This document shows, one piece after another, positions 1 to 64,000 of a stretch of 64,000 nucleotides of DNA. Within the stretch, counting starts at the first letter, position 1. The number at the start of each line of letters is the position of its first letter. The position numbers and the translations under genes are program-made. Location: NCBI GenBank assembly GCA_900537185.1, contig LS999826.1, forward strand, positions 1 through 64,000, read 5' to 3'. Below the pieces are notes generated by a model that ran no database searches, had not been told where the DNA came from, and saw only the letters and a program-made list of their open reading frames with translations. This DNA is from Cytophagales bacterium Alg240-R148. GTDB lineage: Bacteria > Bacteroidota > Bacteroidia > Cytophagales > Cyclobacteriaceae.

Positions 1-1848
<1,848 letters not shown>

Positions 1849-1959
1849 ATTAGAGTGTTTCAATGATTAATTCTTTTAACAGTGTGTTTTTGTTTATTTT
1901 CCTATTGGGAGTATAAACAAAGAACTAAAAATATTAACTCGCTAAAGCGATCAAGACCT

Positions 1960-2071
<112 letters not shown>

Positions 2072-2078
2072 TATTATC

Positions 2079-2110
2079 AAACCCTTCTAGGAAACTGGAA
2101 GGGTTTTTTT
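2079..2110 (+). terminator. Intrinsic terminator of the rRNA operon
   Basis: A perfect 10-bp stem, ACCCTTCTAG pairing with CTGGAAGGGT (one G-U), is closed by a GAAA tetraloop and followed by seven T. It sits 8 bases after the 5S rRNA, where an rRNA operon terminator is expected. Confidence 0.93.
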
Positions 2111-2320
2111 ATGCCCTATGGTTTTTGTCGATTGGAAGAGAATCATTGGATAAAAGTACTAAGGTATTTTTAGTTATAAAGAATTTGCATTAAAAAAAGT
2201 GGTGGGGATATGGTTAATCCCACTTATCAGCAGATAGTGTAATAAATTAACTTAAGTTTCTTGTTTTATTGTTGTTTAAGGTTAATAAAGTATTGTATTG
2301 ATTTTTATTAATCATTAAAT

Positions 2321-2345
2321 CCCCCATATTGGGGGGTAATATTTT
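2321..2345 (+). promoter_or_regulatory. GC-rich hairpin just upstream of the SusC gene
   Basis: The palindrome CCCCCATATTGGGGG (2321-2335) forms a 6-bp stem in an otherwise AT-rich leader. It is followed by TAATATTTTTTA and lies about 30 bases before the SusC start codon. It resembles a weak intrinsic terminator or attenuator in the mRNA leader. The rest of the 2111-2367 gap shows no gene. A regulatory role is inferred only from position and shape. Confidence 0.4.
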
Positions 2346-2367
2346 TTAAAATATTTAACCTAAACAC

Positions 2368-5300
2368 ATGAAAAGAAATCTACTAATCGGATTTCTTGCG
2401 CTGTTATTGTCTGGATTTCAGGCGTTTGCGCAAGAACGTACCGTATCGGGAAGGGTCACCTCAGAAGAGGATGGCTCTGGTTTACCCGGTGTGAATGTTG
2501 TAGTCTCAGGAACTACTATCGGAACCATTACAGATGTAAATGGTAATTATGACGTTTCCATACCAGAAGGAAATGTAACCCTAGTATTCTCATTTGTAGG
2601 ACTGGCCACAAAAGAATTAGAAGTGGGAGCTACTTCTGTACTTAATGTGCAAATGTCTGCCGATGTTACGCAATTAAGCGAAGTGGTGGTAACTGCACTA
2701 GGAGTAGAACGGGAAAAAGCCACCCTTTCCTATGCATCACAAGAAATTAATACAGATCAGCTGAACATCACCCAAGACAGCAATCTAAAAACTGCATTGG
2801 CAGGAAAAGTAGCTGGTGTTCAAATTAATGGGCAAGCAGGATCTAAATTGGGGCAATTTGGAAAGATTAGAATTCGTGGAGCCATATCCTTGACAACAGA
2901 CAACGACCCTCTGTATGTTGTAGATGGTGTTCCTACCGATCCAAATTCAGTAGACATGGACAATGTAGCCAGTGTAAATGTATTAAAAGGGCCAAATGCA
3001 ACGGCACTATACGGACAGAGGGCGGATGCAGGAGTAGTGGTAATCACTACAAAGAAAGGTAAAAATGGCATGGCCGTAGAATTTGTAAGTTCGGTCACAT
3101 GGGATAAAGTATCTTACTTACCCAACCAACAAAACTTATATGGCAAGGGGTATGAGGGCGAAGCCTCTTTTGATACATTCGACTTTGCCTCAAATGCTTA
3201 CCCGGAGGCTTGGCAGGTATTTGATGGCAAAAGATTCATTACGGGAGCCAATAACTATGCAGATGAAAGTTGGGGGCCTAAATTTGATGGAGGAGAATAT
3301 GTTCCGTGGTATGCTTTTTGGCCTGATAGCCCTTACTATGGTCAAACAGCCAACTACACAGCACAAGAAGACAACGTAAAAGAATTTTACGAGACTGGGA
3401 GAACCGTGAAAAATACAATTTCTGTGAGTGGCGGCGGGGAGGACTACAATGCAAGATTGTCTTATACCAATTTAAGCCAGAATGGAATAACACCATACAC
3501 TAATTTAAAGAAACATTTTATTAGCACCAATTTCGATTTTAATGTAACGGACAAATTTAACATTTCTACGAATTTAAGAGTGACCAGCTCGGAAATAAAA
3601 GGAGACTTTGATGATGGTTACGGGAACCAAACTTCTGGCACCTTTAATTCTTGGTTTGCTCGAGATACCGAAATGTCCAAATTAAGAGAATTAAAAGATT
3701 TACAAACCATAGATGGCCATTCGGCCTCTTGGAATTGGTGGGGGCCTGAATATTATACCAATGGAGGTGGCTTTAAAAAAGCAGCATTTTGGTTCAACCC
3801 ATTTACATTTTTGGAGCAATACGAGCAAATAAGAAAGGAGAACGTGTTGGTTGGAAGCGTAACAGCTACCTACCAGATAACAGAAGAATTAGAAATTTCT
3901 GCAGTGGCTTCAAGAGACCAATCCAATTACAACTTTAATTTCCGCTTTCCTTTTTATTTATCTAATTCTGCAGCACCAGAATTATACAATGCTTGGATTA
4001 ACAGTTTCGGAACTTACGAAAGACACAGATCCGAAAATAACTTTAGCGCCATGTTAAAGTATAAAAAGAAATTTGGCGACATAGATGTTGCTGCCTTTTT
4101 TGGTGGGAATTTAAGAAGAGATAAGTATAGAAATTTTTCTGCTCAAATGAATCCTGGCGCTAAATCCGGTGGGTTGATCATCCCAGATGTATATTCATTT
4201 TCAAATGCCGGTGAAATTCCAACACCAACAACCTATGTGAGTGAAAAGCATGTGAATAGTGTTTTTGGTAATGTGTCACTAGGATACAAAGATTATTTGT
4301 ATTTGGATATGAGTGCTAGGAAAGACTGGAGTTCTGCTTTGCCATCTACCAACAACGGGTATTTTTATCCGTCGATAGGAGCAAGTTTTATTTTCTCTGA
4401 ATTACTGGACGGGCTAGATGCATTGTCCTTTGGTAAAATACGAGGTGGCTGGGCACAGGTAGGCAACGATGTAAATGCCTTGGCACTTAGTCCATTGTAT
4501 GCAACGTCCAACAAACCTTTCGGAGGGGAACAAGTGCTTATGTACAACCCAACTTCTGTGGTAGCAGAAGGCATAAAGCCCGCAATAAATTCTTCGATAG
4601 AAGCAGGTCTAGATGCTAGGTTTATTAACAACCGAGTAGGGCTGGCTTTTACCTATTACAAAGAAAATAGGAAAGATGAAATCATTCCGGTAACCATTCC
4701 AACAGCATCTGGTTATAACAGCGTATTACAAAACGCAGGGGAATCTCAAAGGTCAGGAGTTGAAATAACACTGGACGGGGATGCGGTACGCGCAGGGAGT
4801 TTTACATGGAATGTTGTGTTCAACTATGCTAGGAATCGAACCAAAGTAATAAGCTTGCCAGGAGATTTGGACGCTATTGGTGCACCTGGTGGAAGTGATG
4901 ATTGGAATTTTGTAACCATGACCCATCAATTGGGCAACAATTGGGGGCAACTAAAGGGAATAGGGTATGCTAGAGACGAAGCAGGCAATAAAATAATTCA
5001 ACCAAGTGGACTCTACAAAACAGAAGCCGATGTTTATTTTGGCTCGGTATTGCCGGACTTTACAGGTGGGTTTATAAATAATTTTAGATTTAAAAATGTA
5101 ACACTAACAGCAGCCATTGACTTTCAAAAAGGAGGCCACTTCTTTTCATTATCTGAAATGTGGGGAAGGTATTCTGGGTTGTTGGTTGAAACTGCTGAAA
5201 CCAATGAGAACGGTAAAAATGTACGCGATGCAGTTGCAGAAGGTGGTGGTGTACGTGTAATTGGAGTGGATGAAGGTGGTGCTCCTGTAGATCAATTTGT

Positions 5301-5601
5301 AGAAGGGTACGATTATTTTCATCAATTTCAAGCCAATACCTTGGCTGAAGAATTTGTGCATGATGCCAGTTATGTGAAATTAAGAGATATAAGTTTGACC
5401 TATGATTTTACCAGTATGATAAAAAAGGGTTTTGTTAAAGGAGCATCTTTGAGTTTAGTAGCCCGGAATATTTGGTTGATAGCTGTGTCAAAAGAAAATA
5501 AACACGGTTGGGACCCTTCAGAACTTTCTCAGACTTACGGCGAAAGTGGGCAAGTACCAGGTACAAGAAGTTATGGATTTAATATAAGATTAAACTTTTA
5601 A
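2368..5601 (+). CDS. SusC/RagA-family TonB-dependent outer-membrane receptor
   Basis: This 1077-residue outer-membrane transporter is the channel half of a SusC/SusD nutrient uptake pair powered by TonB. A signal peptide (about residues 1-22, ending AFAQ) is followed by a CarboxypepD_reg-like domain (about 24-100), a TonB-box-like LSEVVVTALG, and a plug domain with the SusC signature PLYVVDGVPTDP. The rest is a beta-barrel ending in aromatic Phe, as needed for barrel insertion. The motif NAGESQRSGVEI near the middle of the barrel is also typical of SusC. The SusD partner starts 5 bases downstream, so the two are co-transcribed. No glycosidase, peptidase or regulator is adjacent, so the substrate cannot be named. 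A leader hairpin lies just upstream. Confidence 0.95.
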   Translation: MKRNLLIGFLALLLSGFQAFAQERTVSGRVTSEEDGSGLPGVNVVVSGTTIGTITDVNGNYDVSIPEGNVTLVFSFVGLATKELEVGATSVLNVQMSADVTQLSEVVVTALGVEREKATLSYASQEINTDQLNITQDSNLKTALAGKVAGVQINGQAGSKLGQFGKIRIRGAISLTTDNDPLYVVDGVPTDPNSVDMDNVASVNVLKGPNATALYGQRADAGVVVITTKKGKNGMAVEFVSSVTWDKVSYLPNQQNLYGKGYEGEASFDTFDFASNAYPEAWQVFDGKRFITGANNYADESWGPKFDGGEYVPWYAFWPDSPYYGQTANYTAQEDNVKEFYETGRTVKNTISVSGGGEDYNARLSYTNLSQNGITPYTNLKKHFISTNFDFNVTDKFNISTNLRVTSSEIKGDFDDGYGNQTSGTFNSWFARDTEMSKLRELKDLQTIDGHSASWNWWGPEYYTNGGGFKKAAFWFNPFTFLEQYEQIRKENVLVGSVTATYQITEELEISAVASRDQSNYNFNFRFPFYLSNSAAPELYNAWINSFGTYERHRSENNFSAMLKYKKKFGDIDVAAFFGGNLRRDKYRNFSAQMNPGAKSGGLIIPDVYSFSNAGEIPTPTTYVSEKHVNSVFGNVSLGYKDYLYLDMSARKDWSSALPSTNNGYFYPSIGASFIFSELLDGLDALSFGKIRGGWAQVGNDVNALALSPLYATSNKPFGGEQVLMYNPTSVVAEGIKPAINSSIEAGLDARFINNRVGLAFTYYKENRKDEIIPVTIPTASGYNSVLQNAGESQRSGVEITLDGDAVRAGSFTWNVVFNYARNRTKVISLPGDLDAIGAPGGSDDWNFVTMTHQLGNNWGQLKGIGYARDEAGNKIIQPSGLYKTEADVYFGSVLPDFTGGFINNFRFKNVTLTAAIDFQKGGHFFSLSEMWGRYSGLLVETAETNENGKNVRDAVAEGGGVRVIGVDEGGAPVDQFVEGYDYFHQFQANTLAEEFVHDASYVKLRDISLTYDFTSMIKKGFVKGASLSLVARNIWLIAVSKENKHGWDPSELSQTYGESGQVPGTRSYGFNIRLNF

Positions 5602-5606
5602 GAGAC

Positions 5607-7109
5607 ATGTTAAAAATATCTAAAAAAATACTATTATTATTTCTGATGTTCGCAACATTGGATGCTTGTAAGAATGTTGATTTCGGAGAGGTTAATGTGA
5701 ATGAAAATGGTGCTGCATCTCCAGATGCAGCAGGATTGTTGGCAGGGGCAATCATGCGTTACGGAACCTATTCTGGTAGAAATGGACTGACCAGACCAAC
5801 TTTATATGTACAATACCAATCTCAAGTCACCTATACTTCAGAGTCCAGATACGATGAAGTGCCTGCTGGGTGGGGAACCTATTATGTTTCAATCTTAAAC
5901 AATTTGCAATCGGTAATTGAGTTGAATGAGAACGAAGAAAACCATACTGCAACCTTGTTGTCACAAGGAGATCCTGCCAACCAAATTGGTGTTTCAAAGA
6001 TAATGAAAGCCATTGTTTTCAAAAGGGTCACCGATACCTATGGCGATGTGTCTTTTACGGAAGCTTTATTAGGCAATGCAGCACCTACTCCATCGTACGA
6101 TACACAAGAGAGTATTTACAAATCCATATTGGAGGACTTAAAAACAGGAAGGGATATGTTGGATGCCAGTAAATTAGGACCTACCGGTGATATTCTTTTT
6201 CAAGGCAATGTAGCGGCTTGGAAAAAAATGGCCAATTCTATTTTGTTGCAGGCGAGTTTACAATTGTCAAAAAAATACCCGAGTGCTTCGGGTATGGCTG
6301 CAACGGAATTCAAAGCAGCTTTATCGCACGGCGCTGGTGTGATAGAGACGCTTTCGGACGAAGCTTGGTTCGTTTTCGAAGACGTAACGGACTTTAGAAA
6401 CCCGTGGTTTGCATTAAGAACAGCTGATTATTTCTTGTCTAAAGAGCTAACGGATGCGTTGAATGGAAATACTGGGACAGGAAGTTTGAGCCCGACTTCC
6501 AATTCTACTTACGACAGTAGATTGAAAGTCTACGGTACTTCTCCAACAGCGGATGGTGTTCCTTATGGATATTCGGATGAAAGTGGAGCCAATAAAAATC
6601 AGATGTCCACCGATTATTATTGGAATGCGAGTAGCTCCTTGCCAATTATGACCGCAGCCTATACTTTTTTAAACAGGGCAGAAGCGGCCAATTTGGGATG
6701 GACTTCTGAAGATGCACAGGCCATGCTTACTAGCGGTATTACCTTGTCTTTCGAGAGCTTGGAAGACCATTCTGATGGTATAGAAAACATTGCTGCAGAT
6801 GCAGCGGCGTATGCAGCAGCTAGAATTGTAGATATAGGTACTGTACCTGGAGGCTTATCGCAGGTAATTGGAGAAGAAAAATGGGTTGGCCTGTATGGCG
6901 CCGCTTTTGATGCTTGGGCCGAATGGAGGCGTACGGGTTATCCCAATTTAGTGCCGGCAACGGATTATTTAAATAATGGAAACATTCCCAGAAGGTATTT
7001 GTATCCTACAGAAGAATCCACTCTTAACAACAGCAATTACAAAATAGGGGTGAGCGCTTTAGTTCCTGCCGAAGACCACAACACTTCTAAAGTATGGTGG
7101 GATCAATAA
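5607..7109 (+). CDS. SusD/RagB-family nutrient-binding lipoprotein
   Basis: This 500-residue surface lipoprotein is the substrate-binding lid for the SusC channel encoded immediately upstream. The N terminus is a lipoprotein signal peptide with Cys21 in the lipobox LDAC. The body is alpha-helical with tetratricopeptide-like stretches such as ITKIMKAIVFKRVTDTYGDV-type sequence and the C-terminal segment GLYGAAFDAWAEWRRTGYP, a common SusD motif. The style fits the SusD-like_2 subgroup, often found with peptide or mixed substrates, but the ligand is unknown. It ends just before a bidirectional terminator, so the operon is only susC-susD. Confidence 0.93.
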   Translation: MLKISKKILLLFLMFATLDACKNVDFGEVNVNENGAASPDAAGLLAGAIMRYGTYSGRNGLTRPTLYVQYQSQVTYTSESRYDEVPAGWGTYYVSILNNLQSVIELNENEENHTATLLSQGDPANQIGVSKIMKAIVFKRVTDTYGDVSFTEALLGNAAPTPSYDTQESIYKSILEDLKTGRDMLDASKLGPTGDILFQGNVAAWKKMANSILLQASLQLSKKYPSASGMAATEFKAALSHGAGVIETLSDEAWFVFEDVTDFRNPWFALRTADYFLSKELTDALNGNTGTGSLSPTSNSTYDSRLKVYGTSPTADGVPYGYSDESGANKNQMSTDYYWNASSSLPIMTAAYTFLNRAEAANLGWTSEDAQAMLTSGITLSFESLEDHSDGIENIAADAAAYAAARIVDIGTVPGGLSQVIGEEKWVGLYGAAFDAWAEWRRTGYPNLVPATDYLNNGNIPRRYLYPTEESTLNNSNYKIGVSALVPAEDHNTSKVWWDQ

Positions 7110-7124
7110 TAATTAATGTTTAAG

Positions 7125-7157
7125 AAAAAAGGGCTTCCTCTAGAAGCCCTTTTTTTA
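7125..7157. terminator. Bidirectional terminator between susD and the polyprenyl synthase gene
   Basis: GGGCTTC pairs with GAAGCCC around a 5-base loop, flanked by six A on the left and seven T on the right. It can therefore end transcripts from both converging genes. The stop codon of the minus-strand gene lies inside the T run. Confidence 0.93.
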
Positions 7158-8132
7158 TTGTTCTCTCACAAATAAACTATCTACTAATTGCCGTAATTTG
7201 CTTTTCCCAAAAAGTACGCCCTTAATGCTTTTTATATTTTGCAAACACTTGACTCGGTGTATTTCCATTAGTTCTTGGCAGGTTACTTTGGCCTCGATTT
7301 GCTCATAAATTTCCGAAACTTTCTTTATTTTTTCGGACTCATTGGCTAATTCGTAGGCTGACTTTAGCGCCTGAATCATTTTTTTATTGCCAGATTGCAT
7401 GGCTTCTACCCATAAAATGGTTTTTTTGTTCTCAGCAATATCTCCACCAACTTTTTTCCCGAACGTTTTTGGGTTTCCAAAAGTGTCCAATAGGTCGTCT
7501 TGAATTTGGAATGCGATTCCAAGGTTTTCGCCAAGGTTGTAAAGGGCTTTTTGATCCTCCTTGGAAGCATCTGCTAAAATACCGCCAAGCTCCAAAGAAA
7601 ACCCTATTAATACAGCTGTTTTTAAGCGGATCATTTCAATGTATTCGGATCTCGATATGGTTGCCCTGCTTTCGAAATTCATATCCATCTGTTGTCCTTC
7701 GCACACTTGTATGGCAATTTGATTGAACCTTGCAAGTAATTTGCTATGGTACTTTTTGTCGCTTTTTAAAATGAGGTCATATGCTTTTATCAACATAACA
7801 TCCCCTGATAAAATTGCTGAATTGGTGTCCCACTTTTCATGTACAGTAGCTTTCCCCCTTCTCAGAGGTGCGTGGTCCATGATATCGTCATGCATCAAAG
7901 TGAAATTATGGAATACTTCTACGGCCAATGCTGTATCTATGATTCCATCGTAATTATCCTTGTATAGGTCGTAAGAAAGCAAAGTCAACAGTGGTCTGAT
8001 TCTCTTTCCACCCAATTGTAAAATATAATTAATGGGATCGTATAAATTTTGAGGCTCACTTTCAAATTTACAATTTGTAATGGCTTTGTTTAAGGATGTC
8101 TTTAACCTGTTAATGTGCGTCATTTTCTGCAA
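7155..8132 (-). CDS. Polyprenyl diphosphate synthase (trans-isoprenyl chain elongation)
   Basis: This 325-residue enzyme adds isopentenyl diphosphate units to an allylic primer. The sequence has GGKRIRP (41-47), the first Asp-rich motif DDIMD (82-86) and the second, DDLLD (212-216), which bind the Mg-diphosphate. The first motif is DDxxD without the two-residue insertion of classical bacterial FPP synthases, and Phe77 sits five residues before it. An aromatic residue there usually limits product length, so a C15-C20 product (for carotenoids or menaquinone side-chain precursors) is an inference. An internal Met at residue 4 is an equally good start. The 5' end overlaps the RNase R gene by 23 bases, so the two are probably translationally coupled. 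Confidence 0.9.
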   Translation of the reverse strand: MQKMTHINRLKTSLNKAITNCKFESEPQNLYDPINYILQLGGKRIRPLLTLLSYDLYKDNYDGIIDTALAVEVFHNFTLMHDDIMDHAPLRRGKATVHEKWDTNSAILSGDVMLIKAYDLILKSDKKYHSKLLARFNQIAIQVCEGQQMDMNFESRATISRSEYIEMIRLKTAVLIGFSLELGGILADASKEDQKALYNLGENLGIAFQIQDDLLDTFGNPKTFGKKVGGDIAENKKTILWVEAMQSGNKKMIQALKSAYELANESEKIKKVSEIYEQIEAKVTCQELMEIHRVKCLQNIKSIKGVLFGKSKLRQLVDSLFVREQ

Positions 8133-10263
8133 AAATTAGATCTATTATTCGCCGGTCGATATCGGTATTTTCTACTCTAACTGTAACCAAATCGCCCAGT
8201 GTATACATTTTTTTGTTTCGTTGCCCAATTACTCTGTAATTGTCTTTGTCAAATTCATAGTAATCGTCTTTTAGGTCTGCAAGTTTAATCATTCCTTCGC
8301 ATTTAGTTTCTATGATTTCAACATAAATACCCCACTCGGTCAAACCACTAATAACACCTGGGTATGGCTTGTCTTCTGCGTATTTCATAAATTCAACTTG
8401 TTTGAATTTAATGGAAGCTCTTTCTGCATCAGAGGCTCTTTTTTCCATTTCGCTAGAATGCACACATTTTTCTTCAATTTCCTTCCTTTCTGCTGCTTTC
8501 CCCTTTTCCAAGTAATGTTGAAGGAGCCTGTGCACCATAACATCGGGATACCTGCGGATGGGAGAAGTAAAGTGCGTATAATGTTCGAAAGCCAATCCAA
8601 AATGGTGGTTTTCATCAGAAGTATACTTGGCTTTTGACATGGCCCGTATAGCCAACGACTCCAATATGTTTTGTTCTGGTTTGCCTTCTATTTCAGTCAT
8701 CAGCCCATTCAAAGAAGACGAAACTTCTTGTTCGTCTAAAGACATGGAATGGCCAAATTTCTTAGCAAAATTGCTAAAAGATTTTATTTTTTCCGGGTCT
8801 GGGTTGTCGTGAGTCCTGTAAACAAAAGGTAGTTTGTCGCTGCCTTTTACTTTGTTGTAAACATATTCGGCAACTTTTTTATTGGCCAGCAACATAAACT
8901 CTTCCACCAACTTATGGGCATCTTTTCTAACTTTTGTTACCAACTCAATTGGTTTCCCTTTCTCATCTAACTTGAACCGAACTTCGGTCGTTTCAAAGTT
9001 TATAGCGCCATTTTTAAACCGCTTGGCTTTTAATTTTTTTGTAAGGGTATTCAGTAATGTCAATTCTTTTTCAAAAACACCTTCCTTGTTTTCTATGTTG
9101 GTTTGAGCATCTTCATATGTAAACCGATGATTGGAATGCGTTAAAGTTCGTCCAAACCACTCTTTAACTACATTTGCTTCTTGGTTGATTTCAAAGACTG
9201 CAGAAAAAGTAAACTTATCTTCATTCGGTCTTAAAGAACACAGTCCATTGGAAAGCTTTTCTGGTAACATAGGGATCGTGCGGTCTACTAAATATACAGA
9301 AGTAGCCCGGTTGTAGGCTTCATTGTCTAAAATACTACCTGGTGCTACATAGTGAGAAACATCTGCTATATGAATGCCAATACTGAAATTCCCATTATCC
9401 AAATATTCGACGCTTAATGCATCGTCAAAATCTTTGGCATCTAATGGGTCTATTGTGAAAGTAGTAAGATCTCTAAGGTCCTTCCTTTGATCGAGATCTT
9501 CTTTCGTAATCTTATCTGTCAATTTGGCTGCGGCCGCTTCCACCTGTTCTGGAAACCTAAATGGCAGGTTGAATTCAGCCATAATAGAATGAATCTCTGC
9601 ATCATTTTCACCTGCCTGTCCAAGTACTTCTGATACCTTTCCCTCAGGGCTCTTGTTGTAACCTGGCCATTGGGTAATCTTTAGAAGTACTTTGTCGTTG
9701 TGGGTAGCACCATTAAGTTGCTTAAGCGAAACAAAAATATCTTGGTGGATTTTCCTGTTATCAGCAATTACAAATGCAAATCGAGGAGATAATTCTATGC
9801 GTCCAACAATTTCATTTTTTGCACGTTCCACAATTTCTAATACCCTTCCTTCTCGACTTTTCCCTTCCTTTGCCTTGGTAATGAGTACTTTTACGGTATC
9901 ACCATCCATTGCATGTAGGAGGTCATTGGATCGAACGTAAATGTCGTCTTCTTCTCCATCCACTACAATGTAGCCGAACCTTGGGTTCACATGATCGAGC
10001 CTTCCTATCAGTCCTTCAGGTTTGGTAGCGCTGATATAACTGCCATTGTCTTGTCTGATAATTAACTCCTCATCGTATATTTCGGCCACAATTTGGGAAA
10101 CATTTTTTTTCGCTTTTTTTGTTTGCAACTCCAACCGCTTGGCAACCAATTTTGTTGTAAACGGTTTGGTTACGTCCTCTTCAAATAATTTTATTATTTT
10201 ACTTTTCAAAACTTCACCAGTAGGGTAAAGATTTGGATTTTTATATTTTTTTCTTTTACTCAT
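8110..10263 (-). CDS. rnr: Ribonuclease R (3'-5' exoribonuclease)
   Basis: This 717-residue exonuclease degrades structured RNA from the 3' end. An N-terminal winged-helix/cold-shock part (about 1-220) precedes the RNB catalytic domain. That domain carries the Asp cluster IDPLDAKDFDDALSVE and the downstream motif HFTSPIRRYPD, both of which line the active site. A C-terminal S1 RNA-binding domain follows (GVISGLTEWGIYVEI). The size fits RNase R rather than RNase II. It lies upstream of the polyprenyl synthase gene and overlaps it. The start codon follows a 30-base gap after the exonuclease gene, so the three could share a transcript. Confidence 0.96.
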   Translation of the reverse strand: MSKRKKYKNPNLYPTGEVLKSKIIKLFEEDVTKPFTTKLVAKRLELQTKKAKKNVSQIVAEIYDEELIIRQDNGSYISATKPEGLIGRLDHVNPRFGYIVVDGEEDDIYVRSNDLLHAMDGDTVKVLITKAKEGKSREGRVLEIVERAKNEIVGRIELSPRFAFVIADNRKIHQDIFVSLKQLNGATHNDKVLLKITQWPGYNKSPEGKVSEVLGQAGENDAEIHSIMAEFNLPFRFPEQVEAAAAKLTDKITKEDLDQRKDLRDLTTFTIDPLDAKDFDDALSVEYLDNGNFSIGIHIADVSHYVAPGSILDNEAYNRATSVYLVDRTIPMLPEKLSNGLCSLRPNEDKFTFSAVFEINQEANVVKEWFGRTLTHSNHRFTYEDAQTNIENKEGVFEKELTLLNTLTKKLKAKRFKNGAINFETTEVRFKLDEKGKPIELVTKVRKDAHKLVEEFMLLANKKVAEYVYNKVKGSDKLPFVYRTHDNPDPEKIKSFSNFAKKFGHSMSLDEQEVSSSLNGLMTEIEGKPEQNILESLAIRAMSKAKYTSDENHHFGLAFEHYTHFTSPIRRYPDVMVHRLLQHYLEKGKAAERKEIEEKCVHSSEMEKRASDAERASIKFKQVEFMKYAEDKPYPGVISGLTEWGIYVEIIETKCEGMIKLADLKDDYYEFDKDNYRVIGQRNKKMYTLGDLVTVRVENTDIDRRIIDLIFAENDAH

Positions 10264-10295
10264 TTATTTCTTTTTTAAGAACACACTGATTCAAA

Positions 10296-11015
10296 TTATG
10301 TTATGAATTCGGTATGTTCAATGTCTCTTTTGTCATTAATTAATTTTTGGTAGACCTTTACTGTCACCTCAACATCGCGTCCGCAATAGGTGGCAATCCG
10401 ATCCAAATCTTTGGTTTCGTAGTAGGTTCTACCAACTTGGCTGCCGTCCAAATCTGATTTGCTTGATTGTACATTCAAACTTGCCGCCAATAATTCAAGG
10501 CTGGTATAACTTTTCCAATCTCCAAATTTCCACATCTCCATGGTGTCTAAATGTGCTACTTCCCAAGGTTTTTTACCTTGTAAGTTCAGTATTTCAGGTA
10601 ATTTTATTCCATTAATCAGTAAGCGCCTGCTAATAAAAGGATAGTCAAACTCTTTGCCGTTGTGCGCACATAGCTTTAAAGAGTTGTTGTTGCTAAACTG
10701 CTTTAATAAGTTACTAAATTCTATTAAAAGCACGTGTTCGTCTTGGTTGGCAATGGTTTTTATTTTTAATGTTAAACCATTGTCCTCTTCTTTTTTTGTT
10801 AAATACCCCAAGCCAATCACTACAATTTTACCAAACTCCGCATAGATACCAGCCTTTTCAACAAAGAGCTCATCCAGGGTTAAATTGGAAGGGTTAATTC
10901 TTTGTGATTTCTTTTCCCACAGCGCTGAAAGCCGAGAGGGGAGTTCTTCGAAAGCGTGAAGGATGGGGACGGTTTCGATATCAATAAATAATATGTTGTG
11001 TTCAATAATTGACAT
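10296..11015 (-). CDS. Predicted 3'-5' exonuclease related to DNA polymerase B proofreading domain
   Basis: This 239-residue protein matches the DnaQ-like, PolB-exonuclease fold (DNA_pol_B_exo2-like). The three exonuclease motifs are visible: Exo I as FIDIET near residue 11, Exo II as CAHNGKEFDYPFISRR in the middle, and Exo III as YCGRDVEVTVKVY near the C terminus. All the metal-binding acidic residues appear intact, so activity on single-stranded or frayed DNA or RNA is plausible. No polymerase domain is present. It lies 32 bases upstream of the RNase R gene on the same strand. The biological role is unknown. The gap upstream (11016-11251) shows no gene. Confidence 0.85.
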   Translation of the reverse strand: MSIIEHNILFIDIETVPILHAFEELPSRLSALWEKKSQRINPSNLTLDELFVEKAGIYAEFGKIVVIGLGYLTKKEEDNGLTLKIKTIANQDEHVLLIEFSNLLKQFSNNNSLKLCAHNGKEFDYPFISRRLLINGIKLPEILNLQGKKPWEVAHLDTMEMWKFGDWKSYTSLELLAASLNVQSSKSDLDGSQVGRTYYETKDLDRIATYCGRDVEVTVKVYQKLINDKRDIEHTEFIT

Positions 11016-11251
11016 AATATTGCTGTCTATAATATAGACAAAAAAATGGAGGTATAATAAGTTGACACATTAGGAAATTCTTAACTGTTAAGTGTCGTGT
11101 AGAAGATGTAATTGTAGTATTAAAAGTAGAAAAGTTTATTGTTACTGAATGCGATTCTTAAATGTTCAGCGTGAGGAAGGGTAGTATTACCAGTTGCTAA
11201 GGTATTAATATTTTATGAATATCAAAGCATGTAGAAGGCACTCATTTAATT

Positions 11252-11644
11252 TTACGAATGAACAATGGCTTTTGTTTTAAGTATTTCATTATAAGTAAGG
11301 TGGTCCGATTTAATACTGCCTTTTACAAAAATAAACTTTTTATCGTAAATAGTGCCTTTTATATAATAGGTGACCCAATATTCGTTGGTGAGCTGAAATA
11401 AGTCTTCTTTAATGGGTTCCACAAGCGCCGACGAAGCTGCGTTTATATCCCCAACAAAATGCCTAAGAGTAGAAGTTTTAACATCTTTGTTATTTAATTT
11501 CCCATACCCTTTGGAGGTGACCAATACATTGTCTATCCTAACTTCATTGGCATTAACAATGCGCACTTCCCATCCCTCTCCTGGTATTTGACAAAGTGCG
11601 ATCGTCACGTTCTTTACCAAAGGGATTTCAATGTCTTTTTTCAT
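11252..11644 (-). CDS. Conserved hypothetical protein downstream of lipB
   Basis: This 130-residue protein has no motif I recognise. It is cytosolic (no signal peptide or membrane segment) and begins with a beta-rich half containing VRIVNANEVRIDNVLV, which could bind a partner or nucleic acid. Its start overlaps the lipB stop by four bases (ATGA), which shows translational coupling. A function in lipoylation or in its control is conceivable from this coupling only. The start codon is fixed by the overlap. Confidence 0.75.
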   Translation of the reverse strand: MKKDIEIPLVKNVTIALCQIPGEGWEVRIVNANEVRIDNVLVTSKGYGKLNNKDVKTSTLRHFVGDINAASSALVEPIKEDLFQLTNEYWVTYYIKGTIYDKKFIFVKGSIKSDHLTYNEILKTKAIVHS

Positions 11645-12357
11645 TTTCTGATAATTTTCATTTGAAAAAGAGAGGCGATTTTTTCTAAAAGTATTTTTTC
11701 AACTTCTTTCATAGGTACGGATTGCCCTAATTCTTTTTGCAACGAGGTTACCGCTTTATCCGCAATTCCACAAGGTACAATATGATCAAAATAGCGGAGG
11801 TCCGTGTTCACATTAAATGCGAATCCATGCATGGTAACCCACCTACTCGATTTAACCCCTAAGGCACAAATTTTTCTAGGATTGCTGCCATCCGAATCGT
11901 GGATCCACACCCCGGTTAATCCTTCTACGCGGCCACTTTTAACACCATAAGCCTCTAGTGTTAAAATTACCGCTTCCTCTAGGTAACGCATGTATTGGTG
12001 GATGTCTGTAAAAAAATTATCTAAATCCAAGATGGGGTAACCGACAATTTGCCCAGGACCATGGTAAGTAATGTCCCCACCCCGGTTTATTTTATGATAA
12101 ACTGCGTGGATGGATTTTAATTGATCTGTATTTAATAAAAGGTTGTTTTGATCCCCACTTTTGCCAATGGTATATACATGTGGGTGTTCTAAGAAGATAA
12201 GAAAATTTTCTGTGGGCTTTTGTGCGCCTTCTTCTGCCTTTCTGTTGTCAATTTTTAGTTGAACCGTGTGGTTGAAAATTGCTGTTTGAAAATCCCAAGC
12301 CGCTTGGTAGTCCAAAACCCCTTTGTGTATAAACTGAACGTTCTTGTTGGTAGTCAC
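11641..12357 (-). CDS. lipB: Octanoyl-[acyl-carrier-protein]:protein octanoyltransferase
   Basis: LipB moves octanoyl groups from acyl carrier protein to the lipoyl domains of 2-oxo acid dehydrogenases and GcvH. The diagnostic motif RGGDITYHGPGQIVGYP is present. The catalytic Lys (in GVKSS) and Cys (in IVPCGI) are also present. An in-frame TTG at 12396 would give 13 more residues but would overlap manA by 37 bases. The GTG at 12357 begins right after the manA stop and gives the normal family N terminus, so I chose it (238 residues). The gene is the middle of a manA-lipB-hypothetical operon. The gcvT gene nearby belongs to a lipoate-dependent system, but it is a separate transcript. Confidence 0.93.
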   Translation of the reverse strand: MTTNKNVQFIHKGVLDYQAAWDFQTAIFNHTVQLKIDNRKAEEGAQKPTENFLIFLEHPHVYTIGKSGDQNNLLLNTDQLKSIHAVYHKINRGGDITYHGPGQIVGYPILDLDNFFTDIHQYMRYLEEAVILTLEAYGVKSGRVEGLTGVWIHDSDGSNPRKICALGVKSSRWVTMHGFAFNVNTDLRYFDHIVPCGIADKAVTSLQKELGQSVPMKEVEKILLEKIASLFQMKIIRK

Positions 12358-12359
12358 AA

Positions 12360-13346
12360 TTATTTTATTGGAATATAAGTCTCTAACACTGCACAAGAAT
12401 CATTTGGTTCCAATCGTATGGATTGGACCGAAGCTGGAACCAGCATGGACTCCCCCATCTTTAAATCGAATGGTTGGTCCTCACAGAATACCCTGGTAGA
12501 GCCTGCAACGCCTATTAATATTTTAAACGAATCGATTGCAGCGTATTCTCGTACAATTGGTTTCGAGAATTTCAATTTATTGGTCGTAAAATAAGAAGAT
12601 TGTACTACTTCATTTACCGTATTATTTTGTTCTTCGTATTCTGTTTTATACTGGTCGTAATGGTTGTAGTCGATTGCGTCCAAGGCCTCTTCAGTATGTA
12701 ATTCTCTTTTGTTGCCAGCAGCATCTTTTCTGTCAAAATCATAAATCCTGTAGGTAATGTCGGAAGTTTGTTGAATTTCTGCCAACAACAACCCCTTGCC
12801 TATGGTGTGTACTCGGCCAGCTGGAATGAAAAACACATCTCCTTCCTTGGCTTCTTCTTGGTTGAGTATAGATGTAAGTGCCCCTTTTTTAAACACTTCT
12901 AAATATGCTTCTTTCGATGTTGGTTGGTTAAAACCAGTAATGAGTTGTGCGCCAGGATCAGCTTGCAAGATGTACCACATTTCCGTTTTACCAAATGAAT
13001 TGTGCCTGCTTTTAGCCAAGGCATCATTTGGATGAACTTGAATACTTAAGTCTTGGTTGGCATCAATGAATTTAATTAACAACGGAAAATTCTTACCGAA
13101 TTTTTTATAAACGGATGTTCCCAAGAGGTCTCCTTTGTATAAATCAATTAGCTCCGTAAGCGAAACACCTTGTAGTGGACCTTCCGCGACCACTGAGATG
13201 TCGCCTCTTACACCGGATATTTCCCATGACTCACCACAATTTGGTAAGGACCCAAAGTCTTTTTTTAGGTGGTCTTTAATTTTATTTCCACCCCAAATCT
13301 TATCTTTGTAGATGGGGCTAAATTTCAATGGGTATAGTGGTCTCAC
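12360..13346 (-). CDS. manA: Mannose-6-phosphate isomerase, class I
   Basis: This 328-residue enzyme interconverts mannose 6-phosphate and fructose 6-phosphate. The zinc-binding cupin features are visible: QVHPND (Gln and His ligands), GKTEMWY (Glu ligand) and GRVHTIGKG (His ligand). A second cupin-like C-terminal part follows. The N-terminal segment DKIWGGNKIKD is typical of the class I short form. It is the first gene of an operon with lipB and a hypothetical gene, and diverges from the YraN gene across a 61-base gap with a promoter-like TACTTTTG. Confidence 0.93.
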   Translation of the reverse strand: MRPLYPLKFSPIYKDKIWGGNKIKDHLKKDFGSLPNCGESWEISGVRGDISVVAEGPLQGVSLTELIDLYKGDLLGTSVYKKFGKNFPLLIKFIDANQDLSIQVHPNDALAKSRHNSFGKTEMWYILQADPGAQLITGFNQPTSKEAYLEVFKKGALTSILNQEEAKEGDVFFIPAGRVHTIGKGLLLAEIQQTSDITYRIYDFDRKDAAGNKRELHTEEALDAIDYNHYDQYKTEYEEQNNTVNEVVQSSYFTTNKLKFSKPIVREYAAIDSFKILIGVAGSTRVFCEDQPFDLKMGESMLVPASVQSIRLEPNDSCAVLETYIPIK

Positions 13347-13371
13347 TTTTTGTTTTTTTTAATGGTTACTG

Positions 13372-13379
13372 CAAAAGTA
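13372..13379 (-). promoter_or_regulatory. Putative -7 element for the manA operon
   Basis: On the minus strand this reads TACTTTTG, a full match to the Bacteroidota -7 consensus TANNTTTG, 26 bases before the manA start codon. No clear -33 TTTG is seen at the usual distance, so the call rests on one element. Confidence 0.4.
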
Positions 13380-13407
13380 TCAATATTTTTAAAAGTGTAC
13401 TAATGGA

Positions 13408-13767
13408 ATGACAGACAATACTACTACTACAATTGGGTACAGAGGAGAAAATCTAGCCAAAGCTTATTTGGAAGCCAAAGGAATGCAGTTTGTACTTTCA
13501 AATTACCGCAGTGGAAGAGGGGAGATTGATCTTGTTTTTAAAGAGAATAAAACTTTGGTGTTTGTGGAGGTGAAATACCGTACTGGGACTGGATATGGTT
13601 ATCCAGAAGCCCAAATTGGTCAAAAGAAAATTGATATTCTTAAAAAAACAGCTGAAATGTACTTGTACGATTCAGGCTGGAATGCAGACATCCGATTTGA
13701 TGTGGTATCGATTGTCAAAGTTAATAAGCAAGAGCAGGTAACCCATTTTGAAGATGTGTTTTATTAG
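13408..13767 (+). CDS. YraN family endonuclease-fold protein (UPF0102)
   Basis: This 119-residue protein has the PD-(D/E)XK nuclease-like fold of the YraN family. The conserved core runs from GYRGENLAKAYLEAKG through RSGRGEIDLVF to LVFVEVKYR, with the Glu, Asp and EVK residues of a potential metal site. Its cellular role is poorly known; Holliday-junction-resolvase-like activity has been suggested for the family but not shown. It is monocistronic, divergent from manA, and followed by a GC-rich hairpin. Confidence 0.9.
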   Translation: MTDNTTTTIGYRGENLAKAYLEAKGMQFVLSNYRSGRGEIDLVFKENKTLVFVEVKYRTGTGYGYPEAQIGQKKIDILKKTAEMYLYDSGWNADIRFDVVSIVKVNKQEQVTHFEDVFY

Positions 13768-13775
13768 GTAAAATT

Positions 13776-13802
13776 AGCCGGCACGTCTTGCCGGCTATTT
13801 TA
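13776..13802 (+). terminator. Probable terminator after the YraN gene
   Basis: AGCCGGCA pairs with TGCCGGCT around a short loop and is followed by ATTTTATC. The stem is strong but the T run is broken, so termination efficiency is uncertain. Confidence 0.65.
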
Positions 13803-13823
13803 TCACTATGCTATGAAAAAAGA

Positions 13824-14312
13824 CTACCTTGCTTTGGCAGTTGTCATTGATTTCTTTCGCTTGAAAACCCATGGTTCCATTGGAGCTTCTTGAGTCCACA
13901 AGCCAATTTTTTTATCTTTTGCGTTTTGTTCTAACGCTATTAAAGTTTCGTTTTGATCTCGGTCTTTATACCAGCCCAAACCATTTTTTAAAACTTCATC
14001 GTTTAATTTTATTCCGTTTTTTAATTCGATCAAGGCGAGTCGGTTGCCCCAACGATCTTTAGAAGCAGAAAGAATGGTGATTTTCTTTTTTAATACCATT
14101 TTTTCTAAAAACTCCTTTGCGTCTTGTCCATATGCTTGAGACAATTCCGGAGCATCTACATATTTTAAAATATAAGTTTCGGTTTCTTTGTCTGGAAACT
14201 CCACTTCAATGGTGTTTCCATCAATTACCTTAACAACTTTTCCAGTTGGATGTGTTGTCATTGCCAAGCCTGTAGAAAAAACAAATATTAAGATTGTAGT
14301 TATAAATTTCAT
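13824..14312 (-). CDS. Secreted thermonuclease-fold (SNase-like) protein
   Basis: This 162-residue protein has an N-terminal signal peptide (about 1-19) and a staphylococcal-nuclease fold (about 22-145). The motifs GKVVKVIDGNTIEVEF, YVDAPE and KDRWGNRLALIEL mark the family. By hand alignment on VDxPE, the catalytic Glu43 equivalent is kept, but the Arg35 equivalent is Ile and the Arg87 equivalent is Asn with an Arg one place later. Phosphodiester cleavage may therefore be weak or lost. It could be a nucleic-acid-binding or periplasmic protein instead. It is convergent with YraN and 140 bases from gcvT on the same strand, with a terminator between. Confidence 0.85.
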   Translation of the reverse strand: MKFITTILIFVFSTGLAMTTHPTGKVVKVIDGNTIEVEFPDKETETYILKYVDAPELSQAYGQDAKEFLEKMVLKKKITILSASKDRWGNRLALIELKNGIKLNDEVLKNGLGWYKDRDQNETLIALEQNAKDKKIGLWTQEAPMEPWVFKRKKSMTTAKAR

Positions 14313-14421
14313 ATCACTTCTTTATACGGAAGTAATAACGAGAGGTAAGCGCAAATCGTGTGTGTAAAAGAAGGCAGTTCTAACCTATGTAAGAATTGAT
14401 AGGTTTGAGATGAAAATGTGC

Positions 14422-14453
14422 AAAAAAAAAGGGGCCGAAGCCCCATTTTTTTT
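14422..14453 (-). terminator. Intrinsic terminator of gcvT
   Basis: GGGGC and GCCCC pair around CGAA. On the minus strand the hairpin is followed by nine T (the A run at 14422-14430). It lies directly after the gcvT stop codon. Confidence 0.92.
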
Positions 14454-15541
14454 TATACCAATGGCAGTTTGTGTACCAATGCTTTTAATACTCGGTTTCT
14501 AATAGCGATAACAATAGGTGTCTCCGACTTGTCAAATGGTTTGTCAATATAACCTAAGCCAATTCCAATGCCCAAAGTAGGGGACATAGTACCCGAGGTT
14601 ACTTTTCCTATTACTTCGCCAGCCTCGTTTTGTATTTCATACCCTTGGCGTGGAATGCCTTTGTCCACCATTTTAAAAGCCACCAAGCGTTTGGTTGTAC
14701 CGGCCTCCTTTTGTTTTTTTATGTTGTCCGAATTGGTGAACTCTTTTGTGAATTTTGTGATCCACCCTAAACCTGCTTCTAACGGAGAAGTTGTATCGTC
14801 GATGTCGTTGCCATAAAGACAATAACCCATTTCCATGCGAAGCGTGTCTCTAGCACCCAAACCAATAGGCTTAATACCTTCTTCCGCACCTGCTTCTATG
14901 ATGGCATCAAATACTTTTTGGGCTTCTTTGTTGTTGACGTAAATTTCAAAACCTCCTGCACCTGTATAACCGGTAGCAGAAAGAATTACCTCCTTTGCTC
15001 CTGCAAAAGTACCATGATCAAATCTGTAGAATTTAATATCCGATAGATTGGTGTCCGTTAGTTTTTGAAGAACTGCGGTTGCTTTAGGCCCTTGGACTGC
15101 AAACAAAGACATATCATCCGAAATGTTCGTCATTGGAACATTTTTAGTGTTGTACTTTGCGATCCAATTCCAATCTTTTTCAATGTTAGAAGCATTAACT
15201 ACCAACATGTATTTACTTTCAGAGATTCTATAGACTAATAAATCATCTACTACCCCGCCATCTTCATTTGGAAGGCAAGAGTATTGGGCTTGGTTGTCAA
15301 CAATCTTAGAGGCGTCGTTGCTGGTAACCCGTTGTATCAGGTCCAATGCATCTGGGCCTTCTAATATAAATTCACCCATATGAGAAACATCAAATATGCC
15401 AACGCCATTTCTTACGGTGTTGTGCTCTTCAATGTCTGATGTATACCTTACAGGCATGTTATAGCCAGCAAAAGGAACCATTTTAGCACCCATTTTAATG
15501 TGGGTGTCGTTTAGTGCAATTGTTTTTAGTTCGGTGTTCAT
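14453..15541 (-). CDS. gcvT: Glycine cleavage system T protein (aminomethyltransferase)
   Basis: GcvT transfers the methylene group from aminomethyl-lipoyl GcvH to tetrahydrofolate and releases ammonia. The 362-residue length is normal. The N terminus shows MVPFAGYNMPVRY and the folate-site segment GVGIFDVSHMGEF. Family motifs VQGPKA, TGYTGAGGFEIY and GLGARDTLRMEMG follow in order, and the C-terminal beta domain has GKVTSGTMSPTLG. It stands alone between a terminator and a gap; gcvH and gcvP are not in the window. No tandem glycine riboswitch is visible in the 166 bases upstream. Confidence 0.96.
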   Translation of the reverse strand: MNTELKTIALNDTHIKMGAKMVPFAGYNMPVRYTSDIEEHNTVRNGVGIFDVSHMGEFILEGPDALDLIQRVTSNDASKIVDNQAQYSCLPNEDGGVVDDLLVYRISESKYMLVVNASNIEKDWNWIAKYNTKNVPMTNISDDMSLFAVQGPKATAVLQKLTDTNLSDIKFYRFDHGTFAGAKEVILSATGYTGAGGFEIYVNNKEAQKVFDAIIEAGAEEGIKPIGLGARDTLRMEMGYCLYGNDIDDTTSPLEAGLGWITKFTKEFTNSDNIKKQKEAGTTKRLVAFKMVDKGIPRQGYEIQNEAGEVIGKVTSGTMSPTLGIGIGLGYIDKPFDKSETPIVIAIRNRVLKALVHKLPLV

Positions 15542-15571
15542 AATTCAATAAAAATTTGCAATGAATTCGAA

Positions 15572-15579
15572 CAAAGGTA
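15572..15579 (-). promoter_or_regulatory. Putative -7 element for gcvT
   Basis: The minus strand reads TACCTTTG, a full match to TANNTTTG, about 30 bases upstream of the gcvT start. A matching -33 element is not evident. Confidence 0.4.
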
Positions 15580-15707
15580 ATAATATTATTAACACGAACA
15601 TACTACTCCAAGGGATTGCCACCGAAGAAGTGGCTGTCCCATCTTTGTTTCAATTCAGCCCATGGAAACTTGTATAAATATTACCATGTTTTGGATAAAT
15701 TACACCA

Positions 15708-16601
15708 CTAATACACTTCCACTGGAGCCAGTTTTTGTTTTTCATTTAAGGTGAATTTTAAAACGCGATCAATCACTTCTTGGTTTTTTAAAATTCTTGT
15801 ATGGCCCAATTGTTCGGTGGGAAAAAAGGCCGTAGAAGGATATTGGTTTACCAGTGCTTCCGCATGTTGGAAAGGAACTTCTTTGTCATTTTTATCGTGT
15901 ACTACTAATAAATCCAAAGGATTTTGTAATCTTTTGAGGCTGTTTAGTGCTTCGTAATAAGAAAATGGTTGGCCAATTAGTTGGAGTACATAAGACTCAA
16001 AATAAGGCGCGATACTGGCCCGACCATTGATCCTTTTAATAAATTCATTTATAATCTCACTTCCAATAGTGGGAGTGCCTATAAGTGCAAGCCTTTTAAT
16101 GGGCAGCCCTTCTGCAATGCTATAGAGAGCGGCTGCTCCACCAAAGGAGTGGCTAATAATAGAATCAATAGTGGGGTTGTTAGCGAGAATGGCTTTTAAG
16201 GTGTGGTCAAATTCAATAATGTTCGTCTTTTTTCCATCCGAAAGCCCATGCGATGGCCCATCAAATGCAATTACTCTACAATTCTTTTCTAATAAGGAAT
16301 CAATAAAAGCATAAAATTGGGTGCCACGTCCCGCCCATCCATGAATAAGTAGAATCGTCGTGTCTCCTTCACCCCAGGTGTAGGTTTGAATTTGTTTGCC
16401 ATCTACTGTTATTTTTTCCAAATTGGCTTTTTTGGCAATTTCTACTTCCTTGATAGGGGTCTTAAATTTAATTGGAGTAAAAAATAAATTGACCGCCCAT
16501 CGTTTGGCTAAAAATGGGACAAGGGCGCTTAATTTTGGCATGGCCCATCGAATGAACTGAAGGGCCAGAGGCATTTTTGGTTTTCTTTGTTGTGTTTCCA
16601 T
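15708..16601 (-). CDS. Alpha/beta hydrolase under TetR control
   Basis: This 297-residue protein has the alpha/beta-hydrolase fold, with a hydrophobic N-terminal helix (about 10-36) that may associate with membrane. Key motifs are HGWAGRGTQFY (oxyanion region), SHSFGGAAALY (nucleophile Ser), VVHDKNDKEVP (acid Asp) and QLGHTRIL (base His), giving a complete Ser-Asp-His triad. The substrate is unknown, but small esters are common for this type. It lies 38 bases downstream of a TetR-family gene on the same strand. An inverted repeat matching the TetR operator sits 7 bases before its start, so it is probably the repressor's main target. Confidence 0.88.
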   Translation of the reverse strand: METQQRKPKMPLALQFIRWAMPKLSALVPFLAKRWAVNLFFTPIKFKTPIKEVEIAKKANLEKITVDGKQIQTYTWGEGDTTILLIHGWAGRGTQFYAFIDSLLEKNCRVIAFDGPSHGLSDGKKTNIIEFDHTLKAILANNPTIDSIISHSFGGAAALYSIAEGLPIKRLALIGTPTIGSEIINEFIKRINGRASIAPYFESYVLQLIGQPFSYYEALNSLKRLQNPLDLLVVHDKNDKEVPFQHAEALVNQYPSTAFFPTEQLGHTRILKNQEVIDRVLKFTLNEKQKLAPVEVY

Positions 16602-16607
16602 ACGTTC

Positions 16608-16621
16608 AGACCGATTGGTCT
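16608..16621 (-). promoter_or_regulatory. Putative TetR operator in front of the hydrolase gene
   Basis: AGACCGATTGGTCT is an inverted repeat (AGACC / GGTCT). It shares AGACCGA and GGTC with the palindrome over the TetR gene's own promoter. Its place between tetR and the hydrolase start suggests a second binding site. Confidence 0.5.
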
Positions 16622-16639
16622 TTTATTGTTTAAATTTTT

Positions 16640-17236
16640 TTAATTGCTGATCAACATGTCATTCAAAATGTATTCTTTAATTCTTTTGGAGGTTTGGCTG
16701 AGGTATTTAACATCATCGTTGACCAAAGAATAAATGATGGCCCCTTCCATGTTGATAATGAACATAGAGGATATTTCATCCGGGTTACAGTTTGGCTTGA
16801 ACTCTTTTGACGACATTCCTTGGTTAATCTTTATTTCGATGTATTTTTTTAACGAGTTAATGGCTTGTTGTGCTTTTTTACGAAGCTCTGGATGTGTATT
16901 GTTGGCATCGACAGCGGTGTTGAATATGGGGCAGCCACCCTCCATTATAGGGTCGTGGAACAATTCCATATAGGTATCTATGATCGAAAAAAGTTTTTCT
17001 TTAGCCCCTTTGGAGTTGTCCAGTTTGTTTCTGAATTTTTCAAATATTTTTTTAAAGGAGTATTCAAACGCTTCCAGTGCAATTGCGTCTTTGTTTTTGA
17101 AATGGTTGTAGATCCCTCCTTTTTTTAAACCGGTAGCATCCATGATGTCATTCAGCGAACACCCGTTGTACCCATGTGTATTGAACAAAGCGGCTGCTTT
17201 TTCAATTATATATTCTCGTGTAGATTGTCCTTTCAT
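16640..17236 (-). CDS. TetR/AcrR family transcriptional repressor
   Basis: This 198-residue regulator has an N-terminal helix-turn-helix of TetR type (about residues 8-55) with FNTHGYNGCSLNDIMDATG and KKGGIYNHFKNKDAIA, the latter being the recognition helix. The C-terminal ligand-binding part is helical and contains EGGCPIFNTAVDANNTHPEL, like the YxaF/LmrA-type subgroup that senses small hydrophobic or electrophilic compounds. It is co-oriented with the downstream hydrolase gene, which is likely to process the inducer or a related compound. A palindrome overlapping its own transcription start indicates autorepression. Confidence 0.92.
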   Translation of the reverse strand: MKGQSTREYIIEKAAALFNTHGYNGCSLNDIMDATGLKKGGIYNHFKNKDAIALEAFEYSFKKIFEKFRNKLDNSKGAKEKLFSIIDTYMELFHDPIMEGGCPIFNTAVDANNTHPELRKKAQQAINSLKKYIEIKINQGMSSKEFKPNCNPDEISSMFIINMEGAIIYSLVNDDVKYLSQTSKRIKEYILNDMLISN

Positions 17237-17243
17237 AATAAAT

Positions 17244-17289
17244 CCGACCGGTCGGTCTCAAAGGTAGGTAAAAATTTGCAAATAGGAAA
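17244..17289 (-). promoter_or_regulatory. TetR gene promoter with overlapping palindromic operator
   Basis: On the minus strand TTTC (17286-17289) and TACCTTTG (17259-17266) are 19 bases apart, the normal Bacteroidota -33/-7 spacing. The perfect palindrome CCGACCGGTCGG (17244-17255) lies where the transcription start is predicted. It is flanked by the AGACC half-site that recurs before the hydrolase. This layout is that of an autoregulated repressor. Confidence 0.65.
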
Positions 17290-17292
17290 ATG

Positions 17293-18699
17293 TTACAAAG
17301 GAATTCTTACTTCGAAGGTAGTACCGACGTCTTGGTTGCTAATTACTTCAATACTGCCGTTGAGTCTATTGATCAGATTTTTGACGATATAAAGGCCAAG
17401 CCCGTTGGACGATTCGTTGTTGGTTGGTTGTGCGGTTAATTTTTGAAATTTTTTAAACATATTGGCCTTGTCTTCTTTGTTGAAACCTTGGCCTTCGTCT
17501 ATTACCTTAATAATTAATACGTCGGTTCCCTTTTCAATGTCTAAAGTGATTGCTTTTTCTTTCTCGGTGTATTTAACTGCGTTGGACATCAAGTTGTCCA
17601 AAATACGCTGGAGAATTATCTTATCGGTTGCAATGGTAAAGGATTGCTTGGGTAAAATAAGATTAAATTTTTGCAATTTATTATGCGCACTTTCTTCGTA
17701 GTCCTTTTTCAGGGCCAATACAAATGCATTGATGTCTATGCTTTCAATATTAACTTGTTGGTTTTTTGTTTCAATTTTATTGACTTCTAATATATCGTTG
17801 ATCAAGCTTTCTTGGTTAAAAATTTCCGTGGTAATCATTGTAAGCTGTTCATTTTGATCTGCGTTAACCGGACCCGTAAGCCGAAGCAAACCCAACAGTC
17901 CTTTTACCCGGTGCAGAGGAGATTTTAAATCGTGTGCAACAATTTCAACTATTCCTTCTTTTTCATCATTTAGCTTAACCAATTCTTCCGTTTTATATTG
18001 AAGAACGGTGTTGTGTTCTGCCACTGATTTAAAAGCTTCGTTCAGCTCATTGTTTTTTTGATTGATTTTATCATTAAAAAGTTTGACTTGCTGGTTGCTT
18101 ATGATAAAAGTAATTATGCTAATAACCACCGCGACAATACCTCCTAACACCATTAATTTACTAAAGTGGGTACCAGCTTTGGCTCTAATCAAACCATTGT
18201 TTTGGTGGATGAGTACTTTAATACCAGTTTGTGGGTGGGAAACAGCAACTAAAATGTCTCTTTTGGCCAGCGCGTCGTTGCCATAGAAACCTTCAAATAT
18301 AGAAGTTTGGTAAAAGTTGTCAAAACTAACTTTTTGTTCTGGTTTAAAGCTGGTAAAAGTTTGTTCGTTAATGTAGTGAATTTCTTCGTCCCTATTGTTG
18401 GGGTAGGCGATTAACTTACCTTTGTTGTCTATGGCACAAATGTACCCATCATTGGGTAGATTCAAAAGGTCGGAGGAGGCTTGTAATCTGGATTTTAAAT
18501 TTTCAAAGTTGCTGTTGTTTTCAATTTGCTGGTCTATTGATTTTGTTACTGAAAATGCAATAACTTTGTTGTCCGTAATAGTTTGTTTTACTAGCTCTCG
18601 GTAAACATACCCCTCCACGATGATGGTGAACAGCAATGCTCCCGTAAGTATCATCACAAGAATAATCCCAGATAATATAAATTGAAACCGTTTATCCAT
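17293..18699 (-). CDS. Membrane sensor histidine kinase
   Basis: This 468-residue kinase has a first membrane helix (about 9-31), an extracytoplasmic sensor of about 140 residues, and a second helix (about 178-198, GIVAVVISIITFIISNQQV). The sensor looks Cache-like, with GYICAIDNKGKLIAYPNN. A coiled-coil linker then leads to the phospho-acceptor motif VEIVAHDLKSPLHRVKG. The ATPase domain has the N box (NLMSNAVKYTEKEKA), DEGQGFN and GLGLYIVKNLI. No HAMP or receiver domain is seen. No response regulator is adjacent, so it is an orphan in this window. The stop lies 57 bases from the tetR start on the same strand. Confidence 0.93.
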   Translation of the reverse strand: MDKRFQFILSGIILVMILTGALLFTIIVEGYVYRELVKQTITDNKVIAFSVTKSIDQQIENNSNFENLKSRLQASSDLLNLPNDGYICAIDNKGKLIAYPNNRDEEIHYINEQTFTSFKPEQKVSFDNFYQTSIFEGFYGNDALAKRDILVAVSHPQTGIKVLIHQNNGLIRAKAGTHFSKLMVLGGIVAVVISIITFIISNQQVKLFNDKINQKNNELNEAFKSVAEHNTVLQYKTEELVKLNDEKEGIVEIVAHDLKSPLHRVKGLLGLLRLTGPVNADQNEQLTMITTEIFNQESLINDILEVNKIETKNQQVNIESIDINAFVLALKKDYEESAHNKLQKFNLILPKQSFTIATDKIILQRILDNLMSNAVKYTEKEKAITLDIEKGTDVLIIKVIDEGQGFNKEDKANMFKKFQKLTAQPTNNESSNGLGLYIVKNLINRLNGSIEVISNQDVGTTFEVRIPL

Positions 18700-18780
18700 T
18701 TTACAGCGTTCTATCTAAAAATAATATTAAATGCAATATTAAACAATAAACGCGCCAGAGTAAAACGGTTCTATTTGAAA

Positions 18781-20874
18781 TTAATTGTTGTACTTTTTCA
18801 ATAAGTCTTGCGAAGTGGCTTTTACTTTTTTTAAAATGACATTTTTCAGAATGGGCAAACTCCCTTTCCACCCAAACGCCATTGTCATCCACAAATTTGC
18901 ATCAAAGGAGTCTTTATGGTCCACAATTTTACCATTTTCAATTTTGAACTGGGCTTGAATAACATTGTGCACCATGCGACCTGTTTTTGAAAAAGGGTAG
19001 GTCGCTTCCCAGGTGCAGCAGACCACACCGTCTTTTTCTGTAGGTGTAGAAAAATCTATCTTTAATTTACCCCTGGAGCGTTCGATTAACATTTTCCACA
19101 TAGAAGCTGCTTCATTTCCATTTAAATGCCCAAAAATGGGGTCGTGGAAGGTGCTGTCCGCTTTGTAATATTGGGCCATTCCTTCTCCATTTAATTTGGC
19201 AAATTGTTTGTAAAAGTCGGATATAATTTCTGTAGGTTCCATTTCCTGTACAAATAAGTGTGCAAATTCAAATTTTTGACCATCAAACAACCCCTTGTCA
19301 CTCAATTTTAATTGTGGTATAACGAGTAGTGCCATAAATGAAAGTGTCATATAAGGCGCCGATAAGTTGCTGCCCATTGATTTGGCCATGGCATCCAGAT
19401 TCTTATACTCGAGGCCTACCTGTTCCACTGGTTGGTCCGACATAATCCCGGCGATGGGCAATGGAAGCAATGCTTCCGCATCTTCGTTGGTAGCGCATAT
19501 TCCTCCTTTGTTTTCTATTATTTTATTGATGGCCTTAACCAGAGCAGCATCGTCTGTACCAACAGCAAGAATGTTGTGGCAGTCATGTCCAACAGAACTG
19601 GCAATTGCTCCTGATTTTAGCCCGAAATTTTTAATAAAACCAATACTGGGTGGGTTCTGTTCGTATCTGTTCACCACAACAAACTTTAAAACATCTTCTT
19701 TTATATTGGAAACAGCATAGCCTTCTTTATCTACGAGAATGGGTGCAACTGCTGTGGAGGTAATGAGTTGGCCGTCCAGTGCCTCAATGGCATTCACTTT
19801 TTTTGATTTGGCCAAAACGCGGATGTCCTGTGTTTTTATGGCCTCTATATTGAAGTTATTTATTGGATCAATCCGCGGTTGTGGTAATGCGCTTTCCTTG
19901 CCATCGAAAACAATTTTTCCATTGATAACATTTTGTTCCACTTTAAATTCTGTAAGGTTGTTTACAGAGATAAAATCAGCAGGATCACCAATTTTCAATT
20001 GGCCTACCGGTACCTTGTAATGGGTGACTGGATTGATACAGGCCATTTTCAATACTTTAAATACGTCATTGCCTTGTGCCACTGCTCTTTTGACCAGCTG
20101 ATCGATATGACCCAATAACAATTCGTCTGGATGTTTGTCGTCGCTGCAAAACATCATTTTTTCAAAATGTGTATGGATTAAGGGGGAGAGGGCTTCAAAA
20201 TTCTTGGCTGCACTGCCTTCTCGGATCAGAATTTTCATTCCGTATTCTAACTTTTCTTTGGCCTCCTCAAAAGTGAAACATTCGTGGTCTGTAGACATTC
20301 CAGCTCCAATGTATTTTTTTGCCTGTTCTCCTCTTAGGCCAGGTGCATGGCCATCCACAGGCTTTTTGTGTTTTTGTGCTAATGCGATTTTTTTTAACAC
20401 CGTTGGATCGTCGTAAATAACGCCGGGCCAATTCATCATTTCAGCCAAATATGGAACTTCTTCTTTTTTCAACAGGTAATCTAAGTCGTCCAAATTAATT
20501 TCGGCTCCGGCAGATTCAAATGAAGTGGCCGGTACACACGAAGGAGCGCCAAAATAAAATTTGAAATTTACTTTCGAAGCATTTTCGATCATATACTCCA
20601 CACCTTTTACTCCGAGGACATTTCCAATTTCATGAGGGTCAGAAATGGTAGCAATTGTACCGTGCTTAACTGCTGTTTTCGCAAAGTTAGAGGGTAGTAC
20701 CATGGAACTTTCTATATGAACATGGGCGTCTACAAATCCGGGTAGAATAAAATTATCCGGTGCATCCGTTGTTTCTTGAATGGTTTGGATCACTCCTTCT
20801 TTCACTACAATTTTACCGTTGAAAATTCTTTCGTTGTGAATGTCTACTATTTGTCCTTCAAAAATCTGTTCCAT
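18781..20874 (-). CDS. ade: Adenine deaminase fused to a C-terminal NTF2/SnoaL-like domain
   Basis: Residues 1-545 are a complete adenine deaminase (adenine to hypoxanthine plus ammonia, purine salvage) of the amidohydrolase family. The metal-site motif is GFVDAHVHIESSMV. Further motifs are SDPHEIGNVLG, DHECFTFEEA, FCSDDKHPDE and the C-terminal GHDCHNILAVGTDD. The normal family end, EFAHLFV, is followed not by a stop but by QEMEPTEIISDFYKQF and a 150-residue domain with the look of an NTF2/SnoaL-like fold (TFHDPIFGHLNGNEAASMW, VVCCTWEATYPF, DHKDSFDANLW). Such domains often exist alone. The junction codon CAG sits where TAG would end a normal adenine deaminase, so a single stop-loss could have made the fusion. 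Confidence 0.93.
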   Translation of the reverse strand: MEQIFEGQIVDIHNERIFNGKIVVKEGVIQTIQETTDAPDNFILPGFVDAHVHIESSMVLPSNFAKTAVKHGTIATISDPHEIGNVLGVKGVEYMIENASKVNFKFYFGAPSCVPATSFESAGAEINLDDLDYLLKKEEVPYLAEMMNWPGVIYDDPTVLKKIALAQKHKKPVDGHAPGLRGEQAKKYIGAGMSTDHECFTFEEAKEKLEYGMKILIREGSAAKNFEALSPLIHTHFEKMMFCSDDKHPDELLLGHIDQLVKRAVAQGNDVFKVLKMACINPVTHYKVPVGQLKIGDPADFISVNNLTEFKVEQNVINGKIVFDGKESALPQPRIDPINNFNIEAIKTQDIRVLAKSKKVNAIEALDGQLITSTAVAPILVDKEGYAVSNIKEDVLKFVVVNRYEQNPPSIGFIKNFGLKSGAIASSVGHDCHNILAVGTDDAALVKAINKIIENKGGICATNEDAEALLPLPIAGIMSDQPVEQVGLEYKNLDAMAKSMGSNLSAPYMTLSFMALLVIPQLKLSDKGLFDGQKFEFAHLFVQEMEPTEIISDFYKQFAKLNGEGMAQYYKADSTFHDPIFGHLNGNEAASMWKMLIERSRGKLKIDFSTPTEKDGVVCCTWEATYPFSKTGRMVHNVIQAQFKIENGKIVDHKDSFDANLWMTMAFGWKGSLPILKNVILKKVKATSQDLLKKYNN

Positions 20875-21325
20875 AAATATAATTTACTGAAAAATAGCTG
20901 CTTATAATTTTAAATGCAATAACCACATCCAGAGATACACAAATACACTGGTGTTTGGAGAATGTCTTCTACCTATAATTACCTATAAAATTATTAAAAA
21001 ACTAGAGGATTAGTTTTGCTGGTACCATTTTCACATACCTCACATAATTGAAGGTAAAATTGTATTATTTTGATTTTTTTGTTAAAAAAGTATTCGACAT
21101 TGTGAATATAGTACCTGTATTTCTTGTCAAATATAAATATTTGCTGCTCTAAAATTTTTACATTTGAGATACGTGCTTTTACCGAAAAGTGTTAAATGTC
21201 TGTGGAGTTGGTTGTTTTGGAGAGTTTTTGGTAGCACCAACCACCTAAACTAACAACATTGTAAGAAGCAGTCTCCATGCCGAAAGGTATGTTAATGTGT
21301 AATGATTAACCTAATACATATTATT
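20875..21325. other. Divergent intergenic region between ade and the protease gene
   Basis: This 451-base AT-rich gap holds no gene that I can support. A candidate promoter for the protease consists of TTTG (21140-21143) and TACATTTG (21159-21166), but the 15-base spacer is shorter than usual. It would leave a leader of about 150 bases, within which GGTTG and CAACC segments (about 21208-21247) could pair loosely. Confidence 0.4.
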
Positions 21326-24300
21326 ATGAGACAATTTTACAAATTACTATTAACCTGTGCTTTTGCTGTAATGTTTTTTGCAGCGTATGGGCAACATGAG
21401 CCGCCTAAAATGTGCCGTTCCGATGAAATGAGAGACTTTCATAGAGAGCGGATTCCCGCTGCAAGTGAAGCAGCAAAAAAGTTAGAACAGTTTACCCGAG
21501 ATTTTATTCAGAAAAGACAAATCAACTCGGCTGCTGTTACCAATACTACTTATACCATTCCAATAGTTTTCCATGTTTTCGGAACTGATTTTGCTGGATC
21601 TTCCGTAAATGATGCTTTAATAGAGCAGGCCATACTTAAAACGAATGAAGATTTTCAAGGACTTAACGATGATTATTCTACGGTAACTCCCTTGTTTCAA
21701 GGGTTGCGGTCTACCTTGGACATTCAGTTTGCTTTGGCAAAGATTGATCCCAATGGCAATCCGTCTACTGGTATTAATTACTATCCAGAGCGCTCTGGGT
21801 TTGGCAATGGTTCGGGGTACGACGACCAAATCAAACAATATGCTTGGGACAATTACAAATACATGAATGTTTATATCATGTTGGATTTGTACAACGATGG
21901 AGCTACCAATAATTCTGGAGTTGCCTGGTATCCAGACACCTACATGTCCAACAACAACCTGTCTAGGGTCGTGTACAATGGTAGGTATTTGTTTGGAAAT
22001 ACGGACAAGGAATTTGCATCTGTTTTAACCCATGAATTTGGACATTGGCTTAATTTGGCACACACATTTGATAATGGCTGTAGCAGTCCGGGTGATAACG
22101 TTGCCGATACACCAGCAACCACTTCGAACAGTGGTTCTTGTAATACTACTACAGAAAAGTGTGCTGGAGCGGGAATTCCAAACGGAGAAAACTACATGGA
22201 CTATGCTACATGTTATAAAATGTTCACAACGGGCCAGGTGAACAGAATGGTGGCTGCTTTGAACCATGCTTCCAGACAACCCCTATGGCAACAGAGCAAT
22301 TTAACTGCCACTGGTGTTAATACCAATTTAGGGCCTTACCTCAGCTTTGCTGCCAATGGTGTTAATGAAGGACCTAGCAACAACGGGTCTATTGACGAAA
22401 GCATCAGCATCCAAGGGCAAGACGGTGCGCAATTTGCAGTAAGTGGCAACTTAACAGAAGGAGTCCATTTTACAACGTCGAATGTACCGGCAGGCCTTGC
22501 AGTTAATATCAATGTTTCCAACAGTACTACAGCAAGTTTGAGTTATGTTGGTTCTGCTAATGCACATGCCAACTCGAATGATGCCAGCGGAATTACGGTT
22601 AACTTCTTAAATGCCGCAATTTCTGGTGGTACTGCTGCAATTTACAATCCATCCATAAGCAGTTTGGAAATTAATTTCTTGGATCCTTATCAAATTGTTT
22701 ATAACAACATTGCCGACCTAACCGTTTCGGCTTCTAATACTTGGGAGCCATTTGCAATTGGAGTAGGCAATGGAAGTTTTGGTGCCTGGGTCGATAGTGG
22801 CAATTTGCGCTTCGAGTCTTATGAAAAACCTATGGTAAGCCAAGGAACTTCTAGAAATATAAGTTTTTTAGCGGCAGGAACACCAATAAACTCTGCTTCG
22901 AATTGGGTTGCCGGAGGAGCATATCCGGACGAACACAATGTTAGAACAAACTCTTATACTTCCTGGGATGGGAAAACAGGCTACATGGGGTTTCAGTTCC
23001 AAAATGCCTTCAATCAAACTTTGTATGGGTGGATACAAATACAAGTTGCTTCCAATGGGAAATCCTACACTGTATTGGACTATGCTTACAATGAAGCTCC
23101 TATGGTAGTAATTAACGCAGGTTCAACTGTTGGCACACCTACAGTAACGCTCCAGTCAGATTTTTCTGCCAATACAACCAGCGTTGCACCAGGAGGGTCT
23201 GTTTCATTTACAGACAATTCCACCGCAACAGGAAGTGCCATAAGTACTTGGAATTGGACATTCCAAGGAGGTACACCAGCCACTTACACTGGTCAAAACC
23301 CACCTGCTATTGCATACAACACAGTGGGTAATTACGAAGTGCGCTTGGTAGTAACCAATGCAGCAGGAACATCTGATGAAAAAGTAAGAGCCAATTACAT
23401 TGCCGTTTCAACTACAAGTGTTGTGTATTGCGAATCTTCTGGTAGCAGGTCTTCCTACGAACACATAGCAGGAGTTAAAGTAGGTGCCTTCGAAAATAAT
23501 TCTGGAGCAGCCAATTATTCAGATTACACTTCAATGAATGTAGCTTTGTCTTCAGGAAACAATGCCATAACCCTTACACCTGGTTTCGCCAGCACAGCTT
23601 ACAACGAATACTTTAAAGTATGGGTTGATTTCAACCAAGATGGTGATTTTGAAGATGCAGGTGAATTGGCATTTGATGCTGGTTCTAGCTCCAACTCGGC
23701 TGTTTCAGGCAACTTGGTTGTTCCAGTAGGTGCACTTCAAGGAGATACTAGAATGCGGGTAAGTATGAAATACAATGCGGCCCCATCTTCTTGTGGAAGT
23801 ATAGGCGATGGTGAAGTCGAAGACTATACCGCTGTTATCGGAACAAGTACCAACCCAAGCCCAGTGGCAAGTTTTTCAGCCAACACCACCAGTGTTTTAG
23901 AGGGTGGACAAGTTAGTTTTCAGGATGGTTCTAGCAACAGTCCTACTGCATGGAGTTGGACATTTGAAGGAGGCAACCCCGCCACTAGCAACAGTCAAAA
24001 CCCATCTGTTACATATGCCACCGCGGGCTCTTATAGAGTAACCTTAGTGGCATCGAACGCTGCTGGAAGTAACACAAAGGTGGAAGAAAACTATATTACA
24101 GTTTCAACCACAGGAAACGTAAGCTACTGTGCGGCAACCACTGCTTTGGACCACAACAACATTTCTAATGTTCAATTTGGCAGCATTAATAAATCTAGTA
24201 ATTGGGAAGGTTATGCCGATTTCACTTCCAATGGCACCAGTGTGTCTAGGGGGCAATCCATTAATTTAACCATTGCAACCAGAATAGATTATTGGCCTGG

Positions 24301-24781
24301 TATTGATGTTCAGGCATGGATTGACTGGAACAACGATGGTGATTTTGACGATGCCAATGAAAAGGTTTATAATAAAAGAGGACAAGGACCTTATTCAACC
24401 AATGTTACAGTGCCAAGTAATGCAGCATTTGCGTCTACTCGCATGCGGGTGCGGTTGGCATATGACAAATCACCTGGGGCTTGTGAAAATGACACCTACC
24501 AGGGAGAAGTGGAGGACTATACAATTTCTGTTGGTTCGGCTTCGGGTCAGATTGGAAACAGAAATAGTGCATTGCAGTTGTTTCCAAATCCTTCAGATGG
24601 CTTATTCTACATAGGAGGCAAGGATGCAAGGGATGAAGTAATGGTGTTTGCGTCAAATGGACAGTTGATAAAGAGGTCGTTTGAGCCTACTGTAGATATC
24701 AGAGGAGAACAAAAAGGAATTTACATTGTCAAAGTTATTAGGGGAAGTGAAGTTGAAACTTTGAAATTAGTAGTAAAATAA
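21326..24781 (+). CDS. Secreted M43-type metalloprotease with PKD/GEVED repeats and T9SS sorting domain
   Basis: This large secreted zinc protease (1151 residues from the ATG at 21326) belongs to the pappalysin/cytophagalysin group. I chose that ATG because it starts the signal peptide (MRQFYKLLL to AYGQ); an ATG 24 bases upstream is less likely. The catalytic motif HEFGHWLNLAH is complete and the Met-turn ENYMDYATC follows. After the catalytic domain come two PKD-like domains (FSANTTSV repeats) and two GEVED domains, each ending GEVEDYT. The last ~75 residues, with LQLFPNPSDGLFYI and KGIYIVKVI, are a type A T9SS sorting domain. The protein should therefore be exported by the type IX system and attached to or released from the surface. 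Confidence 0.94.
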   Translation: MRQFYKLLLTCAFAVMFFAAYGQHEPPKMCRSDEMRDFHRERIPAASEAAKKLEQFTRDFIQKRQINSAAVTNTTYTIPIVFHVFGTDFAGSSVNDALIEQAILKTNEDFQGLNDDYSTVTPLFQGLRSTLDIQFALAKIDPNGNPSTGINYYPERSGFGNGSGYDDQIKQYAWDNYKYMNVYIMLDLYNDGATNNSGVAWYPDTYMSNNNLSRVVYNGRYLFGNTDKEFASVLTHEFGHWLNLAHTFDNGCSSPGDNVADTPATTSNSGSCNTTTEKCAGAGIPNGENYMDYATCYKMFTTGQVNRMVAALNHASRQPLWQQSNLTATGVNTNLGPYLSFAANGVNEGPSNNGSIDESISIQGQDGAQFAVSGNLTEGVHFTTSNVPAGLAVNINVSNSTTASLSYVGSANAHANSNDASGITVNFLNAAISGGTAAIYNPSISSLEINFLDPYQIVYNNIADLTVSASNTWEPFAIGVGNGSFGAWVDSGNLRFESYEKPMVSQGTSRNISFLAAGTPINSASNWVAGGAYPDEHNVRTNSYTSWDGKTGYMGFQFQNAFNQTLYGWIQIQVASNGKSYTVLDYAYNEAPMVVINAGSTVGTPTVTLQSDFSANTTSVAPGGSVSFTDNSTATGSAISTWNWTFQGGTPATYTGQNPPAIAYNTVGNYEVRLVVTNAAGTSDEKVRANYIAVSTTSVVYCESSGSRSSYEHIAGVKVGAFENNSGAANYSDYTSMNVALSSGNNAITLTPGFASTAYNEYFKVWVDFNQDGDFEDAGELAFDAGSSSNSAVSGNLVVPVGALQGDTRMRVSMKYNAAPSSCGSIGDGEVEDYTAVIGTSTNPSPVASFSANTTSVLEGGQVSFQDGSSNSPTAWSWTFEGGNPATSNSQNPSVTYATAGSYRVTLVASNAAGSNTKVEENYITVSTTGNVSYCAATTALDHNNISNVQFGSINKSSNWEGYADFTSNGTSVSRGQSINLTIATRIDYWPGIDVQAWIDWNNDGDFDDANEKVYNKRGQGPYSTNVTVPSNAAFASTRMRVRLAYDKSPGACENDTYQGEVEDYTISVGSASGQIGNRNSALQLFPNPSDGLFYIGGKDARDEVMVFASNGQLIKRSFEPTVDIRGEQKGIYIVKVIRGSEVETLKLVVK

Positions 24782-24788
24782 TAATGGA

Positions 24789-24817
24789 GGGAGGTTTTGT
24801 GAAAAGCCTCCCTTTTG
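24789..24817. terminator. Terminator after the metalloprotease gene
   Basis: GGGAGGTTTT pairs with AAAAGCCTCCC (one bulged G) around GTG and is followed by TTTTG. It lies between two converging genes and could act on both strands. Confidence 0.85.
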
Positions 24818-24821
24818 TATT

Positions 24822-26591
24822 TTATTTGGAAAGTATAGTGAACACAACTCTTCTATTTTCGGCTCTACCCGCTTCTGAATTATTCGAAGCCACTGGCTGA
24901 CTCTCTCCATATCCCTGTGCTTGAATTCGGCTCTTGTTAATGCCTTTGCTTACAATGTAATCCATAACAGCACTGGCCCTTTCTTGTGATAAGTTAAGGT
25001 TGTAATCATCGGAGCCTTTGTTGTCTGTATGGCCTTCAATTTCGATGTTGATGTTGGGGTAGTCGTTTAGAAATTGTACTACTTTATCCAACTCTGGAAA
25101 ACTTTTAGATTTTAAAGTGGCTTTGTCAAAATCAAAGAAGATGTTGTTCAGCCGAACGGATAAACCCACTTCTATTGGTTCCAGATACAACTCAACTCCT
25201 TCAAAAACAGGGTCCTGTGCGTTTGTGAGATCAATAGATGTTTCTTCCGTCAAGTAATCTTGTGCCTCCCCTTTGATGTTTAGTTTTGCTTTAGATTTCA
25301 AAGTTTTTTCTAAATAGCCATCTTCTGTATCCTCTTTTACTAAAATGCTGGAGCCAACAAGAATAGTGACTGTACCATCAATTTTATCTTCTGTCTTTTT
25401 GTCGTAGAGCGTAACACTTAACATAGGTTGTACAGGGATGGGCTCCAATTTAATATCGTAAAGGAATGTGGTGTCCTTTGTGAATTTTGGAAGTTGAACA
25501 TCACCAGTAAAACTTTTATACCCCTTGGCCGTTACTTCAAAAGATATTTTTTCTGCTTTGTTAAATATTAATTCAAAATCGCCGTCTTCAGAAGTGAGTG
25601 TTGTACTGTCCTTTTTTGATTTATTAGTTATGAAATGTACATTGGCTTCGATGGTGGCCTCCGTTTCTTGGTTCATGACCAATCCTGCAAATTTCAACTC
25701 TGGTTCAATTGGTTTTAGACCGAAAATATCCAAATTACCGCCATCAATCGACCTGCCTGCAGAAGTTGTAAATATGTTTCCTTTGGCATCAATTGAGAAA
25801 TATGCATCAAACCCCCTGGTGTTAACTGGCTTGCCTAAGTTTACCGGGTCCGACCATTTTCTCCAGGTGTTATCCAATCTTTCTACTTTGTAAACATCGG
25901 CATTGCCCATGCCCAAATCTTTTCTACTGCTTGCAAAGTAAATGGTTTTGTCATCTGGGGCGAGAAAAGGGCCGAACTCGTCTCTAACAGTATTGAGGTT
26001 TCCCCCCAGTTTTTCTGGTCTTGAATAGGAGCCATCTGGCTGAACAAAACTAAGGTATAAGTCACTAAACGCACTGTTTTCCTTTTCACTGAAATAGAGG
26101 ATCATTACTTTTTTGTCGCTACTCATGGTAGCCCCATAAAACCTACCTACGTTCATTTTTTTGAAATCGGTGACTGTGATTTCAACAACCGTATTCCAAC
26201 TCCCACCATTTTTATAAGCGAAAGAAAAGCCTTTTTTGTTTTTTGATTTCCCGCCTCTAATCAAAAGTGTTTTGCCATCGGCGAAAGCCGTGAAAACTTG
26301 GTTAGAACGGCTGTTGTTAAGAGGGGATTTCATATGTTGGGCTTTCCCCCAACTTTTTGATCCCTCATTCCATTCACTGAACCAAATGTCTTGGCTCCCT
26401 TCTTTTCCATAGGTATTGTCTGGGTGATTGGATACAAAAAAGTACAATGTTTTTCCATTTGGGGAAATTACCGGACCTGCTTCATGAAAGCCCGTGTTAA
26501 CATCGCGGCCTAGGTTGACCAGTTCGTTAATATTTTGCCCTTTTGCCTGAATTGAAAGTACAGTAAGAATCAGTATGAAAATATTTTTCAT
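24822..26591 (-). CDS. OmpA-family protein with PD40 beta-propeller repeats
   Basis: This 589-residue envelope protein has a signal peptide (1-18, ending AKGQ) and WD40-like PD40 repeats (about 30-290) with blades such as GPVISPNGKTLYFF and GPFLAPDDKTIYFASSR. A CarboxypepD_reg-like middle follows, then a C-terminal OmpA peptidoglycan-binding domain (about 475-589) with FFDFDKATL, EIEGHTDNKGSDDYN, LSQERA and ENRRVVF. The domain order resembles the PorE/PG-anchoring lipoprotein-type proteins linked to type IX secretion in Bacteroidota, but no lipobox is seen, so the assignment is only to the broad family. It converges on the T9SS protease gene, separated by a terminator. Confidence 0.9.
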   Translation of the reverse strand: MKNIFILILTVLSIQAKGQNINELVNLGRDVNTGFHEAGPVISPNGKTLYFFVSNHPDNTYGKEGSQDIWFSEWNEGSKSWGKAQHMKSPLNNSRSNQVFTAFADGKTLLIRGGKSKNKKGFSFAYKNGGSWNTVVEITVTDFKKMNVGRFYGATMSSDKKVMILYFSEKENSAFSDLYLSFVQPDGSYSRPEKLGGNLNTVRDEFGPFLAPDDKTIYFASSRKDLGMGNADVYKVERLDNTWRKWSDPVNLGKPVNTRGFDAYFSIDAKGNIFTTSAGRSIDGGNLDIFGLKPIEPELKFAGLVMNQETEATIEANVHFITNKSKKDSTTLTSEDGDFELIFNKAEKISFEVTAKGYKSFTGDVQLPKFTKDTTFLYDIKLEPIPVQPMLSVTLYDKKTEDKIDGTVTILVGSSILVKEDTEDGYLEKTLKSKAKLNIKGEAQDYLTEETSIDLTNAQDPVFEGVELYLEPIEVGLSVRLNNIFFDFDKATLKSKSFPELDKVVQFLNDYPNINIEIEGHTDNKGSDDYNLNLSQERASAVMDYIVSKGINKSRIQAQGYGESQPVASNNSEAGRAENRRVVFTILSK

Positions 26592-26636
26592 GTGTTGGTT
26601 ATAGCTTGTTTGTTCAAAATTTGGCTTCCTTAATTG

Positions 26637-27374
26637 TTAAATTAATGAAAACTTATGTAAAATTTCGAATGTGCTAAGGTTAAATATTAATTGTGCCAAG
26701 TAAGAAATTAGTATAATTCCGATTACTTTTATCTTCGATTTCCAACCGCTTAAATTAAAAATTTGTAAGAAAACGACGTAGTTATAGGCCAGTGTAAGCA
26801 GTGGATACAAATAATTGATTACAAAAAGTTGGCTACTTGGGTGGTAATAAAAAGGGATAAATACTAATAAGAAAAACAACTGATGGGCTGTAATGTAGAT
26901 GTTGATGATGAGATTTTCGGCATAATTATAGTTTTTACCACTTAAAAAGAAGTACGAAAAAGCAGCAAAAATGGGGATGGTGACTATGTTAATTAAAGTG
27001 GTGTATTCTTCTGCATAATGTATAAAAAGTGGTGTTTGGCTATAGTGTAATTTTTCAAGTAACTCGAGAATAGAACCAGTAAATAATTGAAAATGTAAGG
27101 CCACAAGAGTGGACAATGCACCAACAAGCAAAAGGTATTTGACAGGAGGGTAAAGAGACAAACGTTGCCCTAAAACATAACTTTTAATAGAGTGCCCAGG
27201 GTATTTGCTGAGTTTTATTACCGATTTGTACAGACCATTTTCAAGATCGAAAAAAGAAAAGAACGCTTCGACTATGAACTGCCGAAGCGTAGACCTTTTT
27301 ACGTTTTTAGACTGGCCACAATGGTTGCAAAAATTGCCCTTAAATTTATGGTTGCAATTTTTACAATATTCCAT
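26637..27374 (-). CDS. DUF3667 membrane protein with N-terminal zinc ribbon
   Basis: This 245-residue protein starts with a zinc-ribbon-like segment holding two Cys pairs, CKNC and CNHC. The DUF3667 signature follows: TLRQFIVEAFFSFFDLENGLYKSVI and LGQRLSLYPPVKYLLLV. About five hydrophobic helices make up the C-terminal 150 residues. The function of DUF3667 is unknown. Its ATG overlaps the stop of the upstream saccharopine dehydrogenase gene by one base (TAATG), so the two are translationally coupled. The reason for this pairing is not evident. Confidence 0.88.
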   Translation of the reverse strand: MEYCKNCNHKFKGNFCNHCGQSKNVKRSTLRQFIVEAFFSFFDLENGLYKSVIKLSKYPGHSIKSYVLGQRLSLYPPVKYLLLVGALSTLVALHFQLFTGSILELLEKLHYSQTPLFIHYAEEYTTLINIVTIPIFAAFSYFFLSGKNYNYAENLIINIYITAHQLFFLLVFIPFYYHPSSQLFVINYLYPLLTLAYNYVVFLQIFNLSGWKSKIKVIGIILISYLAQLIFNLSTFEILHKFSLI

Positions 27375-28705
27375 TAAACCAAGGCGTCTTCTTGGATTTC
27401 AATACCCAATTGTTTTAATTCTTCCAAAATAGGGGTGTATATTTCCTTAACGATAGGAACCTGTACCCCGGTAGATGCGATTTTCCCATTCAGAATGTTT
27501 TTGGCGGCAATGGCCAGTGGCAACCCGACAGTTTTGGCCATAGCAGTTTCTTCGGCGTTGTTTCCGGTAGTGATAATGGTGGCATACAAAGTCTCCAGTT
27601 TTTCGTGTGCTTCGTATTCAAATTTATGCCACATCACAATCATGTCCTTGTCGTCCGCATTGAGGGTCCATTTTTTCTTCAAAATGTGCTCTAATATTTG
27701 AGCAGGCGTCCCTTCGTCCAGGCCTACAAGCTCCTCTGAAAATATAGACAACCATTTCAGTCGCAGCATTTCTGGGCCTTCTAAATTTAAATTCAAATAG
27801 TGGGCAAGTTTCAATTCAACAGAGTCGTTTGGGTTGTAAGACAAAAATGAATTGATGAAATCTCGGTGGGTCATTTCCGATACATTTTCCATTTGGTAGC
27901 TGTCTTCTGTGGCACCGACCTGAACAAAAATGTCCCACGCACTACAGAAGCCTGGTCTTCTTAACGTGCCTCTATAAAGAGTATTGATTCCACGCAATCC
28001 GTAAACATCCAAATACTTTAAAGAGTCTCTATTGGCGTATCCCTCGAAATAACCATGCCCCGGAATATTGATTAATTCAGACCGTTTAAATAAATTGTGG
28101 TAGGGAATGAATTTGTATTTTCCTTCTTGCAAAAATTGAACTGTACCTTGCCCAGCCAGTACTACATTTCTTGGGTTCCAAGTGAATTTGTACTCCCACG
28201 GGTTAGGGTCTTGGGTAGGGGCTAAAAGGCCACCGGTAAACGTTTCAAAAGTCTTCAAAACATAGCCTTTTTCTCGGATCGAATCGATTACTTTCATGGC
28301 AGACATGTGGTCAATTCCCGGGTCCAAACCACATTCATTTAATAGAAGGATGCCCTTGTCTTTTGCTTCTTGGTCCAGTGCTTTCATTTCATCTGAAACG
28401 TAGGAAGCGGTTACCAAATGTTTTCCAAATTGTACACAGTCTTGTGCGATTAAAGGGTGAAACATGGCTGGAACCATGGATATTACTAGGTCCGAGTCTT
28501 TTATGATGGAAGCCCTGTTGTTTTCATCTTTAACGTCAAATAAAATGGCCGTGGCATTGTCAAATCCCTCGACCTTTTGTTCTGCGGCGGATAAATCATA
28601 ATCGCCTACTGTAATTTTCCAATTTTGTACTTTGCTGTTTTCTAGCAAATATTGAATTAGTGAAGCAGAAGATCTTCCTGCTCCTAATACAACAATGTTT
28701 TTCAT
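27374..28705 (-). CDS. Saccharopine dehydrogenase family oxidoreductase
   Basis: This 443-residue protein has an N-terminal Rossmann fold with VVLGAGRSSASLIQYLL, where the GAGRSS loop binds NAD(P). Typical saccharopine dehydrogenase features follow: LVISMVPAMFHPLIAQ, LNECGLDPGIDHMSA and TFTGGLLAP. The size and sequence fit the lysine-degradation type (LYS9-like, saccharopine to glutamate plus aminoadipate semialdehyde). Related carboxynorspermidine-type enzymes share this fold, so the substrate is not certain. No lysine-ketoglutarate reductase gene is near. It is coupled with the DUF3667 gene downstream. Its 5' side is the 290-base divergent gap to the signalling block, in which I see no gene. 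Confidence 0.9.
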   Translation of the reverse strand: MKNIVVLGAGRSSASLIQYLLENSKVQNWKITVGDYDLSAAEQKVEGFDNATAILFDVKDENNRASIIKDSDLVISMVPAMFHPLIAQDCVQFGKHLVTASYVSDEMKALDQEAKDKGILLLNECGLDPGIDHMSAMKVIDSIREKGYVLKTFETFTGGLLAPTQDPNPWEYKFTWNPRNVVLAGQGTVQFLQEGKYKFIPYHNLFKRSELINIPGHGYFEGYANRDSLKYLDVYGLRGINTLYRGTLRRPGFCSAWDIFVQVGATEDSYQMENVSEMTHRDFINSFLSYNPNDSVELKLAHYLNLNLEGPEMLRLKWLSIFSEELVGLDEGTPAQILEHILKKKWTLNADDKDMIVMWHKFEYEAHEKLETLYATIITTGNNAEETAMAKTVGLPLAIAAKNILNGKIASTGVQVPIVKEIYTPILEELKQLGIEIQEDALV

Positions 28706-28995
28706 TTCTCCTTGTGCTTGGGTTATATGCTGGGCAAGTTATGTAATATTTGCATAGAGAAATAAAAAATAATCGCTTTATTTAGGATGCGGGTTTCGAA
28801 AAACTGTCTTTTCTTTTATCCCATTCAAGAGTCACTTAATTCTTGATATTAATTGAAGATTAAACTATATTTCAAAATTAGTCCACTAATTTAAAATTAT
28901 AGTTTAACTTTAGAACTAGGAGGGCTGAAAAACAGTAGGGCGGACATCACCGGTTATGTTATCAACAATCAAAATATTGACGAATTAAATAGTTT

Positions 28996-31338
28996 ATGGG
29001 GCAATTTTTCCAAAAGCTTTCAATAAAAATGAAAATTGCTGTATTAATAACAGTACTCATGGTAGTAACTGTTAGCAGTATTTTTGTTTCCTGGTTTGCA
29101 CACCAACAGCATGTTCCAACTTTTACTAGCCAGCACCTTATACAAGATGTTCAATTTGATTTAATCGAATTGAAAGGGCAGTTGTTGCTAATTAGAGCAG
29201 GAGGGGACCAAGGCAAAGGGTTGGTGGCTTCTAAAATCAAAGACATAGACGAACGCATTGGTATGTTGTCTCGTGAATCTGAATACAAGGGGGTTAGAAT
29301 GGAACCACTAAGTGGTAGTGCGGACTTAGCGCTGCAAAGCCTAGAAAGTGCGTGGTATGGATATAAATCCTATTTAAATAGGCTTATTTCAGCCCCGAAA
29401 GAAATAGATACGGTGGTTTGGCGGAACGAATATTTGCCTTTGGCAGATACTTCCATTGTATTGGCCAATCAAGCAGTTAAAAAAGTGATTACAATTGCCA
29501 ACCCTAGGTACGAACAAGCCTTGGGGTCTTCTCTGATACACATCGATGACCTTGTTGTAAAAGTAGATGAAATGGCAGGAGACTATGGCTACCAACAAAG
29601 AGCCAACTCCAGTATTTGGAAATTCTCAGCTGCCTTGCTCTTGCTTTGTTTTGTGGTGTACTTTGTCATATTTAGGGCCTTGGATTTGATGCTGGTTACT
29701 CCATTAAAACAAATTTCTAATGTTGCCAATCGCATGCTCCAAAATAAAAAAATTGAAGATCCTGGAATTAACCCCCAATTGGAAACGGGCAAGATAGCAA
29801 AGGCCTTGGTAGCGTTGGATGTTCGAATGAATGAAGCCAAAGAATACGCCTTGAAACTTTCTAATGGCGAACTGGATGAAACTATTCAGGGATACCAAGA
29901 GGAGGAAGAAAAAGAAGGAAAAAGCATGTTGGGTGGGTTGTTTACTGTCAAAGATAATTTGTTAGAAATTCGAGTAAAAGAAAAAAGAGCTACATGGGTC
30001 AACGAAGGAATCACTAAATTTGTTGATTTGCTAAGAAATGATTTTACCAGCCTAGAAAATTTTGGAGATGCCATTTTACACAACTTGGTTCCATATATGG
30101 ACGGCTTATTGGGTTCTTTGTATGTAGTAGAAGAAGTAGATGGGGAAACGCAGCTGGTCATGAAAGGCAAGTACGCGTATGGGAATAAAAAACATGAAAA
30201 TCAGGTGCTGGAGCCAGGAGAAGGATTGGTTGGACAGGTCTATTTAGAGAAGAAAAATATTCATTTAACCGAAGTTCCAGAAAATTTCTTAACCATACAG
30301 ACGAGCATCGGGGAAACAGCACCCAATGCCGTTTTAATATTTCCTTTGATGCTCAATGAAGAAGTATTTGGCGTGGTTGAAATTGGTTCTCTGCAAGTTT
30401 TTGAGCAGTTTGAGATTGAATTCATCAACCGCCTATCCGAGCTATTGGCTTCTTCCATCAATTCGGTAAAAACAAATGCTACCACCAACAAGCTTTTGGA
30501 AGAAACCCAGCAAATGACCGAGCAAATGAGGGCGCAAGAAGAAGAAATGCGTCAAAATATGGAAGAGCTCTCCGCTACCCAAGAGGAGATGGCAAGAAAA
30601 GAAATTGAAATGACTGGGCAAATTGATGCTTTCAAGGCACTGCCTTACCTAGAATTCAATCTGGATTTCACTTTTGGATCAGCAAGTGCAGCATTTTCTA
30701 GGATCATAGGGGTGGAGTCGAGTGATTTCTCAGGTCTTTCTTTGAGCCAAATTATTGAGCCTGTAGATGGTAGTTCTGATTTTGAAGAGGTTATAAGAAA
30801 TGGAGAGTTGGTTGAAATAGAGCACGCTTTTAAAGGAGATAGTCGGATTTTCTATTCGTATGTAATACCGGTTAAAAATAAAAAAACGGCGGATCTAATA
30901 AAAATTATAGTGGTGACAGAATCGGCTGGGGTGCAAACGGAAGGGCATGGCCATGTGTCCACTCAACTGGATCAATTGATGTTGGAAGAAATTGAAGGGT
31001 TGAAAATTGCTAGAGAATCTGTTGTAGGCAAAAACCAAACCCTTTCTAGAATTGAGAAGTATCTGTACCAGCAAAAACAAGCAGAATTGGCGGTTGCTGA
31101 AACAAAGGGCAATGTTATAACTAGAGCCAATACAGCTTTTAAGTCTTTGTTTAGCGCAGAAGAAAACGACGTGATTGGCAAACAACTTTCGGATCTTGCT
31201 TCTGCCTTCGATGCTGGAGTGAAACAAGGGTACGAGGAGGTGACTATTGAGTCTTCAAAGGGTACCACAGTCCATGTGGTATTGGTTCATCCAATAGAGG
31301 GTGGCGCAGAAGACAATTTTAGGATTACCTTGTTGTAA
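28996..31338 (+). CDS. Membrane receptor with HAMP, GAF, coiled coil and PAS, lacking an MCP domain
   Basis: This 780-residue sensor opens the signalling block. Helix 1 (about 10-32) and helix 2 (about 208-232) enclose a helical extracytoplasmic sensor, followed by a HAMP segment (about 232-290). A GAF domain (about 349-492) contains GEGLVGQVY. A Glu/Gln-rich coiled coil (about 499-549) contains MRQNMEELSATQEEMARKE, and two PAS-like parts follow (about 550-640 and 690-780). There is no MCP signalling hairpin, kinase or cyclase domain. Genes for CheR and CheB follow, so the Glu-rich helix may be their methylation target. The GAF domain closely resembles those of the two GAF proteins downstream. 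The gene is transcribed away from the saccharopine dehydrogenase gene. Confidence 0.87.
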   Translation: MGQFFQKLSIKMKIAVLITVLMVVTVSSIFVSWFAHQQHVPTFTSQHLIQDVQFDLIELKGQLLLIRAGGDQGKGLVASKIKDIDERIGMLSRESEYKGVRMEPLSGSADLALQSLESAWYGYKSYLNRLISAPKEIDTVVWRNEYLPLADTSIVLANQAVKKVITIANPRYEQALGSSLIHIDDLVVKVDEMAGDYGYQQRANSSIWKFSAALLLLCFVVYFVIFRALDLMLVTPLKQISNVANRMLQNKKIEDPGINPQLETGKIAKALVALDVRMNEAKEYALKLSNGELDETIQGYQEEEEKEGKSMLGGLFTVKDNLLEIRVKEKRATWVNEGITKFVDLLRNDFTSLENFGDAILHNLVPYMDGLLGSLYVVEEVDGETQLVMKGKYAYGNKKHENQVLEPGEGLVGQVYLEKKNIHLTEVPENFLTIQTSIGETAPNAVLIFPLMLNEEVFGVVEIGSLQVFEQFEIEFINRLSELLASSINSVKTNATTNKLLEETQQMTEQMRAQEEEMRQNMEELSATQEEMARKEIEMTGQIDAFKALPYLEFNLDFTFGSASAAFSRIIGVESSDFSGLSLSQIIEPVDGSSDFEEVIRNGELVEIEHAFKGDSRIFYSYVIPVKNKKTADLIKIIVVTESAGVQTEGHGHVSTQLDQLMLEEIEGLKIARESVVGKNQTLSRIEKYLYQQKQAELAVAETKGNVITRANTAFKSLFSAEENDVIGKQLSDLASAFDAGVKQGYEEVTIESSKGTTVHVVLVHPIEGGAEDNFRITLL

Positions 31339-31443
31339 ATAAATAAAAAAGGATAAATGTTTTTACATTATCAGAAAAATATTGAATTTTAATATAATCC
31401 CTAGTGGATAAAATAAGGACGAAGGATAATTGGAAAATATTAG

Positions 31444-32268
31444 ATGAAAGAAATAGAAATAGCATCTTTGAAACGGTTAACAGAATTTGTAAAGCTAAAT
31501 TTTGGCTATGACTTTACAAATTATGCAATGTCGTCTTTTAAGAGAAGAATATCCAGGATTCTTGAGCTATACAACATCAACTCTGTAGAAAATCTAATCA
31601 CAAAACTGGATACAGAAAAAGATTTTATTGAGACGTTTATAGTAGAAATTACTGTGAATGTTACGGAAATGTTCAGAGATCCATCCTTTTGGAGGGTGCT
31701 GCGTGACGATGTTATTCCTGGTATTTTATTGAATCACGAAAGAATTAAAATCTGGCATGCAGGATGTTCTTCTGGTGAGGAAGTGTTTTCAATGGCCATA
31801 ATGTTGAAAGAAATGGGCATTTTGAACAATGCCACTATCATTGCCACCGATTTAGATAAAGACATTCTAAAACGCGCCCAAATGGGCAAATATACTTTGA
31901 AAAACATGGAGCTTAATTCAAAGAATTACATCCGGTTTCAAGGCAATCACAAACTAGAAGATTATTACAGTGTAAAAAATAATCTTGCAGTTTTAAATCC
32001 AGATTTAATTAGCAATGTTTCGTTTCGCTCACACGATTTAGTCAAAGGCGATATATTCAATAAGTTTGATTTAATTTTATGCAGAAATGTCATGATTTAC
32101 TTCAATCAAAACCTTCAAAATGAAGTGTTGAGGAGGTTCCATGGTAGTTTGTTTAAGTTTGGTTATTTGGCCATAGGGTCCAAAGAGTCTTTGATTTGGT
32201 GTGATATTGCTAATAAGTTTATTGTAGTTAATAATGAGGAAAAGATTTACAAAAAATTCAGAGATTAA
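31444..32268 (+). CDS. cheR: CheR-type protein-glutamate methyltransferase
   Basis: This 274-residue enzyme methylates Glu side chains using S-adenosylmethionine. The N-terminal CheR_N helices (FKRRISRILELYN) and the catalytic domain are complete. The SAM site reads IWHAGCSSGEEVFSMAI and the acidic ribose contact is in IIATDLDKDIL. The substrate-side motif is LILCRNVMIYFNQ. There is no beta-subdomain pentapeptide tether or TPR extension that I can identify. The gene is stand-alone in the sense that no MCP, CheA, CheW or CheY is in the window. Its likely targets are the receptor upstream and the phosphatase downstream. Confidence 0.93.
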   Translation: MKEIEIASLKRLTEFVKLNFGYDFTNYAMSSFKRRISRILELYNINSVENLITKLDTEKDFIETFIVEITVNVTEMFRDPSFWRVLRDDVIPGILLNHERIKIWHAGCSSGEEVFSMAIMLKEMGILNNATIIATDLDKDILKRAQMGKYTLKNMELNSKNYIRFQGNHKLEDYYSVKNNLAVLNPDLISNVSFRSHDLVKGDIFNKFDLILCRNVMIYFNQNLQNEVLRRFHGSLFKFGYLAIGSKESLIWCDIANKFIVVNNEEKIYKKFRD

Positions 32269-32294
32269 GATCTTGAAAATTTTGGGACTTTAGG

Positions 32295-32894
32295 ATGGTG
32301 AAATCACAACTGCATAATAGATATAAAGCGATTGTAATAGGAGGATCGGCAGGGAGCTTTCAGGGAGTAGTTAAAATTCTTTCGAATATTCCGGAAAATT
32401 TTCCTTTGCCTATAATTATGTGTTTGCATAGACTGAAGCACGTGCGGCATGGTTTTGTAGAGGCTTTGTCTATAAAAAGTAACCTAGAAGTTAGGGAGCC
32501 TTACGATAAGGAAGGGGTTAAAAAAGGAATGGTTTATTTGGCTCCGGCCAATTACCATATGTCTTTGGAACTGGGCAATTATTTTAGTATGTCTACAGAA
32601 GAAATGATCAACAATTCGAGACCCGCGATAGATATAACCTTGGGTTCTGCTGGTTATGTGTACAAGGACAGGTTGGTGGGTATTCTTCTTTCGGGAGCAA
32701 ATAAGGATGGAGCGTTAGGAATGAAAAGGATCAAAGATAGAGGAGGGTATACCATTGTTCAAGATCCTGATGAGTGTATGATTCCAACAATGCCGAATGC
32801 AGCATTGGCTGTAACGGAAATAGACATGAAATTAAAGGTAGATGAAATAGTCAAATTTTTATTGGATTTGGCGAAACTGTATAAAAAATATTGA
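32295..32894 (+). CDS. cheB: CheB-type protein-glutamate methylesterase without receiver domain
   Basis: This 199-residue protein is only the catalytic domain of CheB, which removes methyl groups (and deamidates Gln) on receptors. The Ser-His-Asp triad is visible as IGGSAGSFQGV, CLHRLKHVRHGF and LLSGANKDGALGM. The phospho-receiver domain that normally controls CheB is absent, so activity must be constitutive or controlled by partners. It follows cheR by 26 bases and forms a matched methylation/demethylation pair with it. Confidence 0.92.
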   Translation: MVKSQLHNRYKAIVIGGSAGSFQGVVKILSNIPENFPLPIIMCLHRLKHVRHGFVEALSIKSNLEVREPYDKEGVKKGMVYLAPANYHMSLELGNYFSMSTEEMINNSRPAIDITLGSAGYVYKDRLVGILLSGANKDGALGMKRIKDRGGYTIVQDPDECMIPTMPNAALAVTEIDMKLKVDEIVKFLLDLAKLYKKY

Positions 32895-32981
32895 GGAAGG
32901 CTTCCTTTAAATTATTATTCTGAGTATACTTAACTGTTTAAGTGGTCTGGTAGTTCAGAATCCAAAACTTAATAGTGCTTT

Positions 32982-33821
32982 ATGAAGTCAAATAAACGTA
33001 ATCAAGTTATTTTATTATTCTTATTTGTAATAGGAATTGCGGTTTCTGTATTTAAACTCTTCACCATTAAAGAAGATTTGGTATTGAACGTGCAAGCCCT
33101 TTCAAAGGAAAACTTAATGGAGGTAGGCCAAGTGGTGAACCCTTTATTAGCTGTTGTAGGAATAACATTGTTGATGGGTTTAATTTCAATTTTACCATTG
33201 TATTTTAAAAGAGACGAAAAAGGAAAGCTAGAGTTTGGGGAGACGGATATGACGGAGAGTGATGAAACATCTGAAGAGGAAGAAAAAGAGGAAGAATTGA
33301 AAAGTGATTATTCGGGCATATTGACTACCATCCAAAGTAATTCTAAAAAAGCAAAAGATGGGCAATTGAAAGACCAAGCATTTTTAAATGGTGTTTGTAG
33401 TGCGGTAGAAGCGGGACAGGGAGTGTTGTATAGAAAAGAAGAACAGGAAGGCAAACGCTTCATGACTTTTTCTGCTGGATATGCATTTTCGATTGCTGAA
33501 AGTGAAACACTGAAATTTGAATATGGGGAAGGTCTCGTAGGGCAAGTAGCAAAAGAAGGGTCGTTATTGACCATAGAGGACATTCCGCAAAACTATGTAA
33601 AAATTGTTTCTGGTTTAGGGCAAGCTTCACCTGAATTTTTATTAGTGGTTCCTATAAAAGAGGGAGACAATGTATCAGGTATAATGGAGATTGCTACTTT
33701 TAAGCAGCTTAAAAAAGGGCAAATAGAAATGATACAAAAGGCTGTGGAAGAAGTTTTCAAAGTAAAAATGAAGGCAGCTCCCAAGACAAAATCTATTCCT
33801 AAAACAAAGAAAGAAGAATAA
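32982..33821 (+). CDS. Two-helix membrane GAF-domain protein
   Basis: This 279-residue protein has two membrane helices (about 8-28 and 54-75) and a highly acidic Glu/Asp-rich linker (about 85-105, DETSEEEEKEEELK). A GAF domain (about 120-260) follows, with GEGLVGQVAKEGSLLTIEDI and a short basic tail rich in Lys. It has no output domain. The GAF sequence, including the IPxNYxKI segment and VPIKEGDNVSGIMEIA, parallels the GAF domains of the flanking receptor and phosphatase, as if copied within the cluster. It probably acts as a sensor subunit or adaptor for them. The stop is 12 bases before the phosphatase start. Confidence 0.82.
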   Translation: MKSNKRNQVILLFLFVIGIAVSVFKLFTIKEDLVLNVQALSKENLMEVGQVVNPLLAVVGITLLMGLISILPLYFKRDEKGKLEFGETDMTESDETSEEEEKEEELKSDYSGILTTIQSNSKKAKDGQLKDQAFLNGVCSAVEAGQGVLYRKEEQEGKRFMTFSAGYAFSIAESETLKFEYGEGLVGQVAKEGSLLTIEDIPQNYVKIVSGLGQASPEFLLVVPIKEGDNVSGIMEIATFKQLKKGQIEMIQKAVEEVFKVKMKAAPKTKSIPKTKKEE

Positions 33822-33833
33822 AACTTATCCAGT

Positions 33834-36800
33834 ATGTTTAAAAATATAAAGATAGGTGCTAAGATTACTATATTGGTTGTTGCCATTGTTGTAATAACCG
33901 TGGTCGTAGCCAGTTATCAATCTTATAACTGGAGTATTAGAAACCTTGAATTACAATACAGTGAGAATCTTAAGGTCCAAGCGGATAATAGGACCAAAAG
34001 TGTGAATGCGAAATTAGAAGAGATTCGATTGCACACCACCCATCTAATTAATTTTGAAAGTGTCAAAAACCTTTCTGCTGGAGATGGTTTTAACGATGAT
34101 GCTGCTTCTCTAGATTTTTCTGATTCTAGCGGGGATGACTTTGCGGATGATACTGCGGTTGCATCCGAAAGTGGCGATTTTGCAGACGATACTTCGAGTT
34201 CTGAAACTTCAGAGTTATCAGATGATTCCGACTTTGCGGATGATTCTGACTTTGCAACAGATGATTTTGCAGAGGATACCCCAGTAGAAGATACTGCTAC
34301 CGATGACGTCTTTTTGGACGATAGCAGTACAATGGATAGTTTTGATGATGGATTCAATGACGATTCAGGTAGTATGGACTTTGGAGGTTTTGGTGCGGAG
34401 AATACAACGGAGAACGGTGCTGGAGCAGATGAAGCGGATGCCATGGCAAGATTGACAGAAGCTAAAAAATTATTGGGTTATAGTTCTATCGAATTGGTGG
34501 ATAAGAACAATGGGTTGGTGGTTGTTACTTCGGAAGACAACAAAGGAAAGAAGTTTGAAGGGCCTGATTTGTTTGTGGCGAAAGTGCTAGAAAATGGCGC
34601 CTACTTCAGCGATGTAAAAGACGGGGAGTATGCTTATTTTGGAGCCTCTTCGACCAGTGGCAGCCATGTTTTGGCTGTGAAATTTTCATTGTCGGAATTT
34701 AAAGATTCTTGGAATGATTTCAGTGGTTTAGGAAAGACAGGGGAGATTGTAGTTGGTACAATAGATGAGAAGAGTGATCTAATAGTGTTTATCAATGAGT
34801 TGCGATTAAAAGAAGAAAGCAGCACGCGTTCCATAGATTTAAAAGGCTCGGAAGGTTCACCAATGAGAATGGCAATTGACGGAGAAGAGGGTTCTGGTGC
34901 ATTTGTCGATTATAGAAAGAAAAAAACACTGGCAAGTTGGCGTTCTATTCCAAGTACCAATTGGGGGATGTTGGTTAAAATCGACCAATCAGAAATAAAT
35001 GCAGAAGCCACAGCACTTATATTTAGGTTTGTGTTTTTTGGTTTGTTCATTGCTATTTTTTCCATTGTTTTGGCCGTAATATTTGCTAGAGTTTTCGTAA
35101 AACCAATGCAGAGTCTGAAAGAGTCCTTAGATGAAATCGGGCGTGGTGTATTGCCGTTAAAAGTAAAGAATTCAAGCAACGATGAAATTGGGCTGATGGC
35201 GCTGACTGTAAATAACTTGGTGCAGGGCCTTAGAAGAACAGCAACTTTTGCAAATAAAATTGGGGAAGGAGATTTTGATGCGGATTTTGAACCAATGAGT
35301 GCACAAGATACTTTGGGTCAAGCCCTAATTGCAATGCGAGATAATTTGATTGAGGCAGAAAAAAGAGACAAGCAACGCAATTGGATTGTAACTGGGGTAG
35401 CAGAAATTGGGGATATTTTAAGAGCGCATAACAACTTGGATGAACTTGGTGATGATGTTGTCAAGTTTATTATCGAAAAAATTGGTGCAGTCCAAGGGGC
35501 CTTTTATGTAGTGAATGAAAACGAAGAAGGCGATAACCTTATTGAACTGACAAGCAGTTTTGCTTACAACAGAAAAAAATACATCGATGCGAAATTTAAA
35601 TTCGCAGAAGGCCTCATCGGACAATCGGCCATTGAGCAATCTACTGTACTCCGTACGGAAATTCCAGAAGACTATGTCACCATAACATCCGGTATTCTAG
35701 GGGAGCAAAAACCAACCTGTATTTTGATTGTGCCTCTGATTACCAATGAACAAGTTTTTGGAGTTTTGGAATTTGCTGGATTCAGTCAATTTGGGGAGAC
35801 AGAAGTGAAATTTGTTGAAGAATTGAGTTTGAGTTTGGCCAGAACCGTATTCAATATCAAGGTAAACGAAAGAACCAGGAAACACTTGGAGGAGTCGCAG
35901 ACCATGAGTACAGAGTTGAAGGAAAAACAAGAAGTGCTGCGCCAGAATGCAGAAGAGATGCAAGCCACTCAGGAAGAGCTGAGAAGATCGAATTCGAGAT
36001 TGGAAGAGCAAATTATTGAAGTGAACAATACGCAAAATAGAATGCAGTTGCTTCTTGAAAATGCTTCGGAAGTAATAACCATTTATGAAGAAGATGAAAC
36101 GATCCGATACATTAGCCCTTCCGTTGAACCAATTTTAGGTTATGGCCATGAAGAACTGATTGGATCAAAAGATATTGACAATGTATTGCCAGAGTATATT
36201 GAGTTGGTGCAAAATATGTTTGTTAAGTTAATTGAAAATCCTTACGAACAAGTAACCATACAATACGAGTACAAAACTAAATCTGGCGATAGCATTTGGA
36301 TAGAGTCTACCGGAACAAATTTCTTAAGCAATCCGGCCATTCAAGGGATAATAGTCAATTCTCAGGATATTACAGAAAGACGTCGAGCGGAACAAGAGCA
36401 AAGGATGCGATCTAAAATGCAGGCCTTATCAGAGAACTCCCCTGATTTAATTACAAGACTTGAAAAAGGCGGACCTATTTCCTATATCAACCCGATAATT
36501 GAAAGTTATACTGGAAATGACCCAGCCAATTATCTGAATTTCAATATGAACGACACGGACTTCAACCAGCAAGTGGTGGATACTTGGGCGAACATATTGA
36601 ATGAAATTCAAGAGACCAATGAAAAAGTCGCAATGGAGATGGATTTTCCATCTGTAATGGGAGACCGGGTAATGCAAGTCAATGCCATTCCAGAATTTGA
36701 CGATGAAAACGGGTTAGAGTCCGTGCTATTGGTTTCCCATGATATTACCGAAAGAAAGGTGATTGAATTGGAAATCCAGAATAAGAATAAAAAGATTAAC

Positions 36801-37547
36801 GATAGTATCAACTACGCCAAGAGAATTCAAGGTGCGATCCTTCCAAATACGAATGTGATCAACAGAACGTTGGCACAGTCATTCATATTGTACAAACCAA
36901 AAGATGTGGTGAGTGGTGATTTTCCATGGTACATTCAAACAGATGAGTTTGTGTTTATAGCTGCAGTGGATTGTACAGGTCATGGAGTTCCAGGAGCATT
37001 GCTTTCCTTAATAGGGTATTTCTTGCTAAACGACATCGTTAAAAGTAGGAAAATCACCGATCCGGGATTGATCTTGGACCAGTTGGATGAGGGAGTAACC
37101 AAAACTTTAAGACAGGACCAAGAAGATTCCAAAACAAAAGATGGAATGGACATTGGGCTTTGTAAGATTGATGTTGCAACCAACTCTCTTGAATATGCAG
37201 GAGCGCATAGACCATTGTATTTGATGAAAGACAATGAGATGGTTGAAGTAAAAGGAAATAAATTTGCCATTGGTGGAGGTATTTATAAGAATCAGACCAA
37301 TTTCACCAACCACAAATTTGTAATGAAAAAGAATGATTCGATCTTCTTCTGTTCAGATGGATATCCGGATCAATTTGGTGGGCCTGATAACAGGAAATTT
37401 GGGCCAAAACGTACCAGAGCATTGGTTGAACAGGTGAAAGATATGTCGATGGGTGAAGCATACGAAGTGTTTAACTCGGAGTGGGAAAACTGGAAAGGGG
37501 AGCAAAAACAAACCGATGATGTATTATTAATTGGTATTAAGTTCTGA
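33834..37547 (+). CDS. HAMP-GAF-PAS-PAS-SpoIIE (PP2C) phosphatase, SiaA-like
   Basis: This 1237-residue sensor phosphatase is the core of the block. A membrane helix (about 8-28) is followed by a large extracytoplasmic region. That region includes an Asp/Ser-rich segment (about 83-193) and a Cache-like part ending before helix 2 (about 396-422). Inside the cell come HAMP (about 420-475), GAF (about 549-674), a coiled coil with RQNAEEMQATQEELRR (about 679-734) and two PAS domains (about 736-850 and 859-983). The SpoIIE phosphatase domain (about 1010-1237) is last. Its metal and core motifs VVSGDF, AAVDCTGHGVPGA, DGMDIGLC, CSDGYPDQFGG and TDDVLLIG appear intact. By position next to siaB and siaC it should dephosphorylate SiaC, as SiaA does in Pseudomonas. 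Confidence 0.9.
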   Translation: MFKNIKIGAKITILVVAIVVITVVVASYQSYNWSIRNLELQYSENLKVQADNRTKSVNAKLEEIRLHTTHLINFESVKNLSAGDGFNDDAASLDFSDSSGDDFADDTAVASESGDFADDTSSSETSELSDDSDFADDSDFATDDFAEDTPVEDTATDDVFLDDSSTMDSFDDGFNDDSGSMDFGGFGAENTTENGAGADEADAMARLTEAKKLLGYSSIELVDKNNGLVVVTSEDNKGKKFEGPDLFVAKVLENGAYFSDVKDGEYAYFGASSTSGSHVLAVKFSLSEFKDSWNDFSGLGKTGEIVVGTIDEKSDLIVFINELRLKEESSTRSIDLKGSEGSPMRMAIDGEEGSGAFVDYRKKKTLASWRSIPSTNWGMLVKIDQSEINAEATALIFRFVFFGLFIAIFSIVLAVIFARVFVKPMQSLKESLDEIGRGVLPLKVKNSSNDEIGLMALTVNNLVQGLRRTATFANKIGEGDFDADFEPMSAQDTLGQALIAMRDNLIEAEKRDKQRNWIVTGVAEIGDILRAHNNLDELGDDVVKFIIEKIGAVQGAFYVVNENEEGDNLIELTSSFAYNRKKYIDAKFKFAEGLIGQSAIEQSTVLRTEIPEDYVTITSGILGEQKPTCILIVPLITNEQVFGVLEFAGFSQFGETEVKFVEELSLSLARTVFNIKVNERTRKHLEESQTMSTELKEKQEVLRQNAEEMQATQEELRRSNSRLEEQIIEVNNTQNRMQLLLENASEVITIYEEDETIRYISPSVEPILGYGHEELIGSKDIDNVLPEYIELVQNMFVKLIENPYEQVTIQYEYKTKSGDSIWIESTGTNFLSNPAIQGIIVNSQDITERRRAEQEQRMRSKMQALSENSPDLITRLEKGGPISYINPIIESYTGNDPANYLNFNMNDTDFNQQVVDTWANILNEIQETNEKVAMEMDFPSVMGDRVMQVNAIPEFDDENGLESVLLVSHDITERKVIELEIQNKNKKINDSINYAKRIQGAILPNTNVINRTLAQSFILYKPKDVVSGDFPWYIQTDEFVFIAAVDCTGHGVPGALLSLIGYFLLNDIVKSRKITDPGLILDQLDEGVTKTLRQDQEDSKTKDGMDIGLCKIDVATNSLEYAGAHRPLYLMKDNEMVEVKGNKFAIGGGIYKNQTNFTNHKFVMKKNDSIFFCSDGYPDQFGGPDNRKFGPKRTRALVEQVKDMSMGEAYEVFNSEWENWKGEQKQTDDVLLIGIKF

Positions 37548-37591
37548 TTTGTATTAAATTAAATTATATTTAAAATTATAAACGTGATCTC

Positions 37592-38134
37592 ATGAAGTAT
37601 ATTTATGAATTGCATCAGATGATGCTGGAACACCATCTTATTCTCGTTTATGAGGGTGAATTTACCCAGGAGATTACCAAATCCATATTGGCGATGGCTG
37701 AGAGAAATATGGATTCATCCGGGGAGGAGTCCAGTGTTAAAAGAAAAGTTTTTAATGTGATGGTCGAAAGCCTTCAAAACATTGTAAAACATGCAGATGC
37801 AAATGGCTCGGCAGAAACAACAAGCCATTCGGCCGTATTTATGATCGGTCGTTCCGAAGAGGAATATGTGATTACCACAGGTAATCCGATTGAAAATCAA
37901 ACTATTGGTGTATTGACTGATAAGCTCGATAAAGTAAACAGTTTAGACCGAGATGGCCTAAAACAACTTTATAAAGAAATTATTAAAAATACAGAAATAT
38001 CAGAAAAAGGAGGAGCAGGTCTTGGTTTTGTGGATATTGCGCGTAAATCAGGAAGGAAATTGGAATACAATTTTGCAAAAATTGATGAGGAAACTTCTTT
38101 TTTCTCTTTAACTGCCTCAATAGGAAGACTTTAA
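37592..38134 (+). CDS. siaB: SiaB-type protein kinase (GHKL/anti-sigma-like)
   Basis: This 180-residue cytosolic protein belongs to the SiaB family (DUF6272), ATP-using kinases that phosphorylate a SiaC partner. The GHKL ATP-site features are recognisable: VFNVMVESLQNIVKHA (N box) and EKGGAGLGFVDIARKSG (G box). It lies 44 bases after the SpoIIE phosphatase and 28 bases before the SiaC-like gene, the same siaA-B-C order as in Pseudomonas aeruginosa. A role opposing the phosphatase follows from that parallel; direct evidence is only the motif and gene order. Confidence 0.88.
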   Translation: MKYIYELHQMMLEHHLILVYEGEFTQEITKSILAMAERNMDSSGEESSVKRKVFNVMVESLQNIVKHADANGSAETTSHSAVFMIGRSEEEYVITTGNPIENQTIGVLTDKLDKVNSLDRDGLKQLYKEIIKNTEISEKGGAGLGFVDIARKSGRKLEYNFAKIDEETSFFSLTASIGRL

Positions 38135-38162
38135 TTTTAGAATTTTAAAAAGAAAAAACACA

Positions 38163-38525
38163 ATGGATATCTTAAATTTAGAGGGTACTGAAGACACTCC
38201 TAAGATAATATTAGACAAGGGAAATGGAATTTATGAAATTTCTGGAAGGTCTCTTCCTGAAGATTCGGCAGAATTTTATCAACCTGTGCTAGATTGGATA
38301 GAAGATTATTCAGGTCAAGCCAACGATACAACTGATTTTGTTTTTAAACTAGAATATTTCAATACTGCATCTTCAAAATTAATCTTAGATGTTCTGTCTG
38401 CTTTGGAAGAAATCGACGGAATGACAATTCTTTGGTATTTTCATGAAGACGACGAAGATATGGAAGAAGCTGGTGAAGAATTTTCTGAATTGGTTGAAAT
38501 TCCATTCGAATTTAAAACATATTAA
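38163..38525 (+). CDS. siaC: SiaC-type regulatory phosphoprotein (DUF1987)
   Basis: This 120-residue protein is the switch molecule of the Sia module. Family features are the N-terminal TPKIILDKGNGIYEISGRSL and the central KLEYFNTASSKLILDVL. Thr68, in the motif YFNTASSK, falls at the number I recall for the phosphorylated Thr of Pseudomonas SiaC. In that system only one phospho-state engages the diguanylate cyclase SiaD. No GGDEF gene is in this window. The next gene encodes a TerB-ABC transporter, which is a candidate partner. Confidence 0.9.
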   Translation: MDILNLEGTEDTPKIILDKGNGIYEISGRSLPEDSAEFYQPVLDWIEDYSGQANDTTDFVFKLEYFNTASSKLILDVLSALEEIDGMTILWYFHEDDEDMEEAGEEFSELVEIPFEFKTY

Positions 38526-38548
38526 TTTTTTTTATTTTCTGCTAATAT

Positions 38549-41500
38549 ATGAGTGAGGAAATACTTAAAGCTTTAACCCAACTTTTTGCCATTATTACCA
38601 AGCAAGATGGGGGGGTGACTGAAAAGGAACGCCAATTTGTAATCGGTTTTTTTAAAAAGGAACTTGACCAAGATTCTGTAAAAGAATACGTGGATCTTTA
38701 CGACAAGTTCGCTGGTTACAAAAAGGAATCTGATAAAGAGTCCGAAAAAAGTGACGCAGAAAAAAGCGAAGAGAAACCCAAACGAAAAAGGAAACTGACC
38801 TCTGTAAGGGACTCTGTTAAAACGCTTGGTATTGGTAAGAAAATAAATAAAACCCTTACTCAAAAACAAAAGGTAGTCGTAATTGTGAAAATTTTGGAGC
38901 TTGTGGGTTCCGATAAGAATTTCACACCCCAGAGAATGGAGATCATTGATACGATTTCCAAAGTTTTTAATATAGGCGATTACGAATATAAATTAATTGA
39001 GAATTTTGTTTTAAAGGAGTTGTTAGATGAACTTCAATTTGATGACATCTTAATAGCAAACAATTCTGAACAAGAAATACGCAAGGTTCTTGAAAAAGAA
39101 GAAGAGGAGGCAGAAACACCGGAACAGGCCAACCATCTAAATGCCAATATAGAAGGTAATTTGGTTTTTATGCGCGTTAAAAGTGTGGACATGTATTTTG
39201 TTAAATACATGGGGCACGATGAAAATGTGCTGAATGGCTTCATCATGATTCCAGATAGAGTCTATCTTTTTTCACAAGGATCTACTATAAAAACAGTTGC
39301 TGGCGATGCCATGTATTACAGTGACTTGGTTGCACATTTTCTGCATGATCTGAAAGTAACTAAACTGTCTTTTAATGCGGAAAACATAGAATTCACCTTC
39401 CCCAACGGTGCGATTGGTTTGCGCGATGTTTCCATTTATGAAGGCCCTGGGAAACTCATTGGCATTATGGGAGCAAGTGGTGCTGGTAAAACAACATTAT
39501 TGAATGTTCTCGCCGGGATAGAAACACCATCTAAGGGGAAAATTTTGATAAATGGTTTGGACCTCAATGCCGAAGCGGATAAACTGCAGGGGGTAATAGG
39601 TTACGTTGCTCAAGATGATTTGCTCATCGAAGAGTTGACCGTATATCAAAACTTATACTACAATGCAAAACTTTGTTTTGCAAATTTGACTGAAGAGGAG
39701 TTAGATGCTAGGGTAATGGAGGTGCTTACTGCGCTAGGATTGGATCAAAGAAGAGATCTTAGAGTAGGAAGTGTACTGGATAAAACGATTAGTGGTGGTC
39801 AAAGAAAACGGCTTAATATCGCATTAGAACTTATCCGAGAACCAGCAGTGATGTTTGTGGATGAACCTACTTCCGGTTTGTCTTCAAGAGATTCAGAAAA
39901 CGTGATAGACCTTTTAAAGGAATTGTCCTTAAAAGGGAAATTGATTTTTGTGGTTATTCACCAGCCATCATCAGACATTTATAAAATGTTTGATAAAATG
40001 TATATGATGGATACCGGTGGGTTTCCAATATTTTATGGAAATCCAGTGGAAGCTGTCACTTACTTTAAGCAATTAACCAACCAAATTGATAGCCAAAGGG
40101 GGCAATGTGAAACCTGCGGTAATGTTAACCCTGAGCAAATATTTAATATTGTTGAAGCCAAGGTGGTGGACGAATACGGCCAGGAAACGAATAAGAGAAA
40201 GGTTACTCCACCACAATGGAATGAGCATTACATCGACAAATTCAAGCTTGTTAAAGTAGAAGATGTTGAAGAGGCACCACCCAATTCTTTGCACATTCCT
40301 TCCAAGTTGAAACAAACGGTAATTTTTACCATAAGAGATACAATATCCAAGTTAAGCAATAAACAGTATTTATTAATTAATTTGTTAGAAGCCCCTTTGT
40401 TGGCTTTTTTATTGGCGTTTATTATTAAGTATAAAAATTCACCAGATAAATCGGAATACTTTTATCGGTTCAATGAAAACATACCAGCCTTCATGCTGAT
40501 GAGTATTATTGTAGCCTTGTTTATGGGGCTAACAGTAAGTGCCGAAGAAATTATTCGAGACAGAAAAATATTAAAACGAGAATCGTTTTTGAACTTGAGC
40601 TGGAACAGTTATTTGGTCTCCAAATTGCTAATTCTTTTTGCTATGTCAGCAATTCAAACCTTGTCGTTTGTATTGATAGGAAATATAATTCTTGAAATTC
40701 AAGGCATGACCTTCAGCTTTTGGTTTGTGTTGTTCACGATTTCTTGTATGTCCAATGTATTGGGCTTGAATGTGTCTTCTGCCTTTAATTCAGCCGTAAC
40801 GGTTTATATCATTATACCGCTGTTGTTAATACCACAGATGATCTTGAGTGGGTTGTTGTTTAATTTTGATAAATTAAATGAACTCATAGGAACCAAGGGC
40901 AAAGTACCATTGGTAGCAGATATGATGGCTTCAAGATGGGCCTATGAAGCCCTAGCCGTTGATCAGTATATGAACAATGAGTTCGAAAAGAAATATTACT
41001 TGCTGGAAAAGGTAGAAAAGGAATCTGATTTCAAATCGGCTTATTTGATAAATGAGCTTCGAAACAAAGCATCTTTCATTCTCGAAAATTATAAATCGGA
41101 TTCGAGCGAATTGATAAAACAAGTAGAAAATGACTTGTTGGTAATACAAAATGAGTTGAGAGAGGAAAAGCAAATTGCAGGCAAAGTGGAGCAAGCAGAA
41201 TCGCTTGGGCAACTTTCTTTGAGTACCTTCGATGCGGCTACGCATAAAGCGCTTTTGGCGTATTTGGAAAACCTTGAAACCCATTACCAAACCCGTTACA
41301 ACAAAGCTGTTCAAAGAAAAGAACAAACAATTTCATTAAATGAAATGAAGGAAGGTGAGGAGAATTACAATACCATGAAGGACCTTTATTTCAATGAGAG
41401 TCTCGCAGAACTTGTAAGAAATATTGCGGTGAAAGAGCGTATAATTGAGCAAAATGGGCAATTATTCCAACAGTTAGAGTCGGTTTACAACAACGGTAAA

Positions 41501-41698
41501 ATACCGAAACATGCAATGGATTATAGGACGCACTTCTTTGCGCCTAAAAAATTCATATTTAATACGTATATTGATACTTATAATTTTAACATGATGGCCA
41601 TATGGGCCATGACACTGGTGTTGTATTTGACTTTGTATTTTGAAGTATTGAGAAAAGTACTTCGATTGTTGAGCAAGATAAAGCTGGGTAAATCATAA
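38549..41698 (+). CDS. ABCG-like ATP-binding/permease protein with TerB-like N-terminal domain
   Basis: This 1049-residue fusion places a helical TerB-like domain (about 1-165, with a Lys/Glu-rich linker near 55-75) in front of an ABC ATPase. The Walker A motif is GASGAGKTT (about 307), the signature ISGGQRKRLN (about 414) and Walker B VMFVDEPTSG (about 434), so it should hydrolyse ATP. A CETCGN Cys pair (near 520) lies between the ATPase and the permease. The membrane domain (about 605-780 and 1012-1035) is split by about 220 residues rich in charged coiled-coil helix. The order resembles an ABCG half transporter. The cargo is unknown. It starts 24 bases after siaC, so it is likely to be output or target of the Sia switch. 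Confidence 0.87.
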   Translation: MSEEILKALTQLFAIITKQDGGVTEKERQFVIGFFKKELDQDSVKEYVDLYDKFAGYKKESDKESEKSDAEKSEEKPKRKRKLTSVRDSVKTLGIGKKINKTLTQKQKVVVIVKILELVGSDKNFTPQRMEIIDTISKVFNIGDYEYKLIENFVLKELLDELQFDDILIANNSEQEIRKVLEKEEEEAETPEQANHLNANIEGNLVFMRVKSVDMYFVKYMGHDENVLNGFIMIPDRVYLFSQGSTIKTVAGDAMYYSDLVAHFLHDLKVTKLSFNAENIEFTFPNGAIGLRDVSIYEGPGKLIGIMGASGAGKTTLLNVLAGIETPSKGKILINGLDLNAEADKLQGVIGYVAQDDLLIEELTVYQNLYYNAKLCFANLTEEELDARVMEVLTALGLDQRRDLRVGSVLDKTISGGQRKRLNIALELIREPAVMFVDEPTSGLSSRDSENVIDLLKELSLKGKLIFVVIHQPSSDIYKMFDKMYMMDTGGFPIFYGNPVEAVTYFKQLTNQIDSQRGQCETCGNVNPEQIFNIVEAKVVDEYGQETNKRKVTPPQWNEHYIDKFKLVKVEDVEEAPPNSLHIPSKLKQTVIFTIRDTISKLSNKQYLLINLLEAPLLAFLLAFIIKYKNSPDKSEYFYRFNENIPAFMLMSIIVALFMGLTVSAEEIIRDRKILKRESFLNLSWNSYLVSKLLILFAMSAIQTLSFVLIGNIILEIQGMTFSFWFVLFTISCMSNVLGLNVSSAFNSAVTVYIIIPLLLIPQMILSGLLFNFDKLNELIGTKGKVPLVADMMASRWAYEALAVDQYMNNEFEKKYYLLEKVEKESDFKSAYLINELRNKASFILENYKSDSSELIKQVENDLLVIQNELREEKQIAGKVEQAESLGQLSLSTFDAATHKALLAYLENLETHYQTRYNKAVQRKEQTISLNEMKEGEENYNTMKDLYFNESLAELVRNIAVKERIIEQNGQLFQQLESVYNNGKIPKHAMDYRTHFFAPKKFIFNTYIDTYNFNMMAIWAMTLVLYLTLYFEVLRKVLRLLSKIKLGKS

Positions 41699-41790
41699 TG
41701 TAGTATAGTGTTGTTAATGTCGCCAGTTTAAAATTATATTTGCATTACATAAATGAATTTTTAATTTTGTTAATAAACAAGTTGACCTTT

Positions 41791-42693
41791 ATGAAGATTT
41801 TAAGGATACTTCCATTAATATTATTAATTGCGGCCTGTGGGACTGAAAATAAAAAGTCTGAGGAAGAGGCCTTTATAGAGAGTTTGGATTCTGTGGAGAA
41901 TACTGGGCCATCCATAGACGAAAATGTCATTGGAGAAATTATTCAACAAGTACCATCTCCTTTAGAGATTTCGGTACTACTTAAGCAATCCGGGACTAAA
42001 TACGATAAGTCTTTGTTGAATTCTACAGACAATATTTCCAATTATAATAGCAACTTTAAAAAGGCTGTTAATTTAGGGATATATGGAACCGACCTAGGGT
42101 ATACCAATATCTACGAAAAAAACCAAGATGGTTTGGACTATATGTCTGGGATTAAAACTCTAGCGGATGGCTTGAACATTGGTCAGTTTTTTGAATTAGA
42201 AACAATTGCCAAATTAGCAACCAATAGCAAAAATTTGGATAGTTTACTTTTAATCACCACGCAGAACTTCAACAGCATCAACCAATACCTACAAGAGCAA
42301 TCTAGATCGCACTTGAGTATTTTGCTGCTTACAGGTGGGTGGATTGAAGCCATGCATATTACTTGTCAAGTTTCGGCCAAAGACCCTACCAACATTGAAT
42401 TGCAGGAAAAGATTGGTGAACAAAAAATCATTTTAGAGAATATTCGATTGTTAATTTCCTTCTATAAGGACAGTGATCCAAAAATGGCAGAGTTATTGTC
42501 AGAGATAGAAAAACTTGAGAAAGTCTTCAATGAAGTTGAGATAACACAGACTTATAAAGAGTCTACGTTTGAAATCGTTGATGGTGTAATGATGATCAAA
42601 GATAATAGCGAAAGCCATATCGAGATTACAAGCGAGAATGTTGAAAACATTATGCGCGTTACAAGTGAGGTTAGAACGAAATTAATTAATTAG
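41791..42693 (+). CDS. Uncharacterised lipoprotein of the Sia/ABC block
   Basis: This 300-residue protein begins with a lipoprotein signal, ILLIAACGTE, with Cys at about residue 15. I chose the ATG at 41791, as an earlier in-frame ATG at 41740 would bury the signal behind 17 residues. The mature part is mainly alpha-helical and acidic, with a low-complexity KKSEEEAF start and heptad-like stretches near 200-260. I recognise no family. It follows the TerB-ABC gene by 92 bases on the same strand and could be an outer- or inner-membrane partner of that transporter. Confidence 0.75.
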   Translation: MKILRILPLILLIAACGTENKKSEEEAFIESLDSVENTGPSIDENVIGEIIQQVPSPLEISVLLKQSGTKYDKSLLNSTDNISNYNSNFKKAVNLGIYGTDLGYTNIYEKNQDGLDYMSGIKTLADGLNIGQFFELETIAKLATNSKNLDSLLLITTQNFNSINQYLQEQSRSHLSILLLTGGWIEAMHITCQVSAKDPTNIELQEKIGEQKIILENIRLLISFYKDSDPKMAELLSEIEKLEKVFNEVEITQTYKESTFEIVDGVMMIKDNSESHIEITSENVENIMRVTSEVRTKLIN

Positions 42694-42720
42694 AAAATTA
42701 GAGAAAGAAATTATTAGCTT

Positions 42721-43155
42721 ATGAAAAAGATCAAATATATAGCTGTTTTTATAATGTTTTTTGGATTAGTTGGAATGGACAAGGGGGTAGCGCAATGTAA
42801 TCCTCAAGCCTATACCGATGCCTGTATCCCGAAATTGGCCAATGGTTTTAATTTCCTTAAGAGTTATAAGATCGACGGAGATGGTGGTGCTAAAAGCAAA
42901 GTGGAATACTCTTATGTTTTCACAAAGGGTACGCAATACATGATCAATATTTGTGCTGAAGGAAGCAGCACGGATGGAATTATTGTCACACTATATGATT
43001 CTAGCCGAAAAGCAATTATTTCTAGCAAAGTAAATGGGCAGTACATTTCAGCTATTGCGTATGCCTGTAATACAACTGGAATTTATTATATTAGGTATAC
43101 TTTCGACAATGCCACTAAGTTTTGTGGAGGAAGTGCTTTAGGTTTCAAACGATAA
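42721..43155 (+). CDS. Small secreted beta-sandwich-like protein
   Basis: This 144-residue protein has a signal peptide (about 1-25, ending GVAQ) and a Cys-containing mature part of about 120 residues. The sequence YVFTKGTQYMINICAEG, the repeated small polar turns and GIYYIRYTF suggest a PPC- or jelly-roll-like beta sandwich. This is a fold guess only. It follows the lipoprotein gene by 27 bases and ends just before a strong terminator, so it is probably the last gene of the signalling transcript. Confidence 0.72.
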   Translation: MKKIKYIAVFIMFFGLVGMDKGVAQCNPQAYTDACIPKLANGFNFLKSYKIDGDGGAKSKVEYSYVFTKGTQYMINICAEGSSTDGIIVTLYDSSRKAIISSKVNGQYISAIAYACNTTGIYYIRYTFDNATKFCGGSALGFKR

Positions 43156-43174
43156 AACAAACTTCAATTATATT

Positions 43175-43208
43175 AAAAAAGCTGTGCGCCACGTACAGCT
43201 TTTTTTTT
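43175..43208 (+). terminator. Strong terminator ending the signalling block
   Basis: GCTGTGCG pairs with CGTACAGC (one G-U) around CCA, preceded by six A and followed by nine T. It separates the Sia/ABC block from rarA. Confidence 0.93.
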
Positions 43209-43224
43209 GTTTAAAATTAATTCG

Positions 43225-44490
43225 ATGTTCGAAAACAATCAACCACTAGCAGAAAGAATTAGGCCGTCGAGTTTGGGTGATATTATTGGGCAAGAACACC
43301 TGACCGGCAAAGACAAGCCTCTTTATAAAATGATTACCACAGGAAGGATTCCTTCTATGATCTTTTGGGGCCCTCCTGGGGTTGGGAAGACCACTTTGGC
43401 AAATGTTATTGCCAATGAAGTAAAACGCCCTTTTTTTACTTTAAGTGCTATTAGTGCTGGTGTGAAAGACGTTAGAGAGGTGATAGCCAAGGCCAAGTTT
43501 CAGCAAAATGTAATTCTTTTCATAGATGAGATCCACCGTTTTAACAAAGGGCAGCAAGACGCGCTTCTAGGAGCCGTAGAAAAGGGTGTCATAACACTTA
43601 TTGGCGCAACAACCGAGAATCCTTCTTTTGAAGTAAACAATGCACTGTTGTCGAGGTGCCAGGTGTATATTCTTAAAAAGTTGGAAGAAGGTGCTCTAAA
43701 AAAAATGATTGCGCGTGCGCAGGATATGAATAAGGGCACAGCGGAATTCCAAGTGAAAGTTTTGGAGTGGTCCGCCTTACTGAAACTTTCAGGAGGAGAC
43801 GGAAGAAAACTGATTAACTTATTTGAAATATTAATCCAAAACCTGGATGGAAGGAAGGAAATGGACGATGCTTTTGTTCAGAAGGTCTTGGATAAAAAAA
43901 TGTTGTTGTACGATAAGGCTGGAGACCAACATTATGATATTATTTCTGCATTTATAAAATCAATTAGAGGGAGCGACCCCAATGCTGCCGTGTACTACTT
44001 GGCAAGAATGATTGAAAGTGGGGAAGACCTTAAATTTATAGCTAGAAGGCTTGTAATTGCAGCGTCTGAGGATATTGGCAACGCCAACCCAACTGCGTTG
44101 GTAATTGCAACCAATTGTTTCCAGGCCGTTAATTTAATTGGATACCCAGAATCAAGAATTATTTTGTCGCAATGTGTTACTTATTTAGCAAGTAGCCCTA
44201 AAAGCAATGCGAGTTACATGGCCATTAACAAAGCCCAGCACGTGGTCAGAGAAACCGGTGATTTATCCATTCCAATGCATTTAAGAAATGCTCCAACGGA
44301 ACTTATGAAAAATGAAGGGTATGGCAAGGGGTATCAATATGCCCATGACTATGAAGGAGGTTTTGTACAGCAGGAATACATGCCAGACGAGTTAAAGGGG
44401 CACGTAATGTACAAACCAGGTAATAATCCGCGAGAAAATGAGATGAAAAATCGACTCCAAAAGATTTGGAAAAAAAAGTATGGGTATTAA
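43225..44490 (+). CDS. rarA: Replication-associated recombination ATPase RarA (MgsA)
   Basis: RarA is a AAA+ ATPase of the clamp-loader/RuvB group that acts at stalled replication forks with SSB and RecA. From the ATG at 43225 it is 421 residues. An in-frame ATG at 43207 lies inside the terminator T run and is rejected. The start [20 protein letters not shown] is typical of the family, followed by Walker [10 protein letters not shown], Walker [16 protein letters not shown] and sensor [11 protein letters not shown]. The C-terminal tetramerisation half has [17 protein letters not shown] and [12 protein letters not shown]. The last codons (KKKYGY) are part of the 201-bp repeat that follows, so the repeat array touches the gene end. 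Confidence 0.95.
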
Positions 44491-44555
44491 AAAACCCCAC
44501 TACTAATGAACCTGGTTCATGTGTGGGGCCTGTTTTCTAATAGTTTGGCTTTAAC
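44489..44555 (-). ncRNA. Candidate small RNA, array unit 1 (type 1)
   Basis: Read on the minus strand: a leader with AAAGCCAAACTATTAGAAAA, then the hairpin CCCCAC...GTGGGG (44495-44528) with the inner stem ATGAAC-CAG-GTTCAT, then six T. The promoter-like octamer CATCTTTA (44561-44568) is one base worse than in units 2 and 3. It can also form a weaker terminator for rarA on the plus strand. Whether it is an RNA gene or only a terminator is not known. Confidence 0.5.
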
Positions 44556-44689
44556 TATTTTAAAGATGGTGTTTTATTAATGTAATAAATAGTCTTTTCC
44601 TTTGGATTAAATTTATTGGAGTCGAATTGCAGATGTGCTGGATAACTGGTTGTTGTAAGGATTTGGTTTTGTTGTAGAAAAAAGGCATA

Positions 44690-44756
44690 AAAAAACCCCA
44701 CTACTAATGAACCTGGTTCATGTGTGGGGCCTGTTTTCTAATAGTTTGGCTTTAAC
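44690..44756 (-). ncRNA. Candidate small RNA, array unit 2 (type 1)
   Basis: This is a copy of unit 1, 201 bases downstream, with hairpin at 44696-44729 and a T run on the minus strand. The -7-like element CATCTTTG (44762-44769) matches 7 of 8 positions of TANNTTTG. A TTTA lies 17 bases further upstream. Predicted product about 65 nt. Confidence 0.5.
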
Positions 44757-44890
44757 TATTTCAAAGATGGTGTTTTATTAATGTAATAAATAGTCTTTTC
44801 CTTTGGATTAAATTTATTGGAGTCGAATTGCAGATGTGCTGGATAACTGGTTGTTGCAAAGGTTTGATTTTGTTGTAGAAAAAAGGCATA

Positions 44891-44957
44891 AAAAAACCCC
44901 ACTACTAATGAACCTGGTTCATGTGTGGGGCCTGTTTTCTAATAGTTTGGCTTTAAC
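44891..44957 (-). ncRNA. Candidate small RNA, array unit 3 (type 1)
   Basis: This is again 201 bases further on, with hairpin 44897-44930 and CATCTTTG at 44963-44970. Leader and hairpin are identical to unit 2. The few differences among units 1-3 lie outside the predicted RNA. Confidence 0.5.
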
Positions 44958-45097
44958 TATTTCAAAGATGGTGTTTTATTAATGTAATAAATAGTCTTTT
45001 CCTTTGGATTAAATTTGTTGGAGTCGAACTGCAGATGTGCTGGATAACTGGTTGTTGTAAGAGTTTGGTTTCGTGGTAGAAAAAAAAGTATGGGCAT

Positions 45098-45163
45098 AAA
45101 AAAACCCCACTACTAATGAACCTAGTTCATGTGTGGGGCCTGTTTTCTAATAGTTTGGCTTTA
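45098..45163 (-). ncRNA. Candidate small RNA, array unit 4 (type 1, different promoter region)
   Basis: The hairpin is at 45105-45138, 208 bases from unit 3. The sole change in the RNA body is in the inner loop (CAG to TAG), which leaves both stems intact. Beyond the leader the sequence is unrelated to units 1-3, so the conserved part stops almost exactly at the predicted RNA 5' end. Confidence 0.5.
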
Positions 45164-45293
45164 ACTATGATGTAAATATCATGTAAAAATATGGAAACCT
45201 AAAGTGCTGCTCTTTGAGCGACTTATAAGGGGGGTGAATTTCCTATTTGGCTGTTATTATGACTTTTATAGAACGAAACGCCTTGCTGGAAAT

Positions 45294-45355
45294 AAAAAAA
45301 CCCCATGAAAAACGAGTTTTTCATAGGGCTGTATTCTATTAGTTGGCTTATCTAA
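45294..45355 (-). ncRNA. Candidate small RNA, array unit 5 (type 2)
   Basis: On the minus strand the leader AAGCCAACTAATAGAATACA is followed by a different hairpin: CCCTATGAAAAA pairs over 12 bp with TTTTTCATGGGG around CTCG (45301-45328), then seven T. A perfect -7 octamer TATCTTTG (45362-45369) lies just upstream. Only the leader is shared with type 1. Confidence 0.55.
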
Positions 45356-45444
45356 TATTTTCAAAGATAATAAGAAATATGAATTCTTTAAGGATTTCTA
45401 ATTAATTTAATAAATGAAGTGGGATTTAGAACCAGAAGGCCTAT

Positions 45445-45513
45445 AAAAAAGAAAGCCCCGCAGTTCACAGCCGAAGCTGGTTGCGGGGTTGTATTCTATA
45501 GTTGGCTTTAATA
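45445..45513 (-). ncRNA. Candidate small RNA, array unit 6 (type 3)
   Basis: On the minus strand AAAGCCAACTATAGAATACA leads into a third hairpin (45456-45488). CCCCGCA pairs with TGCGGGG, and inside it CAGC-TTCG-GCTG carries a stable UUCG tetraloop. CTTTC and a T run follow. The upstream promoter match is weak (TATATTGC). Confidence 0.5.
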
Positions 45514-45588
45514 CAAGCAATATAATACTAAAATTTAAGAGCAACAAGATAAATCCTCCTTATTTTGCTGTGCATCTGAATTCTGTGT

Positions 45589-46812
45589 TTATTGATTTTT
45601 TAAGAATTGTTGGTCTAAAGTCAATTCCTTTTCTAAGTCGAAGATTATTTTCTTATCCAAAGGAGTTTCTTTAATAATATTATAATTTTTCCAAAACACT
45701 TCGTTGTAAGGCTTGTCTTGGAACTGTAACCCGAATTTCCTCATTTTTTCAGTCCCCTTAATTCTAACTTCAGGCTTGTTTACTATGTTGTTAATTAAAA
45801 GTAATTGAGTAAGTTCTGAGGTAGATTCAACTTTACTTGAATTTCTGTATGACCAATAGCTTTTGTAATTGGAGGTAATGAGGCTTAGGTAGTAGTTGTT
45901 ATCGAATTTCTTAAAATACAAACTCAACTTAAGCTGAGCGGAGTGTTCGGATAGCTTATTAACTTTAATGTTGTTGACTATAGATTGATTCAAATTGATT
46001 TTCATAATGGCATAGTCAAAGGTGTTAATATAAAATTGGTAGTTTTCGTTTTCGTTCTTTACGTCGATTATGAAAACTTTTTTGTCGTTGAAATAGGATG
46101 TTTCCAACCTTTGTATGTTGGATTGGGCATTAATAAACCCAAAGTTTTTATAGCGTACTATGTTGCGCAAAAGAATGTCCTCTAATAGGTTTTTTTGGTT
46201 GAAGTAGTCTTTGGAGTAAAAATTATAGCCCAAACTTTTACGGACTTCTAGAAGTTTCACTTTTTCATGAAGTCTTTTTTTGTTTTTGGGGTTGTCATAC
46301 CCTTTGTCGTAAATGTTTAGCGCTGCCTCAAGAAGCGATACATATTGTCCGTTTACTTTTTTATAATCCCTATAAAAGCCTTCCAACATATACGGGGAAT
46401 TGGCATAATTAAATTCAATTTTGTTGAATGCAATGTTAAGTATGTCCAGCCCGCTTAAACTGTCAGAAATTAATACTTCTTCCAATACTTTTGGGCTAGC
46501 TTCCAGCTCGAAAATAAAGGGGGTTGTGGTATTGGACGTCAATTGAATGATAGGGACCTTGTAGTTTTTATACCCTAGCATCGAAATTACCAAAACTTCA
46601 TTGGATTGAAAATTTTGAATATGCAGATCAAACTCGCCCTTTAAGTTGGTAACTGTCCCAACCGGACTTTGTGATAGGCCAATTGAAGCAAAAGGGAGCC
46701 CTTCTTTTGTTTTGGCATCTATTATTTTACCTGATATAATAATTCTATCTTGCGCATAGTTAAAGGTGGTTGCAAAACAGAACAATAGTATAGTGGCTAA
46801 TAACTTCGACAT
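45589..46812 (-). CDS. CarboxypepD_reg-like domain protein of unknown function
   Basis: This 407-residue secreted or outer-membrane-associated protein has a signal peptide (1-20, ending NYAQ). It also has a CarboxypepD_reg-like beta-sandwich (about 24-110) with ISGKIIDAKTKEGLPFASIG and GTVTNLKGEFDLHI, as in SusC-type receptors. The remaining 300 residues contain no plug or barrel motif; they resemble the DUF5686-like or related envelope proteins of Bacteroidota but are shorter. It is monocistronic and divergent from the LytS gene, with the sRNA-like array downstream of its stop. Confidence 0.8.
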   Translation of the reverse strand: MSKLLATILLFCFATTFNYAQDRIIISGKIIDAKTKEGLPFASIGLSQSPVGTVTNLKGEFDLHIQNFQSNEVLVISMLGYKNYKVPIIQLTSNTTTPFIFELEASPKVLEEVLISDSLSGLDILNIAFNKIEFNYANSPYMLEGFYRDYKKVNGQYVSLLEAALNIYDKGYDNPKNKKRLHEKVKLLEVRKSLGYNFYSKDYFNQKNLLEDILLRNIVRYKNFGFINAQSNIQRLETSYFNDKKVFIIDVKNENENYQFYINTFDYAIMKINLNQSIVNNIKVNKLSEHSAQLKLSLYFKKFDNNYYLSLITSNYKSYWSYRNSSKVESTSELTQLLLINNIVNKPEVRIKGTEKMRKFGLQFQDKPYNEVFWKNYNIIKETPLDKKIIFDLEKELTLDQQFLKNQ

Positions 46813-46922
46813 ACAAAGGAGTTTTCAAAAATTGGGCATTAAAAATAAATTATTATTAATTTGAATTGTTAAGCAAATGCATCCAAGAATTACTTGTTAA
46901 AAATACTATAAAAATTGAGTTA

Positions 46923-48023
46923 GTGTCGAAATATCTATCAAAAATTTGGGTTCGTGCCTATTTGATGATTGTGGTCTATTATGCTATTAATTATGCTATT
47001 AGTGTAGTGGCTGAGTATCAGGTTTTTAACCCTTCCATTCATATTTTGTGGAATGGGCTGTACATGTTTGAGGTAATATGTATTTTACTAATATTAACCT
47101 TTATTTGGGCTTTTTTCCTTTATAAATTTAATACAGGGGTTCAGGTAGTTGGCCACATTATTGGCTTGTTTGTCAATTTTGCAATAATGGGCTCTACCTC
47201 TTATTTCTTTGAATTTTATTTGGATGGCTTTATTTATTTCGATGATTGGCTGGAATACATGGGGGAATTGCTAAGCTGGGATGCTTTGCGGTTCCATGAC
47301 CAATATCTCATAGCGGTGTTCATTTTTTACATTTTGAAATATTTAGAGTCGCTTAAAACAAAAGATGAAGAAAAAACAGCCTTGGCACTGAAGAATAAAG
47401 AAATGGAGTTGTCTTTACTCAAATCTCAAATAAACCCACACTTTTTGTTCAATACATTGAATTCGATTTCAACCTTGATATACTTCAATAAAGACCAGGC
47501 AAGGAAAATGATTACAAGTTTATCGGATATTTTTCGTTATGCATTGGACTCTCATGGAGATCAATTGGTAGATTTAAGCCAGGAACTTAGCTTTATTGAC
47601 AATTATATTAAGATTCAGCAAGTTAGATTTGAAGGTAGGTTGGTATTTAATAAAAATATAGAGGCAGAATGTATGGGAATTAAAATCCCACCTATGATAT
47701 TGCAGCCTCTTATTGAGAATGCCGTGAAATATGGAGTGGGGCCAAAAGAAGATGGAGGAACCATCCAATTGGTGATTCGTCGGACTATAAATTCCGGTGT
47801 CTACTTTGAGGTGGAAGATGACGGGTTGGGAATAAATGCTCCTAAAGTGTTGGATGGTAGTTCTTCTGGAATAGGCATGAAAAACACGGACCAAAGGTTG
47901 AAAAACTTTTTTGGTCCTGCATCAGGGCTAAAAGTTTTGGCAGATGATAAGGGATATAAAGTAAGTTTTATTATATTAAATACAAATCAATACTTCAATG
48001 GAAATCAATACAATTATAGTTGA
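46923..48023 (+). CDS. LytS/YehU-type membrane sensor histidine kinase
   Basis: This sensor kinase has four predicted membrane helices in the first 150 residues and the His_kinase domain motif LKSQINPHFLFNTLNSIS, where His is the phospho-acceptor. An ATPase domain follows (PLIENAVKYGVGP, EVEDDGLGI, SSGIGMKNTDQRL). A TTG 57 bases upstream would extend the frame by 19 residues. I prefer the GTG at 46923 because a promoter-like TTAATTTG (46856-46863) would start RNA after the TTG. The gene overlaps the LytTR regulator by 26 bases, which makes them a coupled two-component pair. The stimulus is unknown. Confidence 0.88.
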   Translation: MSKYLSKIWVRAYLMIVVYYAINYAISVVAEYQVFNPSIHILWNGLYMFEVICILLILTFIWAFFLYKFNTGVQVVGHIIGLFVNFAIMGSTSYFFEFYLDGFIYFDDWLEYMGELLSWDALRFHDQYLIAVFIFYILKYLESLKTKDEEKTALALKNKEMELSLLKSQINPHFLFNTLNSISTLIYFNKDQARKMITSLSDIFRYALDSHGDQLVDLSQELSFIDNYIKIQQVRFEGRLVFNKNIEAECMGIKIPPMILQPLIENAVKYGVGPKEDGGTIQLVIRRTINSGVYFEVEDDGLGINAPKVLDGSSSGIGMKNTDQRLKNFFGPASGLKVLADDKGYKVSFIILNTNQYFNGNQYNYS

Positions 48024-48741
48024 TGACGAAAAATTGGCTAGAGATCTTTTAAAAGAATTTGTCAGCAATTTCCCGTCTATAAAGATTGTAGCTGAATGTA
48101 GCAAGGGGGCTGATGCAGTAGAACAAATCAATGAACTCAAGCCGCAGCTTGTGTTTTTAGATGTGCAGATGCCTGGCTTAACTGGGTTCGATGTGTTGGA
48201 CGAAATTGAGCACGAACCGTTTATTATTTTTTCAACTGCCTACGACCAGTACGCTATCAAAGCCTTCGAAAAGGACGCTATAGACTACCTTTTGAAACCG
48301 ATAGACGAAGGCCGTTTTAAAGTTGCAATTGAACGGGCCATTGAAAGGATCGAGAAACAAGAATCGAATGTTAACGAATTGGTTCAAACCCTGAGTAAAG
48401 ATGCGGATAAAAAGTATTCGTCCCACGTGTTTGTACAAAAATCTGAAAAGTTGTTGAATCTTCCTGTGGGGGAGATCATACACTTGGAAGCTTCTGGTGA
48501 TTATACGATTTTGTCGACTAATGCGGAGCAATTCCTTAGTTCAACGGGAATTAGCAAGTTAGAAGCAAAATTAGACCCGGACCAATTTATTCGCATTCAC
48601 CGTTCTACTATTATCAATATTGAATACCTCACCGAAATAGAGAAGCACTTCAATGGGGGGTTGGTAGTGAAAATGCAAAATGGCAAGTCTTTTCCTGTGA
48701 GCCGGACCTATGCCAAAGAGATCAAGAAAAAGGTGGTTTAA
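47998..48741 (+). CDS. LytTR-family response regulator
   Basis: This 247-residue regulator pairs with the kinase just upstream. The receiver domain (about 1-120) has the acidic pocket VDDEKLARD and the phospho-acceptor Asp in LVFLDVQMPGLTG. The conserved Lys is in YLLKPIDEGRF. The C-terminal LytTR DNA-binding domain (about 145-245) has EIIHLEASGDYT, FIRIHRSTIINIEYL and GKSFPVSRTYAKEIKK. Such regulators bind paired direct repeats; no candidate site could be assigned here. Confidence 0.93.
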   Translation: MEINTIIVDDEKLARDLLKEFVSNFPSIKIVAECSKGADAVEQINELKPQLVFLDVQMPGLTGFDVLDEIEHEPFIIFSTAYDQYAIKAFEKDAIDYLLKPIDEGRFKVAIERAIERIEKQESNVNELVQTLSKDADKKYSSHVFVQKSEKLLNLPVGEIIHLEASGDYTILSTNAEQFLSSTGISKLEAKLDPDQFIRIHRSTIINIEYLTEIEKHFNGGLVVKMQNGKSFPVSRTYAKEIKKKVV

Positions 48742-49278
48742 TTAAATCAGTTTCAATTTCTTTTTAAGGGCAACTAGCTCTTCATTTGAAAATTCTTTGG
48801 TATCAGAAAGGTATTCGTAGATGTATTGTGCAATGCCAGGGTCCAATGTGGTTGGGTTGATCAATGGAATAAGGTGGATGATGGCGCTGCGGTCTTCTTG
48901 GATGTTTTTGCTGTACCCTAAGTAGGAGGGGATGTTTTTTTCAATGTAGTACCTTAAGAAACGCAATTCTATATTGTTCGAATCGGATTGGATGGCTTTC
49001 TCTAAAAGCCTTTTGGAATTATTTAAGTTTTTGATCTTTTCTACAGGATTCCAAGCATGTTTGGCTATTAATGCACAGGCAGCACCAGTGTACCCCGTAA
49101 TGGTAGCTGTTGTATAGTCTTGCTCCGCAAGTTTGTTGAAATATTTTTTTGATGCCTCTAAATCAAAAGAATTATAAAATAACTCTTTTCTAAAATCCAT
49201 GTTTTGTGAAAAGACATTGTAACCAATTAACAATAAAAATAGCGTTAATTGCAAGGTTTTGATGGTATTGCTGCGCAC
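48742..49278 (-). CDS. Secreted hypothetical protein
   Basis: This 178-residue protein has an N-terminal signal peptide (about 1-24, ending NVFSQ) and a helical mature part. Segments such as LFYNSFDLEASKKYFNKLAEQ and LLEKAIQSDSNNIELRFLRYY resemble tetratricopeptide-like helix pairs. I know no function for it. Its stop directly adjoins the LytTR gene stop, so the two are convergent and share a compact 3' end. Confidence 0.75.
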   Translation of the reverse strand: MRSNTIKTLQLTLFLLLIGYNVFSQNMDFRKELFYNSFDLEASKKYFNKLAEQDYTTATITGYTGAACALIAKHAWNPVEKIKNLNNSKRLLEKAIQSDSNNIELRFLRYYIEKNIPSYLGYSKNIQEDRSAIIHLIPLINPTTLDPGIAQYIYEYLSDTKEFSNEELVALKKKLKLI

Positions 49279-49356
49279 TAGTTAGTCAGATAAGTGGGGA
49301 ATTGTACTAAATAAAACGCAATAATAAAAAAAAATGTTGCCACTTTTAAAAAAACA

Positions 49357-49387
49357 TTTCCGCCCTTGATTAATTTTCATAGATTTG
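49357..49387 (+). promoter_or_regulatory. Putative promoter of the AGCS symporter gene
   Basis: TTTC (49357-49360) and TAGATTTG (49380-49387) are separated by 19 bases. The -7 element fully matches TANNTTTG. Transcription would start about 30 bases before the ATG. Confidence 0.5.
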
Positions 49388-49424
49388 TGAGTTTAATAAT
49401 GCAAAAAAACCTTGAAACACAATT

Positions 49425-51104
49425 ATGCAATCATTTAACGAATTTCTAATATATATAGATGGATTTATAGGGAGCCATCCCTGGTTCGCCTATTTTTTAC
49501 TGGGAACAGGTTTATTTTTTACGATTTATTTAAAGTTCCCTCAAGTCAGGTATTTCGGACACGCCATCAAAGTTCTAAAAGGTAAATTTGATAAAAAAAC
49601 CGATGAGGGGGATGCGTCCCACTTTCAAGCCTTGGCTACAGCACTTTCAGGTACTGTTGGAACAGGTAATATTGGTGGGGTGGCATTGGCCGTTCACCTG
49701 GGGGGGCCAGCTGCTTTGTTTTGGATGTTGGTTACTGCCACATTTGGTATGACTACTAAATTTGTTGAGGTTACTTTATCGCACAAGTATAGAGAAAAAA
49801 CAGCGGATGGCACAATGGCTGGGGGCCCGATGTATTACATGAAGAATAAACTGAACCTTAAATGGCTGGCTGGTATTTTTGCTTTTGCAACCATACTTTC
49901 TTCTTTCGGAACTGGTAACATGCCACAAGTGAACAATATTGCTACAACAGTTAAATCTACTTTTGGGATTGAGCAATGGATTACAGGAGCAGTATTATCT
50001 GTTCTTTTAGCCTTGGTGATTCTAGGTGGTATTAAAAGAATAGTGAAGGTGACTTCTAAATTGGTGCCATCCATGGCTTTGGTTTATTTTATCGGAGCTT
50101 TTGCAGTTATATTTTACAACTACGATAACATCATTCCTTCCATTGTTTCCATCTTTTCTGATTTGTTTACGGGAAGTGCTGCAATTGGAGGTTTCATTGG
50201 AGCCAATTTTGCATTTGCTTTTCAAAAAGGAGTTGGGAGAGGTTTGTTTTCAAATGAAGCAGGTCAAGGATCAGCCCCAATAGCACATGCTGCTGCTAAA
50301 GCTCATGAGCCAGTGTCAGAGGGCTTGGTTGCAATACTAGAACCATTTATCGATACCATTATAATTTGTAGCGTTACTGGTTTGGTTTTGCTTTCTTCCG
50401 GGGTTTGGAAAAAGAAATTCGACAATAAATTTGCTATGTCTGAGGTGACGGTCTTATCGAGGGTGTACAACGAAGACAACAAAGAGGACGTAGCCCGTTT
50501 GCATGATTACATGGTAAATGGAAATGAAATCGACGCGTTTAGCGGGACATTAGAAGTTTCAGGTGGTAAAATTACCAACGAAGTGACAGTTATCCATGCA
50601 AGGTCCATTGCAGAAGATGTACTAATTAAATTTAAAAAAGAGAATTATTCAGGCCAAATTGAGGTGACCAACGGCGTAGTCAAGTTACCAGAAAGTGGGG
50701 TTTCTTTTAACGGAAAATCTTTGATACACAGTGCTCCATTAACTGCAGAGGCATTTAAAATTAGTTTTTTCGGAGACTTTGGGAAGTATATAGTTACAAT
50801 AGGATTGTTGTTGTTTGCATTTTCAACTGCAATTTCATGGTCGTATTATGGAGATAGGGCTACCACATTTCTATTTGGGTCGAAGTACGTGATAATATAT
50901 AGAATTGTATATGTCGCAGGGTTCATGTTTGCATCTTATGCCGATACAGCCATAATTTGGAACATTGCCAATATCACCATTGCAGTAATGACTATTCCAA
51001 ACCTTATCGGGATATTGTTGCTTCATAAAGATATGAAGGGAACAGTAGGGAAGTACTGGGAAAGTTTCAAGAAGGAATATCCAGATGAAAAAACACCAGA
51101 GTAA
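49425..51104 (+). CDS. AGCS-family sodium:alanine/glycine symporter
   Basis: This 559-residue inner-membrane protein imports small neutral amino acids with Na+. The family signatures are strong: [29 protein letters not shown]-type sequence (here [17 protein letters not shown]), [10 protein letters not shown] and [20 protein letters not shown]. The ten or so helices are complete. Between the sixth-to-eighth helix region and the last helices lies an extra soluble stretch of about 100 residues (roughly 335-445, starting [13 protein letters not shown] and containing beta-like repeats), longer than in many 450-480-residue relatives. It is monocistronic with a promoter upstream and a strong terminator downstream. 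Confidence 0.93.
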
Positions 51105-51110
51105 CAAAAC

Positions 51111-51145
51111 AAAAAAGGGAAGCTGTTTGGCTTCCCTTTTTTTTA
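51111..51145. terminator. Bidirectional terminator after the AGCS gene
   Basis: GGGAAGC pairs with GCTTCCC around TGTTTG, with six A before and eight T after. It serves the two converging genes. Confidence 0.92.
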
Positions 51146-52261
51146 TTTAATTTCTAATGTAATCTTCTCATCGGATGCAACATTGGTAGATCCTGAAACA
51201 GCTGGGCTCCATAGTGGCCCTTTCTTGAGGTACTCGATTACTTTTTTATTAACAGCGGAATCTGCTCCTTTGTTAGTTTGTACACCAATAATTTGACCAA
51301 GCGCATTTAATTGAATTGTGTATTCCAAAGTGCCTAGAACACCTTTCTTTTTAAGGTCTTTTTTAAGTTTGTTCAGGTATTTATTGAATTCGCGATAACC
51401 ATCAATTGGGCGCGCCGGTAAATACCCTGCGCTTGTTGAATTGTTGTTTTTAGATTCGATATTGTAGGCATAATTTTCTTCGGCATCCTTGGCTAGGGTG
51501 ATGTCAATGTTTTCACCGTCTTTTATGTCGTGTTGTTGAGGTTCGAAACCTGCGCTATAAAAAGTTAATAAATCAGCACTTTCTGGAACAACAATTTCAA
51601 ATTCTCCTTTGTCATTGGTCAAAGTGCCAACTTCCGTGTCGTTGGTTTCAATTACAACTCCGGCAATTGGGCGCTGGTCTTCGGACAATACTATCCCGGT
51701 TATTTTCTTTGTAACTAAAAAAGATAAATTGCCACTTGGATTGGTGCGAGAGGAATCTTGTTGGGGTATTTCAATAGCCTGCCCAATCTGAGAGTCAGTG
51801 TTTGGTTCCATAGAAGAGGTTTCTTCTTGGAGTGCTATGTCCCCTTCGTTTTGTTCCGGTACTAGTTGTTCTGCTGGGCTCGGAACTTGGTTGGATGCCG
51901 TTTGGTCGTTTTCGGGTTCACTTGTAGCCAAATGGTCTTGGTAAGCTATGGCTTCTTCTTTTTTCCATGTTGAATTTTGGAATAATGAAATTGTTATGGT
52001 CGCCAATAACGCAATGGACGCAGCTACTAACAAAATTCTTTGATAAGCAGGTCGTCTGCCTTGTAATTTGGCTTGTATGGATTGAACAGATTGACTCGGC
52101 TTTTGGCTTTTTTCTAAACCTTCTAGTGCCTCGGCTAAAAATGGATCCATTAAAGCAGCTTTTTCAATTTCGTGGGCATCCGCACTACTCAATTCACCAT
52201 TGACATATTGAAGCAGTGTTTTATTAGAAAATGATATGTTATTAGATTTTGTTTTATCCAT
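51143..52261 (-). CDS. Transmembrane anti-sigma-like protein with CarboxypepD_reg and TonB-like C-terminal domains
   Basis: This 372-residue protein is encoded directly downstream of an ECF sigma factor and overlaps it by 8 bases. The N-terminal cytosolic part (about 1-70, LLQYVNGELSSADAHEIEKA) resembles a zinc-less anti-sigma domain. One membrane helix (about 76-96, ILLVAASIALLATITISLF) follows. In the periplasm there is a Pro/Gln/Ser-rich spacer, a CarboxypepD_reg-like domain (about 188-255, GTLTNDKGEFEIVV) and a C-terminal region (about 275-372) like the TonB C-terminal domain (GTLEYTIQLNALGQI). This suggests an anti-sigma factor that senses the periplasm by a TonB-like domain. The domain calls in the periplasmic part are by eye. 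Confidence 0.82.
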   Translation of the reverse strand: MDKTKSNNISFSNKTLLQYVNGELSSADAHEIEKAALMDPFLAEALEGLEKSQKPSQSVQSIQAKLQGRRPAYQRILLVAASIALLATITISLFQNSTWKKEEAIAYQDHLATSEPENDQTASNQVPSPAEQLVPEQNEGDIALQEETSSMEPNTDSQIGQAIEIPQQDSSRTNPSGNLSFLVTKKITGIVLSEDQRPIAGVVIETNDTEVGTLTNDKGEFEIVVPESADLLTFYSAGFEPQQHDIKDGENIDITLAKDAEENYAYNIESKNNNSTSAGYLPARPIDGYREFNKYLNKLKKDLKKKGVLGTLEYTIQLNALGQIIGVQTNKGADSAVNKKVIEYLKKGPLWSPAVSGSTNVASDEKITLEIK

Positions 52262-52838
52262 TTCGCTGTTCGATACAATTTTTCAAATTGCGCTTCCCAT
52301 TTTGGATGGCACTTTTAACTTTTTTAATATCTAGCCGACTTTGATGTGCAATGTCTGCATAACATTGTTTTTCAATATAAAACAAAGTGATGCATGTTTT
52401 TTGTTCCGCTTTAAGTTGCTCCAAGCAGTATTCTAAATTGTTTAATTTAGCTTCGTGCTCATTTGTAGGATGCTCGAAAGGATCAAATTCCACAAACCTT
52501 TCGTTATTTTCTACTGAATCTATGGATGTTGTGCTGTGTTTTTGTTTTCTCAGCTCCATCAAACAATGGTTTTTCATAACAACATATACCCAACTTCTGA
52601 AATTTTTCACTTCACTTTTTAGTACCAACCCAGGCAATGATTCAAAAACATGCATTACGGCATCTTCACATTGGAAATCAGAACCAAGGTACTTCCTGCT
52701 TACCCCAAATAACATTGCAACATACCGCTCAAAAAGAACCGATAAGATTTCCGTATCTTCTTTCTGCCGGTATAGCGTCAAAAGCCATTCGTCGCTTTTG
52801 TTTCTGTACTTTTTAAAAATATCACCTATAAAAAACAA
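52254..52838 (-). CDS. ECF-type RNA polymerase sigma factor
   Basis: This 194-residue sigma factor has region 2 (about 20-90), with YLGSDFQCEDAVMHVFESL and FRSWVYVVMKNHCLMELRK. Region 4 (about 120-185) has the helix-turn-helix CITLFYIEKQCYADIAHQS. It belongs to the extracytoplasmic-function type used by Bacteroidota. The overlapping downstream gene encodes a membrane anti-sigma-like protein, giving a self-contained signal pair. Target promoters are unknown. Confidence 0.9.
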   Translation of the reverse strand: MFFIGDIFKKYRNKSDEWLLTLYRQKEDTEILSVLFERYVAMLFGVSRKYLGSDFQCEDAVMHVFESLPGLVLKSEVKNFRSWVYVVMKNHCLMELRKQKHSTTSIDSVENNERFVEFDPFEHPTNEHEAKLNNLEYCLEQLKAEQKTCITLFYIEKQCYADIAHQSRLDIKKVKSAIQNGKRNLKNCIEQRNG

Positions 52839-52916
52839 TACACTGCTCTTTTTTATTCTCAGGTATAAAGAAAAGGGAATTTAGAAAGAGTACAAAACAA
52901 GCCTGTGTTATTTATG

Positions 52917-53963
52917 TTATTTAAGAGCATTTTCTAGTTCAGAAATCAGGTAGTCATTTTCGGCAGCATCCAACTTGGAACCTGATTTTTTTGCTGTAAA
53001 ATTGGCAGAAGTTATTTTCTCAGCTCTGTGAACAAGAAATTTATGTTCATGTGCCTGGATGATGTCGTCATAGGGCCCTCGATGTGAAATGATTTTAACA
53101 AATATTGGTGCTGTTTCCAACGCGATAAAAAGTAGAATTATGAAAATATTGGCTATGGCAATGGCATGGTTGGAGGTGGATAACTCAGAAAGGGCATGTA
53201 GGCGGGCAGCTATGCCATTGTATTGAGAAGTGTTAACTTCTTTTAAGTTGTTTTTTTTCTCCTTTTCTAGCAAAGATATTTCACTCTGGTAAGTAAGGTT
53301 TAAGGAGTCTATCCCTTTTTTGTTATCCAAATACTCCTGGTTGGCTTTGTCCGCATCTGCTTTCTTTAATTTATAGATGGGGCCAGCATTGCGCTGTCCA
53401 CTGCCTCCCGTTCCGTCCGCTTCTCTTTGGGCCCGCAGCATAAGAGCGTCTCTTTTGTCTGCTTGTAGGTGGAGTTGTTGTTGATTGGTTTTTACTTTTT
53501 TTTCGTAGGTGGCTATTATGGAGTCATAGGAAATTCTAATTTTCTGTTCGAGTTGTTGTTTTTTTTCTAATTGGATGGATTCCAGCTCGACCTCAATTTC
53601 CTTTTCGAAAATTTTTAATTCGAGTGGTTTGGCTATTACCAACGAAAGAAACACTGCTAAAATGATTCTTGGCAGCGCAAATAGAAACTCTTTGCTTTTT
53701 TTCTTTTCCTTTTTAATACTAGATACGATGTACCGATCTAAATTAAATATCATGAGCCCCCATAAAAGACCAAATAAAATGGCATAGAGATAATTGTCGA
53801 ATATGGTGTCTATGGCATAACCACCTGATAGCGCTGCAAATATACCTGTAAACAGAACAGTGCCTCCGATTCCAACGTATTTTGACCTTTCGGAGGGACA
53901 CCTTCTAACGGTGCTCAAATTAGCGCCAGAGCACCATATGAAAAATTCTGAAATTTTAGTCAT
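52917..53963 (-). CDS. DUF4407 membrane protein
   Basis: This 348-residue protein is a DUF4407 family member. It starts FIWCSGANLSTVRRCPSERS, a segment I associate with the family, followed by paired membrane helices (about 30-50, 58-75 and 95-118). A long charged helical region (about 125-275) with KKQQLEQKIRISYDS and Lys/Asp-rich stretches follows, then a last helix near 290. The central region is probably a coiled coil in the periplasm. The function is unknown. It lies between the ECF sigma unit and a terminator and may be monocistronic. Confidence 0.87.
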   Translation of the reverse strand: MTKISEFFIWCSGANLSTVRRCPSERSKYVGIGGTVLFTGIFAALSGGYAIDTIFDNYLYAILFGLLWGLMIFNLDRYIVSSIKKEKKKSKEFLFALPRIILAVFLSLVIAKPLELKIFEKEIEVELESIQLEKKQQLEQKIRISYDSIIATYEKKVKTNQQQLHLQADKRDALMLRAQREADGTGGSGQRNAGPIYKLKKADADKANQEYLDNKKGIDSLNLTYQSEISLLEKEKKNNLKEVNTSQYNGIAARLHALSELSTSNHAIAIANIFIILLFIALETAPIFVKIISHRGPYDDIIQAHEHKFLVHRAEKITSANFTAKKSGSKLDAAENDYLISELENALK

Positions 53964-54003
53964 TGTGTATTGTCATGTAGTGGGTAATACAAGGTACTGA
54001 ACT

Positions 54004-54041
54004 AAAAAAGAAGAGTGCCGTCTGCACTCTTCTCTTTTTAT
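54004..54041. terminator. Terminator-like hairpin upstream of the DUF4407 gene
   Basis: AGAAGAGTGC pairs with GCACTCTTCT around CGTCT, with A tract before and T tract after. It lies between the start of the DUF4407 gene and the glycosyltransferase stop, and acts best on the minus-strand glycosyltransferase transcript or a plus-strand one. The rest of 53964-54212 shows no gene. Confidence 0.85.
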
Positions 54042-54212
54042 TTTAACCTAAACCTAACCTATTACGTTTATGACCTTTGATTAAAAGAGCGTAATAAATC
54101 GTTACCATATTCATACGCAGAATAGTACATAGGGTTTTGGAAATATTAATTTTATTTTGAAATAAAATTTTTCAAAACACATCTATTCCGGTATAAAAAA
54201 TTGATTTGGGTG

Positions 54213-55169
54213 TTATATGCCATTTATAATTTCGTTAAAAACCAAATCACAGCCAATATTGAGTGTTTGCTGGTTGTTTTCGGATTTTTCTTCTAAAAAG
54301 TGGGCATTGGCTCCAATAGGAGACCACCTTCCGGGGTGCATGGGTCTCTTATTGGGGTACAGCCCTAGAGTAAATATACCAGAAGTAGAGGCGATGTGCA
54401 ATGGTCCTGTTGAACAAGCCAAAAGCCCATCACATTGTGCAATAAAATCACAAAATTCGGTAAGGGAAAACTGACCAGTCACATCGAAAACATGTTGTAG
54501 ATCAAAAATTTGGGGACATTCTAATCTGATTTGTTCTCCTTCGGCTTTGGTGCCTGTTATATAAATTGCGAATTCCGAAGCTGGAAAGCGTTTGGCGAGT
54601 TCTAAATAGTTGGACAATGGCCAGTCTTTAGCGCTCCCTTTGGATTTTGTATGGAAGATTAATTTTTTCTTACCATGGCCGAAGTTGAACTTGGGCTGGA
54701 GGTTGGTTTCCCATTGAACGTAGGGGTACAATTGTTCTTTTGGAATGATTCCATGGATGCCTAATGGGGCAAGTAGTTTTTGGTTCAGCTCACTTTCATG
54801 TAGCGCACTTTTTTTTCTTGAAAAACCCACTTTTCTATTGGCATAGAACCAGTGAAATAGTCTATGGCTGGTTCCTATTCGCACTTGTATTTTGGCCCGT
54901 GCTGCCCATTGGGCAATTTGTTTATTGGGAAAAACATGAAGTATAACATCGATTTGCAACTCTTTAAATGCTTCAAAGTCATTTTTCAACACATCCCAGT
55001 CTGCTACTTCATCAACGGCCTTACAACGTTCAATAATGGGCACGGTATACCCTTTTCCTAAAAACACAATTTGACTTGCAGGAAACTTCTCTTTTAAAAT
55101 GCCTGCTAAAGGAAGTGTTAAAATTACATCTCCTATATTGTCGGTTCTAGATATCAGTATTCTTTTCAT
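54213..55169 (-). CDS. Glycosyltransferase family 9 (heptosyltransferase-like)
   Basis: This enzyme (318 residues from the second Met) is of the GT9 group that adds heptose or related sugars to lipopolysaccharide core. The family start ILISRTDNIGDVILTLPLAGIL is clear and the donor-site motifs HTKSKGSAKDWPLSNYLELA and LLACSTGPLHIASTSGIFTLGLY follow. I chose the ATG at 55169 because it is the usual family N terminus; an in-frame ATG at 55181 gives four more residues. It overlaps the stop of the GT2 gene upstream, so the two enzymes are coupled and should act on the same surface glycan. Confidence 0.9.
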   Translation of the reverse strand: MKRILISRTDNIGDVILTLPLAGILKEKFPASQIVFLGKGYTVPIIERCKAVDEVADWDVLKNDFEAFKELQIDVILHVFPNKQIAQWAARAKIQVRIGTSHRLFHWFYANRKVGFSRKKSALHESELNQKLLAPLGIHGIIPKEQLYPYVQWETNLQPKFNFGHGKKKLIFHTKSKGSAKDWPLSNYLELAKRFPASEFAIYITGTKAEGEQIRLECPQIFDLQHVFDVTGQFSLTEFCDFIAQCDGLLACSTGPLHIASTSGIFTLGLYPNKRPMHPGRWSPIGANAHFLEEKSENNQQTLNIGCDLVFNEIINGI

Positions 55170-55932
55170 TGTTTTTTGCATACAATGCCCTTAGTTTAGT
55201 GTATTTGAGGAAGTTGCTGTGTGCAGACAACACGGCGATTACAAAACCATTGTACCCATCAAGAAACCCTCGATCGATAATGTATTTTTTGAAAAATGTA
55301 AAAGCTGGATTCAAAACAATATGGACCAACAGATTTGCTTTTTTACCTTTTTTAAAACTTTCCTTTGCTGCAATTTCAGAAAAATTATCCGCCGTTTGAG
55401 CATGGCTGGATATGGTAGGGAAACTATAATGCAGTATGTCTTTTTTTATCAAACCAATGGAGACGCCATCCTTAATGGTAACTTTGTCATGAGGGTTTTC
55501 TCCGGTCCATTTACCTATGTTTTTATTCCAAAGCCTCACTTTTCTATCGGGGTACCAGCCACTGTGTCGTATCCATTGCCCGCAGTAGGAGGTTATTCTG
55601 TTAATGGCATAAGCTTGGTGGGTCGGATTGTTTTTAATCTTTAGAATGGTCTCCATCAATAACGGAGACAGGGCTTCGTCTGCGTCCAAAGACAAAATAA
55701 AGTCGTGTTTTGCTTGTGCAACAGCAAAGTTTTTTTGTTCAATATGGCCTTTGAATTCATTTTCAATAAAGATTGCTCCCAGCTCCAAAGCTGTATTTTT
55801 GGTTGCATCAGTTGAGAAAGAATCCACCACAACAATCTCATCTACAACAGGTATTAAGCTGTTGATGCATCGGCGAAGGTTGTTTTCTTCGTTGAATGTT
55901 ATGATTACACCAGATATTTTTGAATGGCCCAT
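55147..55932 (-). CDS. Glycosyltransferase family 2
   Basis: This 261-residue inverting GT-A enzyme has the nucleotide-sugar binding start SGVIITFNEENNLRRCINSL and the VDEIVVVDSFSTDATK strand. The metal-binding D-x-D is in ILSLDADEALSP. The remainder (WIRHSGWYPDRKVRLWNK) is close to WaaE/KdtX-type LPS core glycosyltransferases. It is first of a two-gene operon with the GT9 gene. The acceptor is not known. Confidence 0.9.
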   Translation of the reverse strand: MGHSKISGVIITFNEENNLRRCINSLIPVVDEIVVVDSFSTDATKNTALELGAIFIENEFKGHIEQKNFAVAQAKHDFILSLDADEALSPLLMETILKIKNNPTHQAYAINRITSYCGQWIRHSGWYPDRKVRLWNKNIGKWTGENPHDKVTIKDGVSIGLIKKDILHYSFPTISSHAQTADNFSEIAAKESFKKGKKANLLVHIVLNPAFTFFKKYIIDRGFLDGYNGFVIAVLSAHSNFLKYTKLRALYAKNNEKNTDI

Positions 55933-56128
55933 GTTATTGTAATTGGGTGTAAAGAAAGGAATTTTTTGGTAAAGAGTCTAGGGATTCGTTTTATATGACA
56001 TTTTGACGCAATGATTCTATTGAATCGTGCTCTTTTGTCTGATATTTCGGGATTTAAATACTAGTATGGTTATTGTAACCTGTTTATTTTCTTATTTTGT
56101 ATTGTAGAATTTCTTATTTTTGAAATAT

Positions 56129-56704
56129 ATGTCTGAAGCAGCTAAAAAAAAATATTCTCTGGACGAGAAAAATAGAATTTTTAAATCGGAGTTTTTTCCA
56201 CACCTGGATTCGATGTATAACTTTGCTTTTAGATTAACTTTTGATGAGGACGACGCTAAAGATTTGGTGCAGGATACTTATTTAAAGGCTTTCCGGTTCA
56301 TAGATTCCTTTGAGCAAGGAACTAATGCCAAGGCATGGTTGTTTCGCATATTAAAAAACAGCTTCATTAATGATTTTCGTAAAAAGAGCAAAGCGCCCAC
56401 AAAGATCGATTATCAAGAAGTTGAAACATACTATAATTCTGATGATATCGACGAACCAATCACTCCAGATTTAAGAGTTGATTCTTTGCAAGACATGATT
56501 GGCGATGAAATTTCAAATGCTTTGAATGCATTGGATGTTGATTTTAGAACCGTCATTATTCTATGTGACTTGGAAGGTTTTAAGTATGACGAAATGGCAA
56601 AAATATTGGATATTCCGATAGGGACTGTACGATCGAGGTTGCATAGGGCTAGAAACTTGTTAAAAGAAATGCTTTCTGGCTATGCAAAAAAGATGGGATA
56701 TTGA
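56129..56704 (+). CDS. ECF-type sigma factor (RpoE-like)
   Basis: This 191-residue sigma factor has region 2 (FRLTFDEDDAKDLVQDTYLK and AWLFRILKNSFINDFRK) and region 4 (DLEGFKYDEMAKILDIPIG and VRSRLHRARNLLKEML). I chose the ATG at 56129 over the TTG nine bases earlier. A TATTTTTG octamer (56115-56122) lies so near the ATG that the mRNA may be leaderless; that is tentative. The next gene encodes a zinc anti-sigma protein. Confidence 0.92.
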   Translation: MSEAAKKKYSLDEKNRIFKSEFFPHLDSMYNFAFRLTFDEDDAKDLVQDTYLKAFRFIDSFEQGTNAKAWLFRILKNSFINDFRKKSKAPTKIDYQEVETYYNSDDIDEPITPDLRVDSLQDMIGDEISNALNALDVDFRTVIILCDLEGFKYDEMAKILDIPIGTVRSRLHRARNLLKEMLSGYAKKMGY

Positions 56705-56741
56705 TGTAAATACAAATAATTGAATCATTTTTGTAGAATAA

Positions 56742-57011
56742 ATGGAAAAAACTAACGAAAACTCTAATGCCGAAGGGGCTTGTGAGAAACAGAAATGTTT
56801 GGAAATGCTTCAAGTGGTGTTGGATGGACAAGCGGATGAGAAGCTAAAAGCAGAATTCGACGAGCATTTAAAAAACTGTATGCCTTGTTTTAAATCTTAC
56901 AATGTCGATTTTGCCATTAAAGAATTGCTAAAACAAAAATGTTGTGGCCAACATGTTCCGCAAGATTTAAAAGAAGCAATAAAAAGTAAAATTGATAATT
57001 TAGCAGTCTAA
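56742..57011 (+). CDS. Zinc-binding (ZAS) anti-sigma factor
   Basis: This 89-residue soluble protein has the ZAS motif H-x3-C-x2-C as EHLKNCMPC (His42, Cys46, Cys49). Further Cys residues are at 14 and 19 and a CC pair is near 68. Such proteins bind a partner sigma factor and can release it on thiol oxidation or zinc loss. It follows the ECF sigma gene by 37 bases and is one base from gmk. The partner assignment is by gene order. Confidence 0.87.
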
Positions 57012-57012
57012 T

Positions 57013-57582
57013 ATGCCCGGAGGAAAAGCTATTATTTTTTCTGCACCATCTGGTTCGGGGAAAACAACCATAGTGAAACACTTGCTAGAGTCTCAAAATG
57101 ACTTAGCATTCTCAATTTCTGCTTGTACCAGAGACAAACGAGGAAGAGAAGAAATCAATGGTAAGGATTATTATTTTTTGTCTCAAGATGAATTCAAAGA
57201 CAAAATAGATAAAGAAGAATTCATTGAATGGGAAGAAGTGTATGCCGGCAATTTTTATGGTACCCTGAAATCAGAAATCCAAAGAATTTGGGATGAGGGG
57301 AGAAATGTAATTTTTGATGTGGACGTGAAAGGCGGCCTCAACCTTAAAGAATATTTTAAAGACAAGGCATTGTCTATTTTTGTGAAAGTACCATCCTTGG
57401 ATGTTTTAAAAGAACGCCTCAACGATAGAGGGACAGAGTCCAACGAGAGTTTGTCTAGAAGAATCTACAAGGCGGAATTTGAAATGAAGTTCGAAGACAA
57501 GTTTGATGTAACCATTGTAAACGACGATTTGGACCGGGCGCTGGCAACAGCAATTGATTTGTACGACCAATTCAAGGACTAG
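57013..57582 (+). CDS. gmk: Guanylate kinase
   Basis: This 189-residue enzyme makes GDP from GMP and ATP. The P-loop is [13 protein letters not shown]. Family motifs [20 protein letters not shown] and [15 protein letters not shown] (the GMP-site Tyr and Glu) are present, followed by [10 protein letters not shown] and the lid [13 protein letters not shown]. The length is normal. It starts one base after the anti-sigma stop and ends 6 bases before nadD. Confidence 0.97.
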
Positions 57583-57588
57583 TATAAT

Positions 57589-58161
57589 ATGAATATTGCG
57601 CTTTATTTCGGTTCCTTTAACCCGATACACATTGGCCATTTAATCATTGCCAATACCATTGTACAAAACGAACATGTAGATAAAGTTTGGTTTGTGGTTT
57701 CCCCTCAAAACCCATTTAAAAAAAGTAATTCTTTGTTGTCGGAATTTGATCGATTGGATTTAGTAAGAGAGGCGATTGACAGCAACGATCGGCTAGGCGT
57801 GACAGACGTTGAGTTCAATATGCCAAAACCAAGCTACACAATTGACACCTTAACCTACTTAAAAGAAAAACACCCCAACTATAATTTTTCATTGATAATT
57901 GGAGAGGATAATTTGAAATCGTTTCCCAAATGGAAAAATTACGAACAAATTTTGTTAGAGCATTCAGTTTTAGTATACCCAAGACCTTCCAGCGTTAACT
58001 CTAATTTGCGCAACCATGTGGCAATAAAAATGATTGATGCACCGCTGTTGGATATTTCTGCAACATTTATCAGAGAAGCCATAAGAAAAGGGCGCGACAT
58101 TCAATACCTTGTTCCTGAAAAGGTTAAGGAACTGATAGAAGCGAGAAAGCTTTTTAAATAA
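57589..58161 (+). CDS. nadD: Nicotinate-nucleotide adenylyltransferase
   Basis: NadD converts nicotinate mononucleotide and ATP to deamido-NAD. The 190-residue protein has the nucleotidyltransferase signature GSFNPIHIGHL (a variant of the HxGH motif). The motif SLIIGEDNLKSFPKW also fits NadD, as does the C-terminal ISATFIREAIRKG (the ISxTxxR motif). It is the last gene of the sigma, anti-sigma, gmk, nadD series. Confidence 0.95.
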   Translation: MNIALYFGSFNPIHIGHLIIANTIVQNEHVDKVWFVVSPQNPFKKSNSLLSEFDRLDLVREAIDSNDRLGVTDVEFNMPKPSYTIDTLTYLKEKHPNYNFSLIIGEDNLKSFPKWKNYEQILLEHSVLVYPRPSSVNSNLRNHVAIKMIDAPLLDISATFIREAIRKGRDIQYLVPEKVKELIEARKLFK

Positions 58162-58222
58162 TTTTATCAGCCCATACAACCATTCATTGTTATTTTACAT
58201 CTATCCAATAATAATTACAACG

Positions 58223-58230
58223 TAACTTTG
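58223..58230 (+). promoter_or_regulatory. Putative -7 element for the DUF5686 gene
   Basis: TAACTTTG fully matches TANNTTTG about 50 bases before the ATG at 58280. No good -33 element is seen. Confidence 0.4.
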
Positions 58231-58279
58231 TTATAGAGTGTATTATAAGTGTTGGACAAATTGGAAAAACTCGTTAGCT

Positions 58280-60895
58280 ATGAAAATCAAGATGTATTTG
58301 TTTGTGTTTTTTTTAGTCGTTGGACCCTTATGGGCTAAGGCACAAGGGATTAAAGGTAGAATTGTAGACGACAATAAAGAGCCACTTGCATTTGCGACGG
58401 TATACATCAAAGAAACTGCTTCGGGAGGTACAACCAATGAAGAAGGGGATTATCAAGTAAGATTAGCACCAGGTACTTACAATGTTGTGTACCAATACTT
58501 GGGGTATAAAACTGTAGAAAAGAGTATTGTGGTGGTCGATGATTATGTGGCCTTGGATATTCAACTTATGCCAGAATCTGTAGTATTACGGGCCGTCGAA
58601 ATAAAAGCTGGTAAAGAAGATCCAGCCTATTCCATAATGAGACGGGCCATTGCCAAGGCAAAATACCATACCCAACAGTTGGATTCTTATTCTTGTAAAG
58701 TATATGTTAAGGGGTCTGGGAGGTTAAAAGATGTGCCTTTTTTCATGAGGAAAGCTATGAAAAAGGAAGGGATTGATTCAACTTTTGCCTTTGTAACAGA
58801 ATCTGTTAGCGAAATAAATTATACTCGCCCCAATCAATACGATGAAAAAGTTATTTCAGTTCGTGCCATTGGAGAGGACAACAATACCAGCCCAAATGGT
58901 TATATAAATGGTAGTTTTTATGATAAAGATCTAGCTGGAGCCATCTCACCGCTTTCCCCTAAGGCCTTTTCTTATTATAAATTCACTTATATGGGAACCT
59001 TCAAAGATCGGGGGTACGAAATAAGCAAAATAAAAGTAAAACCTCGGTCTAGAGGCGATGATGTTTTTGAGGGTGTTATCTATATTGTGGAAGATCTATG
59101 GGCCATCCATAGTTTGGACTTCTACACAACCAAGCTTGGTATTAAGTTTAGAATAAAACAAATTTATGAACCTCTTGAGTCCAATGTATGGATGCCAATC
59201 AGCCACGAATTTTTTGTTACCGGAAAGGTATTTGGTTTTGACTTTGAGTACAACTACTTAGCAACAGCAGCAGAGTACAAAGTAACACTTAACCCAGACC
59301 TGGATCTGGAATTGGAAGTAATTGATGAAAAAGTGGAAAAAGAGTTGGCCAAAAAGATCAAACTAAAACCTGATAGTAAGAACATTCAGGCACAAGAGCA
59401 ACTTGCTATGGGCAAAGAAGTAACCCGTAAAGACTTGAGAAAGTTATTGAATGAATATGAAAAACAGGAAAGAAAAGACAAAGGGAAAAATAAGGAAGTA
59501 GCCTATGTTGAGTCTTTTAAAGTGGATTCTTTGGCGCATAAAAAAGACTCCGCCTACTGGGATGCCATACGCCCTATTCCACTAACGGACCTAGAGAAAA
59601 AAGGGTATTATAAAATGGATAGTATGGCGTTGGCGGAGAAAAAAGAAAGAAGCGGGGATACTTTAAAAACAACCAAACGAGGTGGTTTTAAAATGTTTGA
59701 CTTACTCTTTGGTAATGTTTACAAAGTAGGAGACAAAGCCCATGTGAGAATAGAACCAACCATTGTTACCATTAATTTTAACTCTGTAGAGGGGTATAAT
59801 GCGGAGTTCATTATGAACTATACCAAGACCTATGAAAACATGGGGTGGTTAAAAGTAGAGCCTAAATTCCGGTATGGTTTTGATCGAAGAGAATTGAATG
59901 GGACATTGAGCGGAATTTATTCTGTTGGAGAGCGCTATAAGAAGGGAACTATTAAGTTAGAGGGGGGCAAATACATCAACCAGCTTAATTCCGACGAGCC
60001 AATTCATCCGCTGGTAAATACCTTTACAAGTTTGTTCATGGGAGAAAATCATATGAAAATTTATGGGAAAGATTTTGTTAATTTTCAAATCAAAAAGGAT
60101 TGGTCCCATCTTTTTGGAGTGTCCCTTGGTTTTAAATACGAAGACAGAAAATCCTTAGACAACCTTTCCAATTATTCATTTGTTAAAAGCGATAACAAAA
60201 GGTATACTTCCAATGCCCCAACCAATGTTGAAATAGGAGATACTAAATTCGAAGACCACAAGGCAAGTATTTTTATGGCCCATGTGGAATACCGGCCTTT
60301 CCAAAAATTCTATATAAGGAATAAGCGAAAGTATCGATTGAACAGTTTTTACCCAACCTTTAGTTTGGACTATACCAAAGGGCTTCCCGATGTTTTGGAG
60401 GGCGCAGTTGATTTTGATTTAATTCAATTTGGTTATAAACACAAAATAAAAGCTGGCGCACGAGCAATTATTGATATCAAAGCCAATTATGGTCAGTTTT
60501 TGAATGCTGATAAAATGTATTTCCCGGATTTCAAACATTTCTTGGGTAATAGAACACCTTTCGTTACCACCGATCCTGTTGGTTCCTTTAGGTTGTTGCC
60601 TTATTATGATTTTAGTACCAAGGATAAATATTTTACGGGATCCATGAATTTTCAGTTCAGGAAATTAGCAGTTACACAAATTCCGATTTTAAGAATGATG
60701 GGAATAAAAGAGAGTTTTATTGCCAATTATATGACCACTCCAGCAGCTAATAATTATGTTGAAGTGGGCTATGGGATTAATTATATATTTAGATTTTTCA
60801 GGCTAGAAGCAATCTCTTCTTATCAAGATGGGCAGTTTAGAGATTTTGGGGTAAAGGTAGGAATAGCCGCAAATGTAGATGACTTATTTAACTAA
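58280..60895 (+). CDS. DUF5686 outer-membrane protein with CarboxypepD_reg domain
   Basis: This 871-residue protein starts with a signal peptide (about 1-21, ending AKAQG). I chose the ATG at 58280 since the in-frame GTG 42 bases earlier lies at the predicted transcription start. A CarboxypepD_reg-like domain (about 23-110, IVDDNKEPLAFATVYIK and GGTTNEEGDYQVRL) precedes the DUF5686 region. The second half has alternating beta-strand pattern with many aromatics, consistent with an outer-membrane barrel. A charged Lys/Glu-rich linker (about 385-460) divides them. The function is unknown. A strong terminator separates it from frr. Confidence 0.88.
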   Translation: MKIKMYLFVFFLVVGPLWAKAQGIKGRIVDDNKEPLAFATVYIKETASGGTTNEEGDYQVRLAPGTYNVVYQYLGYKTVEKSIVVVDDYVALDIQLMPESVVLRAVEIKAGKEDPAYSIMRRAIAKAKYHTQQLDSYSCKVYVKGSGRLKDVPFFMRKAMKKEGIDSTFAFVTESVSEINYTRPNQYDEKVISVRAIGEDNNTSPNGYINGSFYDKDLAGAISPLSPKAFSYYKFTYMGTFKDRGYEISKIKVKPRSRGDDVFEGVIYIVEDLWAIHSLDFYTTKLGIKFRIKQIYEPLESNVWMPISHEFFVTGKVFGFDFEYNYLATAAEYKVTLNPDLDLELEVIDEKVEKELAKKIKLKPDSKNIQAQEQLAMGKEVTRKDLRKLLNEYEKQERKDKGKNKEVAYVESFKVDSLAHKKDSAYWDAIRPIPLTDLEKKGYYKMDSMALAEKKERSGDTLKTTKRGGFKMFDLLFGNVYKVGDKAHVRIEPTIVTINFNSVEGYNAEFIMNYTKTYENMGWLKVEPKFRYGFDRRELNGTLSGIYSVGERYKKGTIKLEGGKYINQLNSDEPIHPLVNTFTSLFMGENHMKIYGKDFVNFQIKKDWSHLFGVSLGFKYEDRKSLDNLSNYSFVKSDNKRYTSNAPTNVEIGDTKFEDHKASIFMAHVEYRPFQKFYIRNKRKYRLNSFYPTFSLDYTKGLPDVLEGAVDFDLIQFGYKHKIKAGARAIIDIKANYGQFLNADKMYFPDFKHFLGNRTPFVTTDPVGSFRLLPYYDFSTKDKYFTGSMNFQFRKLAVTQIPILRMMGIKESFIANYMTTPAANNYVEVGYGINYIFRFFRLEAISSYQDGQFRDFGVKVGIAANVDDLFN

Positions 60896-60927
60896 AAAAA
60901 AGGGAGGCTTTGGCCTCCCTTTTTTTA
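60894..60927. terminator. Bidirectional terminator between the DUF5686 gene and frr
   Basis: AGGGAGGC pairs with GCCTCCCT around TTTG, with A and T runs on either side. It serves both converging genes. Confidence 0.92.
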
Positions 60928-60930
60928 ACA

Positions 60931-61491
60931 TTAAACAGTCATAATTTCTGTTTCTTTTTTGGCCAACAAGGCATCAATTTTTTTGGTAAATTCATTGGTT
61001 AGAGATTGCACCATTTCTTCACCATTTTTAATGGCGTCTTCTGACACACCATCTTTTTGAAGTTTTTTAATGGAGTCATTGGTGTCTTTTCGGATGTTTC
61101 TCATTCGAATTTTTCCATTTTCACCTTCTCCTTTCACTTGTTTGACCAAGTCACGCCTTCTATCTTCTGTTAACATCGGGATGTTGATAATGATATTTTC
61201 ACCATCGTTTTGAGGATTCAACCCCAAGTCGCTATTGATGATAGCTTTTTCAATTTCCGAGATCAAAGTCTTTTCCCAAGGTTTGATAAGTAAGGTACGG
61301 GCATCGGGCGTGTTCACCGAAGCTACCTGACTTAAGGGAGTAATCGCACCATAATATTCAACACTAAGTCCATCAAGCATAGAAGGCATGGCCTTACCAG
61401 CTCTAATTTTTAGTAGTTCAGAAGTGACGTGTTCAATTGCTTTTTGCATTTGTTCACGTCCTTCTTCTAAAAACATTTCAATCTCTTCCAT
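60931..61491 (-). CDS. frr: Ribosome recycling factor
   Basis: RRF splits post-termination ribosomes together with EF-G. The 186-residue length is standard. The helix bundle has TSELLKIRAGKAMPSMLDGL, YYGAITPLSQVASVNTPDART and MLTEDRRRDLVKQVKGEGE, all typical of the family. It lies 22 bases downstream of pyrH, the usual pyrH-frr pair. Confidence 0.97.
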   Translation of the reverse strand: MEEIEMFLEEGREQMQKAIEHVTSELLKIRAGKAMPSMLDGLSVEYYGAITPLSQVASVNTPDARTLLIKPWEKTLISEIEKAIINSDLGLNPQNDGENIIINIPMLTEDRRRDLVKQVKGEGENGKIRMRNIRKDTNDSIKKLQKDGVSEDAIKNGEEMVQSLTNEFTKKIDALLAKKETEIMTV

Positions 61492-61513
61492 TTTTAAATT
61501 GCAGTTATAGCTA

Positions 61514-62218
61514 TTACTTAATAATAGTTCCGTTATTATTTCCTTGAATTATATCGGTTAAATTGCCTTTTTTATTCATGTCAAAAACGATGATAGGCAG
61601 TTGATTTTCTTTGCATAATGTAAACGCAGTCATATCCATAATGTTCAATTCTTTTTCATAGGCTTCCTGAAAAGAAATGCTTGAATATTTAACCGCGGAT
61701 GGATCTTTTTCTGGATCGGCGGTATACACACCATCTACCCTAGTGCCCTTTAGTACTACATCTGCCTGCACCTCAATGGCCCTTAAACTTGCAGTTGAAT
61801 CAGTTGTAAAGTATGGGTTTCCAATTCCTGCTCCGAAAATCACTATTCTTCCTTTTTCAAGGTGTCGGACCGCCCGTCTTTTAATGAAGGGTTCACAAAC
61901 CTGTTCCATTTTTATCCCAGACATGAGTCGGGTATACAGACCAGCTTTTTCTAGAGCACTCTGGAGGGCCATGGCATTGATGACGGTAGCCAGCATACCC
62001 ATATAATCTCCTTGTACACGATCAATCCCGGATGCCTCTGCTTCGACTCCTCTAAATATGTTACCCCCTCCGATGACGATAGCCACTTCTACACCCAATT
62101 CTTTTATTTTAAGAATTTCTTGTGCATACTGTTCTAATCTTACAGGATCAATGCCGTATTGTTTCGACCCCATTAGGGCTTCTCCGCTTAGTTTTAAAAG
62201 TACTCTTTTATATTTCAT
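61514..62218 (-). CDS. pyrH: UMP kinase
   Basis: This 234-residue enzyme phosphorylates UMP to UDP. The amino-acid-kinase-type motifs are [64 protein letters not shown] and [19 protein letters not shown]. All are normal for PyrH. It precedes frr in an operon. A TATATTTG element lies about 50 bases upstream of the start codon. Confidence 0.97.
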
Positions 62219-62267
62219 TTGGACAAAATTGACAAATAGTTATGGAACCCAACAGGGTAAATTGTTG

Positions 62268-62275
62268 CAAATATA
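62268..62275 (-). promoter_or_regulatory. Putative -7 element for pyrH-frr
   Basis: The minus strand reads TATATTTG, a full match to TANNTTTG, about 50 bases before the pyrH start codon. No matching -33 element is evident at 19 bases. Confidence 0.4.
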
Positions 62276-62338
62276 TGTAAACCATAAAGAAAAGTCTGGT
62301 CAAACCGTAAAAAAATAACCGTTTCTATTTATTAAGAA

Positions 62339-62836
62339 TTATTCAAAAGTAATAAGCAGGTCCTTCTTGTTTACACTTTGTCCTTTGCTTGCGTGGATGG
62401 AACCGACTATTCCAGCCCCTTGTGACTTAATGACGTTTTCCATTTTCATTGCTTCCAAAATTAACATTGGCGTACCTTTTTCAATAGAGTCTCCCTCTTT
62501 TACTAGAATGTCCAATATTAAACCAGGCATTGGAGCTTCTATGTTGTTGTTTTGGTTTAAATCGGCTTGGTTGATTCCCATTTTTTCAAGTTGAATGTCT
62601 AGTTCATCTTGTATTTCTGCGGTAAAATCTTCTCCATCGATAGAAAAAGTCATGTTTTTATTGTCTTCTACAGATTTGCGATTTACTGTAATGGAAGCGC
62701 CGTTAATGATGATGTGAACCGAATTCGGGCTTATAAATTGTATGTCTGCGTCATAAGCAACTCCGTTGATGCTGTATTTAGAATCCGCAATCTTTTTTAA
62801 GTTGAAGCCTTCTTGCTTGTTGATTTTAACGTTCAT
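62339..62836 (-). CDS. Biotinyl-domain carrier protein (biotin carboxyl carrier-like)
   Basis: This 165-residue protein has an N-terminal barrel-like part and a C-terminal biotinyl/lipoyl domain (about 95-165). The domain carries the biotinylation motif EAMKMEN, whose central Lys is the acceptor, and the flanking MPGLILDILVKEGDSIEKG. It is a subunit of an acyl-CoA carboxylase of the acetyl- or propionyl-CoA type or a pyruvate-type enzyme. The catalytic partners are not in the window. It lies 120 bases upstream of pyrH on the same strand. Confidence 0.9.
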   Translation of the reverse strand: MNVKINKQEGFNLKKIADSKYSINGVAYDADIQFISPNSVHIIINGASITVNRKSVEDNKNMTFSIDGEDFTAEIQDELDIQLEKMGINQADLNQNNNIEAPMPGLILDILVKEGDSIEKGTPMLILEAMKMENVIKSQGAGIVGSIHASKGQSVNKKDLLITFE

Positions 62837-62854
62837 GGTGTTAGGATTTATGCC

Positions 62855-62862
62855 AAAGTTAA
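62855..62862 (-). promoter_or_regulatory. Putative -7 element for the biotinyl protein gene
   Basis: The minus strand reads TAACTTTG, a full match to TANNTTTG, about 20 bases before the start codon. Confidence 0.4.
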
Positions 62863-62973
62863 TAAAATAGTGGAAAGCGCATATAAATAAGTATTAAAGA
62901 AGAAATAATTTTTATTGTAAACAGCTACAAATCAGTTGTTTGCAAAATTATTTATTTTTTTTTTCATTAAAAG

Positions 62974-63004
62974 TTTGACTGTTATGAAAAACCATATAAT
63001 TTTG
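62974..63004 (+). promoter_or_regulatory. Promoter of the tRNA-tuf operon
   Basis: TTTG (62974-62977) and TAATTTTG (62997-63004) are exactly 19 bases apart, a full match to the Bacteroidota -33/-7 consensus. Transcription should start near 63011, about 70 bases before tRNA-Tyr. The spacing and matches make this the best promoter in the window. Confidence 0.8.
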
Positions 63005-63077
63005 CATCTCCTTAAAACGGAAGGCCAGTTAAAAAGGCAGCGATTTGAGGGTGTTCTTAAAAGATAATGACTAATAC

Positions 63078-63160
63078 GGGGAGATACCAAAGCGGCCAAC
63101 TGGGACGGACTGTAAATCCGTTGTCTTACGACTTCGCAGGTTCGAATCCTGCTCTCCCCA
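63078..63160 (+). tRNA. tRNA-Tyr (anticodon GTA)
   Basis: The 83-base cloverleaf has acceptor GGGGAGA / TCTCCCC with discriminator A. It has anticodon GTA at 63112-63114, a long variable arm as expected for class II tRNA-Tyr, and a T arm with GGTTCGAATCC. CCA is not encoded. Confidence 0.96.
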
Positions 63161-63193
63161 CTGTTGATCTTCATATGGAATATGAAGAAAAAA

Positions 63194-63266
63194 GCGGGCG
63201 TAGCTCAGTTGGTAGAGCGACAGCCTTCCAAGCTGTAGGTCGTGGGTTCGAATCTCATCGCCCGCT
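63194..63266 (+). tRNA. tRNA-Gly (anticodon TCC)
   Basis: The 73-base cloverleaf has acceptor GCGGGCG / CGCCCGC with discriminator T. The anticodon TCC is in the loop CTTCCAA at 63225-63231, and the T arm has GGTTCGAATC. CCA is not encoded. Confidence 0.96.
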
Positions 63267-63309
63267 CTTTATTTTATTCCTTTGAAGCAAAGGCTTGTTA
63301 TAAGGACAA

Positions 63310-63381
63310 GCCGATGTAGCTCAGGGGTAGAGCGCTTCCTTGGTAAGGAAGAGGTCAGGGGTTCAATTCCCCTCATTGGCT
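63310..63381 (+). tRNA. tRNA-Thr (anticodon GGT)
   Basis: The 72-base cloverleaf has acceptor GCCGATG / CATTGGC (one G-T pair), anticodon GGT at 63342-63344 and a T arm with GGTTCAATTCC. It is followed about 100 bases later by tuf, a common tRNA-tuf arrangement. Confidence 0.96.
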
Positions 63382-63485
63382 CGAATTGCAAAGTTGGTTA
63401 CAACTCCATTGGTGAATTGTAACCAATTTTCTCATATATAAACATTATATAATTACAATATTAATTAAATCGGGGATTTTCAAAT

Positions 63486-64000
63486 ATGGCTAAAGAAACA
63501 TTTGACCGGTCGAAACCACACGTAAATATCGGCACAATTGGTCACGTTGACCACGGAAAAACAACTTTGACAGCAGCTATTTCTTCTGTGCTTGCTAATA
63601 AAGGTCTTGCTGAAGTTAAAGACTTCTCAGCAATTGACAACGCTCCAGAAGAAAAAGAAAGAGGTATTACAATTAATACTTCGCACATCGAGTACCAAAC
63701 AGAAAACAGACACTATGCTCACGTTGACTGTCCGGGTCACGCGGATTATGTAAAGAACATGGTAACTGGTGCAGCCCAAATGGACGGCGCTATTATCGTT
63801 GTTGCAGCTACAGATGGTCCAATGCCTCAGACAAGAGAGCACATCCTTCTTTCAAGACAGGTTGGTGTACCAGCATTAGTAGTTTTCATGAACAAAGTGG
63901 ATTTAGTAGATGATCCAGAATTGTTAGAGCTTGTAGAAATGGAAATCAGAGAATTGCTTTCTGATTATGATTTCCCAGGTGATGACCTTCCTGTGATTCA
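63486..64000 (+). CDS. tuf: Elongation factor Tu, 5' part (continues past window)
   Basis: EF-Tu brings aminoacyl-tRNA to the ribosome. The first 171 residues are visible. They start [20 protein letters not shown] and contain the G1 loop GHVDHGKT, switch I with [14 protein letters not shown]3 [11 protein letters not shown] and G4 NKVD. The frame is open to the window end. It is the last visible gene of the Tyr-Gly-Thr-tuf operon. Confidence 0.97.

Follow-up and report, generated by a model that had tools for sequence, protein, structure and literature searches.

In the Sia system of Pseudomonas aeruginosa, the gene after siaC encodes the target of the switch, the GGDEF diguanylate cyclase SiaD. 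In the window analyzed here, a 64,000-nucleotide stretch of contig LS999826.1 from Cytophagales bacterium Alg240-R148, the corresponding position in a Sia-like gene cluster is taken by an ABC transporter with an N-terminal TerB domain, which raises the question of what the switch controls in this organism.

The SiaA PP2C phosphatase, SiaB kinase and SiaC phosphoprotein families of the SiaABCD system are co-encoded on the forward strand at 33834–38525, in the P. aeruginosa gene order. The siaA-like gene (33834–37547) specifies a 1237-residue protein with a transmembrane part followed by HAMP-GAF-PAS-PAS-SpoIIE/PP2C domains (PF07228, 8e-17), in which the match to the SiaA model NF038263 (2e-63) is confined to the phosphatase end, residues 979–1237, and which differs from the P. 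aeruginosa protein by its extra GAF and PAS domains. The siaB gene (37592–38134) encodes a 180-residue DUF6272/SiaB family kinase (NF038262, 4.2e-55; SiaB in PDB entry 6kko, 2.2e-15) whose N-box-like glutamate, as read from the sequence, is residue 59. SiaC (38163–38525; 120 residues) is a STAS-like DUF1987 protein (PF09345, 1.2e-37; SiaC in 6kko and 7e6g, 5e-15), and its Thr68, within YFN-T-ASSK, coincides by count with the residue that is phosphorylated in P. aeruginosa SiaC (PMC7647112). The scores exceed the cut-offs of the broader SiaB family NF038262 and of the Pfam SiaC family, and fall below the Pseudomonas equivalog cut-offs (215 of 700 bits for NF038263, 93 of 225 for NF038264 and 84 of 150 for NF038265), so we treat the three proteins as family members whose equivalence to the Pseudomonas system is unproven.

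The genes run in the order siaA, siaB, siaC, TerB/ABCG transporter, lipoprotein and small secreted protein, and are followed by an intrinsic-terminator-like hairpin on the same strand (43175–43205; a 14-pair stem and a T run), the best of the region, which would end the transcript. Since every intergenic gap in this unit is shorter than 100 bp, with 23 bp between siaC and the transporter start, the six genes likely form a single operon. Upstream on the strand of siaA (28996–33821) are genes for a HAMP-GAF-PAS protein, a CheR-like methyltransferase, a CheB-like methylesterase (199 residues) and a membrane GAF protein (32982–33821) that ends 12 bp before siaA; these may provide the switch with its sensory input. 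The N-terminal sensory part of SiaA itself contains an acidic, Ser/Asp-rich low-complexity stretch with DFADDT-like repeats (34100–34440).

The transporter gene (38549–41698, forward strand; 1049 residues) was recognized by Pfam and TIGR profile matches, which agree with the initial annotation of an ABC ATPase-permease with an N-terminal TerB-like domain directly after SiaC. The TerB domain (38570–38995; residues 8–149) scores slightly short of the PF05099 gathering cut-off of 24.4 bits when the full-length protein is scanned (22.7 bits), and exceeds it when the N-terminal fragment is scanned (26.7 bits), which places the N-terminal 150 residues in this family; several relatives score 31–37 bits. 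A search of PDB sequences with the TerB profile gave no significant match. The ABC ATPase domain (39419–39874; residues 291–442; PF00005, ABC_tran, 1.6e-31) precedes the ABC2_membrane domain (40313–40879; residues 589–777; PF01061, 2.2e-18), and this order within one chain, together with six TM helices, is that of an ABCG half-transporter; the match to TIGR00955 (1.3e-79) and the closest solved structures, PDR-type pumps and ABCG1/ABCG2, are of the same type. Compared with other TerB proteins, the domain in the window stands out by its fusion to an ABCG transporter, by a clade-specific SV motif and by its context of Sia and envelope genes.

The charged insert of 220 residues noted earlier in the membrane part is present and somewhat longer, approximately 236 residues (40871–41578, forward strand; residues 775–1010; 29% charged). 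Hydropathy places it in the predicted interval between TM5 and TM6, and by analogy with ABCG topology it is to be read as a large extracytoplasmic loop, a position that was not part of the earlier description and that, on this topology, rules the insert out as a SiaC site. An FHA domain, suspected by eye between TerB and the ATPase, was likewise discarded, as Pfam gave no FHA match up to an E value of 5 in the window transporter or its relatives. FHA domains characterize the Mycobacterium tuberculosis exporter Rv1747, which with its kinase PknF shares with the present locus an ABC exporter, an N-terminal signalling domain and, here putatively, control by a neighbouring Ser/Thr phosphorylation pathway (PMC3908365, PMC5549992); the two differ from it in having FHA domains that bind phospho-threonine and a eukaryote-type kinase, with neither Sia proteins nor TerB.

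If the switch acted as in P. aeruginosa, SiaC would govern cyclic-di-GMP, here through an unlinked diguanylate cyclase. This is the known P. aeruginosa output (PMC7647112, PMC8457831), and we nevertheless regard it as extremely improbable, because it is already contradicted within the order: GGDEF domains occur in just three of the 192 genomes of the order, all three of which lack SiaC, and neither the window's genome nor any of the SiaC-positive genomes of the order has one. The Sia output there therefore cannot be cyclic-di-GMP, and we reject this output for the order. Of the proposal that the switch controls export rather than cyclic-di-GMP, the exclusion of cyclic-di-GMP thus holds in the order, and export stays putative. 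In many Bacteroidota, the Sia switch appears to be wired to an ATP-driven membrane transporter in cells without a cyclic-di-GMP synthase. For Sia switches outside Pseudomonas, the published account goes no further than suggesting that DUF1987 proteins modulate adjacent proteins (eLife 2021; PMC8457831).

We then considered whether the transporter and SiaC occur together across genomes, as the initial annotation had recommended. Among the 192 genomes of the order, 101 carry TerB-ABCG, 102 carry SiaC and 100 carry both (phi 0.97), and among 296 genomes of the class the corresponding numbers are 152, 156 and 145 (phi 0.88); the two samples partly overlap, and both the phi values and the Fisher p-values ignore phylogeny. 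SiaC without the transporter was found in two genomes of the order and 11 of the class, and the transporter without SiaC in one and seven, respectively. Hence the transporter is not widespread without Sia genes, SiaC being present in 100 of the 101 transporter-bearing genomes of the order. In the window's own family, six genomes have both genes and 15 have neither. As a control we used SprA, which is present in 172 of the 192 genomes and gives a phi of 0.33 with either gene; on these grounds genome reduction, or joint loss of T9SS and gliding genes, was rejected as the source of the co-occurrence. Exclusion of the 20 genomes without SprA, 19 of which belong to one reduced-genome family (f20), leaves phi at 0.96. 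Concordance within mixed families (f1 and f15), together with several families devoid of both genes, argues against a single event.

The linkage is also visible in gene neighbourhoods. Of the 143 sampled transporter genes, 62 have a siaC gene within 600 bp, in two main arrangements: 41 share the layout of the window, with siaC upstream and co-directional, and in 17, mostly from other orders, siaC is downstream and convergent; the remainder show other positions. Among 80 named loci drawn from a second genome set, which come from Marivirga, Fulvivirga, Chryseolinea, Persicobacter and others, 39 siaC genes immediately precede the transporter gene in the same orientation. The repetition of this arrangement over many families indicates that it is not due to chance, and the linkage of the two genes is conserved. 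In a tree of the 143 TerB-ABCG proteins, three groups stand apart: copies from sia operons of the order, paralogues without sia linkage, and copies from other orders.

Within the window's genome there are three TerB-ABCG genes: the window copy and copies at L014:10036–13122 and L015:9406–12441, which are 47–48% identical to it. Only the window copy adjoins siaC; the other two have neither sia neighbours nor the TerB motif described below, and the L015 copy has an upstream homologue of the lipoprotein (34% identical). The siaC gene occurs at three sites and siaB at two. A second siaB-siaC pair (L016:9366–10279) and a lone siaC (L017:9618–10001) have unrelated neighbours and do not adjoin a TerB-ABCG gene. 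The window SiaC shares a median of 74% identity with the transporter-linked SiaC proteins of the order, a coherent group, and 40–41% with its own two paralogues.

Conservation within the TerB domain reveals a candidate SiaC docking motif, KLTSVRDSVKTLGI (38792–38833, forward strand; residues 82–95), with the consensus [K/R]xTSxxxSV[K/R]xL, which reads KLTSV[KR]DSVKTL in the order and KRTS[LV]NSVK[VI]L elsewhere. It is kept in siaC-linked copies, including those of the second genome set, and has decayed in most duplicates: in the window numbering, S89, V90 and L93 are retained in about 87–94% of the proteins of the sia-operon clade and of other orders, and in 30%, 11% and 32%, respectively, of the unlinked paralogues. 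Genomes with several TerB-ABCG copies usually have exactly one that bears the motif. The strict core motif is present in at least one fetched copy in 97 of 111 SiaC-positive genomes; the other 14 comprise near variants, genomes of which only some copies were read, and two clear exceptions, G301 and G267. Conversely, the motif is found in none of the eight genomes that have the transporter and lack SiaC (G012, G211, G287, G413, G436, G452, G454 and G470), which span five families and represent at least four to five lineages. This tracking of SiaC presence fits TerB as a docking site, as had been suspected for the TerB-like domain as a whole, and the conservation pattern makes the motif the likely contact point of SiaC, with physical docking itself still a candidate. 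A by-eye match between the motif and the SiaC-binding motif in the stalk of SiaD was unconvincing.

A tethered AlphaFold model of SiaC and TerB was obtained from a natural Persicobacter locus (L222), by reading through the stop codons (TAA as Gly) to give a chain of 315 residues, with a 60-row alignment. The model has a pLDDT of 85 and a pTM of 0.54; at this pTM, SiaC is not placed confidently relative to TerB, and the model speaks neither for nor against binding. The SiaC half resembles P. aeruginosa SiaC, with target TM-scores of 0.86–0.89. The segment equivalent to the motif spans the tail of a charged loop and the N-terminal half of a TerB helix, a location that suggests that it is probably exposed.

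Two precedents bear on how SiaC may engage the transporter. First, in P. aeruginosa the α2 and α3 helices of SiaC, with Thr68 in a central position, form the contact with a helix of SiaD, and phosphorylation (pT68) prevents binding (PMC8457831). Second, MlaB, a STAS protein of Escherichia coli, contacts the ABC ATPase MlaF through helix α2, with Thr52 at the center of the interface, and a phosphomimetic substitution weakens the interaction (PMC7367683). On this analogy, the transporter should be a binding partner of SiaC in its unphosphorylated state, with TerB as the site that the motif pattern indicates. The best explanation, which we consider reasonably probable, is that the window carries a complete Sia partner switch with the TerB-ABCG unit as its output, in which unphosphorylated SiaC docks on TerB and gates the transporter. 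As in P. aeruginosa, Thr68 of SiaC would be phosphorylated by SiaB, and SiaA, acting as a sensor phosphatase in the membrane, would remove the phosphate; unphosphorylated SiaC would then dock on TerB via KLTSVRDSVKTLGI and alter the ATPase cycle of the transporter, whether to activate or to inhibit it, and phosphorylation would free SiaC from TerB.

The MlaB-MlaF pair also suggests a different site, with SiaC acting on the ATPase domain and the TerB motif serving another role. SiaC is STAS-like, MlaB on MlaF is a direct precedent for contact between a STAS protein and an ABC ATPase (PMC7367683), and the tethered model put SiaC on TerB without confidence; the feature that tracks SiaC nevertheless sits in TerB, the part covered by the scan, which makes it partial counter-evidence, and we consider action on the ATPase domain unlikely. 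Both systems would have an ABC transporter acted on by a small protein of STAS fold that carries a conserved threonine. They differ in that MlaFEDB, a phospholipid transporter, has its ATPase and permease as separate subunits together with a periplasmic MCE protein, and in that MlaB, for which no dedicated kinase/phosphatase pair is known, contacts the ATPase rather than a TerB domain.

Two further genes of the unit follow the transporter. The first encodes a mostly helical lipoprotein (41791–42693, forward strand; lipobox LLIAAC), for which we assign the start to the ATG at 41791 rather than to the TTG at 41740 of the listed open reading frame. Its AlphaFold model is confident (pLDDT 88, pTM 0.82), and a fold search of this model against the PDB gave no usable match (best E value 0.9). 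The lipoprotein family is found in exactly the same 101 of the 192 genomes of the order as TerB-ABCG, including one SiaC-less genome, and lies within 1.1 kb of 110 of the 143 transporter genes; judged by this identical phyletic pattern, it is the lipoprotein, rather than SiaC, that is the tightest partner of the transporter. The second gene encodes a 144-residue secreted protein (42721–43155, forward strand) with a signal peptide and no Pfam match, homologues of which are found in 89 of the 143 transporter neighbourhoods; conserved cysteines are seen in this family.

A role at the cell envelope is suggested by the extracytoplasmic loop of 236 residues, by the obligate lipoprotein and by the secreted protein: the transporter, with the lipoprotein and usually the secreted protein acting from the opposite side of the membrane, would export an envelope compound or act on the envelope in some other way. 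The transporter, lipoprotein and secreted protein could also be read as a self-contained envelope system, with the Sia genes as co-regulated neighbours that have another target. The lipoprotein pattern, the two of three copies in the window's genome that are unlinked to sia, and the several SiaC-less genomes that retain the transporter are all compatible with this; co-regulation alone, however, would not be expected to produce near-perfect co-occurrence even for unlinked genes, or the lack of the motif in genomes without SiaC, and we regard independence from SiaC as improbable. If the proposed gating is correct, the Sia-TerB-ABCG unit would represent an envelope system conserved in roughly half of the Bacteroidia sampled.

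Signalling in the reverse direction, in which TerB-ABCG senses the state of the envelope and accordingly captures SiaC or sets it free to act at another site, would be compatible with the docking data, which fit both directions, and with the several SiaC paralogues in many genomes. In P. aeruginosa, however, SiaC is the messenger and the product of the adjacent gene its target (PMC8457831), and we consider reversal quite improbable. Gating of the transporter by SiaC is the reading we retain. In its more specific form, a Ser/Thr partner switch would directly gate an ABC transporter, with TerB as the receptor of unphosphorylated SiaC, in a six-gene envelope system of Bacteroidota where the Sia switch operates without cyclic-di-GMP; we put the chances of this at about even. 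If correct, it would link partner switching directly to ABC transport and give a function to a TerB domain. The literature searched contained no paper connecting DUF1987/SiaC to TerB or to an ABC transporter, and none on this envelope system of Bacteroidia. With a specific candidate target, a specific candidate motif for docking and, as a natural control, the genomes that lack both SiaC and the motif, the question is directly testable.

Several genomes depart from the common pattern. G267 and its relatives (family f61) have a strongly diverged TerB-ABCG without the motif and four to five SiaC genes, and may use another docking mode. Six SiaC-positive genomes, in which TerB-ABCG is absent even at an E value of 1e-20 (G005, G015, G227, G234, G325 and G428), are candidates for further Sia outputs. 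Up to 21 SiaC paralogues per genome were counted in G044, G094 and G116 against only two TerB-ABCG genes, so that other targets must exist for the majority of SiaC proteins in these genomes. Finally, SiaC domains were observed inside open frames of approximately 325–350 residues (G019:C11:67788–68138, G034:C72:30449–30799, G066:C1:382644–382991 and others), which are possibly fusions of SiaC with another domain.
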